In this document: in pieces, positions 1 to 58,581 of the stretch
Layout: every line of letters starts with the position of its first letter
Position numbering within the stretch: position 1 is the first letter of the stretch
Origin: a virus
Length of the DNA: 58,581 nucleotides
Virus record (IMG/VR): IMGVR_UViG_3300004807_000026
Span: 1 to 58,581 of that record
Reading direction: 5' to 3' (one strand)
The notes under the pieces: generated by a model
The model's input: the letters and a program-made list of their open reading frames with translations, nothing else
Told to the model about the DNA's origin: nothing
Databases searched by the model: none
Translations under genes and position numbers: made by a program

Positions 1-6579: not shown

Positions 6580-6726
6580 TTACTTCTTTTTGCGTGCTTT
6601 AGCCGCGGCCTTACGTTTGACGCTATAAGCTATAGCGACAGCTTGTCTTACAGGTTTGCCAGAATTAACTTCTGCCGCGACATTACGGGAAAAACAGTTC
6701 TGTGAGGTGCATTCTTTGAGTGGCAT
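6580..6726 (-). CDS. Small basic protein with the KPxxQAVAIA motif
   Basis: A 48-residue protein starting MPLKECTSQNCF, with the motif KPVRQAVAIAYSVKRKA and a Lys-rich end. Very short phage proteins with this helix-forming KP..QAVAIA signature are widespread in phage genomes and of unknown role. The ATG at 6726 is chosen over an upstream ATG at 6849 that would overlap the neighbouring gene heavily. Confidence 0.75.
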   Translation of the reverse strand: MPLKECTSQNCFSRNVAAEVNSGKPVRQAVAIAYSVKRKAAAKARKKK

Positions 6727-6769
6727 AAAATTATTCGGTGGAATCTTTCTCTTGTAGCGTATTCCAGAG

Positions 6770-6952
6770 TTAGTGTGAAGCAGCCATTTTTGGTTGGTTA
6801 ATCTCGTGCCAAAGTTCAGCCATTTCAGCCATTTCTTCCATTGCTTCATCCTCTTCAGGAGTTAAGTCGTCGGTATGTATCGGAAGGTTCCTCATGGCAC
6901 GCGTATACGCGTCCAAGTCAGAAGCATTAGGTTGTAGTTTTTTAGGATTCAT
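6770..6952 (-). CDS. Small acidic protein
   Basis: A 60-residue protein with an acidic, Met-rich helix (EDEAMEEMAEMAEL). Its start overlaps the stop of the giant protein gene by one nt, so it is translated from the same late message. Unknown function; it may be a small virion or assembly factor. Confidence 0.65.
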   Translation of the reverse strand: MNPKKLQPNASDLDAYTRAMRNLPIHTDDLTPEEDEAMEEMAEMAELWHEINQPKMAASH

Positions 6953-9900
6953 TATTCGGTGTCTTCTTCGTCTTCGTCTTCGTATTCATCCTGAGGAGTT
7001 TCTTTCATCTCTTTGAATTTTTCAGAAGCCTCGGCATATGATAGCGGTTTTTTCCCTTCTGGGAAGAAAACATGGAAAATATCGTCAAAAGAAGATTTTT
7101 CTGCACCCACACTTCGTGTCCAACCTTGTTCTTCCCAGTTGTGTTTTTCAGCGAACCATAGAATTGCTTGGAGGTCATCAGGGTTCATACCGAGTTTCTT
7201 GGCTGCTCTGTCCATGACAATTTGTCCCAACGCAAAATCATCATTGTTCACTCCCGTCTCCGACCGCGGTTGAATTCGGAATGGTTTTCCGCTGCCTTCA
7301 TACAACAATTGACGAAGGAATCTTGCAGCCCACACGTCAATTGTGGCCTGCACGGTACGACCTGAAAGGTTCCCGGCGAAATTCGGGGTCTTAGGCGCCT
7401 TCCTGTTGTCTAGCCACGTTCCCCCAAGAACCTTGAGGACTGAGTTGGAATTAGCATTAAATTTCTTCCCATTGCTACGCAGGGGAACCATGTCTGTGGC
7501 TGCAGCGGTTACTTTATATCTCCAACTCTTGGATTGTTTCTCTACCGGAGTAGTAACCAAGTCGTTCAAAATCTTAGCCTGCTTCAACAAGGCTTCTTGC
7601 TTTTTACCCGTGTAATTTTCTGCTTCTGCTGAGAATCGGTCGGCTTTTTGTTTGATCGTGTCCAAGTACCCACGATCTCTGATCAAATCGTGAATAGTTC
7701 CGTTCTCTTCTGCAGCTTTGTATTCGAGGTATTGCTTACGATTTTTTTCATATCGTCCGCTCAACCAACCTTCCAACGCGTCCATTGCCTGCAGGAAGTT
7801 CTCATTTACTGGCGTGCGAGCACTTGTAGCACCAAGAAGTTGAGACAACATCTCTCGTCCTTCTGACCCCAACGCGTTCAACAGGTTTTCTCTCATCCTG
7901 CTGTACCATCCTTTGCCTGCAGCAATCTCCGGATTCTGCATGACAACATTGACTTTATTTACAATTGAATTTGCAGCCGCATCGACAGCACCAGAATCGA
8001 TTGCCCGATTGATGGCTTTTTGCCCGGTAGGAGTGACGTCATACGCAAACCCAGCGTAATCGGGTTTAGTCGTGTCTTCTGGGCCTGCTCCCGAATAGTT
8101 AAGAATGTTGGGAGCTGATAGAAGTTTGTAATCTTCAATCTTTATTTTCAATTTGCCTTTAGACATAGCAGGAACCATCACGGGTTTTCCTCGCTTATCA
8201 AACACGGGGACTTCTTCAGTTCCTCCACCTTTTAATTTCTTCGTCTTTGTAGCCTGTACTGCTTCGACATACACGGGGGTAGTCTTTGAATCACCCGGAT
8301 CGAAAACAAACGCACCTACTTTTTCGTCGTATGGCAAACGAGCACTCCCCTCGGATTTTTCCTTGCCTAGTTCATCCATCAATTCGAGGACTGGAGCATC
8401 TACTTTTTTGTCTCCTGTTAGAACGTACCGGAGCGGCATTAGGGCAGCCTTTTGATCCGCGAACCTTTCCCACGTTTCGTGGTAGCCCGCATCTCCCTGC
8501 TTATATGGCTCTCCTGTTTCATCAAGTGTCTTGCGACCATAATTAAAAAATGAATTTTGTCCCCGGGTCTCAGTCGTCAGTGCCCAACGTGCGTATGGGT
8601 CATCGATTGTCCGTAGGTGCGTGTTCCATGCCCCCTCTTCCCCTGCAGCACCGAAGGTGTTGGCAAAGAGACCGTGTGCGACGGCATCGTGAACTGCTCT
8701 CAAAACGTCGTTGTACGTCATCGGATTCCCATCAGCGTCTACGCGTCCAGAATCTTTGAGGAGGGGATGGAACGAGAAATCAAAAGGTTTGCCTGTCTTT
8801 GGGTCTTTTGGGCCGAAGGACTCGGGCTCAGTTTTTAGTACGTAAAGCCTATTGTTATTTCGTATGTCCTGAATTACAGGTGCCGATTCTCCCGGAGGAT
8901 AAATTTTATCCAAGTCTTCGCTAGTACGGACATGGAATTTCATGCCGGGATCCCCTTCCCGGTCTTCGGTCAGAGCATCGTATTGCTTAAGCAGTTCTTC
9001 ATTGAGCCTATCGTACGCTTTTTTTACAAGGGGGTTCTTGTAGTCGTTCGTGGGGAGCATTCGGTCATAGACATCCGCGATCTCAGTCTGCTTCTGGACT
9101 TGTTTCGGGGTAATGTCGGAAGGTTCAAAATACGACCTTGCTCCCTCCTTAACTGCGGCAATGGGTCTACCTAGCAGGCGCGTAATGCGACTGTAGATAG
9201 TATTCTTTACTCCTCCGATTGGCTTGTCGCCCGCTTGAACACGAATTTGTGGGTCGGTGTAAGCGAAGGATCCGGGCTTGAGCTTTTCCGGATCACGGTA
9301 TGATCGGATTGCGGCAACCCCGAGTTCAGAAGTTCCAACATTGATGCCAGCGTTCTTGAGGGCTTCTTTGAATTTGTTGATTTTGTCTCTGAATGCTTCT
9401 CGTTCATCGTCTGTGTTATAGATTTCAATTTCGTTTTTGCCAACACTTAATGCACCTATGTCGGCTTTCTTGCGTGCTTTCTCTAATTGTGAATCTGTTG
9501 CTTTGGTGTAAGGAATCGAGACTACTTCGGTGTGCTGGAACCCATCGTCGTCCGTTCCACCAAGCATATCTTCACGTCCTGCGCCCATCTTGGTTTCAAG
9601 TAATTCAATCTGCTTAGTCTGCGCCGCAATGTCGATCATCCGGGCACGTGCTTTCTGTAGTTCTTCATCGTTCTTTGGTCTAACGATTACCTCGGAGGAA
9701 ATTTCTTTGCCTCCCTCAAATACTCCGCGGACGTGGCGGATCTCAAAATCGAGATCTTTCATATCTGCGAATGCGTGAGTTACAATGCTGCGGTTTAGTT
9801 CCTGCAGCCCTTTCCAATCCTTGTTGTCAATTAGCGCTTTGATCTCAGGGACATAATCAGTACTGGCAGTGAAGTTGAATTTTGCGACAGGCATGTTCTC

Positions 9901-12900
9901 AGGCTTTATTGCAGCCTTGGCGCGTTCTATCGCGTCGTTCAGATTCTTTGCTGGCTCCTCGGAGGGTTCCTGAACTTCCCGGGGCATGAAGTTGATGTTG
10001 CTTTGGTTCTCTAGCCATTTCTCCACTTTAGAGACAGCATCAGCCATATCCTTTGGAGATGGGTTTTTTGGAACTTCTACCCAATAATCATTTTTCCCAA
10101 ATTCCAATTCCCTAAATGGTGATGGATCGTGATTTCGGATGGATATTTTATAGGTTTCAACATCATCTGGATCTCCTTCTTCGTCGCGTGACAGGATGTG
10201 ATCAACGCGATAATAAATGCTGTCATTTGCTGTGTCTCTTACTTCTTTTAACACCATATCGGAAGGAATATGTATCTCTTCCATTATTTCACTTCTTGCG
10301 TCTCGCTGAAGATTATGCTGATCACTTGATGGAGCAGATTCAACATAATGCCTTGCTTGACGCATGGCATCTTCTAAAGTTTCGTGGTCATAAAACATCC
10401 CATCTTCTCCCTTGGAGACATCAAATAAACCATCATCGTTTTTTGTTATAATTGATTCTCTTTCATTTTTAGGAGAAGATACAACCCAAAGTGCATTATT
10501 AATTACATCTCCATCAGCATCTTTTTCGGGAGGTTGATGATAAACAACAGAAGATCCTTTAGAAGATTGGCTTTTGATAAGATCATCATATTTTCTTACT
10601 AAATCATTCCTTGTTTTTTGTTCATTAGTATATTCCTCATCAGCAGGCATGAACCTGATGTCGTTGCTCTTTGGATTAAAGCGTTGTGATAGAGGGATCA
10701 GGTTGCCGTCTTTGTCGTAGGTTGCCGCAGGATAATAAAGTTTACCTTGTTTTGATTTTGCGGAAAGTGTGTCAAATTTATAAATGCCAGCAATCCACTT
10801 TTCTGGTATATTTCCTTCATATCGTATACCACTTCTTACTTCATAAGAGATGTTGAAATTTCCATCCCAATACATTTTTTTAATTTCCTCTATTGGAATT
10901 TCAATATGAACTATTACGTCTTTTTCGTTATTTGACCCCATTACTCCTTCTTGAGCTTTTGGAATTTCGTCAGGTTCAAGGAAAATATATATAGATTCGG
11001 GGCGTAAATTTGCATCACCTCCTGCATTTCCTGTTTGAAAAGCCTTAAGGCCATTTTCTTGAATTTTTATAGGGTCGTATGAAGTTAAGTGGTAAGCATC
11101 TAACGAACTAACTCCTTTTTGTTTAAGTTGCTTGGCATATTGTCCCAAAACTTTGGTTGCTTGTTTATCTCTAGGTCTAGCCCCATCAATTGTTTGCAAC
11201 AAATCTTCAATTTGATTTTCCGAGAGCTTTGGAGAAGGAGGTATTCCATACCCAGCCTTCTTCGCCGCCTCATCCACTAGCCTCTGCGCCTCCTTGGTAT
11301 CGCCTGACTCAATAGCCTTTGCGTGCGCGTCGTCCATCTCTTGAACTTCCCGGGGCATAAAGACGGTCGAAGGATTTTTCAAACGGTTTACTTCACGACG
11401 TATTGTTGAGATATTGGCTACCCTACTACCCCCCGAAGCGCCAGCGATATGCTTTGCAATTTCACCCAACGTGTGCCCGGGCAATCGTTCAGTCAATGCC
11501 ATCACGTCTGCGTTGTGCATGGTACGCAGTCCGTTCAAGATGTTCTCAGGAGAAAGTTTATTCGCGTTAATAAATTCTAGCGCCTTGTTCCGGTCATCCT
11601 TCGACAACTGCGGAAGTTCTTGTACCTCCCGAGGCATCAAATTTTCGTACACGCGTCCCGCGTTCATCTTGTAGTCACGTTCGGGTGTGTGTGCCATGTC
11701 TGCGATAGCGTCAAGTCGGAATGAGCGCCAAAGAGTATCGACGTCACCGGGCTTGCTACCGCGTTTTAGTGGATCTTTTGGAGTTGTCTCAAATGGACGA
11801 TTAGCAAGGTTCATCATGTCGTTGAACTTGCGTTGCTTCATCACTGCCAAGTCGGTCTTCTCAGTCGGGTGCTCAGGATCCAGACCCATCCAACCGGGTT
11901 TGTTCTCGTGCGTATTCTTCAAATACGTGTTGCGGAACTCGTCCATGAAATCTTCCGTAGATCCTCCCCAAGCAGCATACCACCCCGGCATCAGACGTTT
12001 GCGAGTCTTTACTTTTCGATAAAGGGCACCAAGTGAAATAGAACGGTTGTAAAAATTTCCCACTTTAGAAAGTCCCCATCCGATAGGCGCGATTCCATAG
12101 ATTTCGCTGCGGCGTCCCTTGTATTTCTTACCTTGTAAACGTGGGGCATAGTCAATGTCGTACGTGCTACCGTCATTACGTGCCATTGCATCATTGAACT
12201 CAAAAATCTTTTTCTTAATCGAGAGGGGCAGGATGTTTTCTGGAATGTCTTTGATTGCCTGTATTTGTTTCGGCGACATAATTCCCGAGAGAGATTCACC
12301 ATCCGCTGACACCGGAATTAGTCCGACACCTGAGTAACGATCATCGGTCTCTAATGCCTTACGTATTGCTTCAGCGCGGTCATCCGATAACTTGTTGATG
12401 GTCTTGTCGTCATTCCGAATCGGCGTTTTGCCGTCTGGTTCATAAATGAAATCACGCTTTACAGTGACTGTTCCTCCGAGTGGTACTCCCATGCCAGCGG
12501 ATTCGTGCAATTGACCATACCCATCAACCTTTTTGATTGTGTTGGTGGTCTCATCGTGTGTCCACGTTCCCTCCGCGGCATTTTCAGGTAAAGGCACCGG
12601 ACGCCCCACAAGACGACCGTTCTTGTCCCGGATCTCCGCCACAAACTGAGTCTTAAACTCGCCCCCGTTGAGCGAGTAACGACGCCGCATCACAGGATCC
12701 GTACGAAGTACCTTTTCTGGCAAATCGTGTCCCTTTGTTGCCTCGGTAGCGTCCGCAAAGCGTCCATTCTGCTTCGCCAGTGCTGCCAGTGCCGCACGGT
12801 TTGCTGCAACGATTTCAGGACTAAAGGTAGCTCCCAATAATTCGCTATGTATCGGTTTTGCCCCCATCCCTGTAAGGCTACGCAAGGATGCCGTTAGCAT

Positions 12901-15900
12901 GTTGGAGTCCCGGCGCTGAGTTAACCAATCATCGATAGCCGAGTTGTTTTTTTTGAGCTTTCCTAGTCCTTGTCTGAGGTTACCCGCGTTGAGTTCCGCG
13001 ATATATTCCTCCTTCATGTAGTCAACGACTTTCTGTCGATCTATCGTGTTGTTCTTCTCGTCCCAAAGACCGTTGTCCCGGGCAAACTGGATCTTCTGAT
13101 CCATGCTGTCGCCTTTTAGGTACTCATCGAAGTACGACTTTACAAGGTCGTCATCAGAAAATTGTCCCTTAGTCTCAGCGAGTATGTTTCCGGAAAGATC
13201 GCGTTCCTGATGGTCAAACATCAATTTCTCAGCTTGCTCGTTGAGTTTGCGGAACTCGGGGATGTTGGATAAACCGTGTCCGCCACCTTCGTGACGTAAA
13301 GCCTGTGTTGGGGACTCGCCGAATAGTGTCTGCCTGCGCCTGATGTTGTCGGCATTGACGATGAACTCTCCATTATCTTTATTAAAGCGACCGGGACGCC
13401 GGGCTTCCATCTTCATGTCGATGTCAGAACGTCCCAAGTTGTTATTTATGTTCTCTTGTTTTAGTTTTTCAAAAATTTGCTGAGTCGTAAGTACCTCCAT
13501 CTTAATTCTGCCCTGACCCGAACGTGATCCGTTCGCGAGTGCATGGATGTCGGCATAAGTAGACCTGAAGTTCCTCCCGTACTCGTTTCGGGTTTGTACA
13601 TTTGCGCGTAGTACGTCTTTTTGAATCGCTTGAGCAATTTTCAATGCTTGTTGCGCTGCCGTTATTTTCTCTTGATCCCCAGAATCCATCGCATCGGATA
13701 ATTTGGCCTGCATGGTCAAGGTGAACATCTTTGCCCGGTCAACTGCGTGGCTGAAGTCGGATATGTTTGCGATGTTTGCTTTGGTTGCGTCGCTGGCACT
13801 ATTAACTGCGTGATAGATTTCTATGTCACGTTTGGCTCGGTCATCTATTGACTCGCTCATAGGCGTCTCATGCAATCCCTTGAATGCTCCGCCCATCACG
13901 TGAAATCCAATACCGTTCTCAATGCCACTTAATACCGACTGATAATATCCCTTTGGGTCGTCCGAATTGAGTGTGGACGTGACGAGATTCAATAATCCCA
14001 AATCCACCCCAGCCTTTACAGCAGGCGCGATATTTTTGACCAAGTAATCGGCATTCTCTCCACGCTTTCCACCTAAGAAAAATTTAGTGGCAGCACTGGA
14101 TTCAGGACGCATGCCCGCGGTTTCCAATAACCCGCCTTCTCCCGCGGCGATTGCTTGTCTAGCTTCATCAATGCTACGCAGCATCCCGGGGACATGGGCG
14201 AGAGTTGCCGTCAGAGCAAGTCCGCCTAAAATTCCTTCTTTAGGAGCCTCTGGGTTGAGCATCTCCCCAACAACTCCGCCACCTGTAGCGAGTCCGGTAA
14301 GTTGTAGTGCCGACTTTGTAACGGGTTTCCATTTTTCAGGTACTGAATCCCACAAGGCTTTACCTTTTTCAGCTAAATTTTGTTGTGCCTGTTCGACCGT
14401 TTTTCCGGTGGTGCCAACAAAAGAAGGCTTTGCTGCTTGTTGAGTTTTCTTTTCCGCAGCCAACGCTAGACGCGCTTGCTTGGCAGTCAAATAAGCGTTC
14501 ACAGCTTCGTCGGACATCCCGATAAGTTCTGCTGCACCCGCGGCTTTCTTAGCCAGACCAATCGCACCCAAAGCGAATCCTGCTGGGCCTTGCGCTACCG
14601 GGCCGAGTGCCAAGGCACCAAAATCTTCCATTGCCTGATCGTGCTCCTTGTTCCACTTAACTGCTAATTCGTGGCTACTCGTGTCGGCATTCCTGTGGGC
14701 GATATTGTCAAGTGCAACATTCGCCTGCTCATCGGTCATGCCATGAATTGCTCCGTAGACAGACGCGCTAGGTAGTAAGCTGCGCTCACGCTGCACCATG
14801 ATGTCTTGACCGAACGGTGAGTACATCCACTGCGACCACGGGGAAATTTGCTGTTCTCCCTGACGGGCTCTCCAATCTTTTGCGCTATCTTCAGCCTCGG
14901 ATGTCATGCGCTGATGCCAGTGCTGACGTTCTAGTTGAGTGTCTCCGCTGACCATCCGGTTTATGTGATCAAGTGCAGCCAAGCTACCTGATTTAGGTTC
15001 CTTAGCCAAAAGTGCTATCTGTGTTACGAGTGACAGTATTGGATTTGCCCCTCGTCCCCCGGCTACAATGTCAGCGACCTCTTTGTTTTTTTGAAAATCA
15101 GATTGTCCGATAAATTTTTTGCCCATGCGCCACGCTTCAGTGCCTCCTTTTGCAATGGCTCCCAGCATGTTGCGCTCATCTGCCTGCGCCTGCTCAATCA
15201 TCTTTTTATCGTTATCTGACCGATAAATTGGATTGCCATTTGCGTCGTTGACTATTGTTGCGCGACCTGACATCAAAGCATTTATTTCATGCATCCCAAA
15301 ATTTGCCCCACCAATTATTGAATTAAATAAACCAGTGGCAGCAGCCCCCGTAAGATCTTCAGCGTCTTTAGCTGAGAACGGAGCCTCTTGCCTGTGCAAG
15401 AGATACTGCGTGTCTTGTTCTTTCGGTGACATCAATGGGTATGTCCATTGATACCCGCGGCTTATGAGTTGCTTCTTCTGAGTGTCGTCAAGACTGCTGA
15501 TTATTTTTTTAACTTTAGTGGGATCCGTATTATACGGGCCGACTTTATCCAACTCCTTGATGGCTTCGTTGACCATGTCGGATTTTGTGTCTGGCTTGCG
15601 AAGATCTTTTTCAAGGTCGGGGACTTGTAATGTTCCCGGCTGAGCAGCAGGCTGAGTAGTGGGAATGTTTTCTCCAACATAGGGAAGTCTGCCGAGGTTT
15701 TTAACATCCTGTAGAGAATACTTGGATAAACCCTGTGTTTCCGCGGAACTGGAAGCTATGTCGGCAGTAACTTCGGGTATTTTGCTGACGCTTTCAGTAG
15801 CCGACTTGGTTATCTCCTGCTTGGGAGTAATTGCGATGTCTTTACGGAGATCCTTATCGATATCGGGGACAGGCAGGTAGTTGTTTTGCGTCGCGGATAC

Positions 15901-15972
15901 GTCTTTCCTGAGATCTTTATCAACGTCAGGAACTGGCAACGCAGCGGACTGCGATTGGTCGTTATCGGCCAT
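6952..15972 (-). CDS. Giant polyvalent / internal virion protein (3006 aa)
   Basis: A 3006-residue multidomain protein, the largest gene here and last of the internal-virion cluster, so probably packaged and ejected with the DNA. Residues 1-125 hold three copies of VPDxDKDLRK. Hydrophobic Ala/Gly-rich stretches lie at about 450-600 and 650-700. A HEGGGHG motif (894-900) looks like a zincin site with one extra Gly. Residues 1625-1770 (YHLTSYDP, ENGLKAF, SIYIFLEPDE) resemble the ADP-ribosyltransferase-like modules of polyvalent proteins. About 2370-2520 contains TYNDVLRAVHD, then TTETRGQNSFFNYG and FADQKAALMP, a module common in such phage proteins. The last 170 residues carry another conserved-looking phage module and an acidic tail. 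Linkers MPREVQE occur at 1446, 1539 and 1996, with FMPADEE at 1774. Enzyme activities are inferred. Confidence 0.8.
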   Translation of the reverse strand: MADNDQSQSAALPVPDVDKDLRKDVSATQNNYLPVPDIDKDLRKDIAITPKQEITKSATESVSKIPEVTADIASSSAETQGLSKYSLQDVKNLGRLPYVGENIPTTQPAAQPGTLQVPDLEKDLRKPDTKSDMVNEAIKELDKVGPYNTDPTKVKKIISSLDDTQKKQLISRGYQWTYPLMSPKEQDTQYLLHRQEAPFSAKDAEDLTGAAATGLFNSIIGGANFGMHEINALMSGRATIVNDANGNPIYRSDNDKKMIEQAQADERNMLGAIAKGGTEAWRMGKKFIGQSDFQKNKEVADIVAGGRGANPILSLVTQIALLAKEPKSGSLAALDHINRMVSGDTQLERQHWHQRMTSEAEDSAKDWRARQGEQQISPWSQWMYSPFGQDIMVQRERSLLPSASVYGAIHGMTDEQANVALDNIAHRNADTSSHELAVKWNKEHDQAMEDFGALALGPVAQGPAGFALGAIGLAKKAAGAAELIGMSDEAVNAYLTAKQARLALAAEKKTQQAAKPSFVGTTGKTVEQAQQNLAEKGKALWDSVPEKWKPVTKSALQLTGLATGGGVVGEMLNPEAPKEGILGGLALTATLAHVPGMLRSIDEARQAIAAGEGGLLETAGMRPESSAATKFFLGGKRGENADYLVKNIAPAVKAGVDLGLLNLVTSTLNSDDPKGYYQSVLSGIENGIGFHVMGGAFKGLHETPMSESIDDRAKRDIEIYHAVNSASDATKANIANISDFSHAVDRAKMFTLTMQAKLSDAMDSGDQEKITAAQQALKIAQAIQKDVLRANVQTRNEYGRNFRSTYADIHALANGSRSGQGRIKMEVLTTQQIFEKLKQENINNNLGRSDIDMKMEARRPGRFNKDNGEFIVNADNIRRRQTLFGESPTQALRHEGGGHGLSNIPEFRKLNEQAEKLMFDHQERDLSGNILAETKGQFSDDDLVKSYFDEYLKGDSMDQKIQFARDNGLWDEKNNTIDRQKVVDYMKEEYIAELNAGNLRQGLGKLKKNNSAIDDWLTQRRDSNMLTASLRSLTGMGAKPIHSELLGATFSPEIVAANRAALAALAKQNGRFADATEATKGHDLPEKVLRTDPVMRRRYSLNGGEFKTQFVAEIRDKNGRLVGRPVPLPENAAEGTWTHDETTNTIKKVDGYGQLHESAGMGVPLGGTVTVKRDFIYEPDGKTPIRNDDKTINKLSDDRAEAIRKALETDDRYSGVGLIPVSADGESLSGIMSPKQIQAIKDIPENILPLSIKKKIFEFNDAMARNDGSTYDIDYAPRLQGKKYKGRRSEIYGIAPIGWGLSKVGNFYNRSISLGALYRKVKTRKRLMPGWYAAWGGSTEDFMDEFRNTYLKNTHENKPGWMGLDPEHPTEKTDLAVMKQRKFNDMMNLANRPFETTPKDPLKRGSKPGDVDTLWRSFRLDAIADMAHTPERDYKMNAGRVYENLMPREVQELPQLSKDDRNKALEFINANKLSPENILNGLRTMHNADVMALTERLPGHTLGEIAKHIAGASGGSRVANISTIRREVNRLKNPSTVFMPREVQEMDDAHAKAIESGDTKEAQRLVDEAAKKAGYGIPPSPKLSENQIEDLLQTIDGARPRDKQATKVLGQYAKQLKQKGVSSLDAYHLTSYDPIKIQENGLKAFQTGNAGGDANLRPESIYIFLEPDEIPKAQEGVMGSNNEKDVIVHIEIPIEEIKKMYWDGNFNISYEVRSGIRYEGNIPEKWIAGIYKFDTLSAKSKQGKLYYPAATYDKDGNLIPLSQRFNPKSNDIRFMPADEEYTNEQKTRNDLVRKYDDLIKSQSSKGSSVVYHQPPEKDADGDVINNALWVVSSPKNERESIITKNDDGLFDVSKGEDGMFYDHETLEDAMRQARHYVESAPSSDQHNLQRDARSEIMEEIHIPSDMVLKEVRDTANDSIYYRVDHILSRDEEGDPDDVETYKISIRNHDPSPFRELEFGKNDYWVEVPKNPSPKDMADAVSKVEKWLENQSNINFMPREVQEPSEEPAKNLNDAIERAKAAIKPENMPVAKFNFTASTDYVPEIKALIDNKDWKGLQELNRSIVTHAFADMKDLDFEIRHVRGVFEGGKEISSEVIVRPKNDEELQKARARMIDIAAQTKQIELLETKMGAGREDMLGGTDDDGFQHTEVVSIPYTKATDSQLEKARKKADIGALSVGKNEIEIYNTDDEREAFRDKINKFKEALKNAGINVGTSELGVAAIRSYRDPEKLKPGSFAYTDPQIRVQAGDKPIGGVKNTIYSRITRLLGRPIAAVKEGARSYFEPSDITPKQVQKQTEIADVYDRMLPTNDYKNPLVKKAYDRLNEELLKQYDALTEDREGDPGMKFHVRTSEDLDKIYPPGESAPVIQDIRNNNRLYVLKTEPESFGPKDPKTGKPFDFSFHPLLKDSGRVDADGNPMTYNDVLRAVHDAVAHGLFANTFGAAGEEGAWNTHLRTIDDPYARWALTTETRGQNSFFNYGRKTLDETGEPYKQGDAGYHETWERFADQKAALMPLRYVLTGDKKVDAPVLELMDELGKEKSEGSARLPYDEKVGAFVFDPGDSKTTPVYVEAVQATKTKKLKGGGTEEVPVFDKRGKPVMVPAMSKGKLKIKIEDYKLLSAPNILNYSGAGPEDTTKPDYAGFAYDVTPTGQKAINRAIDSGAVDAAANSIVNKVNVVMQNPEIAAGKGWYSRMRENLLNALGSEGREMLSQLLGATSARTPVNENFLQAMDALEGWLSGRYEKNRKQYLEYKAAEENGTIHDLIRDRGYLDTIKQKADRFSAEAENYTGKKQEALLKQAKILNDLVTTPVEKQSKSWRYKVTAAATDMVPLRSNGKKFNANSNSVLKVLGGTWLDNRKAPKTPNFAGNLSGRTVQATIDVWAARFLRQLLYEGSGKPFRIQPRSETGVNNDDFALGQIVMDRAAKKLGMNPDDLQAILWFAEKHNWEEQGWTRSVGAEKSSFDDIFHVFFPEGKKPLSYAEASEKFKEMKETPQDEYEDEDEEDTE

Positions 15973-15974
15973 GA

Positions 15975-18074
15975 TTACGGTGTAGTTGGTACTGAAGCGT
16001 TGTCAGGAACTCCACCGTGGAATCCGCGCATCCATCCACCTCGACGAGAATGTGTCCATTGTGTCCAGTTGACCGGGAGTCCTTGTGATTCAGATGCTTG
16101 AGCCATCTCCGCGTCAAACTTGTACTGATCGGCAACTGCTTGGTCGTATTTTTTCTTCAATTCAGAATGTAGTTGCGGTTTGTTGTGTTCACTCGACCAT
16201 TGCATGCCTTTTGTATATTGCCGCATGTCGCGTTGGGCATTTGCAATCTCATTTTTCATGTACTCTTCGCTAAGAAGAGGCTTGAACTCAAGCGGTAGTT
16301 CTTCCGGGCGATACCCCGGATGCTTTGCCACATAATTCTCGCGCAGCGCCTGAATATCAGGGTTCAACACGTTAGCGTTACCGTTGTAATTTTCAACCAT
16401 GAGGGCACGCATTGTACGGATGTCATTCTCCGACAAACGAGCGCCTTCTGCACCTTTGTCGATCTTTTGCCTAAGATCCGCTAAGAATCCCTGCGTGTAA
16501 TTTTGAATTTCCGAGTACTGAGATTCTGTAGGTTGCGTCCCGCGTGCAAAAGCCACGAAAGAATCAATAGCGTCAAGATCGAGTACGCGACGAGACTTGT
16601 TGGGGTCTCCCGATAGTGCCATTTGTGACACATTGAAAAATGCGGGGATCTGTTGTCCACGCATAGTCATCAATTTGATTTGTGGGTCACTATTAAAGTC
16701 GTCTACCTGCGCTTTGATGCCCGCCTCATTCATACGACCGAGACGTTCAGCCGTCTCAATGTGCTTGGTAGCGTGCTCCGCGGCTGCAGCCTCGGTCTTG
16801 AGGCGAGCGTCACGTACATTTTTCCAAGTGATGTGATAAAACCCGGACTTGTCGGGCTTGCTGTCAACTTTTGCAGCCTCGTAATCGGGATTTGAAAACT
16901 TGGACGCGTACAGTGCCGCATCTTGAGGTGACTTGAATACCGAGTACTTGGGAGCCTCATACTCCCGGGTGTCGGGAGCTTTGATTTTTTTGAAAGCGTC
17001 CATCAATTCAGATGGGGTTGCGTATTGCTTGCTTGGATCCAACGGTACAGACGGAGCAGGGGGAGTTGGGGGCGCAGCAGCTTGAACTTCTTGTGGAGGC
17101 GCGGGAGTTGGTGACGTAACAGGAGCAGCCGATTGGTCTTTCGTGACCATCTTCATCTCAGACGTCATCGCTGGCTTTACTTCGCGGACGGTAGGTGTTG
17201 GCTCCGGGGTCGGAGATGGTGTCGGCGCGGGGGTGGGAGTAGGAGTAGCCTGAACTGTTGGGCTCGGCATTGCGGTAGCCTGATGGTATTGATCTGCTGC
17301 AGTGTTGCCCGGATTCACTGCAGCGGGAGTACCTGTGCCTAGATAAGCTGGGTTTGTGTTAATGTCACGAGATGGAACGAGTACTGGAGGCTGAGTATTG
17401 GCTAGCTTAGGAGCAGGTTGATAGGTGACGCTACCCGAATCGAGACCGGGAATTGTCATGGCGGAAAGACTAGCAGCCTGACGGTCAACATTCTCCTGTT
17501 GCGCTTCGGGCGTCAGTATGCTGCCGGGAGTCATCATTCCTAGCTTCTTCGGCTCAATAGTAATACTACCCGGTGCGGTGTCGCGCTGAAATTGTGGCTC
17601 GGTAACGGGTTTTGAAAGGGGTGCAGAGTCAGGAGTCGGTTTAGTATTCAAGAAGTTGTGTGCTTCTTCTGCAGATGCGGATTCTTCTTCTGCGCCCGCA
17701 ATGTCTTTTGGCTGAACTCCCTTAATACGTAGCAACATCATCTTGTCTCGGTAATCCTGAGACCTTTGCTGTGCATCGTACCTATCTTGCTCTTTCTTTG
17801 CGTCCAAGGCTAACTTGGCCTGATCACGAGCATCTTTTATATCTTGTTTGCGTTGCTGATAAGCGACCTGAATGCCCTGACCGATGGCTCCTAATCCCTG
17901 AGAGATGCCCTGAGCTACAAGTTCTGGCTGCGCCGAAGGTATACTCCACCCAGCGAGAGGCTTGATCTGCATCGGGGAGGCACCTGCCATGCTGAATGGC
18001 TTCAGTGATTCCAACGGAGAATTGCCCTGCGGCACTGTTACATTGAATCCGGAAGTATCGAGTGAGAATGCCAT
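15975..18074 (-). CDS. Internal virion-type protein with Pro/Thr linker
   Basis: A 699-residue protein. The N-terminal 120 residues include a helical Gln/Lys/Asp-rich segment. Residues 260-350 form a long Pro/Thr/Ala linker (repeated TPTPAPTPSP-like units). The C-terminal 300 residues look helical and folded. It sits between the giant protein and two Gln-rich proteins, the usual position of internal core or ejection proteins in podoviruses. No enzymatic motif was seen. Confidence 0.65.
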   Translation of the reverse strand: MAFSLDTSGFNVTVPQGNSPLESLKPFSMAGASPMQIKPLAGWSIPSAQPELVAQGISQGLGAIGQGIQVAYQQRKQDIKDARDQAKLALDAKKEQDRYDAQQRSQDYRDKMMLLRIKGVQPKDIAGAEEESASAEEAHNFLNTKPTPDSAPLSKPVTEPQFQRDTAPGSITIEPKKLGMMTPGSILTPEAQQENVDRQAASLSAMTIPGLDSGSVTYQPAPKLANTQPPVLVPSRDINTNPAYLGTGTPAAVNPGNTAADQYHQATAMPSPTVQATPTPTPAPTPSPTPEPTPTVREVKPAMTSEMKMVTKDQSAAPVTSPTPAPPQEVQAAAPPTPPAPSVPLDPSKQYATPSELMDAFKKIKAPDTREYEAPKYSVFKSPQDAALYASKFSNPDYEAAKVDSKPDKSGFYHITWKNVRDARLKTEAAAAEHATKHIETAERLGRMNEAGIKAQVDDFNSDPQIKLMTMRGQQIPAFFNVSQMALSGDPNKSRRVLDLDAIDSFVAFARGTQPTESQYSEIQNYTQGFLADLRQKIDKGAEGARLSENDIRTMRALMVENYNGNANVLNPDIQALRENYVAKHPGYRPEELPLEFKPLLSEEYMKNEIANAQRDMRQYTKGMQWSSEHNKPQLHSELKKKYDQAVADQYKFDAEMAQASESQGLPVNWTQWTHSRRGGWMRGFHGGVPDNASVPTTP

Positions 18075-18079
18075 GAGAT

Positions 18080-19006
18080 TTAGTTTCCGCCGAAGGTGAG
18101 TCCTTGCATATTGGGCAGGAATGACGGGTTGTTTGCCTGCCCGGTCATGTTCGCCTTTTGCGAAGGTTGTTGGGCATTGTCTGACGGCATGCCCGTCGCT
18201 GTCAATGCATTAAACGCGGCAACTCCCTTCGGTGCTTTTATTCCGGTAGCTGCCTGCTGCGCGGTAGCCGCAACTCCACCCGCCTGACCTTTGTTAGCAA
18301 CATCTGCCTGCGCTTGCTGCAGCGCTAGTTTGGCTTGATCCTGAGCCAGCAAATTCTTCTCTTTTCCTAGAGTCGCAGACTCTCCCGGTAATTGATTGAG
18401 GACTGACTGAACTGTTTTTTGTTGCTGACCGATCTGAGGTGTTAATTTTGAAGCGCCTAGATTTGACGCCTGAACAATGCCTAGTTCTGTTTGCGAAAGG
18501 TTGTACGGGTCAGTGATGCTCTTTGCAATCTGCTGCTGTGCTGCGTTCAACCCTGAAGTTGGGATACCTTGGGATATTTCAGTACCAAGGTTGCTTAAAT
18601 TTGCTCCAGAGTCATTTTGAACTCGTGTATACTCAGTTCTGTACCCGGATGGTGAAGAACTGTCAGGAGTTTGGATTGAGTGCGTCTCGTAGATTCCAAA
18701 CGGACTATTTTTTTGAGCAATCGCTTGATTGTACAGATTGACCGATGTGTCAGCGTTCTTTTGGTACAACTTTTGATTTTGCTGCGCGGTCTTCAAATCA
18801 TTTGCTTTCTGCGTGTCCAATACTCCTAGCTGTGCCTGCTGAGCGGACAAGTACTGATTGGTAAGTGCTTGTATCTGCTGCTGCTTTGCAATTGCATTCT
18901 GCAGATCGGAGATCGTGGCATTACTGATCCCCTGCTTGGGGATCTGGTTCATGTATCCCTGATACTGCTGCTGCAGGGCAGCGAGTTGCTGATCGTAAAC
19001 GCTCAT
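18080..19006 (-). CDS. Gln/Ala-rich helical internal virion-type protein
   Basis: A 308-residue protein. Residues 1-75 are a Gln-rich coiled-coil (QQQYQGYMNQ, then IAKQQQIQALTNQ), followed by a Gln/Asn-rich middle and a second helical stretch (LLAQDQAKLALQQAQADVANK). The C-terminus NMQGLTFGGN matches the end style of the next gene product (MSNLKFGG), suggesting related C-terminal tags. Likely a core or ejection protein by position and composition. Confidence 0.65.
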   Translation of the reverse strand: MSVYDQQLAALQQQYQGYMNQIPKQGISNATISDLQNAIAKQQQIQALTNQYLSAQQAQLGVLDTQKANDLKTAQQNQKLYQKNADTSVNLYNQAIAQKNSPFGIYETHSIQTPDSSSPSGYRTEYTRVQNDSGANLSNLGTEISQGIPTSGLNAAQQQIAKSITDPYNLSQTELGIVQASNLGASKLTPQIGQQQKTVQSVLNQLPGESATLGKEKNLLAQDQAKLALQQAQADVANKGQAGGVAATAQQAATGIKAPKGVAAFNALTATGMPSDNAQQPSQKANMTGQANNPSFLPNMQGLTFGGN

Positions 19007-19018
19007 GGCGAGTAAGTA

Positions 19019-19570
19019 CTACCCGCCGAACTTGAGGTTCGACATGCTCGGCATAGAAAATTGATTTGCTGGACGGTTCAGCGGGCTAGCATTTGAGCCG
19101 AACGATCCAGCAGTTGTCAGCGCAGGATTCACCGCGGGCATCGTTGTCCCGGCCTGATTGTACGCGGTCTTGGGGAGCGTCCCGGCAGCTTGGTTTAGGT
19201 TTGCTGCGGCACCTTGGTTCATCGCGTTGATGTTTACGGGAGCACCGACCTGAGATTGACCTAATTGCTGCTCTGCAGCCTGCATCGCAGCCTGTACGGG
19301 TTGATCCTTAATCGCTTGTACCTGTCCAGCAGTTTCAATTCCCTGCTGAGCAAGTTGGCTACCTTGCTGAGCCTGTTGCTGTTGCTGCGCGGCTTGAGCG
19401 GCATTAAGAGCATCTGTTTGAGCTTTTTGCTGAGCCGCAAGTGCTTGCTGCTCCTGCGTATTCATTTGCTGCAAGAACCCTAGCAATTGATCTTGAGACA
19501 ATTGTTGTTGATATTGACCTACAGCTCCTTCGCTGGCATTTCCGCCTCCTGATGAAAACATTCCGCCCAT
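19019..19570 (-). CDS. Gln/Ala-rich small internal virion-type protein
   Basis: A 183-residue protein with an almost uninterrupted Gln/Ala coiled coil (residues 20-110, repeated AQQ and QLAQQG), then a low-complexity tail ending SMSNLKFGG. Its final residues resemble those of its 308-residue neighbour. Part of the internal virion cluster. It starts after AAAATTATG with no Shine-Dalgarno. Confidence 0.65.
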   Translation of the reverse strand: MGGMFSSGGGNASEGAVGQYQQQLSQDQLLGFLQQMNTQEQQALAAQQKAQTDALNAAQAAQQQQQAQQGSQLAQQGIETAGQVQAIKDQPVQAAMQAAEQQLGQSQVGAPVNINAMNQGAAANLNQAAGTLPKTAYNQAGTTMPAVNPALTTAGSFGSNASPLNRPANQFSMPSMSNLKFGG

Positions 19571-19590
19571 AATTTTAGTTGGTTAGTGAT

Positions 19591-20646
19591 TTATTGCCCG
19601 GGCATTCTCCACCCAGACATTGTGTACATCCCCGGTGTTGATGCTGGTGAAATCATTGGAGATCCCTGTGCAGGATTTCCTGTGCTGTACGCGTTATACG
19701 CAGCCTGTGGAGAAGCGTAGTATCCACCTATAGATGCCGGGCCACCGTTTTCTACCGTGGAAGACGAACTGAATGGTGAACTATTCAATCCCGTACCTTG
19801 GTTAATCCCTTGCGCTAATGCGTTACCAAGAACTCCACCAAATCCTCCACCAAGTGCAGCGCCACCAATAGTTCCAGCAGCCGAGACAAGTGCCCCGGTT
19901 GTAGCATTCTGGCTAGCACGGTTCCCAGCGGCAGCGTTGAGTAGTGCCTGCTGGTAATTCTGCCAGTTTTGCTGATTGGCTCCCACAGCTTGGCTAGCAT
20001 TTGCCATCTGCGAGTTGATCCAGTCACTGGTAGACTGAAGATTGGCCTGCGTACTGCCCATCATTGCATTCTGATTGGCGTTGGCATTCTGTACTGCCTG
20101 TGCCTGTGCAGCCTGCTGCGCTGAGACAAGGGCACCGGGGTCTATCCCTGCATTGGGAGCCTGATTCTGTGCCAAGTAATTGGCTGCAGCCTGTTCAGCG
20201 GCCTGCTTACGTGCCAATCCCTGTGCGGTGTTGGTGTCAAAGTAAGCGGACTTGCCAATTGTGCTGTCCTGCATCCCTGATCCAAAAAGCTGTGCAAGAT
20301 TCTGCTGTGTGTAGGGAGAAGATGCTCCAACTCCAGACGCTGCCGTGAGATCAGATGCCAGTTGCTTGGGAAGAGCCTGCCGCAATGCCGCAGCGTCGGG
20401 TGACATCGCTTTTTCTAGTGCCTGCGAGTTGGCAGCATTGATAAGTGCTTCTTGCTGCGCCAGTTTTTGCATACCCGGTAAGTTGGGTATGTACGACTGA
20501 GTCGGGTGTTGCGCTTGCCACATCAACGCTTGATTCCTGAGATTCTGCGTCTGCTGACCCAATCCCATTTGCATTGTCAGCAACTCCTCCGGGAGCACGT
20601 TGCTCGGAGGAGAGATAAAAGAGCCTGCGTTTACACTTCCACCCAT
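19591..20646 (-). CDS. Internal virion-type protein with glycine-zipper segment
   Basis: A 351-residue protein: Ala/Gln/Asn-rich helices up to residue 260, then a Gly-rich hydrophobic stretch (GTIGGAALGGGFGGVLGNALA) like a glycine zipper or membrane-inserting segment, then a Ser/Gly/Pro tail. This resembles podovirus small internal proteins that insert in the host membrane during ejection. The ATG at 20646 is chosen because the longer frame would overlap the previous gene. Confidence 0.65.
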   Translation of the reverse strand: MGGSVNAGSFISPPSNVLPEELLTMQMGLGQQTQNLRNQALMWQAQHPTQSYIPNLPGMQKLAQQEALINAANSQALEKAMSPDAAALRQALPKQLASDLTAASGVGASSPYTQQNLAQLFGSGMQDSTIGKSAYFDTNTAQGLARKQAAEQAAANYLAQNQAPNAGIDPGALVSAQQAAQAQAVQNANANQNAMMGSTQANLQSTSDWINSQMANASQAVGANQQNWQNYQQALLNAAAGNRASQNATTGALVSAAGTIGGAALGGGFGGVLGNALAQGINQGTGLNSSPFSSSSTVENGGPASIGGYYASPQAAYNAYSTGNPAQGSPMISPASTPGMYTMSGWRMPGQ

Positions 20647-20650
20647 AAAA

Positions 20651-21031
20651 TCACATAGGGCAATAAACCTCACGGTTCATACGCGCCAGTCCTAGTTTGT
20701 TCATCGTTGCTTCGGGAAAATTGGGTCTCGCGTTGTCGAGTGGCACACCTACATAAAGTGGCTTGCCCGAAAGTTGAGAATGTGCCCTGTAGTCGTTCAT
20801 AACTTGCACCACATCGCGAGGTCGAGTGAACTCGGGATGAAAAGCGGGGTAAATTGTGGGTACGAATACATGGTCACAGTATCCGAAACATACATTATCT
20901 CTGTAGTGCGCGTAAACATTAATTTGAGGATGTGAGACAATTGTATGGTCAAACGTCCCGGCAAATTCCTGAAGTTTTTCAAACTTTTCAGTATTGGGAG
21001 CGACGTACTCGTATCGAATTGGTGATCTCAT
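20651..21031 (-). CDS. Small protein next to tail genes, possibly GNAT-like
   Basis: A 126-residue protein with YPAFHPEFTRPRDVVQVMND and a C-terminal FPEATMNKLGLARMNREVYCP. This resembles short phage proteins with a partial acetyltransferase-like fold found near tail tube genes. The similarity is weak and from memory of the pattern only. Function unknown. Confidence 0.55.
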   Translation of the reverse strand: MRSPIRYEYVAPNTEKFEKLQEFAGTFDHTIVSHPQINVYAHYRDNVCFGYCDHVFVPTIYPAFHPEFTRPRDVVQVMNDYRAHSQLSGKPLYVGVPLDNARPNFPEATMNKLGLARMNREVYCPM

Positions 21032-21033
21032 GA

Positions 21034-21294
21034 TTAGGGATAGTTAATAGTAGTTGTGTAGGATACTGAATTTGCGGAAACCGTTAAGTTGCTGTTGGCT
21101 GCTTGACTGTTTGTCAGAATATCCGACCGAGATTGAGACGTACCACAAACTACGCACGGTAAACACGTTCCGGAAGGAAGATTGGGGATTGGAACCGATG
21201 AGTAGACAGGAATGACGCCATCTTGACCGTACGGGCTACCGAATAGGTTAGAAAACCCGGTTCCTACATACTGTGAATCGGTTATTGATGGCAT
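21034..21294 (-). CDS. Hypothetical virion-region protein
   Basis: An 86-residue protein rich in Ser, Thr, Asn and Pro, with LPCVVCGTSQSRSD containing a C-x2-C pair. The start follows a TAA-TT-ATG junction after the tail protein. Likely a small structural or tail-associated component by position. Confidence 0.55.
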   Translation of the reverse strand: MPSITDSQYVGTGFSNLFGSPYGQDGVIPVYSSVPIPNLPSGTCLPCVVCGTSQSRSDILTNSQAANSNLTVSANSVSYTTTINYP

Positions 21295-21296
21295 AA

Positions 21297-23420
21297 TTAG
21301 CAGTGAGTTGCGAGTCCTTTGGCGATAACTTTAGCCTCATTCAGCGCCATGTTGTACGCTACCGATTCAGCGTCGGTATATGATACGTAAGAAGTAACAG
21401 AGGCAGTTGCTGAGACGTAGATGATGTTGCCTGATGTAGCACACGTAGTGGAAGCTCCCGCAGTTTGAGTGGAAGTATAGGCGACCTCCTGATATGCGGG
21501 ATCTTCTTGAGGGGCGGGCGGAAGATTAACGAGGATACTGGAACCGTTTTCTCCTACCACGCAATATTCATTCTCGTTGGAATTCGGATTGCCAATTGAC
21601 TTCTCCGACCAAGGATCCATGAACATGCGGACGGCTTCGACGCCAAATTCTCCGCACCATTCGATGAGGAAACTAAATGCCTTGTCCACATCGAGTGTCA
21701 GGTTGGACTCGCACGATTGAAGTTTGACGTTTCTCTGTATGTTCTCGGTTGTCAATCGTCGGTACTGAGTGCTCAGGAACCCAAGGTCAGCAATGGCATC
21801 AGCAGAGGGACTGTACGCATATTGGTACGCTTCAGTAGCTGCCAGTAACCGGGTACTGAGTATCGGTGTGTACGCTCCCTTGCTACCGCGGAAAGATACC
21901 GTCACATCGACAGTACCACCGACTTGCATGCACTCGATTTCTCCGTACACAAATTGCTTGTGATCAAAACCGTCGCCTAGAAGTGCGGTCTCCATCTGAC
22001 AGTAAATCCTGTTGTAGTATTCGGTCGTTGTGCCGTCACTATTGATCGACAAGACCGTATCGTATCTTTCCGGGAGGAAAGACTCCCACAGGTGGTTGTA
22101 AGAACCGTCGTTGGTCGGCGCGTAATCAACAGAAAAGTGAAATGCCCGGGGAGTTCCATCAATCACTCCGGTAGTCCAAATAACCGGGTGCGTGCCGTTC
22201 CAAACTCCCGCCCATGCGGGTGACCTCGATTGGTTCCACTCGGATGCTGGCGCGTAATCCAATATCATCGTGGCACTGTTCAAGGTCTCCAAGTACGGGA
22301 TGCTATACAATAGGTAATTCTCAAACGACACCGCGCAGATCCCTGTGTAATCGGGTGCCATGTACCTCTTGGCGCGAGCCATCTCGACGTCCTTGTACAG
22401 AACTTGGGAGGATAAGTAAGCGGAGGCAGCGACGTCGGCTGAAATAAGACCTCCCTGTGAGTACCACCACATCATGCCCGCCTGAAAAGCAATACTGTTC
22501 CCGGCAATACACCCGATGTTGGGGTAAAGCGTTGTCACAAAATTCTGCACTGTCGTCCATTGCGTACGATCAAGAATGCCGCTTGAAATTGAGTATGTCG
22601 TGCGGTCGGAAAAGACGTACAGCTTCGTGTCGTTGTTCTGACCAATGTAATCAACAAGCGCCGTTATGGGACGTGCGAAGCTAAAGTCTCCTCGGGAGAC
22701 TCCTGACTGACGCTCAAGCCAACTCAAAGGATTACCAAGATCAGACGCCAGCACAATGTTGCCAGCAGCGACCCATAGACGGTTGCCTGAGTATGCCATC
22801 CACGTCCCGGTAGGAATCGCAGCAGACTGTCCTCCGATTGTGTCGCTACCGTCCCAATAAGCAGGCGCTGAGATCCCATCCTGAATCATTACCAATCGGT
22901 GACTCGGAGTAACCGTTACATTTCCCCCGGATGAAACGCTAGCCGATTGAGTCGCTACGCAAAAGTGAACCTGCTTGACGTTGGGATCCATCTGAATCCC
23001 GGTAAGTTGATAGTCAATCCATGCCTTGGGCTGAGTCAGAGGAAACGGAGAGAAATAGACATTGCCGTCAACGCAAAATACAATGTACGAGAGTTCGGTC
23101 GCCGAGGATGGCGTGCCGTCGTAGTTGTAAATTGTCTGCGCGGTATTGGTGACAATATTGTTCAGCGTTGTGGACGTCGCAGCGGTATAAACTTTATTAG
23201 CGTTGAATACTAATCCACCTTGGAAATTGCCTTTAGGCAAAGACAGTCGCATCGCCTGACCGGGGCGGGTTTGCACAATCCCGCCGCGTATGGACGTGTT
23301 AACTCCCCACTTGAATTGATCTTCCGGGAGACCCCAAGCATTCCGCACTGAGTTGACACCGTGCATCCATCCCGCGGAGGTCTTTTGCATCCTCCCCGAG
23401 GTTATCGAGGGAGACTTCAT
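21297..23420 (-). CDS. Tail tubular protein B-like (nozzle)
   Basis: A 707-residue beta-rich protein. It has the features of podovirus tail nozzle proteins: an N-terminal segment with GVNTSIRGGIVQTRPG, YVFSDRTTYSIS, then NIGCIAGNSIAFQAGMMWWYSQGGLISAD, and a region on inter-subunit beta domains up to 600. The start MKSPS at 23420 overlaps the stop of the upstream connector gene (TAATG). Consistent with being the distal tube that contacts internal proteins and fibres. Confidence 0.75.
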   Translation of the reverse strand: MKSPSITSGRMQKTSAGWMHGVNSVRNAWGLPEDQFKWGVNTSIRGGIVQTRPGQAMRLSLPKGNFQGGLVFNANKVYTAATSTTLNNIVTNTAQTIYNYDGTPSSATELSYIVFCVDGNVYFSPFPLTQPKAWIDYQLTGIQMDPNVKQVHFCVATQSASVSSGGNVTVTPSHRLVMIQDGISAPAYWDGSDTIGGQSAAIPTGTWMAYSGNRLWVAAGNIVLASDLGNPLSWLERQSGVSRGDFSFARPITALVDYIGQNNDTKLYVFSDRTTYSISSGILDRTQWTTVQNFVTTLYPNIGCIAGNSIAFQAGMMWWYSQGGLISADVAASAYLSSQVLYKDVEMARAKRYMAPDYTGICAVSFENYLLYSIPYLETLNSATMILDYAPASEWNQSRSPAWAGVWNGTHPVIWTTGVIDGTPRAFHFSVDYAPTNDGSYNHLWESFLPERYDTVLSINSDGTTTEYYNRIYCQMETALLGDGFDHKQFVYGEIECMQVGGTVDVTVSFRGSKGAYTPILSTRLLAATEAYQYAYSPSADAIADLGFLSTQYRRLTTENIQRNVKLQSCESNLTLDVDKAFSFLIEWCGEFGVEAVRMFMDPWSEKSIGNPNSNENEYCVVGENGSSILVNLPPAPQEDPAYQEVAYTSTQTAGASTTCATSGNIIYVSATASVTSYVSYTDAESVAYNMALNEAKVIAKGLATHC

Positions 23421-26400
23421 TAGAAGTAGAATTGGCACCCGTCAATGACAGGATCTGTCCCGTCACCGTACGTGATGTTGTTGATCTGAGGCGGATTGAA
23501 CGCATGCCCGTCCATGCTGTTCTGCTGATTCTTGAGGTAACTCATTGCCATTGCCCAGTACTTCGTGGCCTGATCCATGAAATCTTTATCCTCTAGGTCA
23601 ACCGCGTGAACAGCAGCGATAATTGCCCGGGTCTGCTCCAGCGGGATGTAGTCGTAGATGCTCGTGATGGTAGGAGCTTTCACCCGGTACAGGATGCGAG
23701 CCCACGCGCATGATTGACCGATCTTGATCCTGCGATACATCGGATTTGTCTCACTGGGGTGATACTGACCGATCAAGGTCATGTCGTTCGTGCGACCGCG
23801 GTCGAAAGCATAGAGACTGACGTACCCATCGGTCAGTGGTTTGTCGATGTGTTGTACTGACTTGACAACGACCGCGGTTACTACTGCGTCCACAAAGAAT
23901 GTTGACTCTACCGTATTTCCTACGGATGAAAAAGTCTGCAATCCAGTGATTGAACTTGGAGTAGTTGCGTGTGCGTATGTGTCAAACAGTTCAAACGTAT
24001 TGTTGTCCAACCTACGGATGTAGTACGGAACATTGCTAGGCAATACTGTTCCACTATGCAGCTTGGGCAGTGAGTCTCCGGTATTAGCCCGGACAAAAAC
24101 TTCTGTCCCGGTTTCGTACATTGATTCAGAGGCTACAATTGAAGAAAGAGATGGAATTGACACGTCCGATTGAACAGTCATGTACAATTGACCAATTGGT
24201 AACTCATTCGCATTTCCCGATGGGGTACCAGTTAGAGTAATTGCTCCTCCACTTATGTTTCCAATTGTCCTAGTCGCAGTTTGATCCATCCAAGAAGGAA
24301 CCAATCCCGCCGAGGTAAATATCACATTCTGACCAACAGCAAGATTTGATGTTGAGCTAGGTACTATCTGACTTCCAAGGCAGACAACTCCACCAACTAG
24401 GGGGACAACATAATAACCTTGACCTGTTCCTAGTGTTGTAACGGTTATCGAGGGAGGTAGAGAAATTTGAACTGTCGGAACTCCAGAATATCCGCTGCCT
24501 GCTGAAACTTTTACCAACGAAAATATAGAACCGTCGATACTGTTTATAAAACCTACATACGAAGCTCCTGTTCCATTTCCTGTAATAACAAGTGAGACGG
24601 CTCCGGGAGTAATCACACATCCCGAGCCAGTAGTAAAACCAGACACAGTACCAAGAGTTAAAACGGATGACTTAGTGTACCCAGTACCTGCTGTGGTTAC
24701 ATTTACCGATTGAACAACACCGCTAGAGTTAACTACTACTGTTCCAAGCGCTCCGGATCCTTGCCCCGTTGAGTCTACAATTGGTACGCTTGAATATGGG
24801 GATGATGCATACGCATACCCAGTACCCCCACTAAGTAAACCCAAATTTGATGCGGTTAAAGTTATACCAGATAGTATAGAAGTGGTGTTGGAAATATATC
24901 CCGATCCGGGATTTGTAATCGTTAGAGAAGATATTCCTGTGCTACTGATATTCGCAGTTGCCGTTGCAAATGTGCCATTGAACAAGAAGGCTTCTGTATT
25001 AGAAATTGGGAAGAGACCATAATTGACCCCAGATGATAAAGGAGCAGGAGCCAAGTAATCAGTCCCAAACTGGACAACGGTAGGTTCTGTATTAGTCGAA
25101 TTATATAGACCTGTGAAATCGCCTGCCCACTTTGTGGTATTGCTTACGCTTCGCCCTGCAACTGTTCCAGAAGCTGAGTTGAACGAGAGACCGAACGCAC
25201 GACTGATGACAAGGTAGAAAGTTCCAGACCCTGTATCTGTAATGTTTACAGCACTGAAGTCTGCATTCTTGACCGTAAAACTCGTTGCAGTGTCGGGTGC
25301 CTCGGCGCGGTAGGGAACTCCTGAGACAAGCGGAGAAGGCAATGTGCCTGTCGAAGAGAATTGCACAAAGACATTTGTAGACGGCGTAATTGTGACCGTA
25401 GGAGCTGAGGTGTATCCGCTACCCAATGACACGGGTGTGATTGCAGCCAATGTCCCATCGGAATTGATTGATGCGGTTGCAGTAGCACCAGTCCCTCCTC
25501 CACCAGTTATTGTGACTTGAGGAACCTGAGTATATCCAGATCCGGGATTTTGGATGAAATAATTATTTACTGATGTGTATTGCGCCAAAGTATATGCCGT
25601 TGCAGCAGTACTGTGTGATCCCGTAATCGTAACTCTTGGAGGAAAAATATACCCCGTACCACTTTCTTGAACCACTATACTAGTTATTACTCCAGACCCC
25701 ACTGTTATAGCTGCTTGAGCACCCGTACCTAATGGCTGCAAAGTTATCGCGCTGATGTTTCCTGTAGAGTTTACAGTTGCTGTGGCTACTGCACCATATC
25801 CTCCACCACCTGTAATAGACACAATTGGCGGATTAACGGTAGAATATCCTGTACCTGCAGTCGTAGGGACAATTGAAGAAATATATTTGTACCCGGTAGC
25901 GGAATCCGTCTGAAGCGTGACACTTCCCGACCCAAAAGTTGCGGGTGTTCCTGTGTATCCAACTGGAGGTATCAATGTAACTGTTGGTGCACTTGTATAT
26001 TGATAACCTCCAACATCACTAAAAGATATTGTCGGCGTCGTATACCCTGTTCCACCGGAAACAATGTTTACGCTAATTATACCCCCTTCGGGATAGGCAT
26101 TTACAATGGCTCCGCTACCAGAAGCAGGTGTTGCAGCAAGATTAAAACCAGAAGCCTGAATTTGATTTGTGCTACCAACTACTGCCGTTGCAGGTATCAA
26201 CTTGGCGAATGAATTTACTCCTGACCCTGTAGTCGTGACAACAATCGGATTTTTCCCTGTTGCAGCGTCGGTCGAATTAGTGTGAATGCTAATCGACGTA
26301 GTGCTGATGACGTGGACAAAGTAATTGACATTGGTAAGTAATGGTTGTGGAAGAGTGCCACTAGTCACTGCCTCAACAACGTCTCCGGTAGAAAAGTAGT

Positions 26401-33762: not shown

Positions 33763-34329
33763 TTAGGCGAGTTGGATGATATTTACATTTACGCTAGGGG
33801 CAAATGGTCGTGTTGGTAATGTTCCTGCGGCAGTGGGTGTTAATGCTATTGCCGATGGACTGATGTCTGACCACCAGTAGAATTGAATATAATCACCAGC
33901 ATGGAAATAATTGATGTCAGTAACATTTGTGAGAGTTTGAGATCTTTGTGCGCTACCAATCGTAAATGTATAACTGGAATTCGGTGCATTGACTCCGTTT
34001 ACTGCATACCAATTAGTAATGTCGTAGTTGGTTGTTCCACCACTGAATAAAAACTGACCTTGGAAATCTATGTAGTAGTTTCCTGCGTTAGAAAAAGTAA
34101 TTTGACTTCCATTAACAACTGAAATTCCATTTGCATAGTCAGTTGAGTTTATGCCAACAAGGTTTGCCGTAGTCAGTCCACCACTGCCTTGAGTTGTGGT
34201 ATCGAAGAACGCACCAAAGTTAATGCTGTTCACCACAGAAGGATTGTTCAACAAAGATTGCTTGTAGTGCCTCCATGTGGGAGCACCTGCGGCTAGGTTA
34301 GTTTGAAGGGAATATTCTTGTGGCGTCAT
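33763..34329 (-). CDS. C1q/TNF-like jelly-roll fibre protein
   Basis: A 188-residue protein. The N-terminal strand-turn part is followed by INFGAFFDTTTQ, then YANGISVVNGSQITFSNAGNYYIDFQGQF and SGGTTNYDITNWYAVNG, a pattern of phage head or tail fibre proteins with TNF/C1q-like beta-sandwich folds (trimeric). It lies directly downstream of the capsid terminator hairpin. Confidence 0.65.
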   Translation of the reverse strand: MTPQEYSLQTNLAAGAPTWRHYKQSLLNNPSVVNSINFGAFFDTTTQGSGGLTTANLVGINSTDYANGISVVNGSQITFSNAGNYYIDFQGQFLFSGGTTNYDITNWYAVNGVNAPNSSYTFTIGSAQRSQTLTNVTDINYFHAGDYIQFYWWSDISPSAIALTPTAAGTLPTRPFAPSVNVNIIQLA

Positions 34330-34352
34330 AGGGAAAGATGTTGTCTGACTAA

Positions 34353-34382
34353 GTGGGAGCCAGCGTATTCGCTGACTCCCAC
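34353..34382 (-). terminator. Hairpin after the major capsid gene
   Basis: GTGGGAGTCAGCG, loop AATA and CGCTGGCTCCCAC form a 13-bp stem with a single mismatch, 18 nt after the capsid stop. TTAGTCAG follows rather than a U-tract. It probably limits readthrough or stabilises the abundant capsid message, separating capsid from fibre genes. Confidence 0.65.
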
Positions 34383-34399
34383 CCGTGTCAAACTACTTC

Positions 34400-35794
34400 T
34401 TACAGACCAGTCGAGCTAGTCGAGCAAGGAAGCGGTGCACCATCGAATGGGCAGCGCTTGTAAGCAATCGCGCAGACGTTCTGCGGGCGGATCGGTTGGA
34501 TCGCACGCTGAATCTGATAGATGTGCTGACCGAAATCTCCGTAGAGGTTGCAGTCGTTGTCGCGGAAGTATGTCCACTCCAGTTCGCCCATAGCAAGCTG
34601 AGGAGCGAAACGGAAGGTTCCTTCTCCAACATACTGCTCGGGAACGAGACGCTTGAAAGCCTCGCCAGCGATGACGAAGGCGATCTCGTACGTCCCGGCG
34701 ACCCAAGTAGGATTGCGGCGTTGACCGAAACCGTTGGTGACCGTGGCCTGATAGATCGGGTTGATCACGTCAGGAATACCGGACGTAGGATCAATCGTGT
34801 TGAAGCGCAGAGGCTGCTGATCGATACCGAAGGCGAAGCCGCGGTAGCCCATGAACTGATAACCACTGATGGACTCCTCACCGAGGGTGAAGGATCCGGC
34901 GGTCAAGTACAGGAGGTCTTCCTTGACGTCGGCATCATTGCGGATGTTTTCGATAGCGTCGGCGCTAGCGAGAACTTGGAAGTACTCACCTTCCTTGGTG
35001 GCGAAAGGCTCGGCGAGCATCTCTTCACGCAAGAACGTACCGATGCGGTACAGAGTCTTGAAGTTCAGGGCACTGTCAGGATAGACACCATTGCTGGCAG
35101 TCTGGAACAGTGTGTTGATCTGCTGCATGTCCCCGGTGAGGTTCGTGGTGAACGACTGAGTGCTGTTCACGACGTACTTGATACCGGACTGGACAAGGTA
35201 TTGATACCGGATGTCAGCGTTGATCAGTTGGAGGATGGTCTTCTCAAGAGAGACCTGAGCCTGAAGGTAGCTGCCCTTGAATGCGGCGCGAGCTTGCTTA
35301 ACGCAAACACGCGGGCCTGCACCACGCAGGGTAGCAAGTTGGAACTGGTACTCGGTCGAACCTACGACGTCAGGAGTAGCACCAACACCGCAGAGGTTAA
35401 GATCTGCGACGAAGTTTGGCGCTGCAAGTGAAGCGTTAGGCACTGCCATTTCCTCAACGACCGAACGGACAACGTCGGAAACATTGGGGATCGTTCCACC
35501 ATCAATCGAGTTGATGTAGGGGCTCTTGCGGGCAAGAACCTTGGCGATCTGACCGATGATACGGTTGACGTCCTTGGAAGCGAAGTTTTGGACAGTAGCG
35601 AGAGGGATACAGTTGCTGCTGGAACCGCTGAAGTTTCCGTTACCGGAGACAAGAGAGGTTGGGCCAGAGGCAACGGATCCTGCTGCTGCAAGACCTGCGC
35701 TAGTTTGGTCGTAGGATCCGGGTTGAGTACCGGAAGCGTACGTGGTTGTGCCCGTAGGATACGCTGGGCCAGCAAATGGATTGGTATAGGCCAT
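34400..35794 (-). CDS. Major capsid protein
   Basis: A 464-residue protein. Assignment rests on position (downstream of terminase, portal and scaffold-like genes), a dedicated promoter with a long leader, and a terminator-like hairpin behind it. The N-terminal 60 residues are Gly/Ser/Thr-rich; the middle looks mixed alpha/beta (ARAAFKGSYLQAQVSLEKTILQ); the C-terminus ends with several Cys-containing loops (CAIAYKRCPFDGAPLPC). I do not recognise the sequence family directly. Confidence 0.75.
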   Translation of the reverse strand: MAYTNPFAGPAYPTGTTTYASGTQPGSYDQTSAGLAAAGSVASGPTSLVSGNGNFSGSSSNCIPLATVQNFASKDVNRIIGQIAKVLARKSPYINSIDGGTIPNVSDVVRSVVEEMAVPNASLAAPNFVADLNLCGVGATPDVVGSTEYQFQLATLRGAGPRVCVKQARAAFKGSYLQAQVSLEKTILQLINADIRYQYLVQSGIKYVVNSTQSFTTNLTGDMQQINTLFQTASNGVYPDSALNFKTLYRIGTFLREEMLAEPFATKEGEYFQVLASADAIENIRNDADVKEDLLYLTAGSFTLGEESISGYQFMGYRGFAFGIDQQPLRFNTIDPTSGIPDVINPIYQATVTNGFGQRRNPTWVAGTYEIAFVIAGEAFKRLVPEQYVGEGTFRFAPQLAMGELEWTYFRDNDCNLYGDFGQHIYQIQRAIQPIRPQNVCAIAYKRCPFDGAPLPCSTSSTGL

Positions 35795-36009
35795 AATTTT
35801 GAGTTTGTTTCCCTGTCCTCACCGCTCGGTGGTTTTGGTTATGAGCGACGATGCCAAGGAGTAGACGGCATCCGGTTTCCCGGAAACGGTCTGAGTTGGT
35901 TTAGATTCTTTCGTCGCTCCCGGCACGCTGGAGCAATGGTTGCGGCCTGATCAGTGAATCTTTTGGCTTCCACCGAGCCACCTTCATACGGAGAAGGCAC
36001 ACCGAGTTA
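35795..36009 (-). ncRNA. Folded 5' leader of the capsid gene
   Basis: About 215 nt between the predicted start (near 36009) and the capsid ATG hold no gene. The sequence folds as nested stems. An outer 9-bp pair joins 35970-35978 with 35824-35832 (GCTCGGTGG with CCACCGAGC). Inside, a second 9-bp pair joins 35911-35919 with 35843-35851 (GAGCGACGA with TCGTCGCTC). Inside that are two hairpins: 35867-35872 with 35850-35855 (GATGCC/GGCATC, loop 11) and 35883-35887 with 35875-35879 (GTTTC/GAAAC). It could control capsid translation or mRNA life. Confidence 0.65.
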
Positions 36010-36015
36010 TTTGCA

Positions 36016-36044
36016 CTATTACGAAAAACGTAAGACGACGTCAA
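36016..36044 (-). promoter_or_regulatory. Sigma70-like promoter of the capsid gene
   Basis: TTGACG (36039-36044), a 17-nt spacer and TAATAG (36016-36021) on the minus strand, just past the stop of the DUF5672 gene. The best promoter match in the window, placed to give separate strong expression of the capsid. Confidence 0.7.
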
Positions 36045-36054
36045 CTATTTTTTT

Positions 36055-36705
36055 TTAATCAATCAATTTTAAGTGTATCTTGTTGTGTGGAAAATTTTTT
36101 CCGTGAAATCCAAAAGATGATTTTGGATCTTTAGTTGAAGAGATATCATTTAGAATAGACTCAACAGAAAATCTTGCCGCTACTTCTATCGAAGGAAATA
36201 CAATCCCTAAATTTACAAGAGTTTTTCGGTAATCGCTACATATGACTCTATCTTCCGGGGTCAATAAAGGATCTTCATTAAATGCATCCATTGGTATGAC
36301 TTTTGGAATTAATTCACACAACCGTTTGCTGCGAAGACTAAACCCACCGTTTCCAACCCGATAGTACCCATCAGGCCACGGTGCCCCAATGTAATCATAT
36401 TCAAGGAAAGAATGTTCCCACTTGTCAGGGTTAACTACAAACCCATCTGGATGAATCATTAAACAATGTGAAGTATCAAAGTACTTATGCAAATGGAATA
36501 CATGAAATTTATTAAAATCAGAAAAACTACCCAACAGATTACCCACATTCACGGTTTGAATGCCGGGATACTCAAAATCAAATGGAGATAATACAATGCA
36601 ACTGTTAAAAATAATTTTTTTGGCGCTATACTCGATAGCTTTACACGACTGTATCGGATCTAATCGATTGACCGAAATTGCGGTTACCCCCGAAAGATCT
36701 AACAT
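36055..36705 (-). CDS. DUF5672-like sugar transferase
   Basis: A 216-residue protein with HCLMIHPDGFVVNPDKWEHSF, LEYDYIGAPWPDG and RVGNGGFSLRSKRLCE, the signature of DUF5672 proteins (glycosyltransferase-like). The pair of IGAPWP and GNGGFSLRS matches the core of that family. Last of five surface-sugar genes between scaffold and capsid. The upstream methyltransferase stop precedes it by five nt; the ATG follows an A-rich TAAAAAAA. Confidence 0.75.
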   Translation of the reverse strand: MLDLSGVTAISVNRLDPIQSCKAIEYSAKKIIFNSCIVLSPFDFEYPGIQTVNVGNLLGSFSDFNKFHVFHLHKYFDTSHCLMIHPDGFVVNPDKWEHSFLEYDYIGAPWPDGYYRVGNGGFSLRSKRLCELIPKVIPMDAFNEDPLLTPEDRVICSDYRKTLVNLGIVFPSIEVAARFSVESILNDISSTKDPKSSFGFHGKNFPHNKIHLKLID

Positions 36706-36710
36706 TTTTT

Positions 36711-37280
36711 TTATTTTTCAAAAATTCTTACATTGGGATTCAAATGATTTCCGATGGAAAAACCTTTTATCACCATAAGTTGATCCAGACCCGCATGACT
36801 AAAGATAGTCGAATGCCCAATCTCTGGATTTAAGTACCCGTGTCCTAGCTCAACCCAATTTGAAAAAGAAGTTTCAACAAACAAAACCCCCCTCGGATTG
36901 AGTAATGAAAAAATCTCGTCCAACTCACTATAGGGTTCACACGTATGTTCAATGACCTCAATCATTGTGACCACGTCAAACTTCTCACTAGGTAGTGTCT
37001 TATACTTTTCACTGAATGGGTCGTACCCGCTGGCAGGTATGCCCCGGGCGCAAAGGTAATCAACAAAATCTCCGCGACCGCACCCGTAGTCGAGCACTGT
37101 CCGGTTGCCTATGTAGTCAGCACGTCCACTGTGATTATCTTCCCTATTACCAGTGCCCCCGACCATATTTGATTGATCAAGGCACCCAGTAAATAATGAA
37201 CCTGTAGCGTCTACGTAATACGGAATACCCGCCACTTCGCAGGACACGTCCATTTTTTCTCCGGTAATAAAAGATCTCAT
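36711..37280 (-). CDS. SAM-dependent methyltransferase
   Basis: A 189-residue class I methyltransferase of the Methyltransf_23 type: glycine-rich loop LDYGCGRGDFVDYL with SAM-binding, acidic residue in GYDPFSEKY, then FDVVTMIEVIEH and LLNPRGVLFVET. Position in a glycosyl gene set suggests methylation of a sugar or lipid substrate rather than DNA. A start overlap of 4 nt with the GT9-like gene suggests coupling. Confidence 0.8.
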   Translation of the reverse strand: MRSFITGEKMDVSCEVAGIPYYVDATGSLFTGCLDQSNMVGGTGNREDNHSGRADYIGNRTVLDYGCGRGDFVDYLCARGIPASGYDPFSEKYKTLPSEKFDVVTMIEVIEHTCEPYSELDEIFSLLNPRGVLFVETSFSNWVELGHGYLNPEIGHSTIFSHAGLDQLMVIKGFSIGNHLNPNVRIFEK

Positions 37281-37996
37281 AGGTCTAAATTACCGTTACT
37301 GCAGTACACTGCTCTATCGTAAGGCACGATACTATTTTTTAATGTATCGTGCGTCTCTTGAATCAAAGGTTTCATCAGTGCCGCGGCTATCCAGAACGAA
37401 CTAGACTGATTACCAACAAAGAAATCGGATCCTTCAATTGCTTCTGCAACTTGTAAACAAGATGGTGTCTTATAATACTCTACATTTCCAACTACCTCGC
37501 AAAAATCTTTGTGCTCATCCTCTGTCCCGGTAAACAATGCTCGGTCTCCAAAATGCTTTAGAACTTTTTTCCAAGGAAATTTTTCATTCCTGTACCTGTG
37601 GGATCTATTAAAAATTATTCGTCCTTTAGTTGCAGGATCCGCGTTAACTCGTATCCAAGGCTCTTGAATGTTCATGTGCCCATTTCTACGATCTACTAAG
37701 TTCACGTATCTAGCTTGTGAATCCATCAAAGAAATGTCGTCCCGGTAGCACTCTCTCCATCCTGTCATGTCAAAATCGATACTTCCGTAAGAACTAAAAC
37801 CCGTTTCGATACCTTGACTCAAAAGTAAAGGTTTCAAAGAATCGTACTTAAACCCAGACATAGGCAACATACCGGGATCATCGCGGATAATTAACGAAGT
37901 ACCACCTAGCTTTCTATAGATAGGCAAGAAAGCTATGATGTCACCTATGTGTCCGGTGTGGACAAAGGTTGTTCGCTTACGGAATGGGTCGTTCAT
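37277..37996 (-). CDS. GT9-like glycosyltransferase
   Basis: A 239-residue protein. Residues 10-30 read FVHTGHIGDIIAFLPIYRKLGG, the N-terminal loop of heptosyltransferase-type (GT-B) enzymes. The C-terminal part has SDFFVGNQSSSFWIAAALMKPLI, matching the usual nucleotide-sugar pocket position. Somewhat short for GT9 (about 300-350 residues). It overlaps its neighbours by 4 and 20 nt. Confidence 0.65.
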   Translation of the reverse strand: MNDPFRKRTTFVHTGHIGDIIAFLPIYRKLGGTSLIIRDDPGMLPMSGFKYDSLKPLLLSQGIETGFSSYGSIDFDMTGWRECYRDDISLMDSQARYVNLVDRRNGHMNIQEPWIRVNADPATKGRIIFNRSHRYRNEKFPWKKVLKHFGDRALFTGTEDEHKDFCEVVGNVEYYKTPSCLQVAEAIEGSDFFVGNQSSSFWIAAALMKPLIQETHDTLKNSIVPYDRAVYCSNGNLDL

Positions 37997-38549
37997 TAGT
38001 TAGAGATTCACGCATCTGATCGACGCGGGTTCCATCAGCATTCCGCTTAGCGTGGAACAATTTTGATTTTATGCCTGCAAGTGAGTTGTTAGTATTTTGT
38101 AATACATCGCTTTCTACAGGGTAATCGGGGTTATATGGGGGAAGTTCTAGGAACTTCTTAATCATATATCCCAGATGATCTTTCGACGCGTAGAACAAAT
38201 AGCAAGGCTCGCCGACAATCAAGTGTGGCCCGTCTTTCTCCATAGCTTCAGCCTCGTTCTTACTGAATCCGAGATTCGCAACGTCGTAGTCGCTCATCCA
38301 TCCGCCCCCGGCAGCGTGCAACGCACACCAACGGACGTACCGGGCAGCACGTGCTCCCTTGATGTTCATCTGAATCAAATGCCACATCAACTTGGTCAGC
38401 AGCGGACTAATCGTTGCGTGACTCTTGTTCAGCATCGTACACGTCCAACCATTTGCCTCCCATGACGCTTTCCAATGATTGGCACAACCAAACTCATCCC
38501 CTTGATTGCTACCGGGGATCGACTCGTAGTAGGCAAAGATCTGCTTCAT
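37977..38549 (-). CDS. GT32-like glycosyltransferase with DYD motif
   Basis: A 190-residue protein. The stretch ARYVRWCALHAAGGGWMSDYDV holds the D-x-D metal-binding motif (DYD) of GT-A enzymes of the capsular or GT32 type. The N-terminus (FAYYESIPGSNQ) and C-terminus are less clear. Short compared with known families, so the fold is probably minimal. Confidence 0.65.
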   Translation of the reverse strand: MKQIFAYYESIPGSNQGDEFGCANHWKASWEANGWTCTMLNKSHATISPLLTKLMWHLIQMNIKGARAARYVRWCALHAAGGGWMSDYDVANLGFSKNEAEAMEKDGPHLIVGEPCYLFYASKDHLGYMIKKFLELPPYNPDYPVESDVLQNTNNSLAGIKSKLFHAKRNADGTRVDQMRESLTNERPIP

Positions 38550-38550
38550 C

Positions 38551-39612
38551 CTAGTACGTCTTGAATCCTACGTGAAAGACTGGCAACCCAAGATCCACGT
38601 GTGGTTGGTGCCCGGCTTGCTTTGCTCTGAGACAGAATGACACATCTTCTCCGCGGGCACTATCGAATGGTCTGAAGTAGTCGTACGTGTAGTCGGGAAC
38701 GTCAATCTCCAACGAATCCTTGAACGTCTCCCGGATGTCTTCAAATACCTTGCGGTGAATGAGCATGCAGCCAGTGCCTACCCAATCCACGGGAACTACT
38801 GCGTCCTCGTACGCCTTTGCCCGGGGAGCAAGTTTGGGATCCGCGCACATGATAGCGCCTCCCTCCTGCCTTCCAAAGTAAGCGGCACCAACAATCGTCT
38901 TGTTTGCTCCGATCAACCTATGGAGGACGTGCCTCTGCAATGGTTGATCGAGGATTGTACGTGCCCCGGCTACCCAGTACCGGAACCATGCGGGTCTACC
39001 GATGGACGGTATGATGTCGTCATCCATCATCAGTAACCACTTGGCGTCGGTCTCCAAGAACTTGTGTGTAAGACGATTGCGAGAGTGCTCGATCTTTGCG
39101 TCGCCAATCGACATGTCGAACCGGATCTTGTCCCGGCCAAAGTCCAGTGCCATCGCTACGTTCACAGCAGCCGTCACCGGGTTACTCGACTTGTACCAAG
39201 GCCACCCAACAAAAATATCTCGTCCTTCAAACTCACACCTGTACGAGGGCAATCCCTCAGTGCTGCGAGTCTCGACTACGGGATTGTGAAAGTCAGGTTC
39301 ACTTTGGATCGGCTCTTTTGTGAACTCCACTTTAATTTCCTCGCTAGCCTTGGTTGCCCTTGGCTTTCGCGGCTTGATCGTTACCTTCGGCTGCTCAACG
39401 GGCTCAGGAGCTACGACTGGCGCTTCTTCGACCGCGGGCTCGATGACTTGCGGGGAGACAACAGATACCGGAGCAACGTCACCGTAACGGTTCTTAGGAG
39501 CGACGGGCTTGCCTCCCTGCAACATTGGCAGAGGTTTGCTTGCGAACGGATTCGGCGATGCGAGCGCGTCGGTTGTGACTCGCTCCATCCTTGCGATGAG
39601 AGATTCAGCCAT
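38551..39612 (-). CDS. GT-A glycosyltransferase with long N-terminal tail
   Basis: A 353-residue protein. Residues 1-110 are Pro/Val/Lys-rich and look disordered (PRKPRATKASEEIKVEFTKE). The catalytic part starts around 115, with WLLMMDDDIIPS (D197-199) as the metal-binding motif and later YFRPFDSARGEDVSFCLRAKQAGH, typical of GT2-like processive or O-antigen-type enzymes. The tail could anchor it to the virion or membrane. It starts with a TAA-TTT-ATG junction. Confidence 0.75.
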   Translation of the reverse strand: MAESLIARMERVTTDALASPNPFASKPLPMLQGGKPVAPKNRYGDVAPVSVVSPQVIEPAVEEAPVVAPEPVEQPKVTIKPRKPRATKASEEIKVEFTKEPIQSEPDFHNPVVETRSTEGLPSYRCEFEGRDIFVGWPWYKSSNPVTAAVNVAMALDFGRDKIRFDMSIGDAKIEHSRNRLTHKFLETDAKWLLMMDDDIIPSIGRPAWFRYWVAGARTILDQPLQRHVLHRLIGANKTIVGAAYFGRQEGGAIMCADPKLAPRAKAYEDAVVPVDWVGTGCMLIHRKVFEDIRETFKDSLEIDVPDYTYDYFRPFDSARGEDVSFCLRAKQAGHQPHVDLGLPVFHVGFKTY

Positions 39613-39615
39613 AAA

Positions 39616-40935
39616 TTATTGCCCAGCTTCATCAAGACCAAAGTCAATCGCGTCGGAGGTAGACATCTTGAGTCTGTCCGCCATCGACGTGGATTTCCGC
39701 GAACTCTCAGGAGTCGGGTTTGCCTTCGGGATCCTCCCCGCGTTCTTTAGACTATTGTTCTCAGCCTGCAATCGCTTCAGCTCAGCCTGCATCTTGGAGA
39801 TGGAACTCTGTTCCAGTCTCAGTTGCTCGGACAGGACGTGACTAGCAACCGCGGCAGCAGCAACCTCAGACCTCTCCTGTGGCGTCGTCGGCCACAGTGC
39901 CGCGTTGAATCGCTTCGACAGTTCGGTGACTGCAGCGTTGTGCTTCTGAATCTCGGCACGTTCCTCGGGACTTGACGTCGGCTTTATCTCCCGGAAGTTT
40001 GCCCAAGGAATGTCCTTGATGATCTGATTGGTGTGCTCCTGAATGATCTTGTTCTGCTCGTAGAACTGCTCGACCTTCTGAGTCTCACGCTGACGCAAGA
40101 ACTCCTCTCGCTTCTCGGCAGTATCTCCAATCTCCTTTTGGCGTCCCTCCTTGAGGTCGATGACATCCACAAGAGACTTCTTGAGCCTTTCGGAATCGGT
40201 AAGGTCTAGTTTGTCTAGTGCTTGGGTCTTCCACCACTGCTGACTGATCTTGTCCGGGCCTCCTGCCTTCTCAATAGAACTGATGACGTCGTCAGACGCG
40301 CCGTTCTTCTTGAGTATATTGTAAATGTTCTCCTTGGCGGATTGGATGGGCAAGTCGTACTTGCTCTTGAAGTCAGGGTCATTTTCAGTATCAAATATAG
40401 CGCGGAACTTCTTTAGCTCCTCGTAATCGGGAGGTGTCTGCGTGGGAGTTTGTTCGACCTGAGACAACTTCTGACGAAGCTCCTCTGCCTCCAGTGCCTG
40501 TTTCTTGTACTGAGTAGCCGTCTCCTGCAACTTTTTCCAGTTGCTCTGGTTAGCCTCGGACAGATTCCTTGGCTGCTCAATGGCAGCAATTTCAGGATCA
40601 ATCTCTGGCTCCGCTGTAACGTCTGGCGTTATAGCTGCAACCTCTGGCTCAGGCTCAGGCGGAAGGTTACGCTCAAACTGACCGGGGTTCCCGGTAATCT
40701 CGTCAAAGATAGGATCCGAGGTGTCTCCACCCTTGTCATCCGGTTCACGCGGTGTCTCAGGGATTTGCGGAGGCTCGCCAGCGTAGATCTTCGTTGTGTT
40801 CGCCTCAGCCTCATCGAGCATCTTGTCGAGGAAGTCTAAGGTGTTATTGTCAACGCGGTCGGCGTCGAGTGAAGGAGCCCCCATGCGACCACTGGCTGCT
40901 GTTGACTCCGGTACTATGTTGTCGTTGTCTTCCAT
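39616..40935 (-). CDS. Capsid scaffolding-like protein
   Basis: A 439-residue protein, acidic and Pro/Glu-rich up to about residue 130, then long coiled-coil helices (NWKKLQETATQYKKQALEAEELRQKLSQ; KMQAELKRLQAENNSLKN). This composition and its place between portal and capsid fit a scaffold. No protease domain is seen. Confidence 0.7.
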   Translation of the reverse strand: MEDNDNIVPESTAASGRMGAPSLDADRVDNNTLDFLDKMLDEAEANTTKIYAGEPPQIPETPREPDDKGGDTSDPIFDEITGNPGQFERNLPPEPEPEVAAITPDVTAEPEIDPEIAAIEQPRNLSEANQSNWKKLQETATQYKKQALEAEELRQKLSQVEQTPTQTPPDYEELKKFRAIFDTENDPDFKSKYDLPIQSAKENIYNILKKNGASDDVISSIEKAGGPDKISQQWWKTQALDKLDLTDSERLKKSLVDVIDLKEGRQKEIGDTAEKREEFLRQRETQKVEQFYEQNKIIQEHTNQIIKDIPWANFREIKPTSSPEERAEIQKHNAAVTELSKRFNAALWPTTPQERSEVAAAAVASHVLSEQLRLEQSSISKMQAELKRLQAENNSLKNAGRIPKANPTPESSRKSTSMADRLKMSTSDAIDFGLDEAGQ

Positions 40936-40938
40936 AAA

Positions 40939-41187
40939 TTACATTGCGGTAAAACCGCTGGACGATGCGTCGTCCTGCTTGCGTTCAACAATTGAGAGTT
41001 GTTTCAGCGTCTCGATTGCCTTCAAATATCCTTCCTTGAAAGCACCGCTCAGTGCGATGCCGTCAACCGTTGACTTCTCGGTAATCGTAATCACCGGAGC
41101 CGTTGAATCCATGTGTGCAAATAAATTTGCCCTATGTTTTAACAGGTAGTCCCTGAATGCCACCGCGTCAGATTGTTCCCAAGACAT
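40939..41187 (-). CDS. Hypothetical small protein
   Basis: An 82-residue protein, helical at the ends with a beta-like middle (PVITITEKSTVDG). It sits between two structural genes and uses a TAA-ATT-ATG junction. Role unknown; a small head component is possible. Confidence 0.6.
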   Translation of the reverse strand: MSWEQSDAVAFRDYLLKHRANLFAHMDSTAPVITITEKSTVDGIALSGAFKEGYLKAIETLKQLSIVERKQDDASSSGFTAM

Positions 41188-41190
41188 AAT

Positions 41191-41673
41191 TTATTTTTGT
41201 TCTGCGTTTCTAATTCCCCGTTCGATCTCGTTTTCTTTCCTACCTGTCGTAATCACATCACGACCGTAGAAATTGGGTGTTGCTCTGAAACCGGGATTCG
41301 GTGCTGGAATTTCATTAGGTTGTGCCCAGACACTCTTGCCCTCAGCGATACGGTGTTTTGCAAAATCAACTGCCTTCGCCCGGATCTCATTCATCAACTT
41401 GGGGTTTTGACGATCCTGCTGATCAATAGGAATTGTCTGCAGGTACGTCTGCTCATTCAACGTAGTCGTTGGGATAATCTTGGGGATATCCATCTCCTTC
41501 CCGGTCACGTCTTCAGTTCCAAAAGACTGCTCGCCAGTAACTGCGAACCTTGGGTTTGGCGTAAGATCGGGAAGCAATCCCTTGTACCCAAGTGACTTCA
41601 TTGACCCATCCGCCCGGTAGGACGTTGGGTTGTTGGGATCTAAAGCGATAGGATTAGGATTGGCTCCGCCCAT
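41191..41673 (-). CDS. Structural-region protein with phage linker motif
   Basis: A 160-residue protein. The centre reads GTEDVTGKEMDIPKIIPTTTLN, then IRAKAVDFAKHRIAEGKSVWA, a motif I recognise from phage head polyproteins (IPT-x-V-P, then A-x-x-R-x-x-x-GKS). A free version of that module here may be a small head protein. Its exact role is unknown. Confidence 0.6.
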   Translation of the reverse strand: MGGANPNPIALDPNNPTSYRADGSMKSLGYKGLLPDLTPNPRFAVTGEQSFGTEDVTGKEMDIPKIIPTTTLNEQTYLQTIPIDQQDRQNPKLMNEIRAKAVDFAKHRIAEGKSVWAQPNEIPAPNPGFRATPNFYGRDVITTGRKENEIERGIRNAEQK

Positions 41674-41674
41674 A

Positions 41675-44080
41675 TTATTCTGCAGTTGCTGGTCGTGGAG
41701 GTGTAGCTACGTTCTGAACGTGTCCCGCTTGTGAAGGAATATTCATCGACATATCTTCCATCGGTGCTGCCTGTGGCTTGCTTGCCCTAGCATGATGCCC
41801 CCCGCCATGATGCGCTGCAGCAGGGACAACCTGTGGCATTGGTACCTTGGCGTGGCCTTGCGTAAGGTGACTGACAGCTTCCTGCAGTCCCTTCTTGAAC
41901 GGTGCCAGTTGCTGCTTCTTTGCGCCCTTCTGCTCGGCCTGCTGCAAGTGACCTTGGAAGTGCTGCAGTGCTTTTGTGAACGGTGCGACCATCTCGGGAG
42001 TCAATCCTCCGGGAGGAGCGTTTTGGATCACTGGGAACAACTTCTGAGCCATCGTCTGAATGTGAACCATGTCGTTATCCCTTGGGGAGATAGGTACTTC
42101 CTGACCCGCCAAGATGCTCTGGAGTTCCACAATCTGCTGACGTGTCGCCTCAATTGCCAGTGCCTCGACCTGATCCTTCGGAAGGATGAGTGCGTTAGCC
42201 TTAGCCTCACCTACCTTGTACGAGAGATCCATCTTCAGCATCTCGTCTTGATTCACGTTCGGGTTGCCCGAGTACCGCTGAACCACAAGATCAAACAATT
42301 GCTGATCGTTAGCCGTCGTATCCGGAAGCAACTCGCTTGCGGGACTATAAGCCATAAGGAGAATATCAGAAGGAGGTACATTCCTTTCCAGCATCTGAAG
42401 ACACGCATGGATAGCGTCTTCATCCAAGTGCTCGTGAACCTCAAAGGGAACCAAGAACTTAGGAAGATCCATGCCGCTACGGTCAAAGGCATCCACTACC
42501 TCGCGACGTGCCCAGATAGCCGAAGGCTCAACACTGCGAACCTGATCCAGCATGCCCTTCAAATCTGCTGCAGCCTTCACGTGCTCAGGGTGACAAATGC
42601 CTCGTTGCATCCGCTCAACACCCCTCGTGTACTGCTTGCTCCAGCGCATCAGGATACCCTGACGTAGTTGATTCTCAATCGCTGCGACCCTGTTAACTTC
42701 TGAAGCAGTCTGTCTCTGACCCTGCTTCTCTGTCACCGCACCGGGTAGAAACGTGCCAACCTGAATCTCAGCTAGACCACTTACGAACTGATCCAACTTC
42801 AGGAAGTCATCCACGTCCGCAGGCATCTGCTGCGGGATCACCTCGTAGCCTTCGGCAACGTAAGCAATAGGATGCATCACCGAAAGAGGTGCCGTATCAG
42901 GACGTGCATTTGGCCCGCGCTTCATTAGCAGCAGACCTTTAAGATACGTGTTGTCGATGACCAAGTTACGCGCCTTCTCAATGGCAACGTGTGTGTTGTA
43001 CAGATCTCGCCCGGCTCCGCGGCTTGACATCAGATTGCCAGCGCCAACCTCGACCGAGAACAAGGCAATTGCCTCGCTCATGTGATTGTAACGATCAAGC
43101 TGAGTACAGATCTCGTCGCCCGACTTGTCGTCAAACAAATACCGGGAGATCTTACCATGAGGCTCCCGAACTAAAATCTCCCCGAGCTCGACGTACTTGG
43201 CGTCGTTCTCATAGCTTGCTCCGTAGCTACCTTCCCGGATCCAGTCTTCGTACCTACGAGCATCGTCGTCGGCGTCCAATGTCCTGCCAGCAGGGATAGC
43301 AGCGTTGATGGAACGAACCAAGTTGTTGATGTGCCACCCAGCCAGTGCCGACATCTCGGGCTTCTCTAAGACAGGCAAGAGTTCGTAAATTTGATACCTA
43401 CGCTTGCGTCCCACAATAGGTGTTGCGTCTGTGTCCTGCGGCGTTTCGATACTGAAGAACGTGTAATCCTGACGCATGAACTCTGGCTTCCAGTCGCGAA
43501 GATCGTCCCACACCCATCCACAGAATCCAAAGCATGTATTCTCGTGAGTCGTTTGAGCTAGAAGATCATCGTGACCTTTCCATCCGCGGATACACTTTGT
43601 GATCTCTTCCCGGAATACCTTTGTCTTGTTCTCCGAGTCCGCTGACTCCAAGGGATACTTTGAAAAGGTAAGCGTCGGTGAATTCTCAATCACCTCGCGG
43701 AACGGAGGCTGAATCCTTGATACCATCGTCGAGAGGAACCCGGTAGGACGATTGCTCCTCCAATTCTGACCCATCGACTCCAACTTCTTCATGGAGTACG
43801 GGGGTTCGTTGTTCAGCTTCTTCTGGATGAGTTGATTCTTGCGATTCCTTTCCACGTTCTGCTGCTTCAACCTGCGGTAAGCACTGTGCGCTTGACGCGC
43901 ATCCTTGAACGTCCTGCGGACTTGAAGCGTGCGAGGATTGACCGTGTCGTTGGACGAATCGTCGGCACTGACAACGTCGAGATCTAAAATGCGAGGCTTG
44001 CTGTGCGGGTCAACAATTCTCGGTGCATGATCCGCGAAGCGATCAGTTACTTTTGGGTCTAGTGGATCGAAGTCGGCCAT
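41675..44080 (-). CDS. Portal protein
   Basis: An 801-residue protein, within the range for podovirus portals. It follows the terminase genes and precedes scaffold and capsid genes. Helical regions at the C-terminus (QQIVELQSILAGQE, HFQGHLQQAEQKGAKKQQ) and a Met/His/Gln/Pro tail are portal-like. The N-terminal 200 residues contain FSKYPLE and CFGFCGWVWDD, with the usual mix of alpha/beta. The assignment is by position and size. Confidence 0.75.
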   Translation of the reverse strand: MADFDPLDPKVTDRFADHAPRIVDPHSKPRILDLDVVSADDSSNDTVNPRTLQVRRTFKDARQAHSAYRRLKQQNVERNRKNQLIQKKLNNEPPYSMKKLESMGQNWRSNRPTGFLSTMVSRIQPPFREVIENSPTLTFSKYPLESADSENKTKVFREEITKCIRGWKGHDDLLAQTTHENTCFGFCGWVWDDLRDWKPEFMRQDYTFFSIETPQDTDATPIVGRKRRYQIYELLPVLEKPEMSALAGWHINNLVRSINAAIPAGRTLDADDDARRYEDWIREGSYGASYENDAKYVELGEILVREPHGKISRYLFDDKSGDEICTQLDRYNHMSEAIALFSVEVGAGNLMSSRGAGRDLYNTHVAIEKARNLVIDNTYLKGLLLMKRGPNARPDTAPLSVMHPIAYVAEGYEVIPQQMPADVDDFLKLDQFVSGLAEIQVGTFLPGAVTEKQGQRQTASEVNRVAAIENQLRQGILMRWSKQYTRGVERMQRGICHPEHVKAAADLKGMLDQVRSVEPSAIWARREVVDAFDRSGMDLPKFLVPFEVHEHLDEDAIHACLQMLERNVPPSDILLMAYSPASELLPDTTANDQQLFDLVVQRYSGNPNVNQDEMLKMDLSYKVGEAKANALILPKDQVEALAIEATRQQIVELQSILAGQEVPISPRDNDMVHIQTMAQKLFPVIQNAPPGGLTPEMVAPFTKALQHFQGHLQQAEQKGAKKQQLAPFKKGLQEAVSHLTQGHAKVPMPQVVPAAAHHGGGHHARASKPQAAPMEDMSMNIPSQAGHVQNVATPPRPATAE

Positions 44081-44084
44081 GTGC

Positions 44085-44648
44085 TTAGCGTTTTACCCAA
44101 CAGTGGTCAGGAAGGTTAGAAGTTGAGGACAGTGCGTCCTTCTCGATGAATACCGCGGTACGATTGTCGTGACGAAGCACGTGGCAACCTAAAATTCTTG
44201 GTGACGTAACCGTGTCCCGGGCTTGACGAACAGAAGCACACATGCGCTCGGTCGATACCACACAGGAAGAACATCCTCCCTTCCACTGCGCGTTGTTCGG
44301 GCAGCGGGCACAGATCCTTGCGCGAGATTCAGCCTCGTCGTCAGACACCAATGCAAACGGTTTGATCGACTGCTGCATGTTCTTAGCCCATGTCTGGATG
44401 TCATTCATCAACTGAGACCCAGCAGTAGGGTGATCAACACTCGTGATGCTCACCGTAACCTTGTCCACACCGTGGCAGAAGTGTGGGCTTCGTCCACATA
44501 GTTGACTGTTGATGTCACCAGTCACGTCTCCTACCGGGAGACCGTTCTCTGCACGGTACTTTTGCACGACGAGATAGAGATCGTCGAGTGTCGGAGCTTC
44601 CAACTTGACGTCACTTTGAAAAAAGTGCCACCCGCCGGGAGGAATCAT
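44085..44648 (-). CDS. Cys-rich protein between portal and terminase
   Basis: A 187-residue protein (from the ATG at 44648). IPPGGWHFFQSDVKL and YRAENGLPVGDVTGDINSQLC match a phage family I have seen beside large terminases. The C-terminal part holds ICARCPNNAQWKGGCSSC and later Cys, suggesting a zinc-binding fold. A GTG at 44669 (VAKPING) is an alternative start and keeps the conserved-looking NPVAKPING. Function unknown. Confidence 0.6.
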   Translation of the reverse strand: MIPPGGWHFFQSDVKLEAPTLDDLYLVVQKYRAENGLPVGDVTGDINSQLCGRSPHFCHGVDKVTVSITSVDHPTAGSQLMNDIQTWAKNMQQSIKPFALVSDDEAESRARICARCPNNAQWKGGCSSCVVSTERMCASVRQARDTVTSPRILGCHVLRHDNRTAVFIEKDALSSTSNLPDHCWVKR

Positions 44649-44715
44649 GCCGTTAATCGGTTTTGCCACAGGGTTCTGAAATAGTTTGTTGTGTAAGACT
44701 AAGCAAGTACTATTT

Positions 44716-46596
44716 TTACTCCGTAAAATCAACGTAATCCAACGTATCCACGATACTTTGCAGCTTTTTTTCCCGAATTCGGCGTTCCGGAGCCTTGTTT
44801 TCGACCATTTCAGCCGAAAATCCCGACCTCTGACGCATGAGGTAGACAAGTAATGAGAGAGAATCCAACGCGTCGGGAGATTTACTTCTTGTACGTTTAA
44901 CAAAGTCCGCCTTCGACTCCACACGAACCAGTCCCTTGCCCTTTTGCTTGTACCTTCTCGACGTTGCCTGCCTGATTAACTCCTCGTGCCTGAACCCCGG
45001 GGCGATCTTCAGGTATCCAAACTCAATGTACTTAGCCAGTCCGAACAAAAGTTCAGTCACAACCCCGCTATACAACTCATTAGCCTTCTGCGTGTCGTCT
45101 CCAAGCACCCGTGTCTCGGTTGCTGCCCACGAATAGTTCACACCCATGACCTCTTTGCCGAACAAACTACACAAACTGTCGTGGATACCGGATCCGTTAC
45201 CCGTCCTGTCCACGCACAACCAGTTCGGCCCGATACGCATCTGTTTGCAAAACCTGATAATTGCTGTGGACTGCTCCAGCGTTGCCTTCTTTGGGAACGT
45301 GATCTGTGAATCCAACTGCAGCACCGTCTTCGCCTTTGGAAACGACTGGAACTTGCCAGATAGATCGGTAAATCCATCCGACAATCCAAACCTACCGTAG
45401 CTGCAGACGACGCTGTCGTTGCCCTCTAGCGCCAAGTCAAATGCTGCCAGCGGCACGACCGGGCCAATGAACCGCACGACCCCGACCGAGTTGTTCATCA
45501 TCGCTGGCGTCATCACTGCCATTGCCATACCTTCCTCCGGGAACCACCCACGCGCCATCGTGTAGTACTCCGCTGTGTGCCCGCGGTTAGAATAACTCTG
45601 GAATCCCTCGAACGTCTGCAGCCCGGCGTACATCACCCGCTTCTCCATGACGTTCTCGCACTTGGACGCGTCGATCCTGAGCACGTGATACCCCTCGCGA
45701 CTGTCCCACTCGTAGTCGTCCTCGCAGTCCACTGAACCCCATCCGTTCTTTGGCTCGCACCGGACACCGAAATCAGACGTGCGATCCTTCGGGTTCGATG
45801 CTGCAAAGATCTTGATGTGCCCGCGGAACATGTCGTCGTCCATCGATGACGCGATGTTGTTGACGCCTTCCCACACTCCGCCCGGGATCTCTTCAGCCTC
45901 GTCCAAGATGACGCGGATCCTCGATAGGCGTCCGTACTTGGGGTGCGCCTTGCCGAACCGCGGTGACGGGTGGAATCCGCGCAGCGTGCCCGCGCCCGAC
46001 TCGCCCCGGGGGATCGCCACAAGGTGAATGCCCTGCTTGCTGTCCTCGTTCGCTTGAATGCTCGTGACCAATGCGTCCCCCTTCGGGAACTCTGGCTTGA
46101 CTAGCGCGGCCCGGTGAAAGTTCTTGATGTGCGCGTAGATGTTGCGCTCAGCGTGCTCCCGGGTCAGCGAGATCACCTTGATCGCCGTGTAGAACGGATC
46201 CCGGAGCCAGTCCAGATAGAACCACGCAGCCGCGTTGAACGACTTGCCCATCGCGCCCGCTCCCTGCACCAGTGTCTTGTCGTACCGGAACAGGCAGCGC
46301 CACGTGTCCTGTGCCGACCGGGGACGCCAGTCGTAGACGTCAGCGCCCCACTGGATCGTTGCCGCGGCCTCGAACTGATTCTTGTCGAGTAGGTGCTGGA
46401 CGAACTGCAATACGATTGCCTTGGCCTTGGGCAGCGTGATGACCGTGTTCTCGGGCTCCTTGGTCGCGTGCTGCAGGATGTACTTGGCCGCGTACAGGAT
46501 GCCCTTCTCCTCGTCCCGGTCAACCTGCTTACGGATCTCTGTCGCGAGCTTGAGCGCGTGCGAGATGTTACGCGCTGGCGTCGGGGTCTCGCTCAT
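44716..46596 (-). CDS. terL: Large terminase subunit (ATPase and nuclease)
   Basis: A 626-residue packaging motor. Walker A is GAGAMGKS (112-119), Walker B is VILDEAEE (229-236), and the C-terminal nuclease region carries CVDRTGNGSGIHD and PDALDSLSLLVY with conserved acidic residues. ATP hydrolysis drives DNA into the head; the nuclease cuts concatemers. It overlaps the small terminase gene by 29 nt, an unambiguous packaging pair. Confidence 0.92.
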   Translation of the reverse strand: MSETPTPARNISHALKLATEIRKQVDRDEEKGILYAAKYILQHATKEPENTVITLPKAKAIVLQFVQHLLDKNQFEAAATIQWGADVYDWRPRSAQDTWRCLFRYDKTLVQGAGAMGKSFNAAAWFYLDWLRDPFYTAIKVISLTREHAERNIYAHIKNFHRAALVKPEFPKGDALVTSIQANEDSKQGIHLVAIPRGESGAGTLRGFHPSPRFGKAHPKYGRLSRIRVILDEAEEIPGGVWEGVNNIASSMDDDMFRGHIKIFAASNPKDRTSDFGVRCEPKNGWGSVDCEDDYEWDSREGYHVLRIDASKCENVMEKRVMYAGLQTFEGFQSYSNRGHTAEYYTMARGWFPEEGMAMAVMTPAMMNNSVGVVRFIGPVVPLAAFDLALEGNDSVVCSYGRFGLSDGFTDLSGKFQSFPKAKTVLQLDSQITFPKKATLEQSTAIIRFCKQMRIGPNWLCVDRTGNGSGIHDSLCSLFGKEVMGVNYSWAATETRVLGDDTQKANELYSGVVTELLFGLAKYIEFGYLKIAPGFRHEELIRQATSRRYKQKGKGLVRVESKADFVKRTRSKSPDALDSLSLLVYLMRQRSGFSAEMVENKAPERRIREKKLQSIVDTLDYVDFTE

Positions 46597-47101
46597 GGGG
46601 TATCTCGACCTTGTCGTCGATGCTCAGGACATCCTCGGCGTCCGGGATCAGGACAGCGTCCATGACTCCCTCACCGTCGATCTCCTTGCTGTTGCGGTCG
46701 CGCACGGTGAACGTCAGGGACATGTTGGCGTCCTGAGAGATTTTGAGTCGGTCGTCCAGTTCGCCCGCGAGCTTGGCGTCGAGTTGGATGGCTGCGAGTT
46801 TATCGTAGACCTCCTCGACACCGTTGGCGCGGTTGATGACCTTGGTCGGCACGATGCCCTCTCCCATCTGCCGCAGGAGCTCGCGCTTCCGGGTGAGAGC
46901 CAGCACAGACCGGGACAGCACCTCTTCGCGGATCTCCGCGATGCGGGCGTTGATGTCAGGGCGCTTCGACAGCGTCGAGGCGTACCCGTCGGGGTTCTTA
47001 GCCTTCGGGTTGACCTTAGCGTAGGCAGCGGTCGCGCTGTCGCCTTGCTCGGCGATCAGGTGCGCGAACTTCTCGTGGGACGGGTTATTGAGTGCAGGCA
47101 T
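46568..47101 (-). CDS. terS: Small terminase subunit
   Basis: A 177-residue protein with the Terminase_2 pattern: HEKFAHLIAEQGDSATAAYAKV, then ASTLSKRPDINARIAEIREEVL. This N-terminal helix-turn-helix region binds the packaging site; the rest contains oligomerisation helices and an acidic tail. It lies just upstream of terL and overlaps it. Confidence 0.85.
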   Translation of the reverse strand: MPALNNPSHEKFAHLIAEQGDSATAAYAKVNPKAKNPDGYASTLSKRPDINARIAEIREEVLSRSVLALTRKRELLRQMGEGIVPTKVINRANGVEEVYDKLAAIQLDAKLAGELDDRLKISQDANMSLTFTVRDRNSKEIDGEGVMDAVLIPDAEDVLSIDDKVEIPHERDPDASA

Positions 47102-47139
47102 GGGTGTGCCGGGAGCGCCCCGGCAGGCGGGTCAGTCTA

Positions 47140-47445
47140 TCAGTTCTGACCGCTAGTCGTGTCCTTGCCAGTCGTGTAATTGCTGTGGCAGATAGGGGCG
47201 TTGGGGAAACGTCCGTAGGGATAGATGAATGCACCGTTAGCGTCGAAGTACAACTCGTACCGCTTGCTGTTGTTGTTGTGGTTTAGGAAGACGCCATTAG
47301 CCTCGGTGATAGCGTGGCAGACGAAGTTCTCCGGGAGAGGTACAACGGGCTTGCTGGTGGTGACCGTAGCCTGAGTCGTGCCGTGGTTCAGCGTGGACTG
47401 GGTGGGATAGGTGTTGCCTGCGATAAAAGACGTGCGTGTTGCCAT
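47140..47445 (-). CDS. Hypothetical protein before terS
   Basis: A 101-residue protein rich in Thr and Asn, with FVCHAITEANGVFLNHNNNSKRYELYFDANG. The ATG at 47445 is chosen. It may be a minor virion protein or regulatory factor; no domain is recognised. The 83-nt gap upstream is shared with the divergent HNH gene. Confidence 0.5.
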   Translation of the reverse strand: MATRTSFIAGNTYPTQSTLNHGTTQATVTTSKPVVPLPENFVCHAITEANGVFLNHNNNSKRYELYFDANGAFIYPYGRFPNAPICHSNYTTGKDTTSGQN

Positions 47446-47518
47446 ATGCCGGGATGATGGCGGAATGTGTAAGACGTTGCAAGTAAATTGTCGTTGAATA
47501 TGCACTGCATACCTGAAA

Positions 47519-47531
47519 CACTGAAGCAGTG
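47519..47531. repeat. CACTG-N3-CAGTG palindrome, copy 1
   Basis: CACTGAAGCAGTG, a 5-bp inverted repeat with a 3-nt spacer, overlapping the GTG start of the HNH gene. Similar palindromes lie at 48358-48370, 48904-48916 and 50513-50525, all in noncoding DNA. Could be operators or hairpins. Confidence 0.5.
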
Positions 47532-47972
47532 AACGCGAGACTCGACTGGTTAAAGAACCCGAAACATGCCGCGCTGCTGCAGGAGTCGAAGGATAAATCG
47601 ATCCGGTTGTATCAGGAGAGTCAGTTGAAGTACGCAGATAGACGCGAAAAGATTAACCGGAACTACAGGCAGCGTTACCCGGAACGCGTGTCGGAGTTCG
47701 CAGCGCGACGACGTGCCCGCCTACGGGGTCAGGCACCCAAACTGAGCCCGGATGACCGCGGGATCATTTCAACGATCAGGGAGACCGCTCAGCGCGTCGA
47801 GCGGTGTACTGGGATCCAGTTTGACGTTGACCACGTCATGCCGATTGCATTGGGCGGATTGCACGTCCCCGGCAATATGCGCGTCATGCCTGCGTACTGG
47901 AACCGAAAAAAGAACGCCAAACACCCAGAAGAATTTGCACAAATGCTTGATGCGTTGGGAGTTACACTCTAA
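47529..47972 (+). CDS. HNH endonuclease on the plus strand
   Basis: A 147-residue protein and the only convincing plus-strand gene. The C-terminal half holds FDVDHVMPIALGGLHVPGNMRVMPAYWNRKKNAKH, an HNH module with DH-x-x-P-x-x-x-GG and N-x-x-x-x-x-x-x-x-N spacing. The N-terminal half is basic and helical. The GTG start at 47529 lies in a CACTGAAGCAGTG palindrome. Orientation against all other genes suggests a mobile (homing) gene or a divergent early gene. Confidence 0.75.
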   Translation: MNARLDWLKNPKHAALLQESKDKSIRLYQESQLKYADRREKINRNYRQRYPERVSEFAARRRARLRGQAPKLSPDDRGIISTIRETAQRVERCTGIQFDVDHVMPIALGGLHVPGNMRVMPAYWNRKKNAKHPEEFAQMLDALGVTL

Positions 47973-48219
47973 TGACGACTGGACAGGTGCAGCATTATTT
48001 ATTTTTCTTCATTGTCTGATGTTATGGAATAAGTTGTTGATTTTAAGCGTGTTGACTTTGTAGGACATATCGGGATGTATAATTATTTGCTGTTAGATGG
48101 GTTTTTAATCTTGCATTGTAGCAGTGTAATTTGATACACTTAATAAAAAATACTTATATCGGGCAGCAGCGGGATACGAAGACCCTTGGTATAACCTATT
48201 GGGAGGTGTGCATGATATG

Positions 48220-48304
48220 CATGACTTGCATCATTCTTCAGCTATCTACGAAAAGGGGGTGTTTCTATATGGTTTGAAATATCATGCAAGTGATGCAAGT
48301 CATG
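48220..48304. repeat. 14-bp inverted repeat
   Basis: CATGACTTGCATCA (48220-48233) and TGATGCAAGTCATG (48291-48304) are perfect reverse complements about 57 nt apart. They flank the sequence that includes a long hairpin-free stretch. The TGCAT core is also found in the origin-like repeats further on. Confidence 0.6.
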
Positions 48305-48490
48305 TATCCCCCGGAAACCGCGGATCCCGGCTGCAGTGCGACACTGATACCCTGCGACACTGAAACAGTGCTACAGGGCAACCTCGACGCAGCGATGAGC
48401 GCCACAAGAGGTCGGTTAGTCTACAGAGACGAGGATTACGATAGAGACATTGTGAGACAACAGAGACAAAGTGTCTCTATTTCAGAGTAA
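48284..48490 (+). CDS. Weak plus-strand ORF
   Basis: A 68-residue frame with a charged C-terminus (RLVYRDEDYDRDIVRQQ). It overlaps the right arm of the inverted repeat and contains palindromes, so it may be chance. It could be a short gene following the HNH gene. Not recognised. Confidence 0.2.
   Translation: MQVMQVMYPPETADPGCSATLIPCDTETVLQGNLDAAMSATRGRLVYRDEDYDRDIVRQQRQSVSISE
48358..48370. repeat. CACTG-N3-CAGTG palindrome, copy 2
   Basis: CACTGAAACAGTG, preceded by a related partial copy (GCGACACTGATACCCTGCGACACTG). Second of four similar palindromes in the noncoding block. Confidence 0.45.
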
Positions 48491-48545
48491 AGCGGATTCC
48501 GGACACAGATCCTTGAACGACAAGGTTGAGCCTCACAGGGTAAAA

Positions 48546-48863
48546 CGCATGGACTTGCATGGACTGCAGGGGATGCAGGGGGAAGACGCTTGACCATCCA
48601 TGCAGCCGCGAGCCCGCACCAATACAGGCGCTAGGAGCCATCTGCATGGAGTGCATGGAGTATATCTATATATTGTATTTTAATTTTTTTTTTATTTAGA
48701 GCTCCGCGCCGTCCACCGCGCACCGCGCTCCGCCCCGCACGTCCCATACCCCTCCATGCACTCCATGCACTCCATGCAGAGACCACTTAACCTTGTAACC
48801 CTGAAGCACTTACACACTGCATGGGTGAATTCTGAGCCCGCATGGACTAAAACCCTCCATGCG
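48546..48863. other. Candidate replication origin with iterons
   Basis: Noncoding DNA with many 9-bp units. TGCATGGAG occurs twice in tandem at 48643-48660, and its reverse complement CTCCATGCA three times in tandem at 48752-48778. Single variants in both orientations lie at 48546, 48556, 48597, 48839 and 48855. Between the tandem groups is a 40-nt AT-rich tract (48661-48700, including a 10-T run) and a GC-rich stretch. Iterons in opposite orientations around an easily melted tract are typical of initiator-dependent origins. No initiator gene is recognised; the primase-helicase at 52-54 kb is nearby. Confidence 0.55.
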
Positions 48864-48885
48864 CTAACAACAAACAATATCAATG

Positions 48886-48922
48886 TAAAAAGAAAAACTG
48901 CTACACTGATTCAGTGCAGCAG
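48886..48922 (-). terminator. Intrinsic terminator with U-tract
   Basis: On the minus strand, CTGCT, CACTG, loop, CAGTG, AGCAG pair (arms 48912-48922 and 48898-48908, one unpaired base on each side), followed by TTTTTCTTTTT. It ends the early-gene cluster at 50.4-48.9 kb, 27 nt after the last stop. The core is a CACTG-ATT-CAGTG palindrome. Confidence 0.8.
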
Positions 48923-48948
48923 TTAAACTTTGACTTAATGTAGACTGG

Positions 48949-49158
48949 TTACTCGTCTACTTGATCCGGGTCGAACTTTTCGATAAGAAGTTCGATGAGT
49001 CGCTGCTTCTCTTGGTAGCAACTCAGCACCCTATCGTGCTTGCTCTTGGATACTTCGAGTTGCTCCTTAGCGAGCGTGAGTTCGTTTGTTAGCTCTTTAA
49101 GCCTAGCCCGGTGCTCGATGATTAGCTTGGTGATCTCGGGTGGTATTGTGTCTGACAT
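48949..49158 (-). CDS. Coiled-coil protein
   Basis: A 69-residue, strongly helical protein (ITKLIIEHRARLKELTNELTLAKEQLEVSK). Last gene before the U-tract terminator. The ATG at 49158 is chosen over the upstream one because the latter lies in the neighbouring gene. Function unknown. Confidence 0.65.
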   Translation of the reverse strand: MSDTIPPEITKLIIEHRARLKELTNELTLAKEQLEVSKSKHDRVLSCYQEKQRLIELLIEKFDPDQVDE

Positions 49159-49160
49159 AG

Positions 49161-49442
49161 TTATTCGGGTTGATCGAGCCAAGCGGGTTCCGGGCGCGGT
49201 TCGATGGGCTTGATGTTCTCCTGCTTGCGGAGCGCCTTGATGTTGTTGACGATCTCCCGGGCGCGTGTGGTGGAGATTCGTACCTGATCGAGACCGTGAG
49301 CGTCGGCGATCTTGAGGTTGGATCCGAGTGCTGCCTCGATTTCGAGAGCAATCTCCCGGTATTGTGCGAGGCGGGTGATGCGCTGGCTTTCGACTTTGTT
49401 TTCGGCGAGCGTCTCTTTGGCGATGAGTTCGTAGAGTGTCAT
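49161..49442 (-). CDS. Helical small protein
   Basis: A 93-residue protein with a helical N-terminal half and a C-terminal ISTTRAREIVNNIKALRKQE. The spacing HGLDQVRISTTRAREIVNNI could be a DNA-binding helix pair, but this is a guess. The leader ends in AAGTAACCACC before the ATG, without Shine-Dalgarno. Confidence 0.65.
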   Translation of the reverse strand: MTLYELIAKETLAENKVESQRITRLAQYREIALEIEAALGSNLKIADAHGLDQVRISTTRAREIVNNIKALRKQENIKPIEPRPEPAWLDQPE

Positions 49443-49447
49443 GGTGG

Positions 49448-49675
49448 TTACTTTTTTAGTGGTGGTGGTTCTAGGTTGTCCTCTGGGTTGAGTACCTGTG
49501 GGTACTCGTCATTCCAGTGAAAAGTGGTGACGCCCCAAGCGTTGGACTCGAAGTGCGCGGCGTGGTGGACGACTGCCTCGTGCTGCCCGAGTATCAGGCA
49601 GGCGAGGATGAGGAATACGATGCAGCCGAGAGTCCCGGCTACGAAGAACGCGAGGTTCAGTGACTTGTCTTTCAT
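49448..49675 (-). CDS. Single-pass membrane protein
   Basis: A 75-residue protein with one hydrophobic helix (LAFFVAGTLGCIVFLILACLIL) and a soluble C-terminus with Trp/His/Pro. The leader is CA-rich: AACCAAACCAAACCAAACACATACAACACCC. Unknown function; might act at the host membrane early in infection. Confidence 0.65.
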   Translation of the reverse strand: MKDKSLNLAFFVAGTLGCIVFLILACLILGQHEAVVHHAAHFESNAWGVTTFHWNDEYPQVLNPEDNLEPPPLKK

Positions 49676-49704
49676 GGGTGTTGTATGTGTTTGGTTTGGT
49701 TTGG

Positions 49705-49944
49705 TTATTTAGAAACGCAGGTTGGATTCCAAAATTCAGCATTCTGTTTTACAAAATGGCTTCTTGCTATGCGCTTTCCAAAACGCAAAGCCATCCATTT
49801 TTCCAATTCATATGGAGTGTCTTCGTAGTGGGTAATCGTTTCTCCGTTCCATCCGGATCCGATTTCGTATTCGCAACGAAACAAGTCTCCGATTCTATCA
49901 ACGGAAATACTCAATTCAGATGCGTGTGGCAGTTTTGTGTTCAT
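49705..49944 (-). CDS. Small protein of the early cluster
   Basis: A 79-residue mixed alpha/beta protein (ELSISVDRIGDLFRCEYEIGSGWNGE). It is the first gene behind promoter copy C. The leader is CA-rich (ACAACCAACCAACAAACACAC). No family recognised. Confidence 0.65.
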   Translation of the reverse strand: MNTKLPHASELSISVDRIGDLFRCEYEIGSGWNGETITHYEDTPYELEKWMALRFGKRIARSHFVKQNAEFWNPTCVSK

Positions 49945-49983
49945 GTGTGTTTGTTGGTTGGTTGTAGTTGACTGTCGAGATGA

Positions 49984-50025
49984 TTGATAACCTAAGCGGA
50001 GTTGGTTGTCTACAATTATTTTAAG
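49984..50025 (-). promoter_or_regulatory. Early promoter module, copy C
   Basis: TAGACA (50007-50012), 17-nt spacer, TATCAA (49984-49989), with the upstream AAAATAATTG shared with copy B and a G-poor leader downstream (GACAGTCAACTACAACC). It is adjacent to the stop of the 115-residue gene. Weaker than A/B alignment, but the same layout. Confidence 0.6.
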
Positions 50026-50363
50026 CCGAAAGAAACGAAGGGTGACTTGAATGCCCACTCGGTCTTGGAATAGGTCTGACGAGAACGGATCCAGCGGGAA
50101 CCGTACCACTCTTTGTTGACCCGGGACTGGCGCCACACGTAGGTCTGGATGAACCGGGAGAGGTGCGCCTTGAGTTGGTCGGAGGACTTGTTGAACCACC
50201 AGCGACGTGCCTCCGGGGAAAGGTTGCGCTCAGCCTCGAAGAATTCGGCGCGGAGTTGTTGCGTGGTCTCAGCGAGTCTGTCCTCGTGGTACGCGGTTTG
50301 GAGTGAGTGTTGGAGGCTCAGGAGGTGCTTGAGTTCCGCGACGTAAGTGTAGGTCTTGTTCAT
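50016..50363 (-). CDS. Basic helical protein, first gene behind promoter B
   Basis: A 115-residue protein with helical N-terminal segments (LKHLLSLQHSLQTAYHEDRLAET) and a basic, aromatic C-terminus (RRWWFNKSSDQLKAHLSRF, YVWRQSRVNKEWYGSRW). It could bind nucleic acid. The long CA-rich leader (ACCAACACCAAACACACCAAACACC) is the clearest example of this leader type. Confidence 0.7.
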   Translation of the reverse strand: MNKTYTYVAELKHLLSLQHSLQTAYHEDRLAETTQQLRAEFFEAERNLSPEARRWWFNKSSDQLKAHLSRFIQTYVWRQSRVNKEWYGSRWIRSRQTYSKTEWAFKSPFVSFGLK

Positions 50364-50420
50364 TTTAATGTGTTGGTTGGTGTTTGGTGTGTTTGGTGTT
50401 GGTTGTTACTGTCTGGAATC

Positions 50421-50500
50421 AATGTACCCAAGTTGCTTGGGTTTGTAAACAATTATTTTCAATTATTTTTATGCCCCGCGGAACCGCATAAATACTGGCT
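50421..50500 (-). promoter_or_regulatory. Early promoter module, copy B
   Basis: TTTACA (50444-50449), 17-nt spacer, TACATT (50421-50426) on the minus strand. The spacer contains CCCAAG-CAA-CTTGGG, a perfect 6-bp inverted repeat that may be an operator. Upstream is GTATTTATGCGGTTC, then CATAAAAATAATTGAAA, shared with copy A. Downstream is CAGACAGTAACAACC. Confidence 0.7.
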
Positions 50501-50512
50501 GCAACCCTGATG

Positions 50513-50525
50513 CACTGACGCAGTG
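50513..50525. repeat. CACTG-N3-CAGTG palindrome, copy 4
   Basis: CACTGACGCAGTG, just upstream of the conserved region of promoter B. Fourth of these palindromes (the third forms the terminator at 48.9 kb). Confidence 0.5.
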
Positions 50526-50604
50526 ATTCTTTGTAAGACTACAGCACAACTCCCCATATAGGTAATCAAGTACTAAAACGATTACAATTAGTAGTTGGGT
50601 GATC

Positions 50605-50713
50605 CCAATCGGGTATAATTCGGTGATAATTTTGATTTATAACTCATGAATCATACCCAATCAGGTATAATTTTGATTTATAACTCATGAATCATACCCA
50701 ATCAGGTATAATG
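50605..50713. repeat. 41-bp tandem repeats with TATAAT
   Basis: Two perfect 41-bp copies (50627-50667 and 50668-50708) beginning ATAATTTTGATTTATAACTC and ending CCCAATCAGGT, with a partial copy before (CCCAATCGGGTATAAT at 50605-50620) and the start of a third after. Each junction holds ATACC-CAATCA-GGTAT and a TATAAT. Could be tandem operators, tandem -10 elements on the plus strand, or iterons. Confidence 0.75.
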
Positions 50714-50729
50714 CAGTGAGTAATCAGGT

Positions 50730-50831
50730 GTCTACGATCATGAACATTTTACAGATGTCTACGATCTGCTACACAATTTGGATATATGTAGCGTGCTCAC
50801 TACAATGCTTCTTTGTAGCGTGCTCACTACG
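50730..50831. repeat. Two repeat pairs with the same 27-bp period
   Basis: TGTCTACGATC occurs at 50730-50740 and 50757-50767. TGTAGCGTGCTCACTAC occurs at 50788-50804 and 50815-50831. Both pairs have a 27-bp period. The second unit has GTAG/CTAC inverted ends. This is noncoding and looks like a multi-site binding region. The rest of 50832-51009 is AT-rich with nothing recognised. Confidence 0.65.
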
Positions 50832-51009
50832 CTTGTCTGCTATATCGGTATTGCTGACTTATTCTTATTGAATCCAAACCACTAAATACTATTGAATGTG
50901 TACTACCAATTGGTAATAAATCGTTTATATTACTTTTGAATAATAAATTTTGTCAGAAATAGTGTATGCTTTTTCCGTGATAGCTGTTAAAAATATGTAG
51001 CGGTTTTTT

Positions 51010-51027
51010 TAACAGATTACTCTGTTA
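51010..51027. repeat. 7-bp hairpin at gene end
   Basis: TAACAGA-TTAC-TCTGTTA spans the stop of the 91-residue gene. On the minus strand an A-run, not a U-run, follows, so a standard terminator is not supported. Confidence 0.5.
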
Positions 51028-51300
51028 GTTGCCGTATTCCCTCAACCCTGCTTGGCAGAGTTCTTCATGGGCTTTGGCTAATTGGGTTTCTAAGTCGTAG
51101 AGCCACTTGGGATCCACAAAGACCTTTCCTTGTTTTAGTTCGGCGTTCTCCTCACGGAGCATTGCGACCTCTTTGGTTGCTTTGCAGAGAGCATTGTACA
51201 GTTCTACCGAGTCAGATTGCGTGGTTAGCATGGATTGATTCTTACGAATGGTTTCTTCCCCTCGCAGGATTTGGTTAATCTTGTCTTGGATTCCGTACAT
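51025..51300 (-). CDS. Coiled-coil small protein
   Basis: A 91-residue helical protein (ALCKATKEVAMLREENAELKQG, then ETQLAKAHEELCQA). The last gene before the repeat-rich noncoding block. Its upstream neighbour has a similar REL..KTKEVARLRK coiled coil, suggesting distant relationship. Unknown function. Confidence 0.65.
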   Translation of the reverse strand: MYGIQDKINQILRGEETIRKNQSMLTTQSDSVELYNALCKATKEVAMLREENAELKQGKVFVDPKWLYDLETQLAKAHEELCQAGLREYGN

Positions 51301-51301
51301 A

Positions 51302-51613
51302 TCAGTTGATGTCTTCTGGTTTCACTTCTCGCTTTATAGCGTTGAGCAAATCGCAATGACGCTGACATACATCTCCATCGTCGAAAGACGCTTCCATAGG
51401 CCAATCAGCAGTTGTTCCAAGGTTCTCATCCATAAAGTCGATATATTCTCGCATGACTTTACGGAGCCTTGCGACCTCTTTGGTTTTCTCGCTGAGTTCG
51501 CGTTCTAGCTGGCGGGAGGTCTCTACTGGCACTACAAAGGCTTTTAAGCCCATGGCCTCGCAAGCCTCATCCGTCCTAGGCGTTGGTGTGGTGTCGGTGG
51601 TTGATGTATTCAT
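51302..51613 (-). CDS. Small helical protein, MNTSTTD start
   Basis: A 103-residue protein with TPRTDEACEA, then VVPVETSRQLERELSEKTKEVARLRKVMREY, a pattern seen in many small phage early proteins. Its first seven codons match those of the next gene upstream. It overlaps that gene by 4 nt. Function unknown. Confidence 0.7.
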   Translation of the reverse strand: MNTSTTDTTPTPRTDEACEAMGLKAFVVPVETSRQLERELSEKTKEVARLRKVMREYIDFMDENLGTTADWPMEASFDDGDVCQRHCDLLNAIKREVKPEDIN

Positions 51614-51864
51614 TTGTATTGAAGCTGACTCAAAAGGTGATTTGGGAAATCAGGGTAAAATCCGAACCGCAATGATTTTTTTTCAAGATGAGGATAAATC
51701 TTTCCGTAAATTTGAAGCAAGTCTGCGGCAATGAATTCTTCAACACGACCACCAGAAATGTAATATCGGCGTCCTGACATGAAGTTGTCATAGCATCCTT
51801 GTAACAGATGAACAAATTCTGGACTTGCAACTTCGTTTTTGCTGTCGGTGGTTGATGTATTCAT
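51610..51864 (-). CDS. Small protein, MNTSTTD start
   Basis: An 84-residue protein (SPEFVHLLQGCYDNFMSGRRYYISGGRVEEF then HLEKKSLRFGFYPDFP). The ATG at 51864 is chosen because the same 21-bp sequence forms the start of the next gene too. A predicted promoter just upstream would give a nearly leaderless message. Confidence 0.65.
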   Translation of the reverse strand: MNTSTTDSKNEVASPEFVHLLQGCYDNFMSGRRYYISGGRVEEFIAADLLQIYGKIYPHLEKKSLRFGFYPDFPNHLLSQLQYK

Positions 51865-51872
51865 GAAGCTCA

Positions 51873-51901
51873 ATAAAAAACCCAAGCTGATTCAATGACA
51901 A
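51873..51901 (-). promoter_or_regulatory. Candidate promoter for the MNTSTTD genes
   Basis: TTGTCA (51896-51901), 17-nt spacer, TTTTAT (51873-51878) on the minus strand. The predicted start lies at or next to the ATG at 51864, so the message may be leaderless. It overlaps the T-rich end of the structured RNA candidate. Confidence 0.5.
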
Positions 51902-51911
51902 GAAAAAAAGG

Positions 51912-52005
51912 TCGGAGGAGGTTCAGGTCGCTAGTCGTTCGGTTTCCGCCTAACTAGTAAACTAGGATTGCTCCCCTACACAGACCCCCTCAATGCCTCC
52001 TCCGA
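51912..52005 (-). ncRNA. Candidate structured RNA with terminator
   Basis: A 94-nt stretch between tRNA-Gln and the next gene, closed by a perfect 10-bp stem (TCGGAGGAGG, 51996-52005, with CCTCCTCCGA, 51912-51921). Inside are small hairpins (CGG-AAA-CCG; CTAG-TTTA-CTAG) and a possible GGTC/GACC pair. On the minus strand ACC-TTTTTTT follows, so the end looks like an intrinsic terminator. It is not a tRNA (no T-loop). It may be a small RNA cut from the primase-tRNA transcript. The remaining part, 52006-52138, shows nothing recognised. Confidence 0.6.
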
Positions 52006-52138
52006 TTATAAGCGTCCAACCGAGTCTTTTCAGACTCAATCAGAGCAGTGGTTCACCGAAGATCCCCACGAGATTACAAATCCTATGCACTTATGAATAT
52101 CTGTCAATTATTTGTAAACTCCCTAAACTTCCTATAAT

Positions 52139-52213
52139 TGGCTACCCGGCATGGACTCGAACCATGAATGAGGCTTCCAAAGAGCCTAGTGTTACCAATT
52201 ACACCACCGGGTA
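52139..52213 (-). tRNA. tRNA-Gln (UUG)
   Basis: The minus strand folds as a 75-nt cloverleaf including an encoded CCA: acceptor TACCCGG/CCGGGTA, D-arm GTGT...ACAC with GG in the loop, anticodon stem AGGCT/AGCCT with loop CTTTGGA (anticodon UUG), T-arm CATGG-TTCGAGT-CCATG. It starts 5 nt downstream of the primase-helicase stop, so it may be cotranscribed. Confidence 0.95.
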
Positions 52214-52218
52214 TTAGC

Positions 52219-54423
52219 TTAAAACGGCTCTTCGATCTGCTCGTCGTGGGAAAGGCGGGCCTTGCCAAAGTAGAATTTGTAGACGTTCTTCCCGACGCGG
52301 TTGAGGCGCTTACCAATTAGCTCGGGCACCATCTTCTGTTCGAGTAGCTTTCTAAGCATGATGCCGATGCTGCGGGCACCGAACTTCTTGAGTGATTCAC
52401 CGACTCCCTCAACGACCGCGAGTTGATTGAGTAACTCGGTCGCCATGATCTCGATCTCCTCGATGCCCTCGGCACGTTTGGCGTTGACCCATCGGTCGAG
52501 GATCTCGCTGAAAATATACTCCTGACTCTCGACCTGCGCCTGATGCACGAGGTCTTGGTGATGGAACGACCGGACTCCGAACCGCTTGTAGATTGGATCC
52601 TCGATCTTGTCCTCTAGCTTTACGTCGAGCACCCACCGAAGGAAGTACGGAAGCTCGCGCTTGATGCGCTCCTCGTTCTGGTAGTTGCTGCCGTAGAAGT
52701 GTGGCCTGAATCCCTGCGACAGCTTGAACAGCATGACCTTGTCCCGGATGGTGCCGTCGAGCGTGGGGAGAATTTTAAGCGACTCGCTGTCGATGTTGCA
52801 GGTGACCACGACGCGCCCGAGGAACGGTAGCTCGATGGAGTCCCGGAACTTGGGCTGGTAAAGCTGCGAGGGGTTTGCAGCCATCTGCTTGAGGCTTTTG
52901 GTGAAGAGTTGCCGGGTGCCGTGATCCCCCTCGGTAGCCGCATCGTCGCAGCGCCACAGGGCGCACTCGGCTCCCTGCTTGTTAAATGACGTCTGCTTGA
53001 GCAGGAGAGGCTCCGCGTCCACTGAGCCGCCGACGGCTTCGCCGATGACCCACTTGTTCAGGAACGACTTGCCCGTGTGCGCTTCGCCCGCGATGATCAC
53101 GACCTGCCCCGGTAGAGGCTTGCAGTCGAGGCAGGATCCGTAGAAGCGCCTGAACCACGAGATGAAGTACTGCCACGCCGGGACACCGTCCTGATGACTG
53201 TCGAACGCGTTCATCACGAACTCGTGCAGCCACGGGAACTTGGTCATGTCTAGCGTGTCCGCGGGTTTCATGGCACGCTTGTTGGAGATGTTCAGGTAGC
53301 GCTCGCCCCCCCACTCCACGACCTCGTCCGGTGAGAAGAGCACAGGCACTGCTGCAGTGACGCGTCTTGCCGTGTGGAGGTGCATCAGCACGCGCTCGAC
53401 CTCTGAGATACGTGATCCCCGGGATGGACGGTCGTCGCAGCCTGTGCCCTTGATGTGTAGCTTGGCGTCCTCCTTACCGAGGTAGACGTACGAGTGACCG
53501 TTGTGCTTCGTCCAGTAGTGCTTGCCGTCGAACCAGAAGAGGGACGCGGCCTTGCCTGTCTGTTCCGCCTCGAACCGCTCGACGAACTTAGCGCCAAGTA
53601 TCGACTTCCACGTCTTGAAGTTGGTGCCAGCGCGGTCGCTGAAGCAGACCATGCCGTTCTCGGTGACGATAGCGCCCTCGCGCTGAATGCCGTCGTCGAG
53701 CCAGAATAAAGGCTGCTTGTTACCGATCTCGAATGGGCGCGTGAGTCGGTCGGGAAACTGTGCCTGAATCTCTGCAGCGACTACGTCGAGCGGGATGATC
53801 GGGGCGTCGCTAGGTGCTACTTTGGAACGCTCGCCAGCGACCATCATGCAGGCTTCCAGTAAAGTCTCCGGGAGGGGAGGGATTGTGTTCTCGCCTAATC
53901 GTAGCATGTCCCAAGCGTTGCCGAACTCGAAGTACTGAGATGGCTCGAACGACTTCTTGTCGAATCCGGGAAGTGCGTCGGAGATCCGCACTCGCTTGTT
54001 GAGCTCGCGGATGAATTCCTCGGCGACGTCTGGGTTGAGTACGTTGACTGGCTTCTCGAACATCCAGATAAGCCGCACCTTGCCGGGAGTGAATGTGGCG
54101 ATGACATATGTCGGCAGGTACGCGGTTGACTTGGCGAGGTCATCGATGCGATCCATCGCGGTGTCCGCGTCGTAGTCCGCGACGACACCGTGCATCCACT
54201 TTGCCGGGTTATCCTTGGTGATGCGCTGCGCCGGGGTGACTCCCTCGAATGCGGAGATGAATATGCCGCGGGTGTCCGCTAGCCCGCACCACGCCATGTA
54301 CTCGTCCTTGGTCTTAGGCGGACGGTCGAGCATGAGTCGCGGGTTGTCTGTCTCGTAAAGCAAGGTGTCTGTGGTCTCGGTGACCTCGTGACTGACGACG
54401 TTTTGTAGGGTGAACAGTTTCAT
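52219..54423 (-). CDS. Primase-helicase (PrimPol-like plus SF3-like)
   Basis: A 734-residue replication protein. The N-terminal part (1-190) has WMHGVVADYDAD with paired acids (D83, D85) and TPGKVRLIW, features of AEP/PrimPol-type primases. The C-terminal part has Walker A GEAHTGKS (446-453), a later CALWRCDDA and VVVTCNID, fitting SF3-like phage helicases of the VirE/D5 type. It likely primes and opens DNA for the family A polymerase. I take the ATG at 54423; an upstream ATG at 54507 would overlap the 49-residue gene. The leader is CA-rich. Confidence 0.85.
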   Translation of the reverse strand: MKLFTLQNVVSHEVTETTDTLLYETDNPRLMLDRPPKTKDEYMAWCGLADTRGIFISAFEGVTPAQRITKDNPAKWMHGVVADYDADTAMDRIDDLAKSTAYLPTYVIATFTPGKVRLIWMFEKPVNVLNPDVAEEFIRELNKRVRISDALPGFDKKSFEPSQYFEFGNAWDMLRLGENTIPPLPETLLEACMMVAGERSKVAPSDAPIIPLDVVAAEIQAQFPDRLTRPFEIGNKQPLFWLDDGIQREGAIVTENGMVCFSDRAGTNFKTWKSILGAKFVERFEAEQTGKAASLFWFDGKHYWTKHNGHSYVYLGKEDAKLHIKGTGCDDRPSRGSRISEVERVLMHLHTARRVTAAVPVLFSPDEVVEWGGERYLNISNKRAMKPADTLDMTKFPWLHEFVMNAFDSHQDGVPAWQYFISWFRRFYGSCLDCKPLPGQVVIIAGEAHTGKSFLNKWVIGEAVGGSVDAEPLLLKQTSFNKQGAECALWRCDDAATEGDHGTRQLFTKSLKQMAANPSQLYQPKFRDSIELPFLGRVVVTCNIDSESLKILPTLDGTIRDKVMLFKLSQGFRPHFYGSNYQNEERIKRELPYFLRWVLDVKLEDKIEDPIYKRFGVRSFHHQDLVHQAQVESQEYIFSEILDRWVNAKRAEGIEEIEIMATELLNQLAVVEGVGESLKKFGARSIGIMLRKLLEQKMVPELIGKRLNRVGKNVYKFYFGKARLSHDEQIEEPF

Positions 54424-54469
54424 TCGTAGGGGTTGTGTTTGTAGTGGTGGTTGGGTTAATAGGGCAAGA

Positions 54470-54619
54470 TTATTTGTCTGACAGGCGTCGCTTCTGCTTC
54501 CGGGCACGCTTTACGACCTTTCGGACTTTCTTGTAGATCATCCAAAAGAAGACACCGAATCCTATGGCTAGAAGTGAGACGGTAACGTGTCCCAGCATAG
54601 GCATGTCGTTGTAGTTCAT
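54470..54619 (-). CDS. 49-residue membrane protein
   Basis: MNYNDMPMLG then a hydrophobic helix (HVTVSLLAIGFGVFFWMIY) and a very basic tail (KKVRKVVKRARKQKRRL). The start overlaps the stop of the 20-residue ORF (ATGA). A single membrane anchor with a basic cytoplasmic end could tether DNA or replication proteins to the membrane. Confidence 0.6.
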   Translation of the reverse strand: MNYNDMPMLGHVTVSLLAIGFGVFFWMIYKKVRKVVKRARKQKRRLSDK

Positions 54620-54678
54620 ACGTCGTCGTCGTTGTTCCAGTCGTCTTCGTCCGGTTCGGGTTCTTTGTACGGTTTCAT
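54616..54678 (-). CDS. 20-residue acidic peptide
   Basis: MKPYKEPEPDEDDWNNDDDV. It fills the gap between the 158- and 49-residue genes, starts with the TAA-TT-ATG junction and ends in an ATGA overlap. Its acidity contrasts with the basic tail of the next product. Very short, so moderate confidence. Confidence 0.4.
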   Translation of the reverse strand: MKPYKEPEPDEDDWNNDDDV

Positions 54679-54680
54679 AA

Positions 54681-55157
54681 TTAAAGTAATGGGAACCAAC
54701 GATAGTCCATGATCCAACTTTCTAATGCATTGCCACTGCCATCTAATCCGCGGTTCAAATATCTATGTAACTTAGCGTTTCCATCTTTTATGCACTTCAA
54801 TATCTCACTGATTGACGCGAGTCTTATCTGTGACTCGGTCATGTCTTTGAATTTGATATCGAGTACAACTAGGAAAAAGGAATACGGTGTGTATCTTTTT
54901 ACGTCTTTATCATTAAGCGTGAATGCGTAATCAGGATCGAATCCATATTGGTTAGACGTAAAAAACTTTGTCCGGATTGTTTTAATGTCGGAAGGAACAA
55001 TTGTAAAAATATCGTGCGCGTATTTGTTAGACGATTTTTCTGGGTTCTTAAAAAAAACAAGATCAGAACTTAAATGACTCGACAAAAAAACCTCTTCCTG
55101 TTGTTCACCGTATTTGCACCAAGCATCTTTATTTTGTCTATCTATGTAAGTGTCCAT
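54681..55157 (-). CDS. Hypothetical protein, possible PD-(D/E)xK fold
   Basis: A 158-residue protein from the ATG at 55157; the longer reading frame lies in the polymerase gene. It has KYGEQQEEVFLSSHL near the N-terminus, FDPDYAF in the middle and FFLVVLDIKFKDMTES, an order like a restriction-endonuclease fold (Glu, Asp, then D-x-K). This match is weak. Local AT content is higher than in its neighbours, suggesting later acquisition. Confidence 0.55.
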   Translation of the reverse strand: MDTYIDRQNKDAWCKYGEQQEEVFLSSHLSSDLVFFKNPEKSSNKYAHDIFTIVPSDIKTIRTKFFTSNQYGFDPDYAFTLNDKDVKRYTPYSFFLVVLDIKFKDMTESQIRLASISEILKCIKDGNAKLHRYLNRGLDGSGNALESWIMDYRWFPLL

Positions 55158-55159
55158 AT

Positions 55160-56929
55160 TTATTTCTTGTAGCACTGCGACAGTGATCCCTCGGCACCTA
55201 GAGGCAGTCCCTCTGCCCACTCAGGAGGTGTTGACATGATGTGTGTGATGGCTTCGAGCGCGAGGTCAGCGGTGCCGTCGTCAATTGTCTGGCAGACGAC
55301 TTCGTCGTGCACGCGCATGATGATCGGGCAGTACAGAGTCTCGTTGAGCTTTGCAATGCGGAGGCAGCAGTCCATGAAAACATCGCGTGCAACCGCTTGT
55401 ACGAGGTTCTCACAAATTACGCCCCCCCAAAATCCGAGACGCATCATCTGACCCTGTCGGGGGATCATCGCGGTGAGTCCACCGTGATCCACTGACACCT
55501 TGCGGTACGTGAGCGTGCGACCGGATGGCAGCGGGAAGTGAGCGTCGGTGTCGTTTGGATCCTGCGCCGTGCTGCGGAGGTTATCTTCGAGGTCGCGCCA
55601 CAGCTTGGTAATCAATGGATTCTTACTGCGGTACATCTTGACTAGTCGCTCGGCTTCCGCAGGCTCGACGTCCGAGACACTGGCGAACTTCTTAGCGCCC
55701 ATGCCGTAGCCTAGTCCTAGTGCTAGTTGCTTGATCTGATGCCGTAGCGCCTTGTCTGTGTCCTTGAGTGCTCCATCCTTGCTGTAGAGTCCCCACGCAC
55801 GCGCCTGAGCCTCGTACAGGTCAGGGATCTCCCGGATGTACTGGAGCATCTTAGTGTCCCCGGCTAGCCAGTGCAGGACACGAGGCTCGATCTGTGCAAG
55901 ATCGCAAATGACAAAGGTTTTACCCTTCGGTGCGCGTATCATGCTGCGGACGTCAACGCCGAGGATCTCTCCCTTGGGGAGATTCTGCAGGTTAATTCCA
56001 GCGTCGCCCGAGTCGCGCCCGGTATGAGCGCCAAAGTATTTTAATGAGTAGGGCATGGTGCCGTCCTCCCGTAGACGGGATCGCATCGCCTGCAGCGTCG
56101 CCACGTGCTTGTTAGCGCGTCTGTAGCTTCGTACTGCTTTGATCCACGCATGTTGCAGGTGGAACTCGTCCTCCCACTTCTCTGCTTCGGGATCGTCCTT
56201 GGCAAACGAGTTAGGTGCCCAGATCCCTACCTTCTTGCATTCGTCTCGAATTGCTCCCGGGGATAGGATCGCTTCGCGGTCTGCCCACGGGATGTTGATC
56301 TTTGCTTCCCAGATCTCGGTCTGGAGTGTGGTGATGGCGCGGTCGATGCCCTCCTTGTCAAGCGGCACTCCTTCCGAACACATAGACCGTGTGAGGTATG
56401 ATATGTCGCGCTCGAACTTGCTGAACTTGTCCCCGTGCTCCTGATACAATCTCAGGCAGTAGCGGGAGTCATCGATGGCGTACTTGATCACGTCCTGCTG
56501 GAAGAAAATATCCATGTCCCCCCATCTCTTGCCCTTCATGTTGTCGCGTACCGTCTTCGACAACTCTACCCCTAGCATCTGCTGGCACGCCTCCTTAAGG
56601 CTGCGCGGGTATCCAAGTGCTGCAGCCATGTCCGCGGTGCATACCCACTCCTTGATAACTATGTCCTCGGGCGCGTGACCTAGTTCCTGCATGCGCTCGA
56701 CGACCATGCTATCAAAGGCTGCGTTGTGTGAAAGCCACGTGACGTCTTCACCGACTATCTGCGACCAATCAAAATCTTTGGGGTGTCCCGCCCATTCGAG
56801 TCCGGTGTCAGTGACAACGGAGAGTAGGTACAGATCCGCCTGCGGGTGGCGGAGGTACTGATAGATTCCCTGTACCTTGAGGGAAACTTCGTCCGAGTAG
56901 AATGTCTCGGTATCTAAAGCGACGATCAT
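55160..56929 (-). CDS. polA: Family A DNA polymerase with 3'-5' exonuclease
   Basis: A 589-residue replicative polymerase. Exonuclease motifs: DTET (D6, E8), NAAFD (N69, D73), YAIDD (Y150, D154), so proofreading is probably intact. Polymerase motif A is ICDLAQIEPR (D343), motif B RHQIKQLALGLGYG (R396 to G409), and motif C RVHDEVV (H541-E543). The length is typical of small phage family A enzymes lacking the 5' nuclease. It works with the primase-helicase and DUF2800-type nuclease genes on either side. Confidence 0.95.
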   Translation of the reverse strand: MIVALDTETFYSDEVSLKVQGIYQYLRHPQADLYLLSVVTDTGLEWAGHPKDFDWSQIVGEDVTWLSHNAAFDSMVVERMQELGHAPEDIVIKEWVCTADMAAALGYPRSLKEACQQMLGVELSKTVRDNMKGKRWGDMDIFFQQDVIKYAIDDSRYCLRLYQEHGDKFSKFERDISYLTRSMCSEGVPLDKEGIDRAITTLQTEIWEAKINIPWADREAILSPGAIRDECKKVGIWAPNSFAKDDPEAEKWEDEFHLQHAWIKAVRSYRRANKHVATLQAMRSRLREDGTMPYSLKYFGAHTGRDSGDAGINLQNLPKGEILGVDVRSMIRAPKGKTFVICDLAQIEPRVLHWLAGDTKMLQYIREIPDLYEAQARAWGLYSKDGALKDTDKALRHQIKQLALGLGYGMGAKKFASVSDVEPAEAERLVKMYRSKNPLITKLWRDLEDNLRSTAQDPNDTDAHFPLPSGRTLTYRKVSVDHGGLTAMIPRQGQMMRLGFWGGVICENLVQAVARDVFMDCCLRIAKLNETLYCPIIMRVHDEVVCQTIDDGTADLALEAITHIMSTPPEWAEGLPLGAEGSLSQCYKK

Positions 56930-57041
56930 TTAGTTTGTAGTAGTAGAGAAGCCCGCCGCGTGATCACTACGCGTCAGCAAACAGCACCCACGCGGTTCGG
57001 AGATCTCCTCCGACTCCTACGCACGGCGAGCTTCAGATTAC
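56930..57041 (-). promoter_or_regulatory. Structured leader before polA
   Basis: 112 noncoding nt between two replication genes. CCGCGTG (56956-56962) pairs with CACGCGG (56989-56995), and CGGAG/CTCCG (56998-57012) forms another hairpin; TGATCA and GGAGATCTCC are palindromes. No clear promoter. It may fold in the message or hold a protein site that controls polymerase expression. Confidence 0.45.
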
Positions 57042-57803
57042 TTAGAGTCCAGCGATAGCTTGGAAAAACTCTGGATTCTTGTGCTTGCCAGCGAACTGAG
57101 CAACGGGGACATACCACGAGTTTTGAGCCGTCTTGCGGATCTCACTGTGGAGGTTGTAGTACCCGGTGAACAGACCACCGCGCAGGAGACCGACTGAGTC
57201 GGTGATCAGGCGCTTAGCGAGCGACGTGTAGGCGGAGCTTCCGACCGTGTACATCGCGAGCGCGTAGCTGTGGTTCCCGTCGTTGTACGGGAAGTACTGC
57301 ATGTTCTCATCGCTGAGGTCATCGGGAGCCGCAACTGCGAGTAGGATGTCTGCCATCTCGACGCAATACTTCTCGTCGCCGTACTGCAGCGATCCGCCGA
57401 AGGCGCGTACCTCGTCCATCGTGTTGAACTTCGGAGGCATGTCCTGAGACGTACCAAACTCAACCTTGAGTTGGTAATACTTCTTGAGGCGCAGCGGGGT
57501 GACGACGAACGACTCGCCAGTCTTTGCCAGTGGGATCTGCTTCTCGAAGAGGAAGACTCCGGGAGAAAAGTCGTTGCTGAGGTTACCGGACTTCTGCACC
57601 AAGTTGATGCGAGGAACCCGGATGTCGGAGGCACTGATGTCACCGTCGATGCCGACCCCTGTAGCAGGAGCTACGGAAAGCGTGTTGCAGGACGATTCAG
57701 CGAGTGTGGTGTCCGCCTCGCAGACCTCTGCGGTACGGTTGATCTCGGCAACGGGTGCCGTGGTGGTGCGTGTGCCCTTGGGGGCGAGTGTTAATGTAGC
57801 CAT
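57042..57803 (-). CDS. Likely replication accessory (ssDNA-binding-like)
   Basis: A 253-residue protein. Residues 1-60 are Thr/Ala/Ser-rich and flexible; the centre IRVPRINLVQKSGNLSN, then GVFLFEKQIPLAKTGESFVVTPLRLKKYY, looks like an OB-like beta barrel; the C-terminus AGKHKNPEFFQAIAGL is acidic-poor. In related phages a ssDNA-binding protein (DUF2815 type) sits between DUF2800 and polA, which is the basis for the call. I do not recognise the sequence itself. The leader is CA-rich (AAACACCAAAACACCAAACACC). Confidence 0.55.
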   Translation of the reverse strand: MATLTLAPKGTRTTTAPVAEINRTAEVCEADTTLAESSCNTLSVAPATGVGIDGDISASDIRVPRINLVQKSGNLSNDFSPGVFLFEKQIPLAKTGESFVVTPLRLKKYYQLKVEFGTSQDMPPKFNTMDEVRAFGGSLQYGDEKYCVEMADILLAVAAPDDLSDENMQYFPYNDGNHSYALAMYTVGSSAYTSLAKRLITDSVGLLRGGLFTGYYNLHSEIRKTAQNSWYVPVAQFAGKHKNPEFFQAIAGL

Positions 57804-57837
57804 AGGACTAGTTTTTTGGTGTTTGGTGTTTTGGTGT

Positions 57838-58581
57838 TTACTTACGGATGGGCTTCAAGAAATGGATTACTCCCTCTTCTTTCAACGCACCTTTGTCGCG
57901 GAGTCTGTCTTCCAGTTGCTGTCGGACGTTGCCCTTCTGCCCCCGGTCGGCTTTCTCTGCGACTATCTTTTCCAGCGTGGGTACACTCACTCGAGTGCAC
58001 GCGCTGAGAAATTCTTCAAAGGTCATCATGTCGCTGACTGCGGCGAAGCCGAGTAGCGGCGACTCGACGGTACGTGATGTCTTGCGTTCCTGAATCCTGA
58101 AGTCTGGTAGTTCAAGACCTTCCTCCAGCGACTGGCGGAGCATCTCCTTCTTCGTAGACTCTGCCCACTCCGCAAGCATATTTGCGAGCTTCAGGATCTT
58201 GTTCTTGTCCTCCGCGGATCCCTGTGTCGAGACGTCTTCAGGAACCTCGTACCCGGCTTTCTTAGCCACGAGGAGTGCCTTGCCTGCTAGCGCCCGGCAG
58301 GAGCCTTGACGCGCACAGTAGTCGCACACTCCCTCGGTAGGATTGAAGTACTGAGGATCCTGAAATACTGCCGTGCGTGCTTCTTTAGCGCGGGCAATTA
58401 CTGTTCCCACTCGAAGCCCGAGTCGCGCAAGGTCTCCGCGGGTAAATTCGGCCACAGAGACTTCGTGTCTTCTTGGGAGAACAAAATAAAAGTCGATCCT
58501 TTCCACGTTAGGGAACATGCTAAATACGCCGATGGAGTAGGCGATAGCTTGTAAATTGACTTCAGCGTCTTCGACGGCACC
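57838..58581 (-). CDS. DUF2800-like Cas4/RecB-type nuclease, N-terminus missing
   Basis: A partial gene of 247 residues, open at the window edge (GAVEDAEVNLQAIAYSIGVF continues into the ATG at 58518, which is therefore internal). The region CDYCARQGSCRALA resembles the Cys cluster of Cas4/AddB-like nucleases, and VNLQAIAY fits the motif after the catalytic D/E-x-K. DUF2800 proteins are usually 350-400 residues and occur beside ssb and polA genes, as here. They are thought to process DNA ends for recombination. Confidence 0.8.
   Translation of the reverse strand, partial: GAVEDAEVNLQAIAYSIGVFSMFPNVERIDFYFVLPRRHEVSVAEFTRGDLARLGLRVGTVIARAKEARTAVFQDPQYFNPTEGVCDYCARQGSCRALAGKALLVAKKAGYEVPEDVSTQGSAEDKNKILKLANMLAEWAESTKKEMLRQSLEEGLELPDFRIQERKTSRTVESPLLGFAAVSDMMTFEEFLSACTRVSVPTLEKIVAEKADRGQKGNVRQQLEDRLRDKGALKEEGVIHFLKPIRK

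Follow-up and report, generated by a model that had tools for sequence, protein, structure and literature searches.

Introduction

Stable 5′ stem-loops shield the ompA and T7 gene 10 mRNAs from RNase E (PMC2254391). In the gene 32 operator of phages T4 and RB69, a 5′ pseudoknot precedes an A-rich, less structured tract that runs to the start codon (PMC535899). The put element of HK022 is a promoter-proximal cis-acting RNA of a phage operon, ~70 nt in length and folded into two stem-loops (PMC9378689), and comparative genomics has revealed the manA and wcaG motifs as structured leaders of cyanophage genes (PMC2864571).

Here we describe a conserved cis-acting RNA of ~200 nt that precedes the presumed shell-protein gene in a group of uncultivated phages and consists of three consecutive H-type pseudoknots, a helix P4 with a variable hairpin, and an A-rich tract. 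The locus resembles T7 gene 10 in having a dedicated promoter (phi10 in T7), a structured 5′ leader, and a major capsid gene (PMC2254391). However, T7 has one 8-bp stem in place of three covarying pseudoknots and P4, whereas the promoter here is of the host type, the Shine-Dalgarno (SD) sequence is missing, and no U-tract follows the 3′ hairpin. The leader shares with T4 gene 32 a pseudoknot placed 5′ of an unstructured tract with a start codon, but in genomes that carry an inserted gene this codon is not that of the capsid gene. The T4/RB69 operator also differs in having a single ~28-nt pseudoknot, an SD, a different gene, and a position beside the regulated AUG. With HK022 put, the leader shares its nature as a promoter-proximal cis-acting RNA of a phage operon; put, however, occurs in two copies in early operons, whereas the RNA described here is longer, contains three pseudoknots, and is found in one copy before the capsid gene. 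Instead of ~70 nt with two stem-loops, its predicted fold comprises a ~100-nt chain of three pseudoknots together with P4. The manA and wcaG motifs are likewise structured RNAs in phage-gene leaders recognized by comparative genomics, but they are tied to exopolysaccharide, light-induced, and photosynthesis genes and yield no Rfam match to the leaders analyzed here.

A folded leader between a host-type promoter and a capsid-like gene

The window analyzed is the whole 58,581-nt stretch of IMG/VR record IMGVR_UViG_3300004807_000026, in which one strand carries 44 of the 46 called genes. Because the capsid-like ORF is encoded on the minus strand, the leader is a minus-strand RNA (Table 1); the plus strand, which folds with z = −1.5, is the wrong strand. 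The region is crossed throughout by stop codons, indels, and compensatory changes, and no frame stays open over 165 nt in 68 of 99 leaders; a coding role was therefore rejected.

The promoter read by the first-pass annotation is present upstream of the leader. TTGAC opens the best-fitting −35 element in 79 of 98 copies. In 77 of 98 copies, the spacing between the −10 element and the first pseudoknot nucleotide (in pseudoknot 0, PK0) is kept at 10–11 nt, although the sequence varies. This gap places the first paired base ~3–6 nt from a typical transcript start site (close to predicted transcript position +5). The mRNA is thus predicted to begin almost directly with a stable structure, as in T7 gene 10.

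Table 1 Features of the capsid locus in the window.
Feature	Position	Strand	Description
Promoter	36016..36044	−	σ70-type, TTGACG-17-TAATAG (36044–36016), read from sequence
Leader	~36009 to 35795	−	215 nt, from promoter to capsid-like ORF
Pseudoknot 0	35989..36004	−	CGG 36004–36002 with CCG 35991–35989 in the P1 loop
Hairpin P1	35980..35998	−	GCCUUC-UCCGUAU-GAAGGU; loop pairs back to the 5′ end
Pseudoknot 1	35952..35979	−	P2 GGCU/AGCC (35979–35976, 35968–35965) plus loop pairing
PK1 loop pairing	35975–35970 with 35957–35952	−	CGGUGG with UCACUG
Pseudoknot 2	35916..35947	−	P3 plus pairing of its inner strand downstream
P3	35947–35942 with 35928–35922	−	GGCCGC/GCG-U-GCC; bulged U; 96% paired
PK2 pairing	35934–35930 with 35920–35916	−	GCUCC/GGAGC; both-side changes in 4 of 4 pairs
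Helix P4 (inner 9-bp pair)	35843..35919	−	GAGCGACGA 35919–35911 with UCGUCGCUC 35851–35843; long-range, encloses variable hairpin
Outer 9-bp pair	35824..35978	−	GCUCGGUGG 35978–35970 with CCACCGAGC 35832–35824; window only, no counterpart elsewhere among 99 leaders
A-rich tract	35795..35842	−	Runs to capsid AUG; without Shine-Dalgarno or terminator U-run
Capsid-like ORF	34400..35794	−	Presumed major capsid protein, 464 aa
3′ hairpin	34343..34393	−	Two-part: outer GUUUGAC/GUCAGAC, inner ~13–15 bp; directly after capsid stop codon
Head module	34400–46596		Terminase-like, 801-aa portal-sized, coiled-coil scaffold-like, and capsid-like genes
Terminase-like gene	44716–46596		One weak PHROG match

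The capsid-like protein has no family match in Pfam or PHROG, and a PDB sequence search with the capsid, terminase, and portal candidates returned nothing. Two AlphaFold models of the protein were poor (pLDDT 50 and 52). Every one of the first 17 Foldseek matches in the PDB to the second, low-confidence model, that of relative L008, is a phage capsid; the best E is 0.005, and no match falls below 0.001. These matches, together with a gene position after terminase-like, large, and coiled-coil proteins, make it likely that the ORF encodes the major capsid protein. Proteins of the head module are almost without database relatives, marking an orphan phage clade. A DUF5672 gene, a methyltransferase gene, and other small genes (36055–38549) form a block within the head region, immediately upstream of the capsid promoter.

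Distribution of the leader

An ORF search retrieved 80 virus contigs with proteins ~80% identical, and the same leader lies upstream in those contigs in many sequence versions. An independent scan that used two short leader motifs and ignored the gene found at least 119 contig stretches, and those confirmed by a covariance model built on the 100-nt 5′ domain led to the same capsid-like gene. Among 40 whole virus records, 35 contain exactly one strong copy (E < 1e-6); two of the other five have weak hits only and three have none, and these five may be chance entries drawn in by the short pattern. At E ≤ 0.0005 we counted 99 copies, two of which lie in loci that end too early to reveal a downstream gene. 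The capsid-like gene follows in all 97 resolvable copies, immediately in 85 and after ~1 kb in 12.

No relatives were found among deposited phages and plasmids. Neither the leader of the window nor those of 12 relatives matched Rfam 15 at gathering score, and relaxed E-values gave chance matches only. In 84,980 species genomes, the pattern matched 32 times, in GC-rich sequence and at no more than 24.5 bits, and we discarded these matches as chance. A host search through 388 genomes from the phylum to which one Verrucomicrobia MAG belongs, run with no positive control, did not find the capsid-like protein. The family is new to Rfam 15, the deposited phages and plasmids, and the species genomes scanned, whereas its kind, a structured phage leader, is known. 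The initial remark that no described element matches the leader holds for Rfam 15 and the open-access papers searched. Fremin et al. in 2023 reportedly listed candidate structured RNAs in viruses and phages, and the present motif may be an unnamed entry there.

A highly folded RNA found in a single copy beside a head gene could also be a trans-acting or packaged RNA, similar to pRNA, that precedes the capsid gene by happenstance. We find this hardly credible, given that the element is always colinear with the capsid gene, that no terminator separates the two, and that no packaging RNA in Rfam matches it.

Three consecutive pseudoknots form the conserved fold

The folding energy of the 215-nt leader is −71.2 kcal/mol (z = −2.98), and 1 of 200 shuffled sequences was as stable. 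To assess conservation, we counted pairs of a hand-written structure on a sequence-only alignment of 31 leaders. Compensatory changes are abundant, affecting both sides in 22 of the 27 named pairs; 88.7% of cells pair, and the covariation score is 0.453, versus 0.07–0.15 when the partners are slid. By these measures, the leader is a clear RNA family whose shape is kept while its letters change.

The pseudoknots form a chain of ~100 nt that begins ~5 nt into the predicted transcript. PK0, closed by the P1 loop, is invariant in most copies, and where it is altered, both strands alter in concert: the 99 copies include CGG/CCG (71), CGA/UCG (16), GCG/CGU (8), and YGC/GCG (3) triplets, a tally obtained by searching for the best-pairing triplets and so biased towards pairing. 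The CGA/UCG replacement is also directly visible in the alignment. P1 is 93% paired and has both-side changes in all five counted pairs, as does every counted pair of P2 and pseudoknot 1 (PK1). Downstream of pseudoknot 2 (PK2), P4 is 90% paired in another sequence-only alignment, undergoes C-G/U-A and G-C/A-U replacements, and is present in most lineages. Several unpaired bases are nearly invariant, namely the CA before P3, the A between the PK2 strands, and the bulged U of P3. Such conservation exceeds the needs of a plain stabilizer and suggests that a protein or ligand recognizes these bases or that they make tertiary contacts.

The first-pass annotation had drawn this leader as a structured regulatory RNA of two nested 9-bp pairs enclosing two hairpins, and had judged the nesting unlikely by chance. 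Both pairs lie where it had placed them, and no nested arrangement arose in 4000 dinucleotide shuffles of the leader, at least one 9-bp pair occurring in 3.7% and two in 0.025%. A structured leader is strongly supported by covariation and stability, the two points that the annotation itself had named as able to refute it, and the inner pair is the conserved P4. The outer pair, by contrast, falls outside the conserved element and was rejected as part of it, being seen in the window only; among the 99 leaders, the only further 9-bp match, in L161, has an unrelated sequence. The three pseudoknots that make up the conserved architecture were absent from the two-helix model. The outer pair competes with P2 and PK1, both of which would dissolve upon its formation, and it is possibly an alternative fold of this phage only. 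The motif CUCGGUG occurs twice in the leader (36006–36000 and 35977–35971), so that in this phage CACCGAG at ~35825–35831 has two possible partners.

In many lineages, P4 can be lengthened into the 3′ strand of PK2, which would make PK2 and an extended P4 mutually exclusive and allow the leader to act as a riboswitch or other switch that reports a ligand or cell state. The complementarity is slightly above that of cross-lineage shuffles (317 and 172 of 5000 were as high), a weak excess. A switch also lacks an expression platform here, with neither a terminator nor SD sequestration, and a single type of downstream unit is unlike that of metabolic riboswitches; we regard this reading as very improbable.

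An A-rich tract without a Shine-Dalgarno sequence

The final 35 nt of 55 leaders are 54% A, 21% C, and 10% G, and none of the 55 has an SD-like sequence. Before the gene, the same leaders contain neither an intrinsic terminator (hairpin plus U-tract), the longest U-run being 2–6 nt, nor any sequestration of an SD. In the window, an SD-like sequence precedes 2 of the 46 called genes versus 15% expected by chance, a deficit indicating that the phage avoids SD sequences altogether. Gene starts in the window come after A/C-rich or stop-adjacent sequence.

The loci with ~1 kb between leader and capsid gene (L022, L033, L034, L035, L037, L041, L050, L054, L070, L077, L080, and L166) separate the two parts of the leader. 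The intervening gene encodes an FGE-sulfatase domain (PF03781) in both of the loci scanned, and in the 11 loci examined its product looks, by eye, as if it has an N-terminal signal peptide. It was gained or lost independently at least four times on the capsid tree (11 placed loci). Throughout these 11 loci, the RNA remains behind the promoter and the A-rich sequence before the capsid AUG; the pseudoknots thus belong to the 5′ end of the transcript and the A-rich tract to the capsid start.

This arrangement bears on three further explanations. A compact pseudoknot chain ~120 nt before the AUG, in a phage that has no SD in the leader and avoids it genome-wide, might recruit or position the 30S subunit in the manner of an IRES, but the RNA does not move with the capsid AUG in loci with an inserted gene, and the phage's other genes manage without the element, so that direct recruitment appears improbable. 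In T4 gene 32, the corresponding layout serves autoregulation: here, a phage protein (capsid, scaffold, or ssRNA-binding) would nucleate on the pseudoknots, spread along the A-rich tract, and stop translation. The single copy, always before the capsid gene, agrees with this scheme, and the nearly invariant unpaired bases leave room for protein recognition as in T4. Yet in the insert genomes the pseudoknots lie ~1 kb from the capsid start, and spreading would silence the inserted gene first; we judge autoregulation unlikely. The element stays with its promoter and not with the gene, and putL of HK022 is likewise promoter-proximal (PMC9378689). The promoter directly upstream and the strand bias of the window would suit a nascent leader that binds RNA polymerase and promotes readthrough of terminators or pauses in the late operon, like put RNA, which counters termination and pausing through the zinc-binding domain of RNAP β′. 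Such antitermination is quite unlikely, as put has no three-pseudoknot chain, each genome has one copy only, and terminator-like sites downstream occur at chance level (16 found versus 16.3 expected).

A hairpin follows the capsid stop codon

The capsid gene ends in a second conserved structure. A 3′ hairpin of at least 11 bp, with at least 6 GC, is found in 50 of 56 lineages versus 0.07 in shuffles; including the outer stem of 7–9 bp, it is 98.8% paired, with both-side changes in 12 of 17 pairs. No U-tract follows the stem, which in nearly all lineages is succeeded by a UCAUCAG- or AGUCAG-type sequence, and the hairpin is therefore not a plain intrinsic terminator. It could alternatively be a processing or pausing site. 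T7 gene 10 is also followed by a hairpin (Tphi). Only two equally strong hairpins lie elsewhere in the window (48924–48896 and 342–314, minus strand). TTTCTTTTTA follows the one at 48924–48896, which resembles an intrinsic terminator.

Discussion

The element probably governs for how long, or how strongly, the shell-protein mRNA is used. Its 5′-terminal place, its attachment to the promoter, the partner hairpin at the 3′ end, and the lack of a terminator or of an SD to hide favor an effect on message life; its distance from the capsid start in insert genomes, together with the 5′-end position, favors an action on the transcript and not directly on the capsid start codon. All helices covary, and records with a strong copy carry one, always before the capsid gene. 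We tentatively prefer, as plausible though short of probable when taken whole, a model in which the leader is an mRNA-protecting module comparable to the T7 gene 10 leader, with ompA as a further precedent. The knotted 5′ end would keep 5′-end-dependent ribonucleases off the message, the 3′ hairpin would block 3′ exonucleases, and the A-rich tract would supply SD-independent ribosome entry, such that one protected transcript could yield many capsid subunits.

In a bolder form, which we consider fairly unlikely, a cap-like 5′ structure or IRES-like recruiter would act with the 3′ hairpin to frame the capsid message at both ends in an SD-less phage and host. To our knowledge, no such viral RNA module has been catalogued in bacteria.

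The leader represents a new, strongly covarying, pseudoknot-rich RNA family tied to one gene, in a phage clade almost invisible to databases. It offers a testable handle on how large capsid output is obtained from one gene without Shine-Dalgarno signals, and its ~100 natural variants form a ready set for structural and reporter studies. Should the 5′ and 3′ elements indeed protect the mRNA, they would be useful expression parts for SD-poor bacteria.
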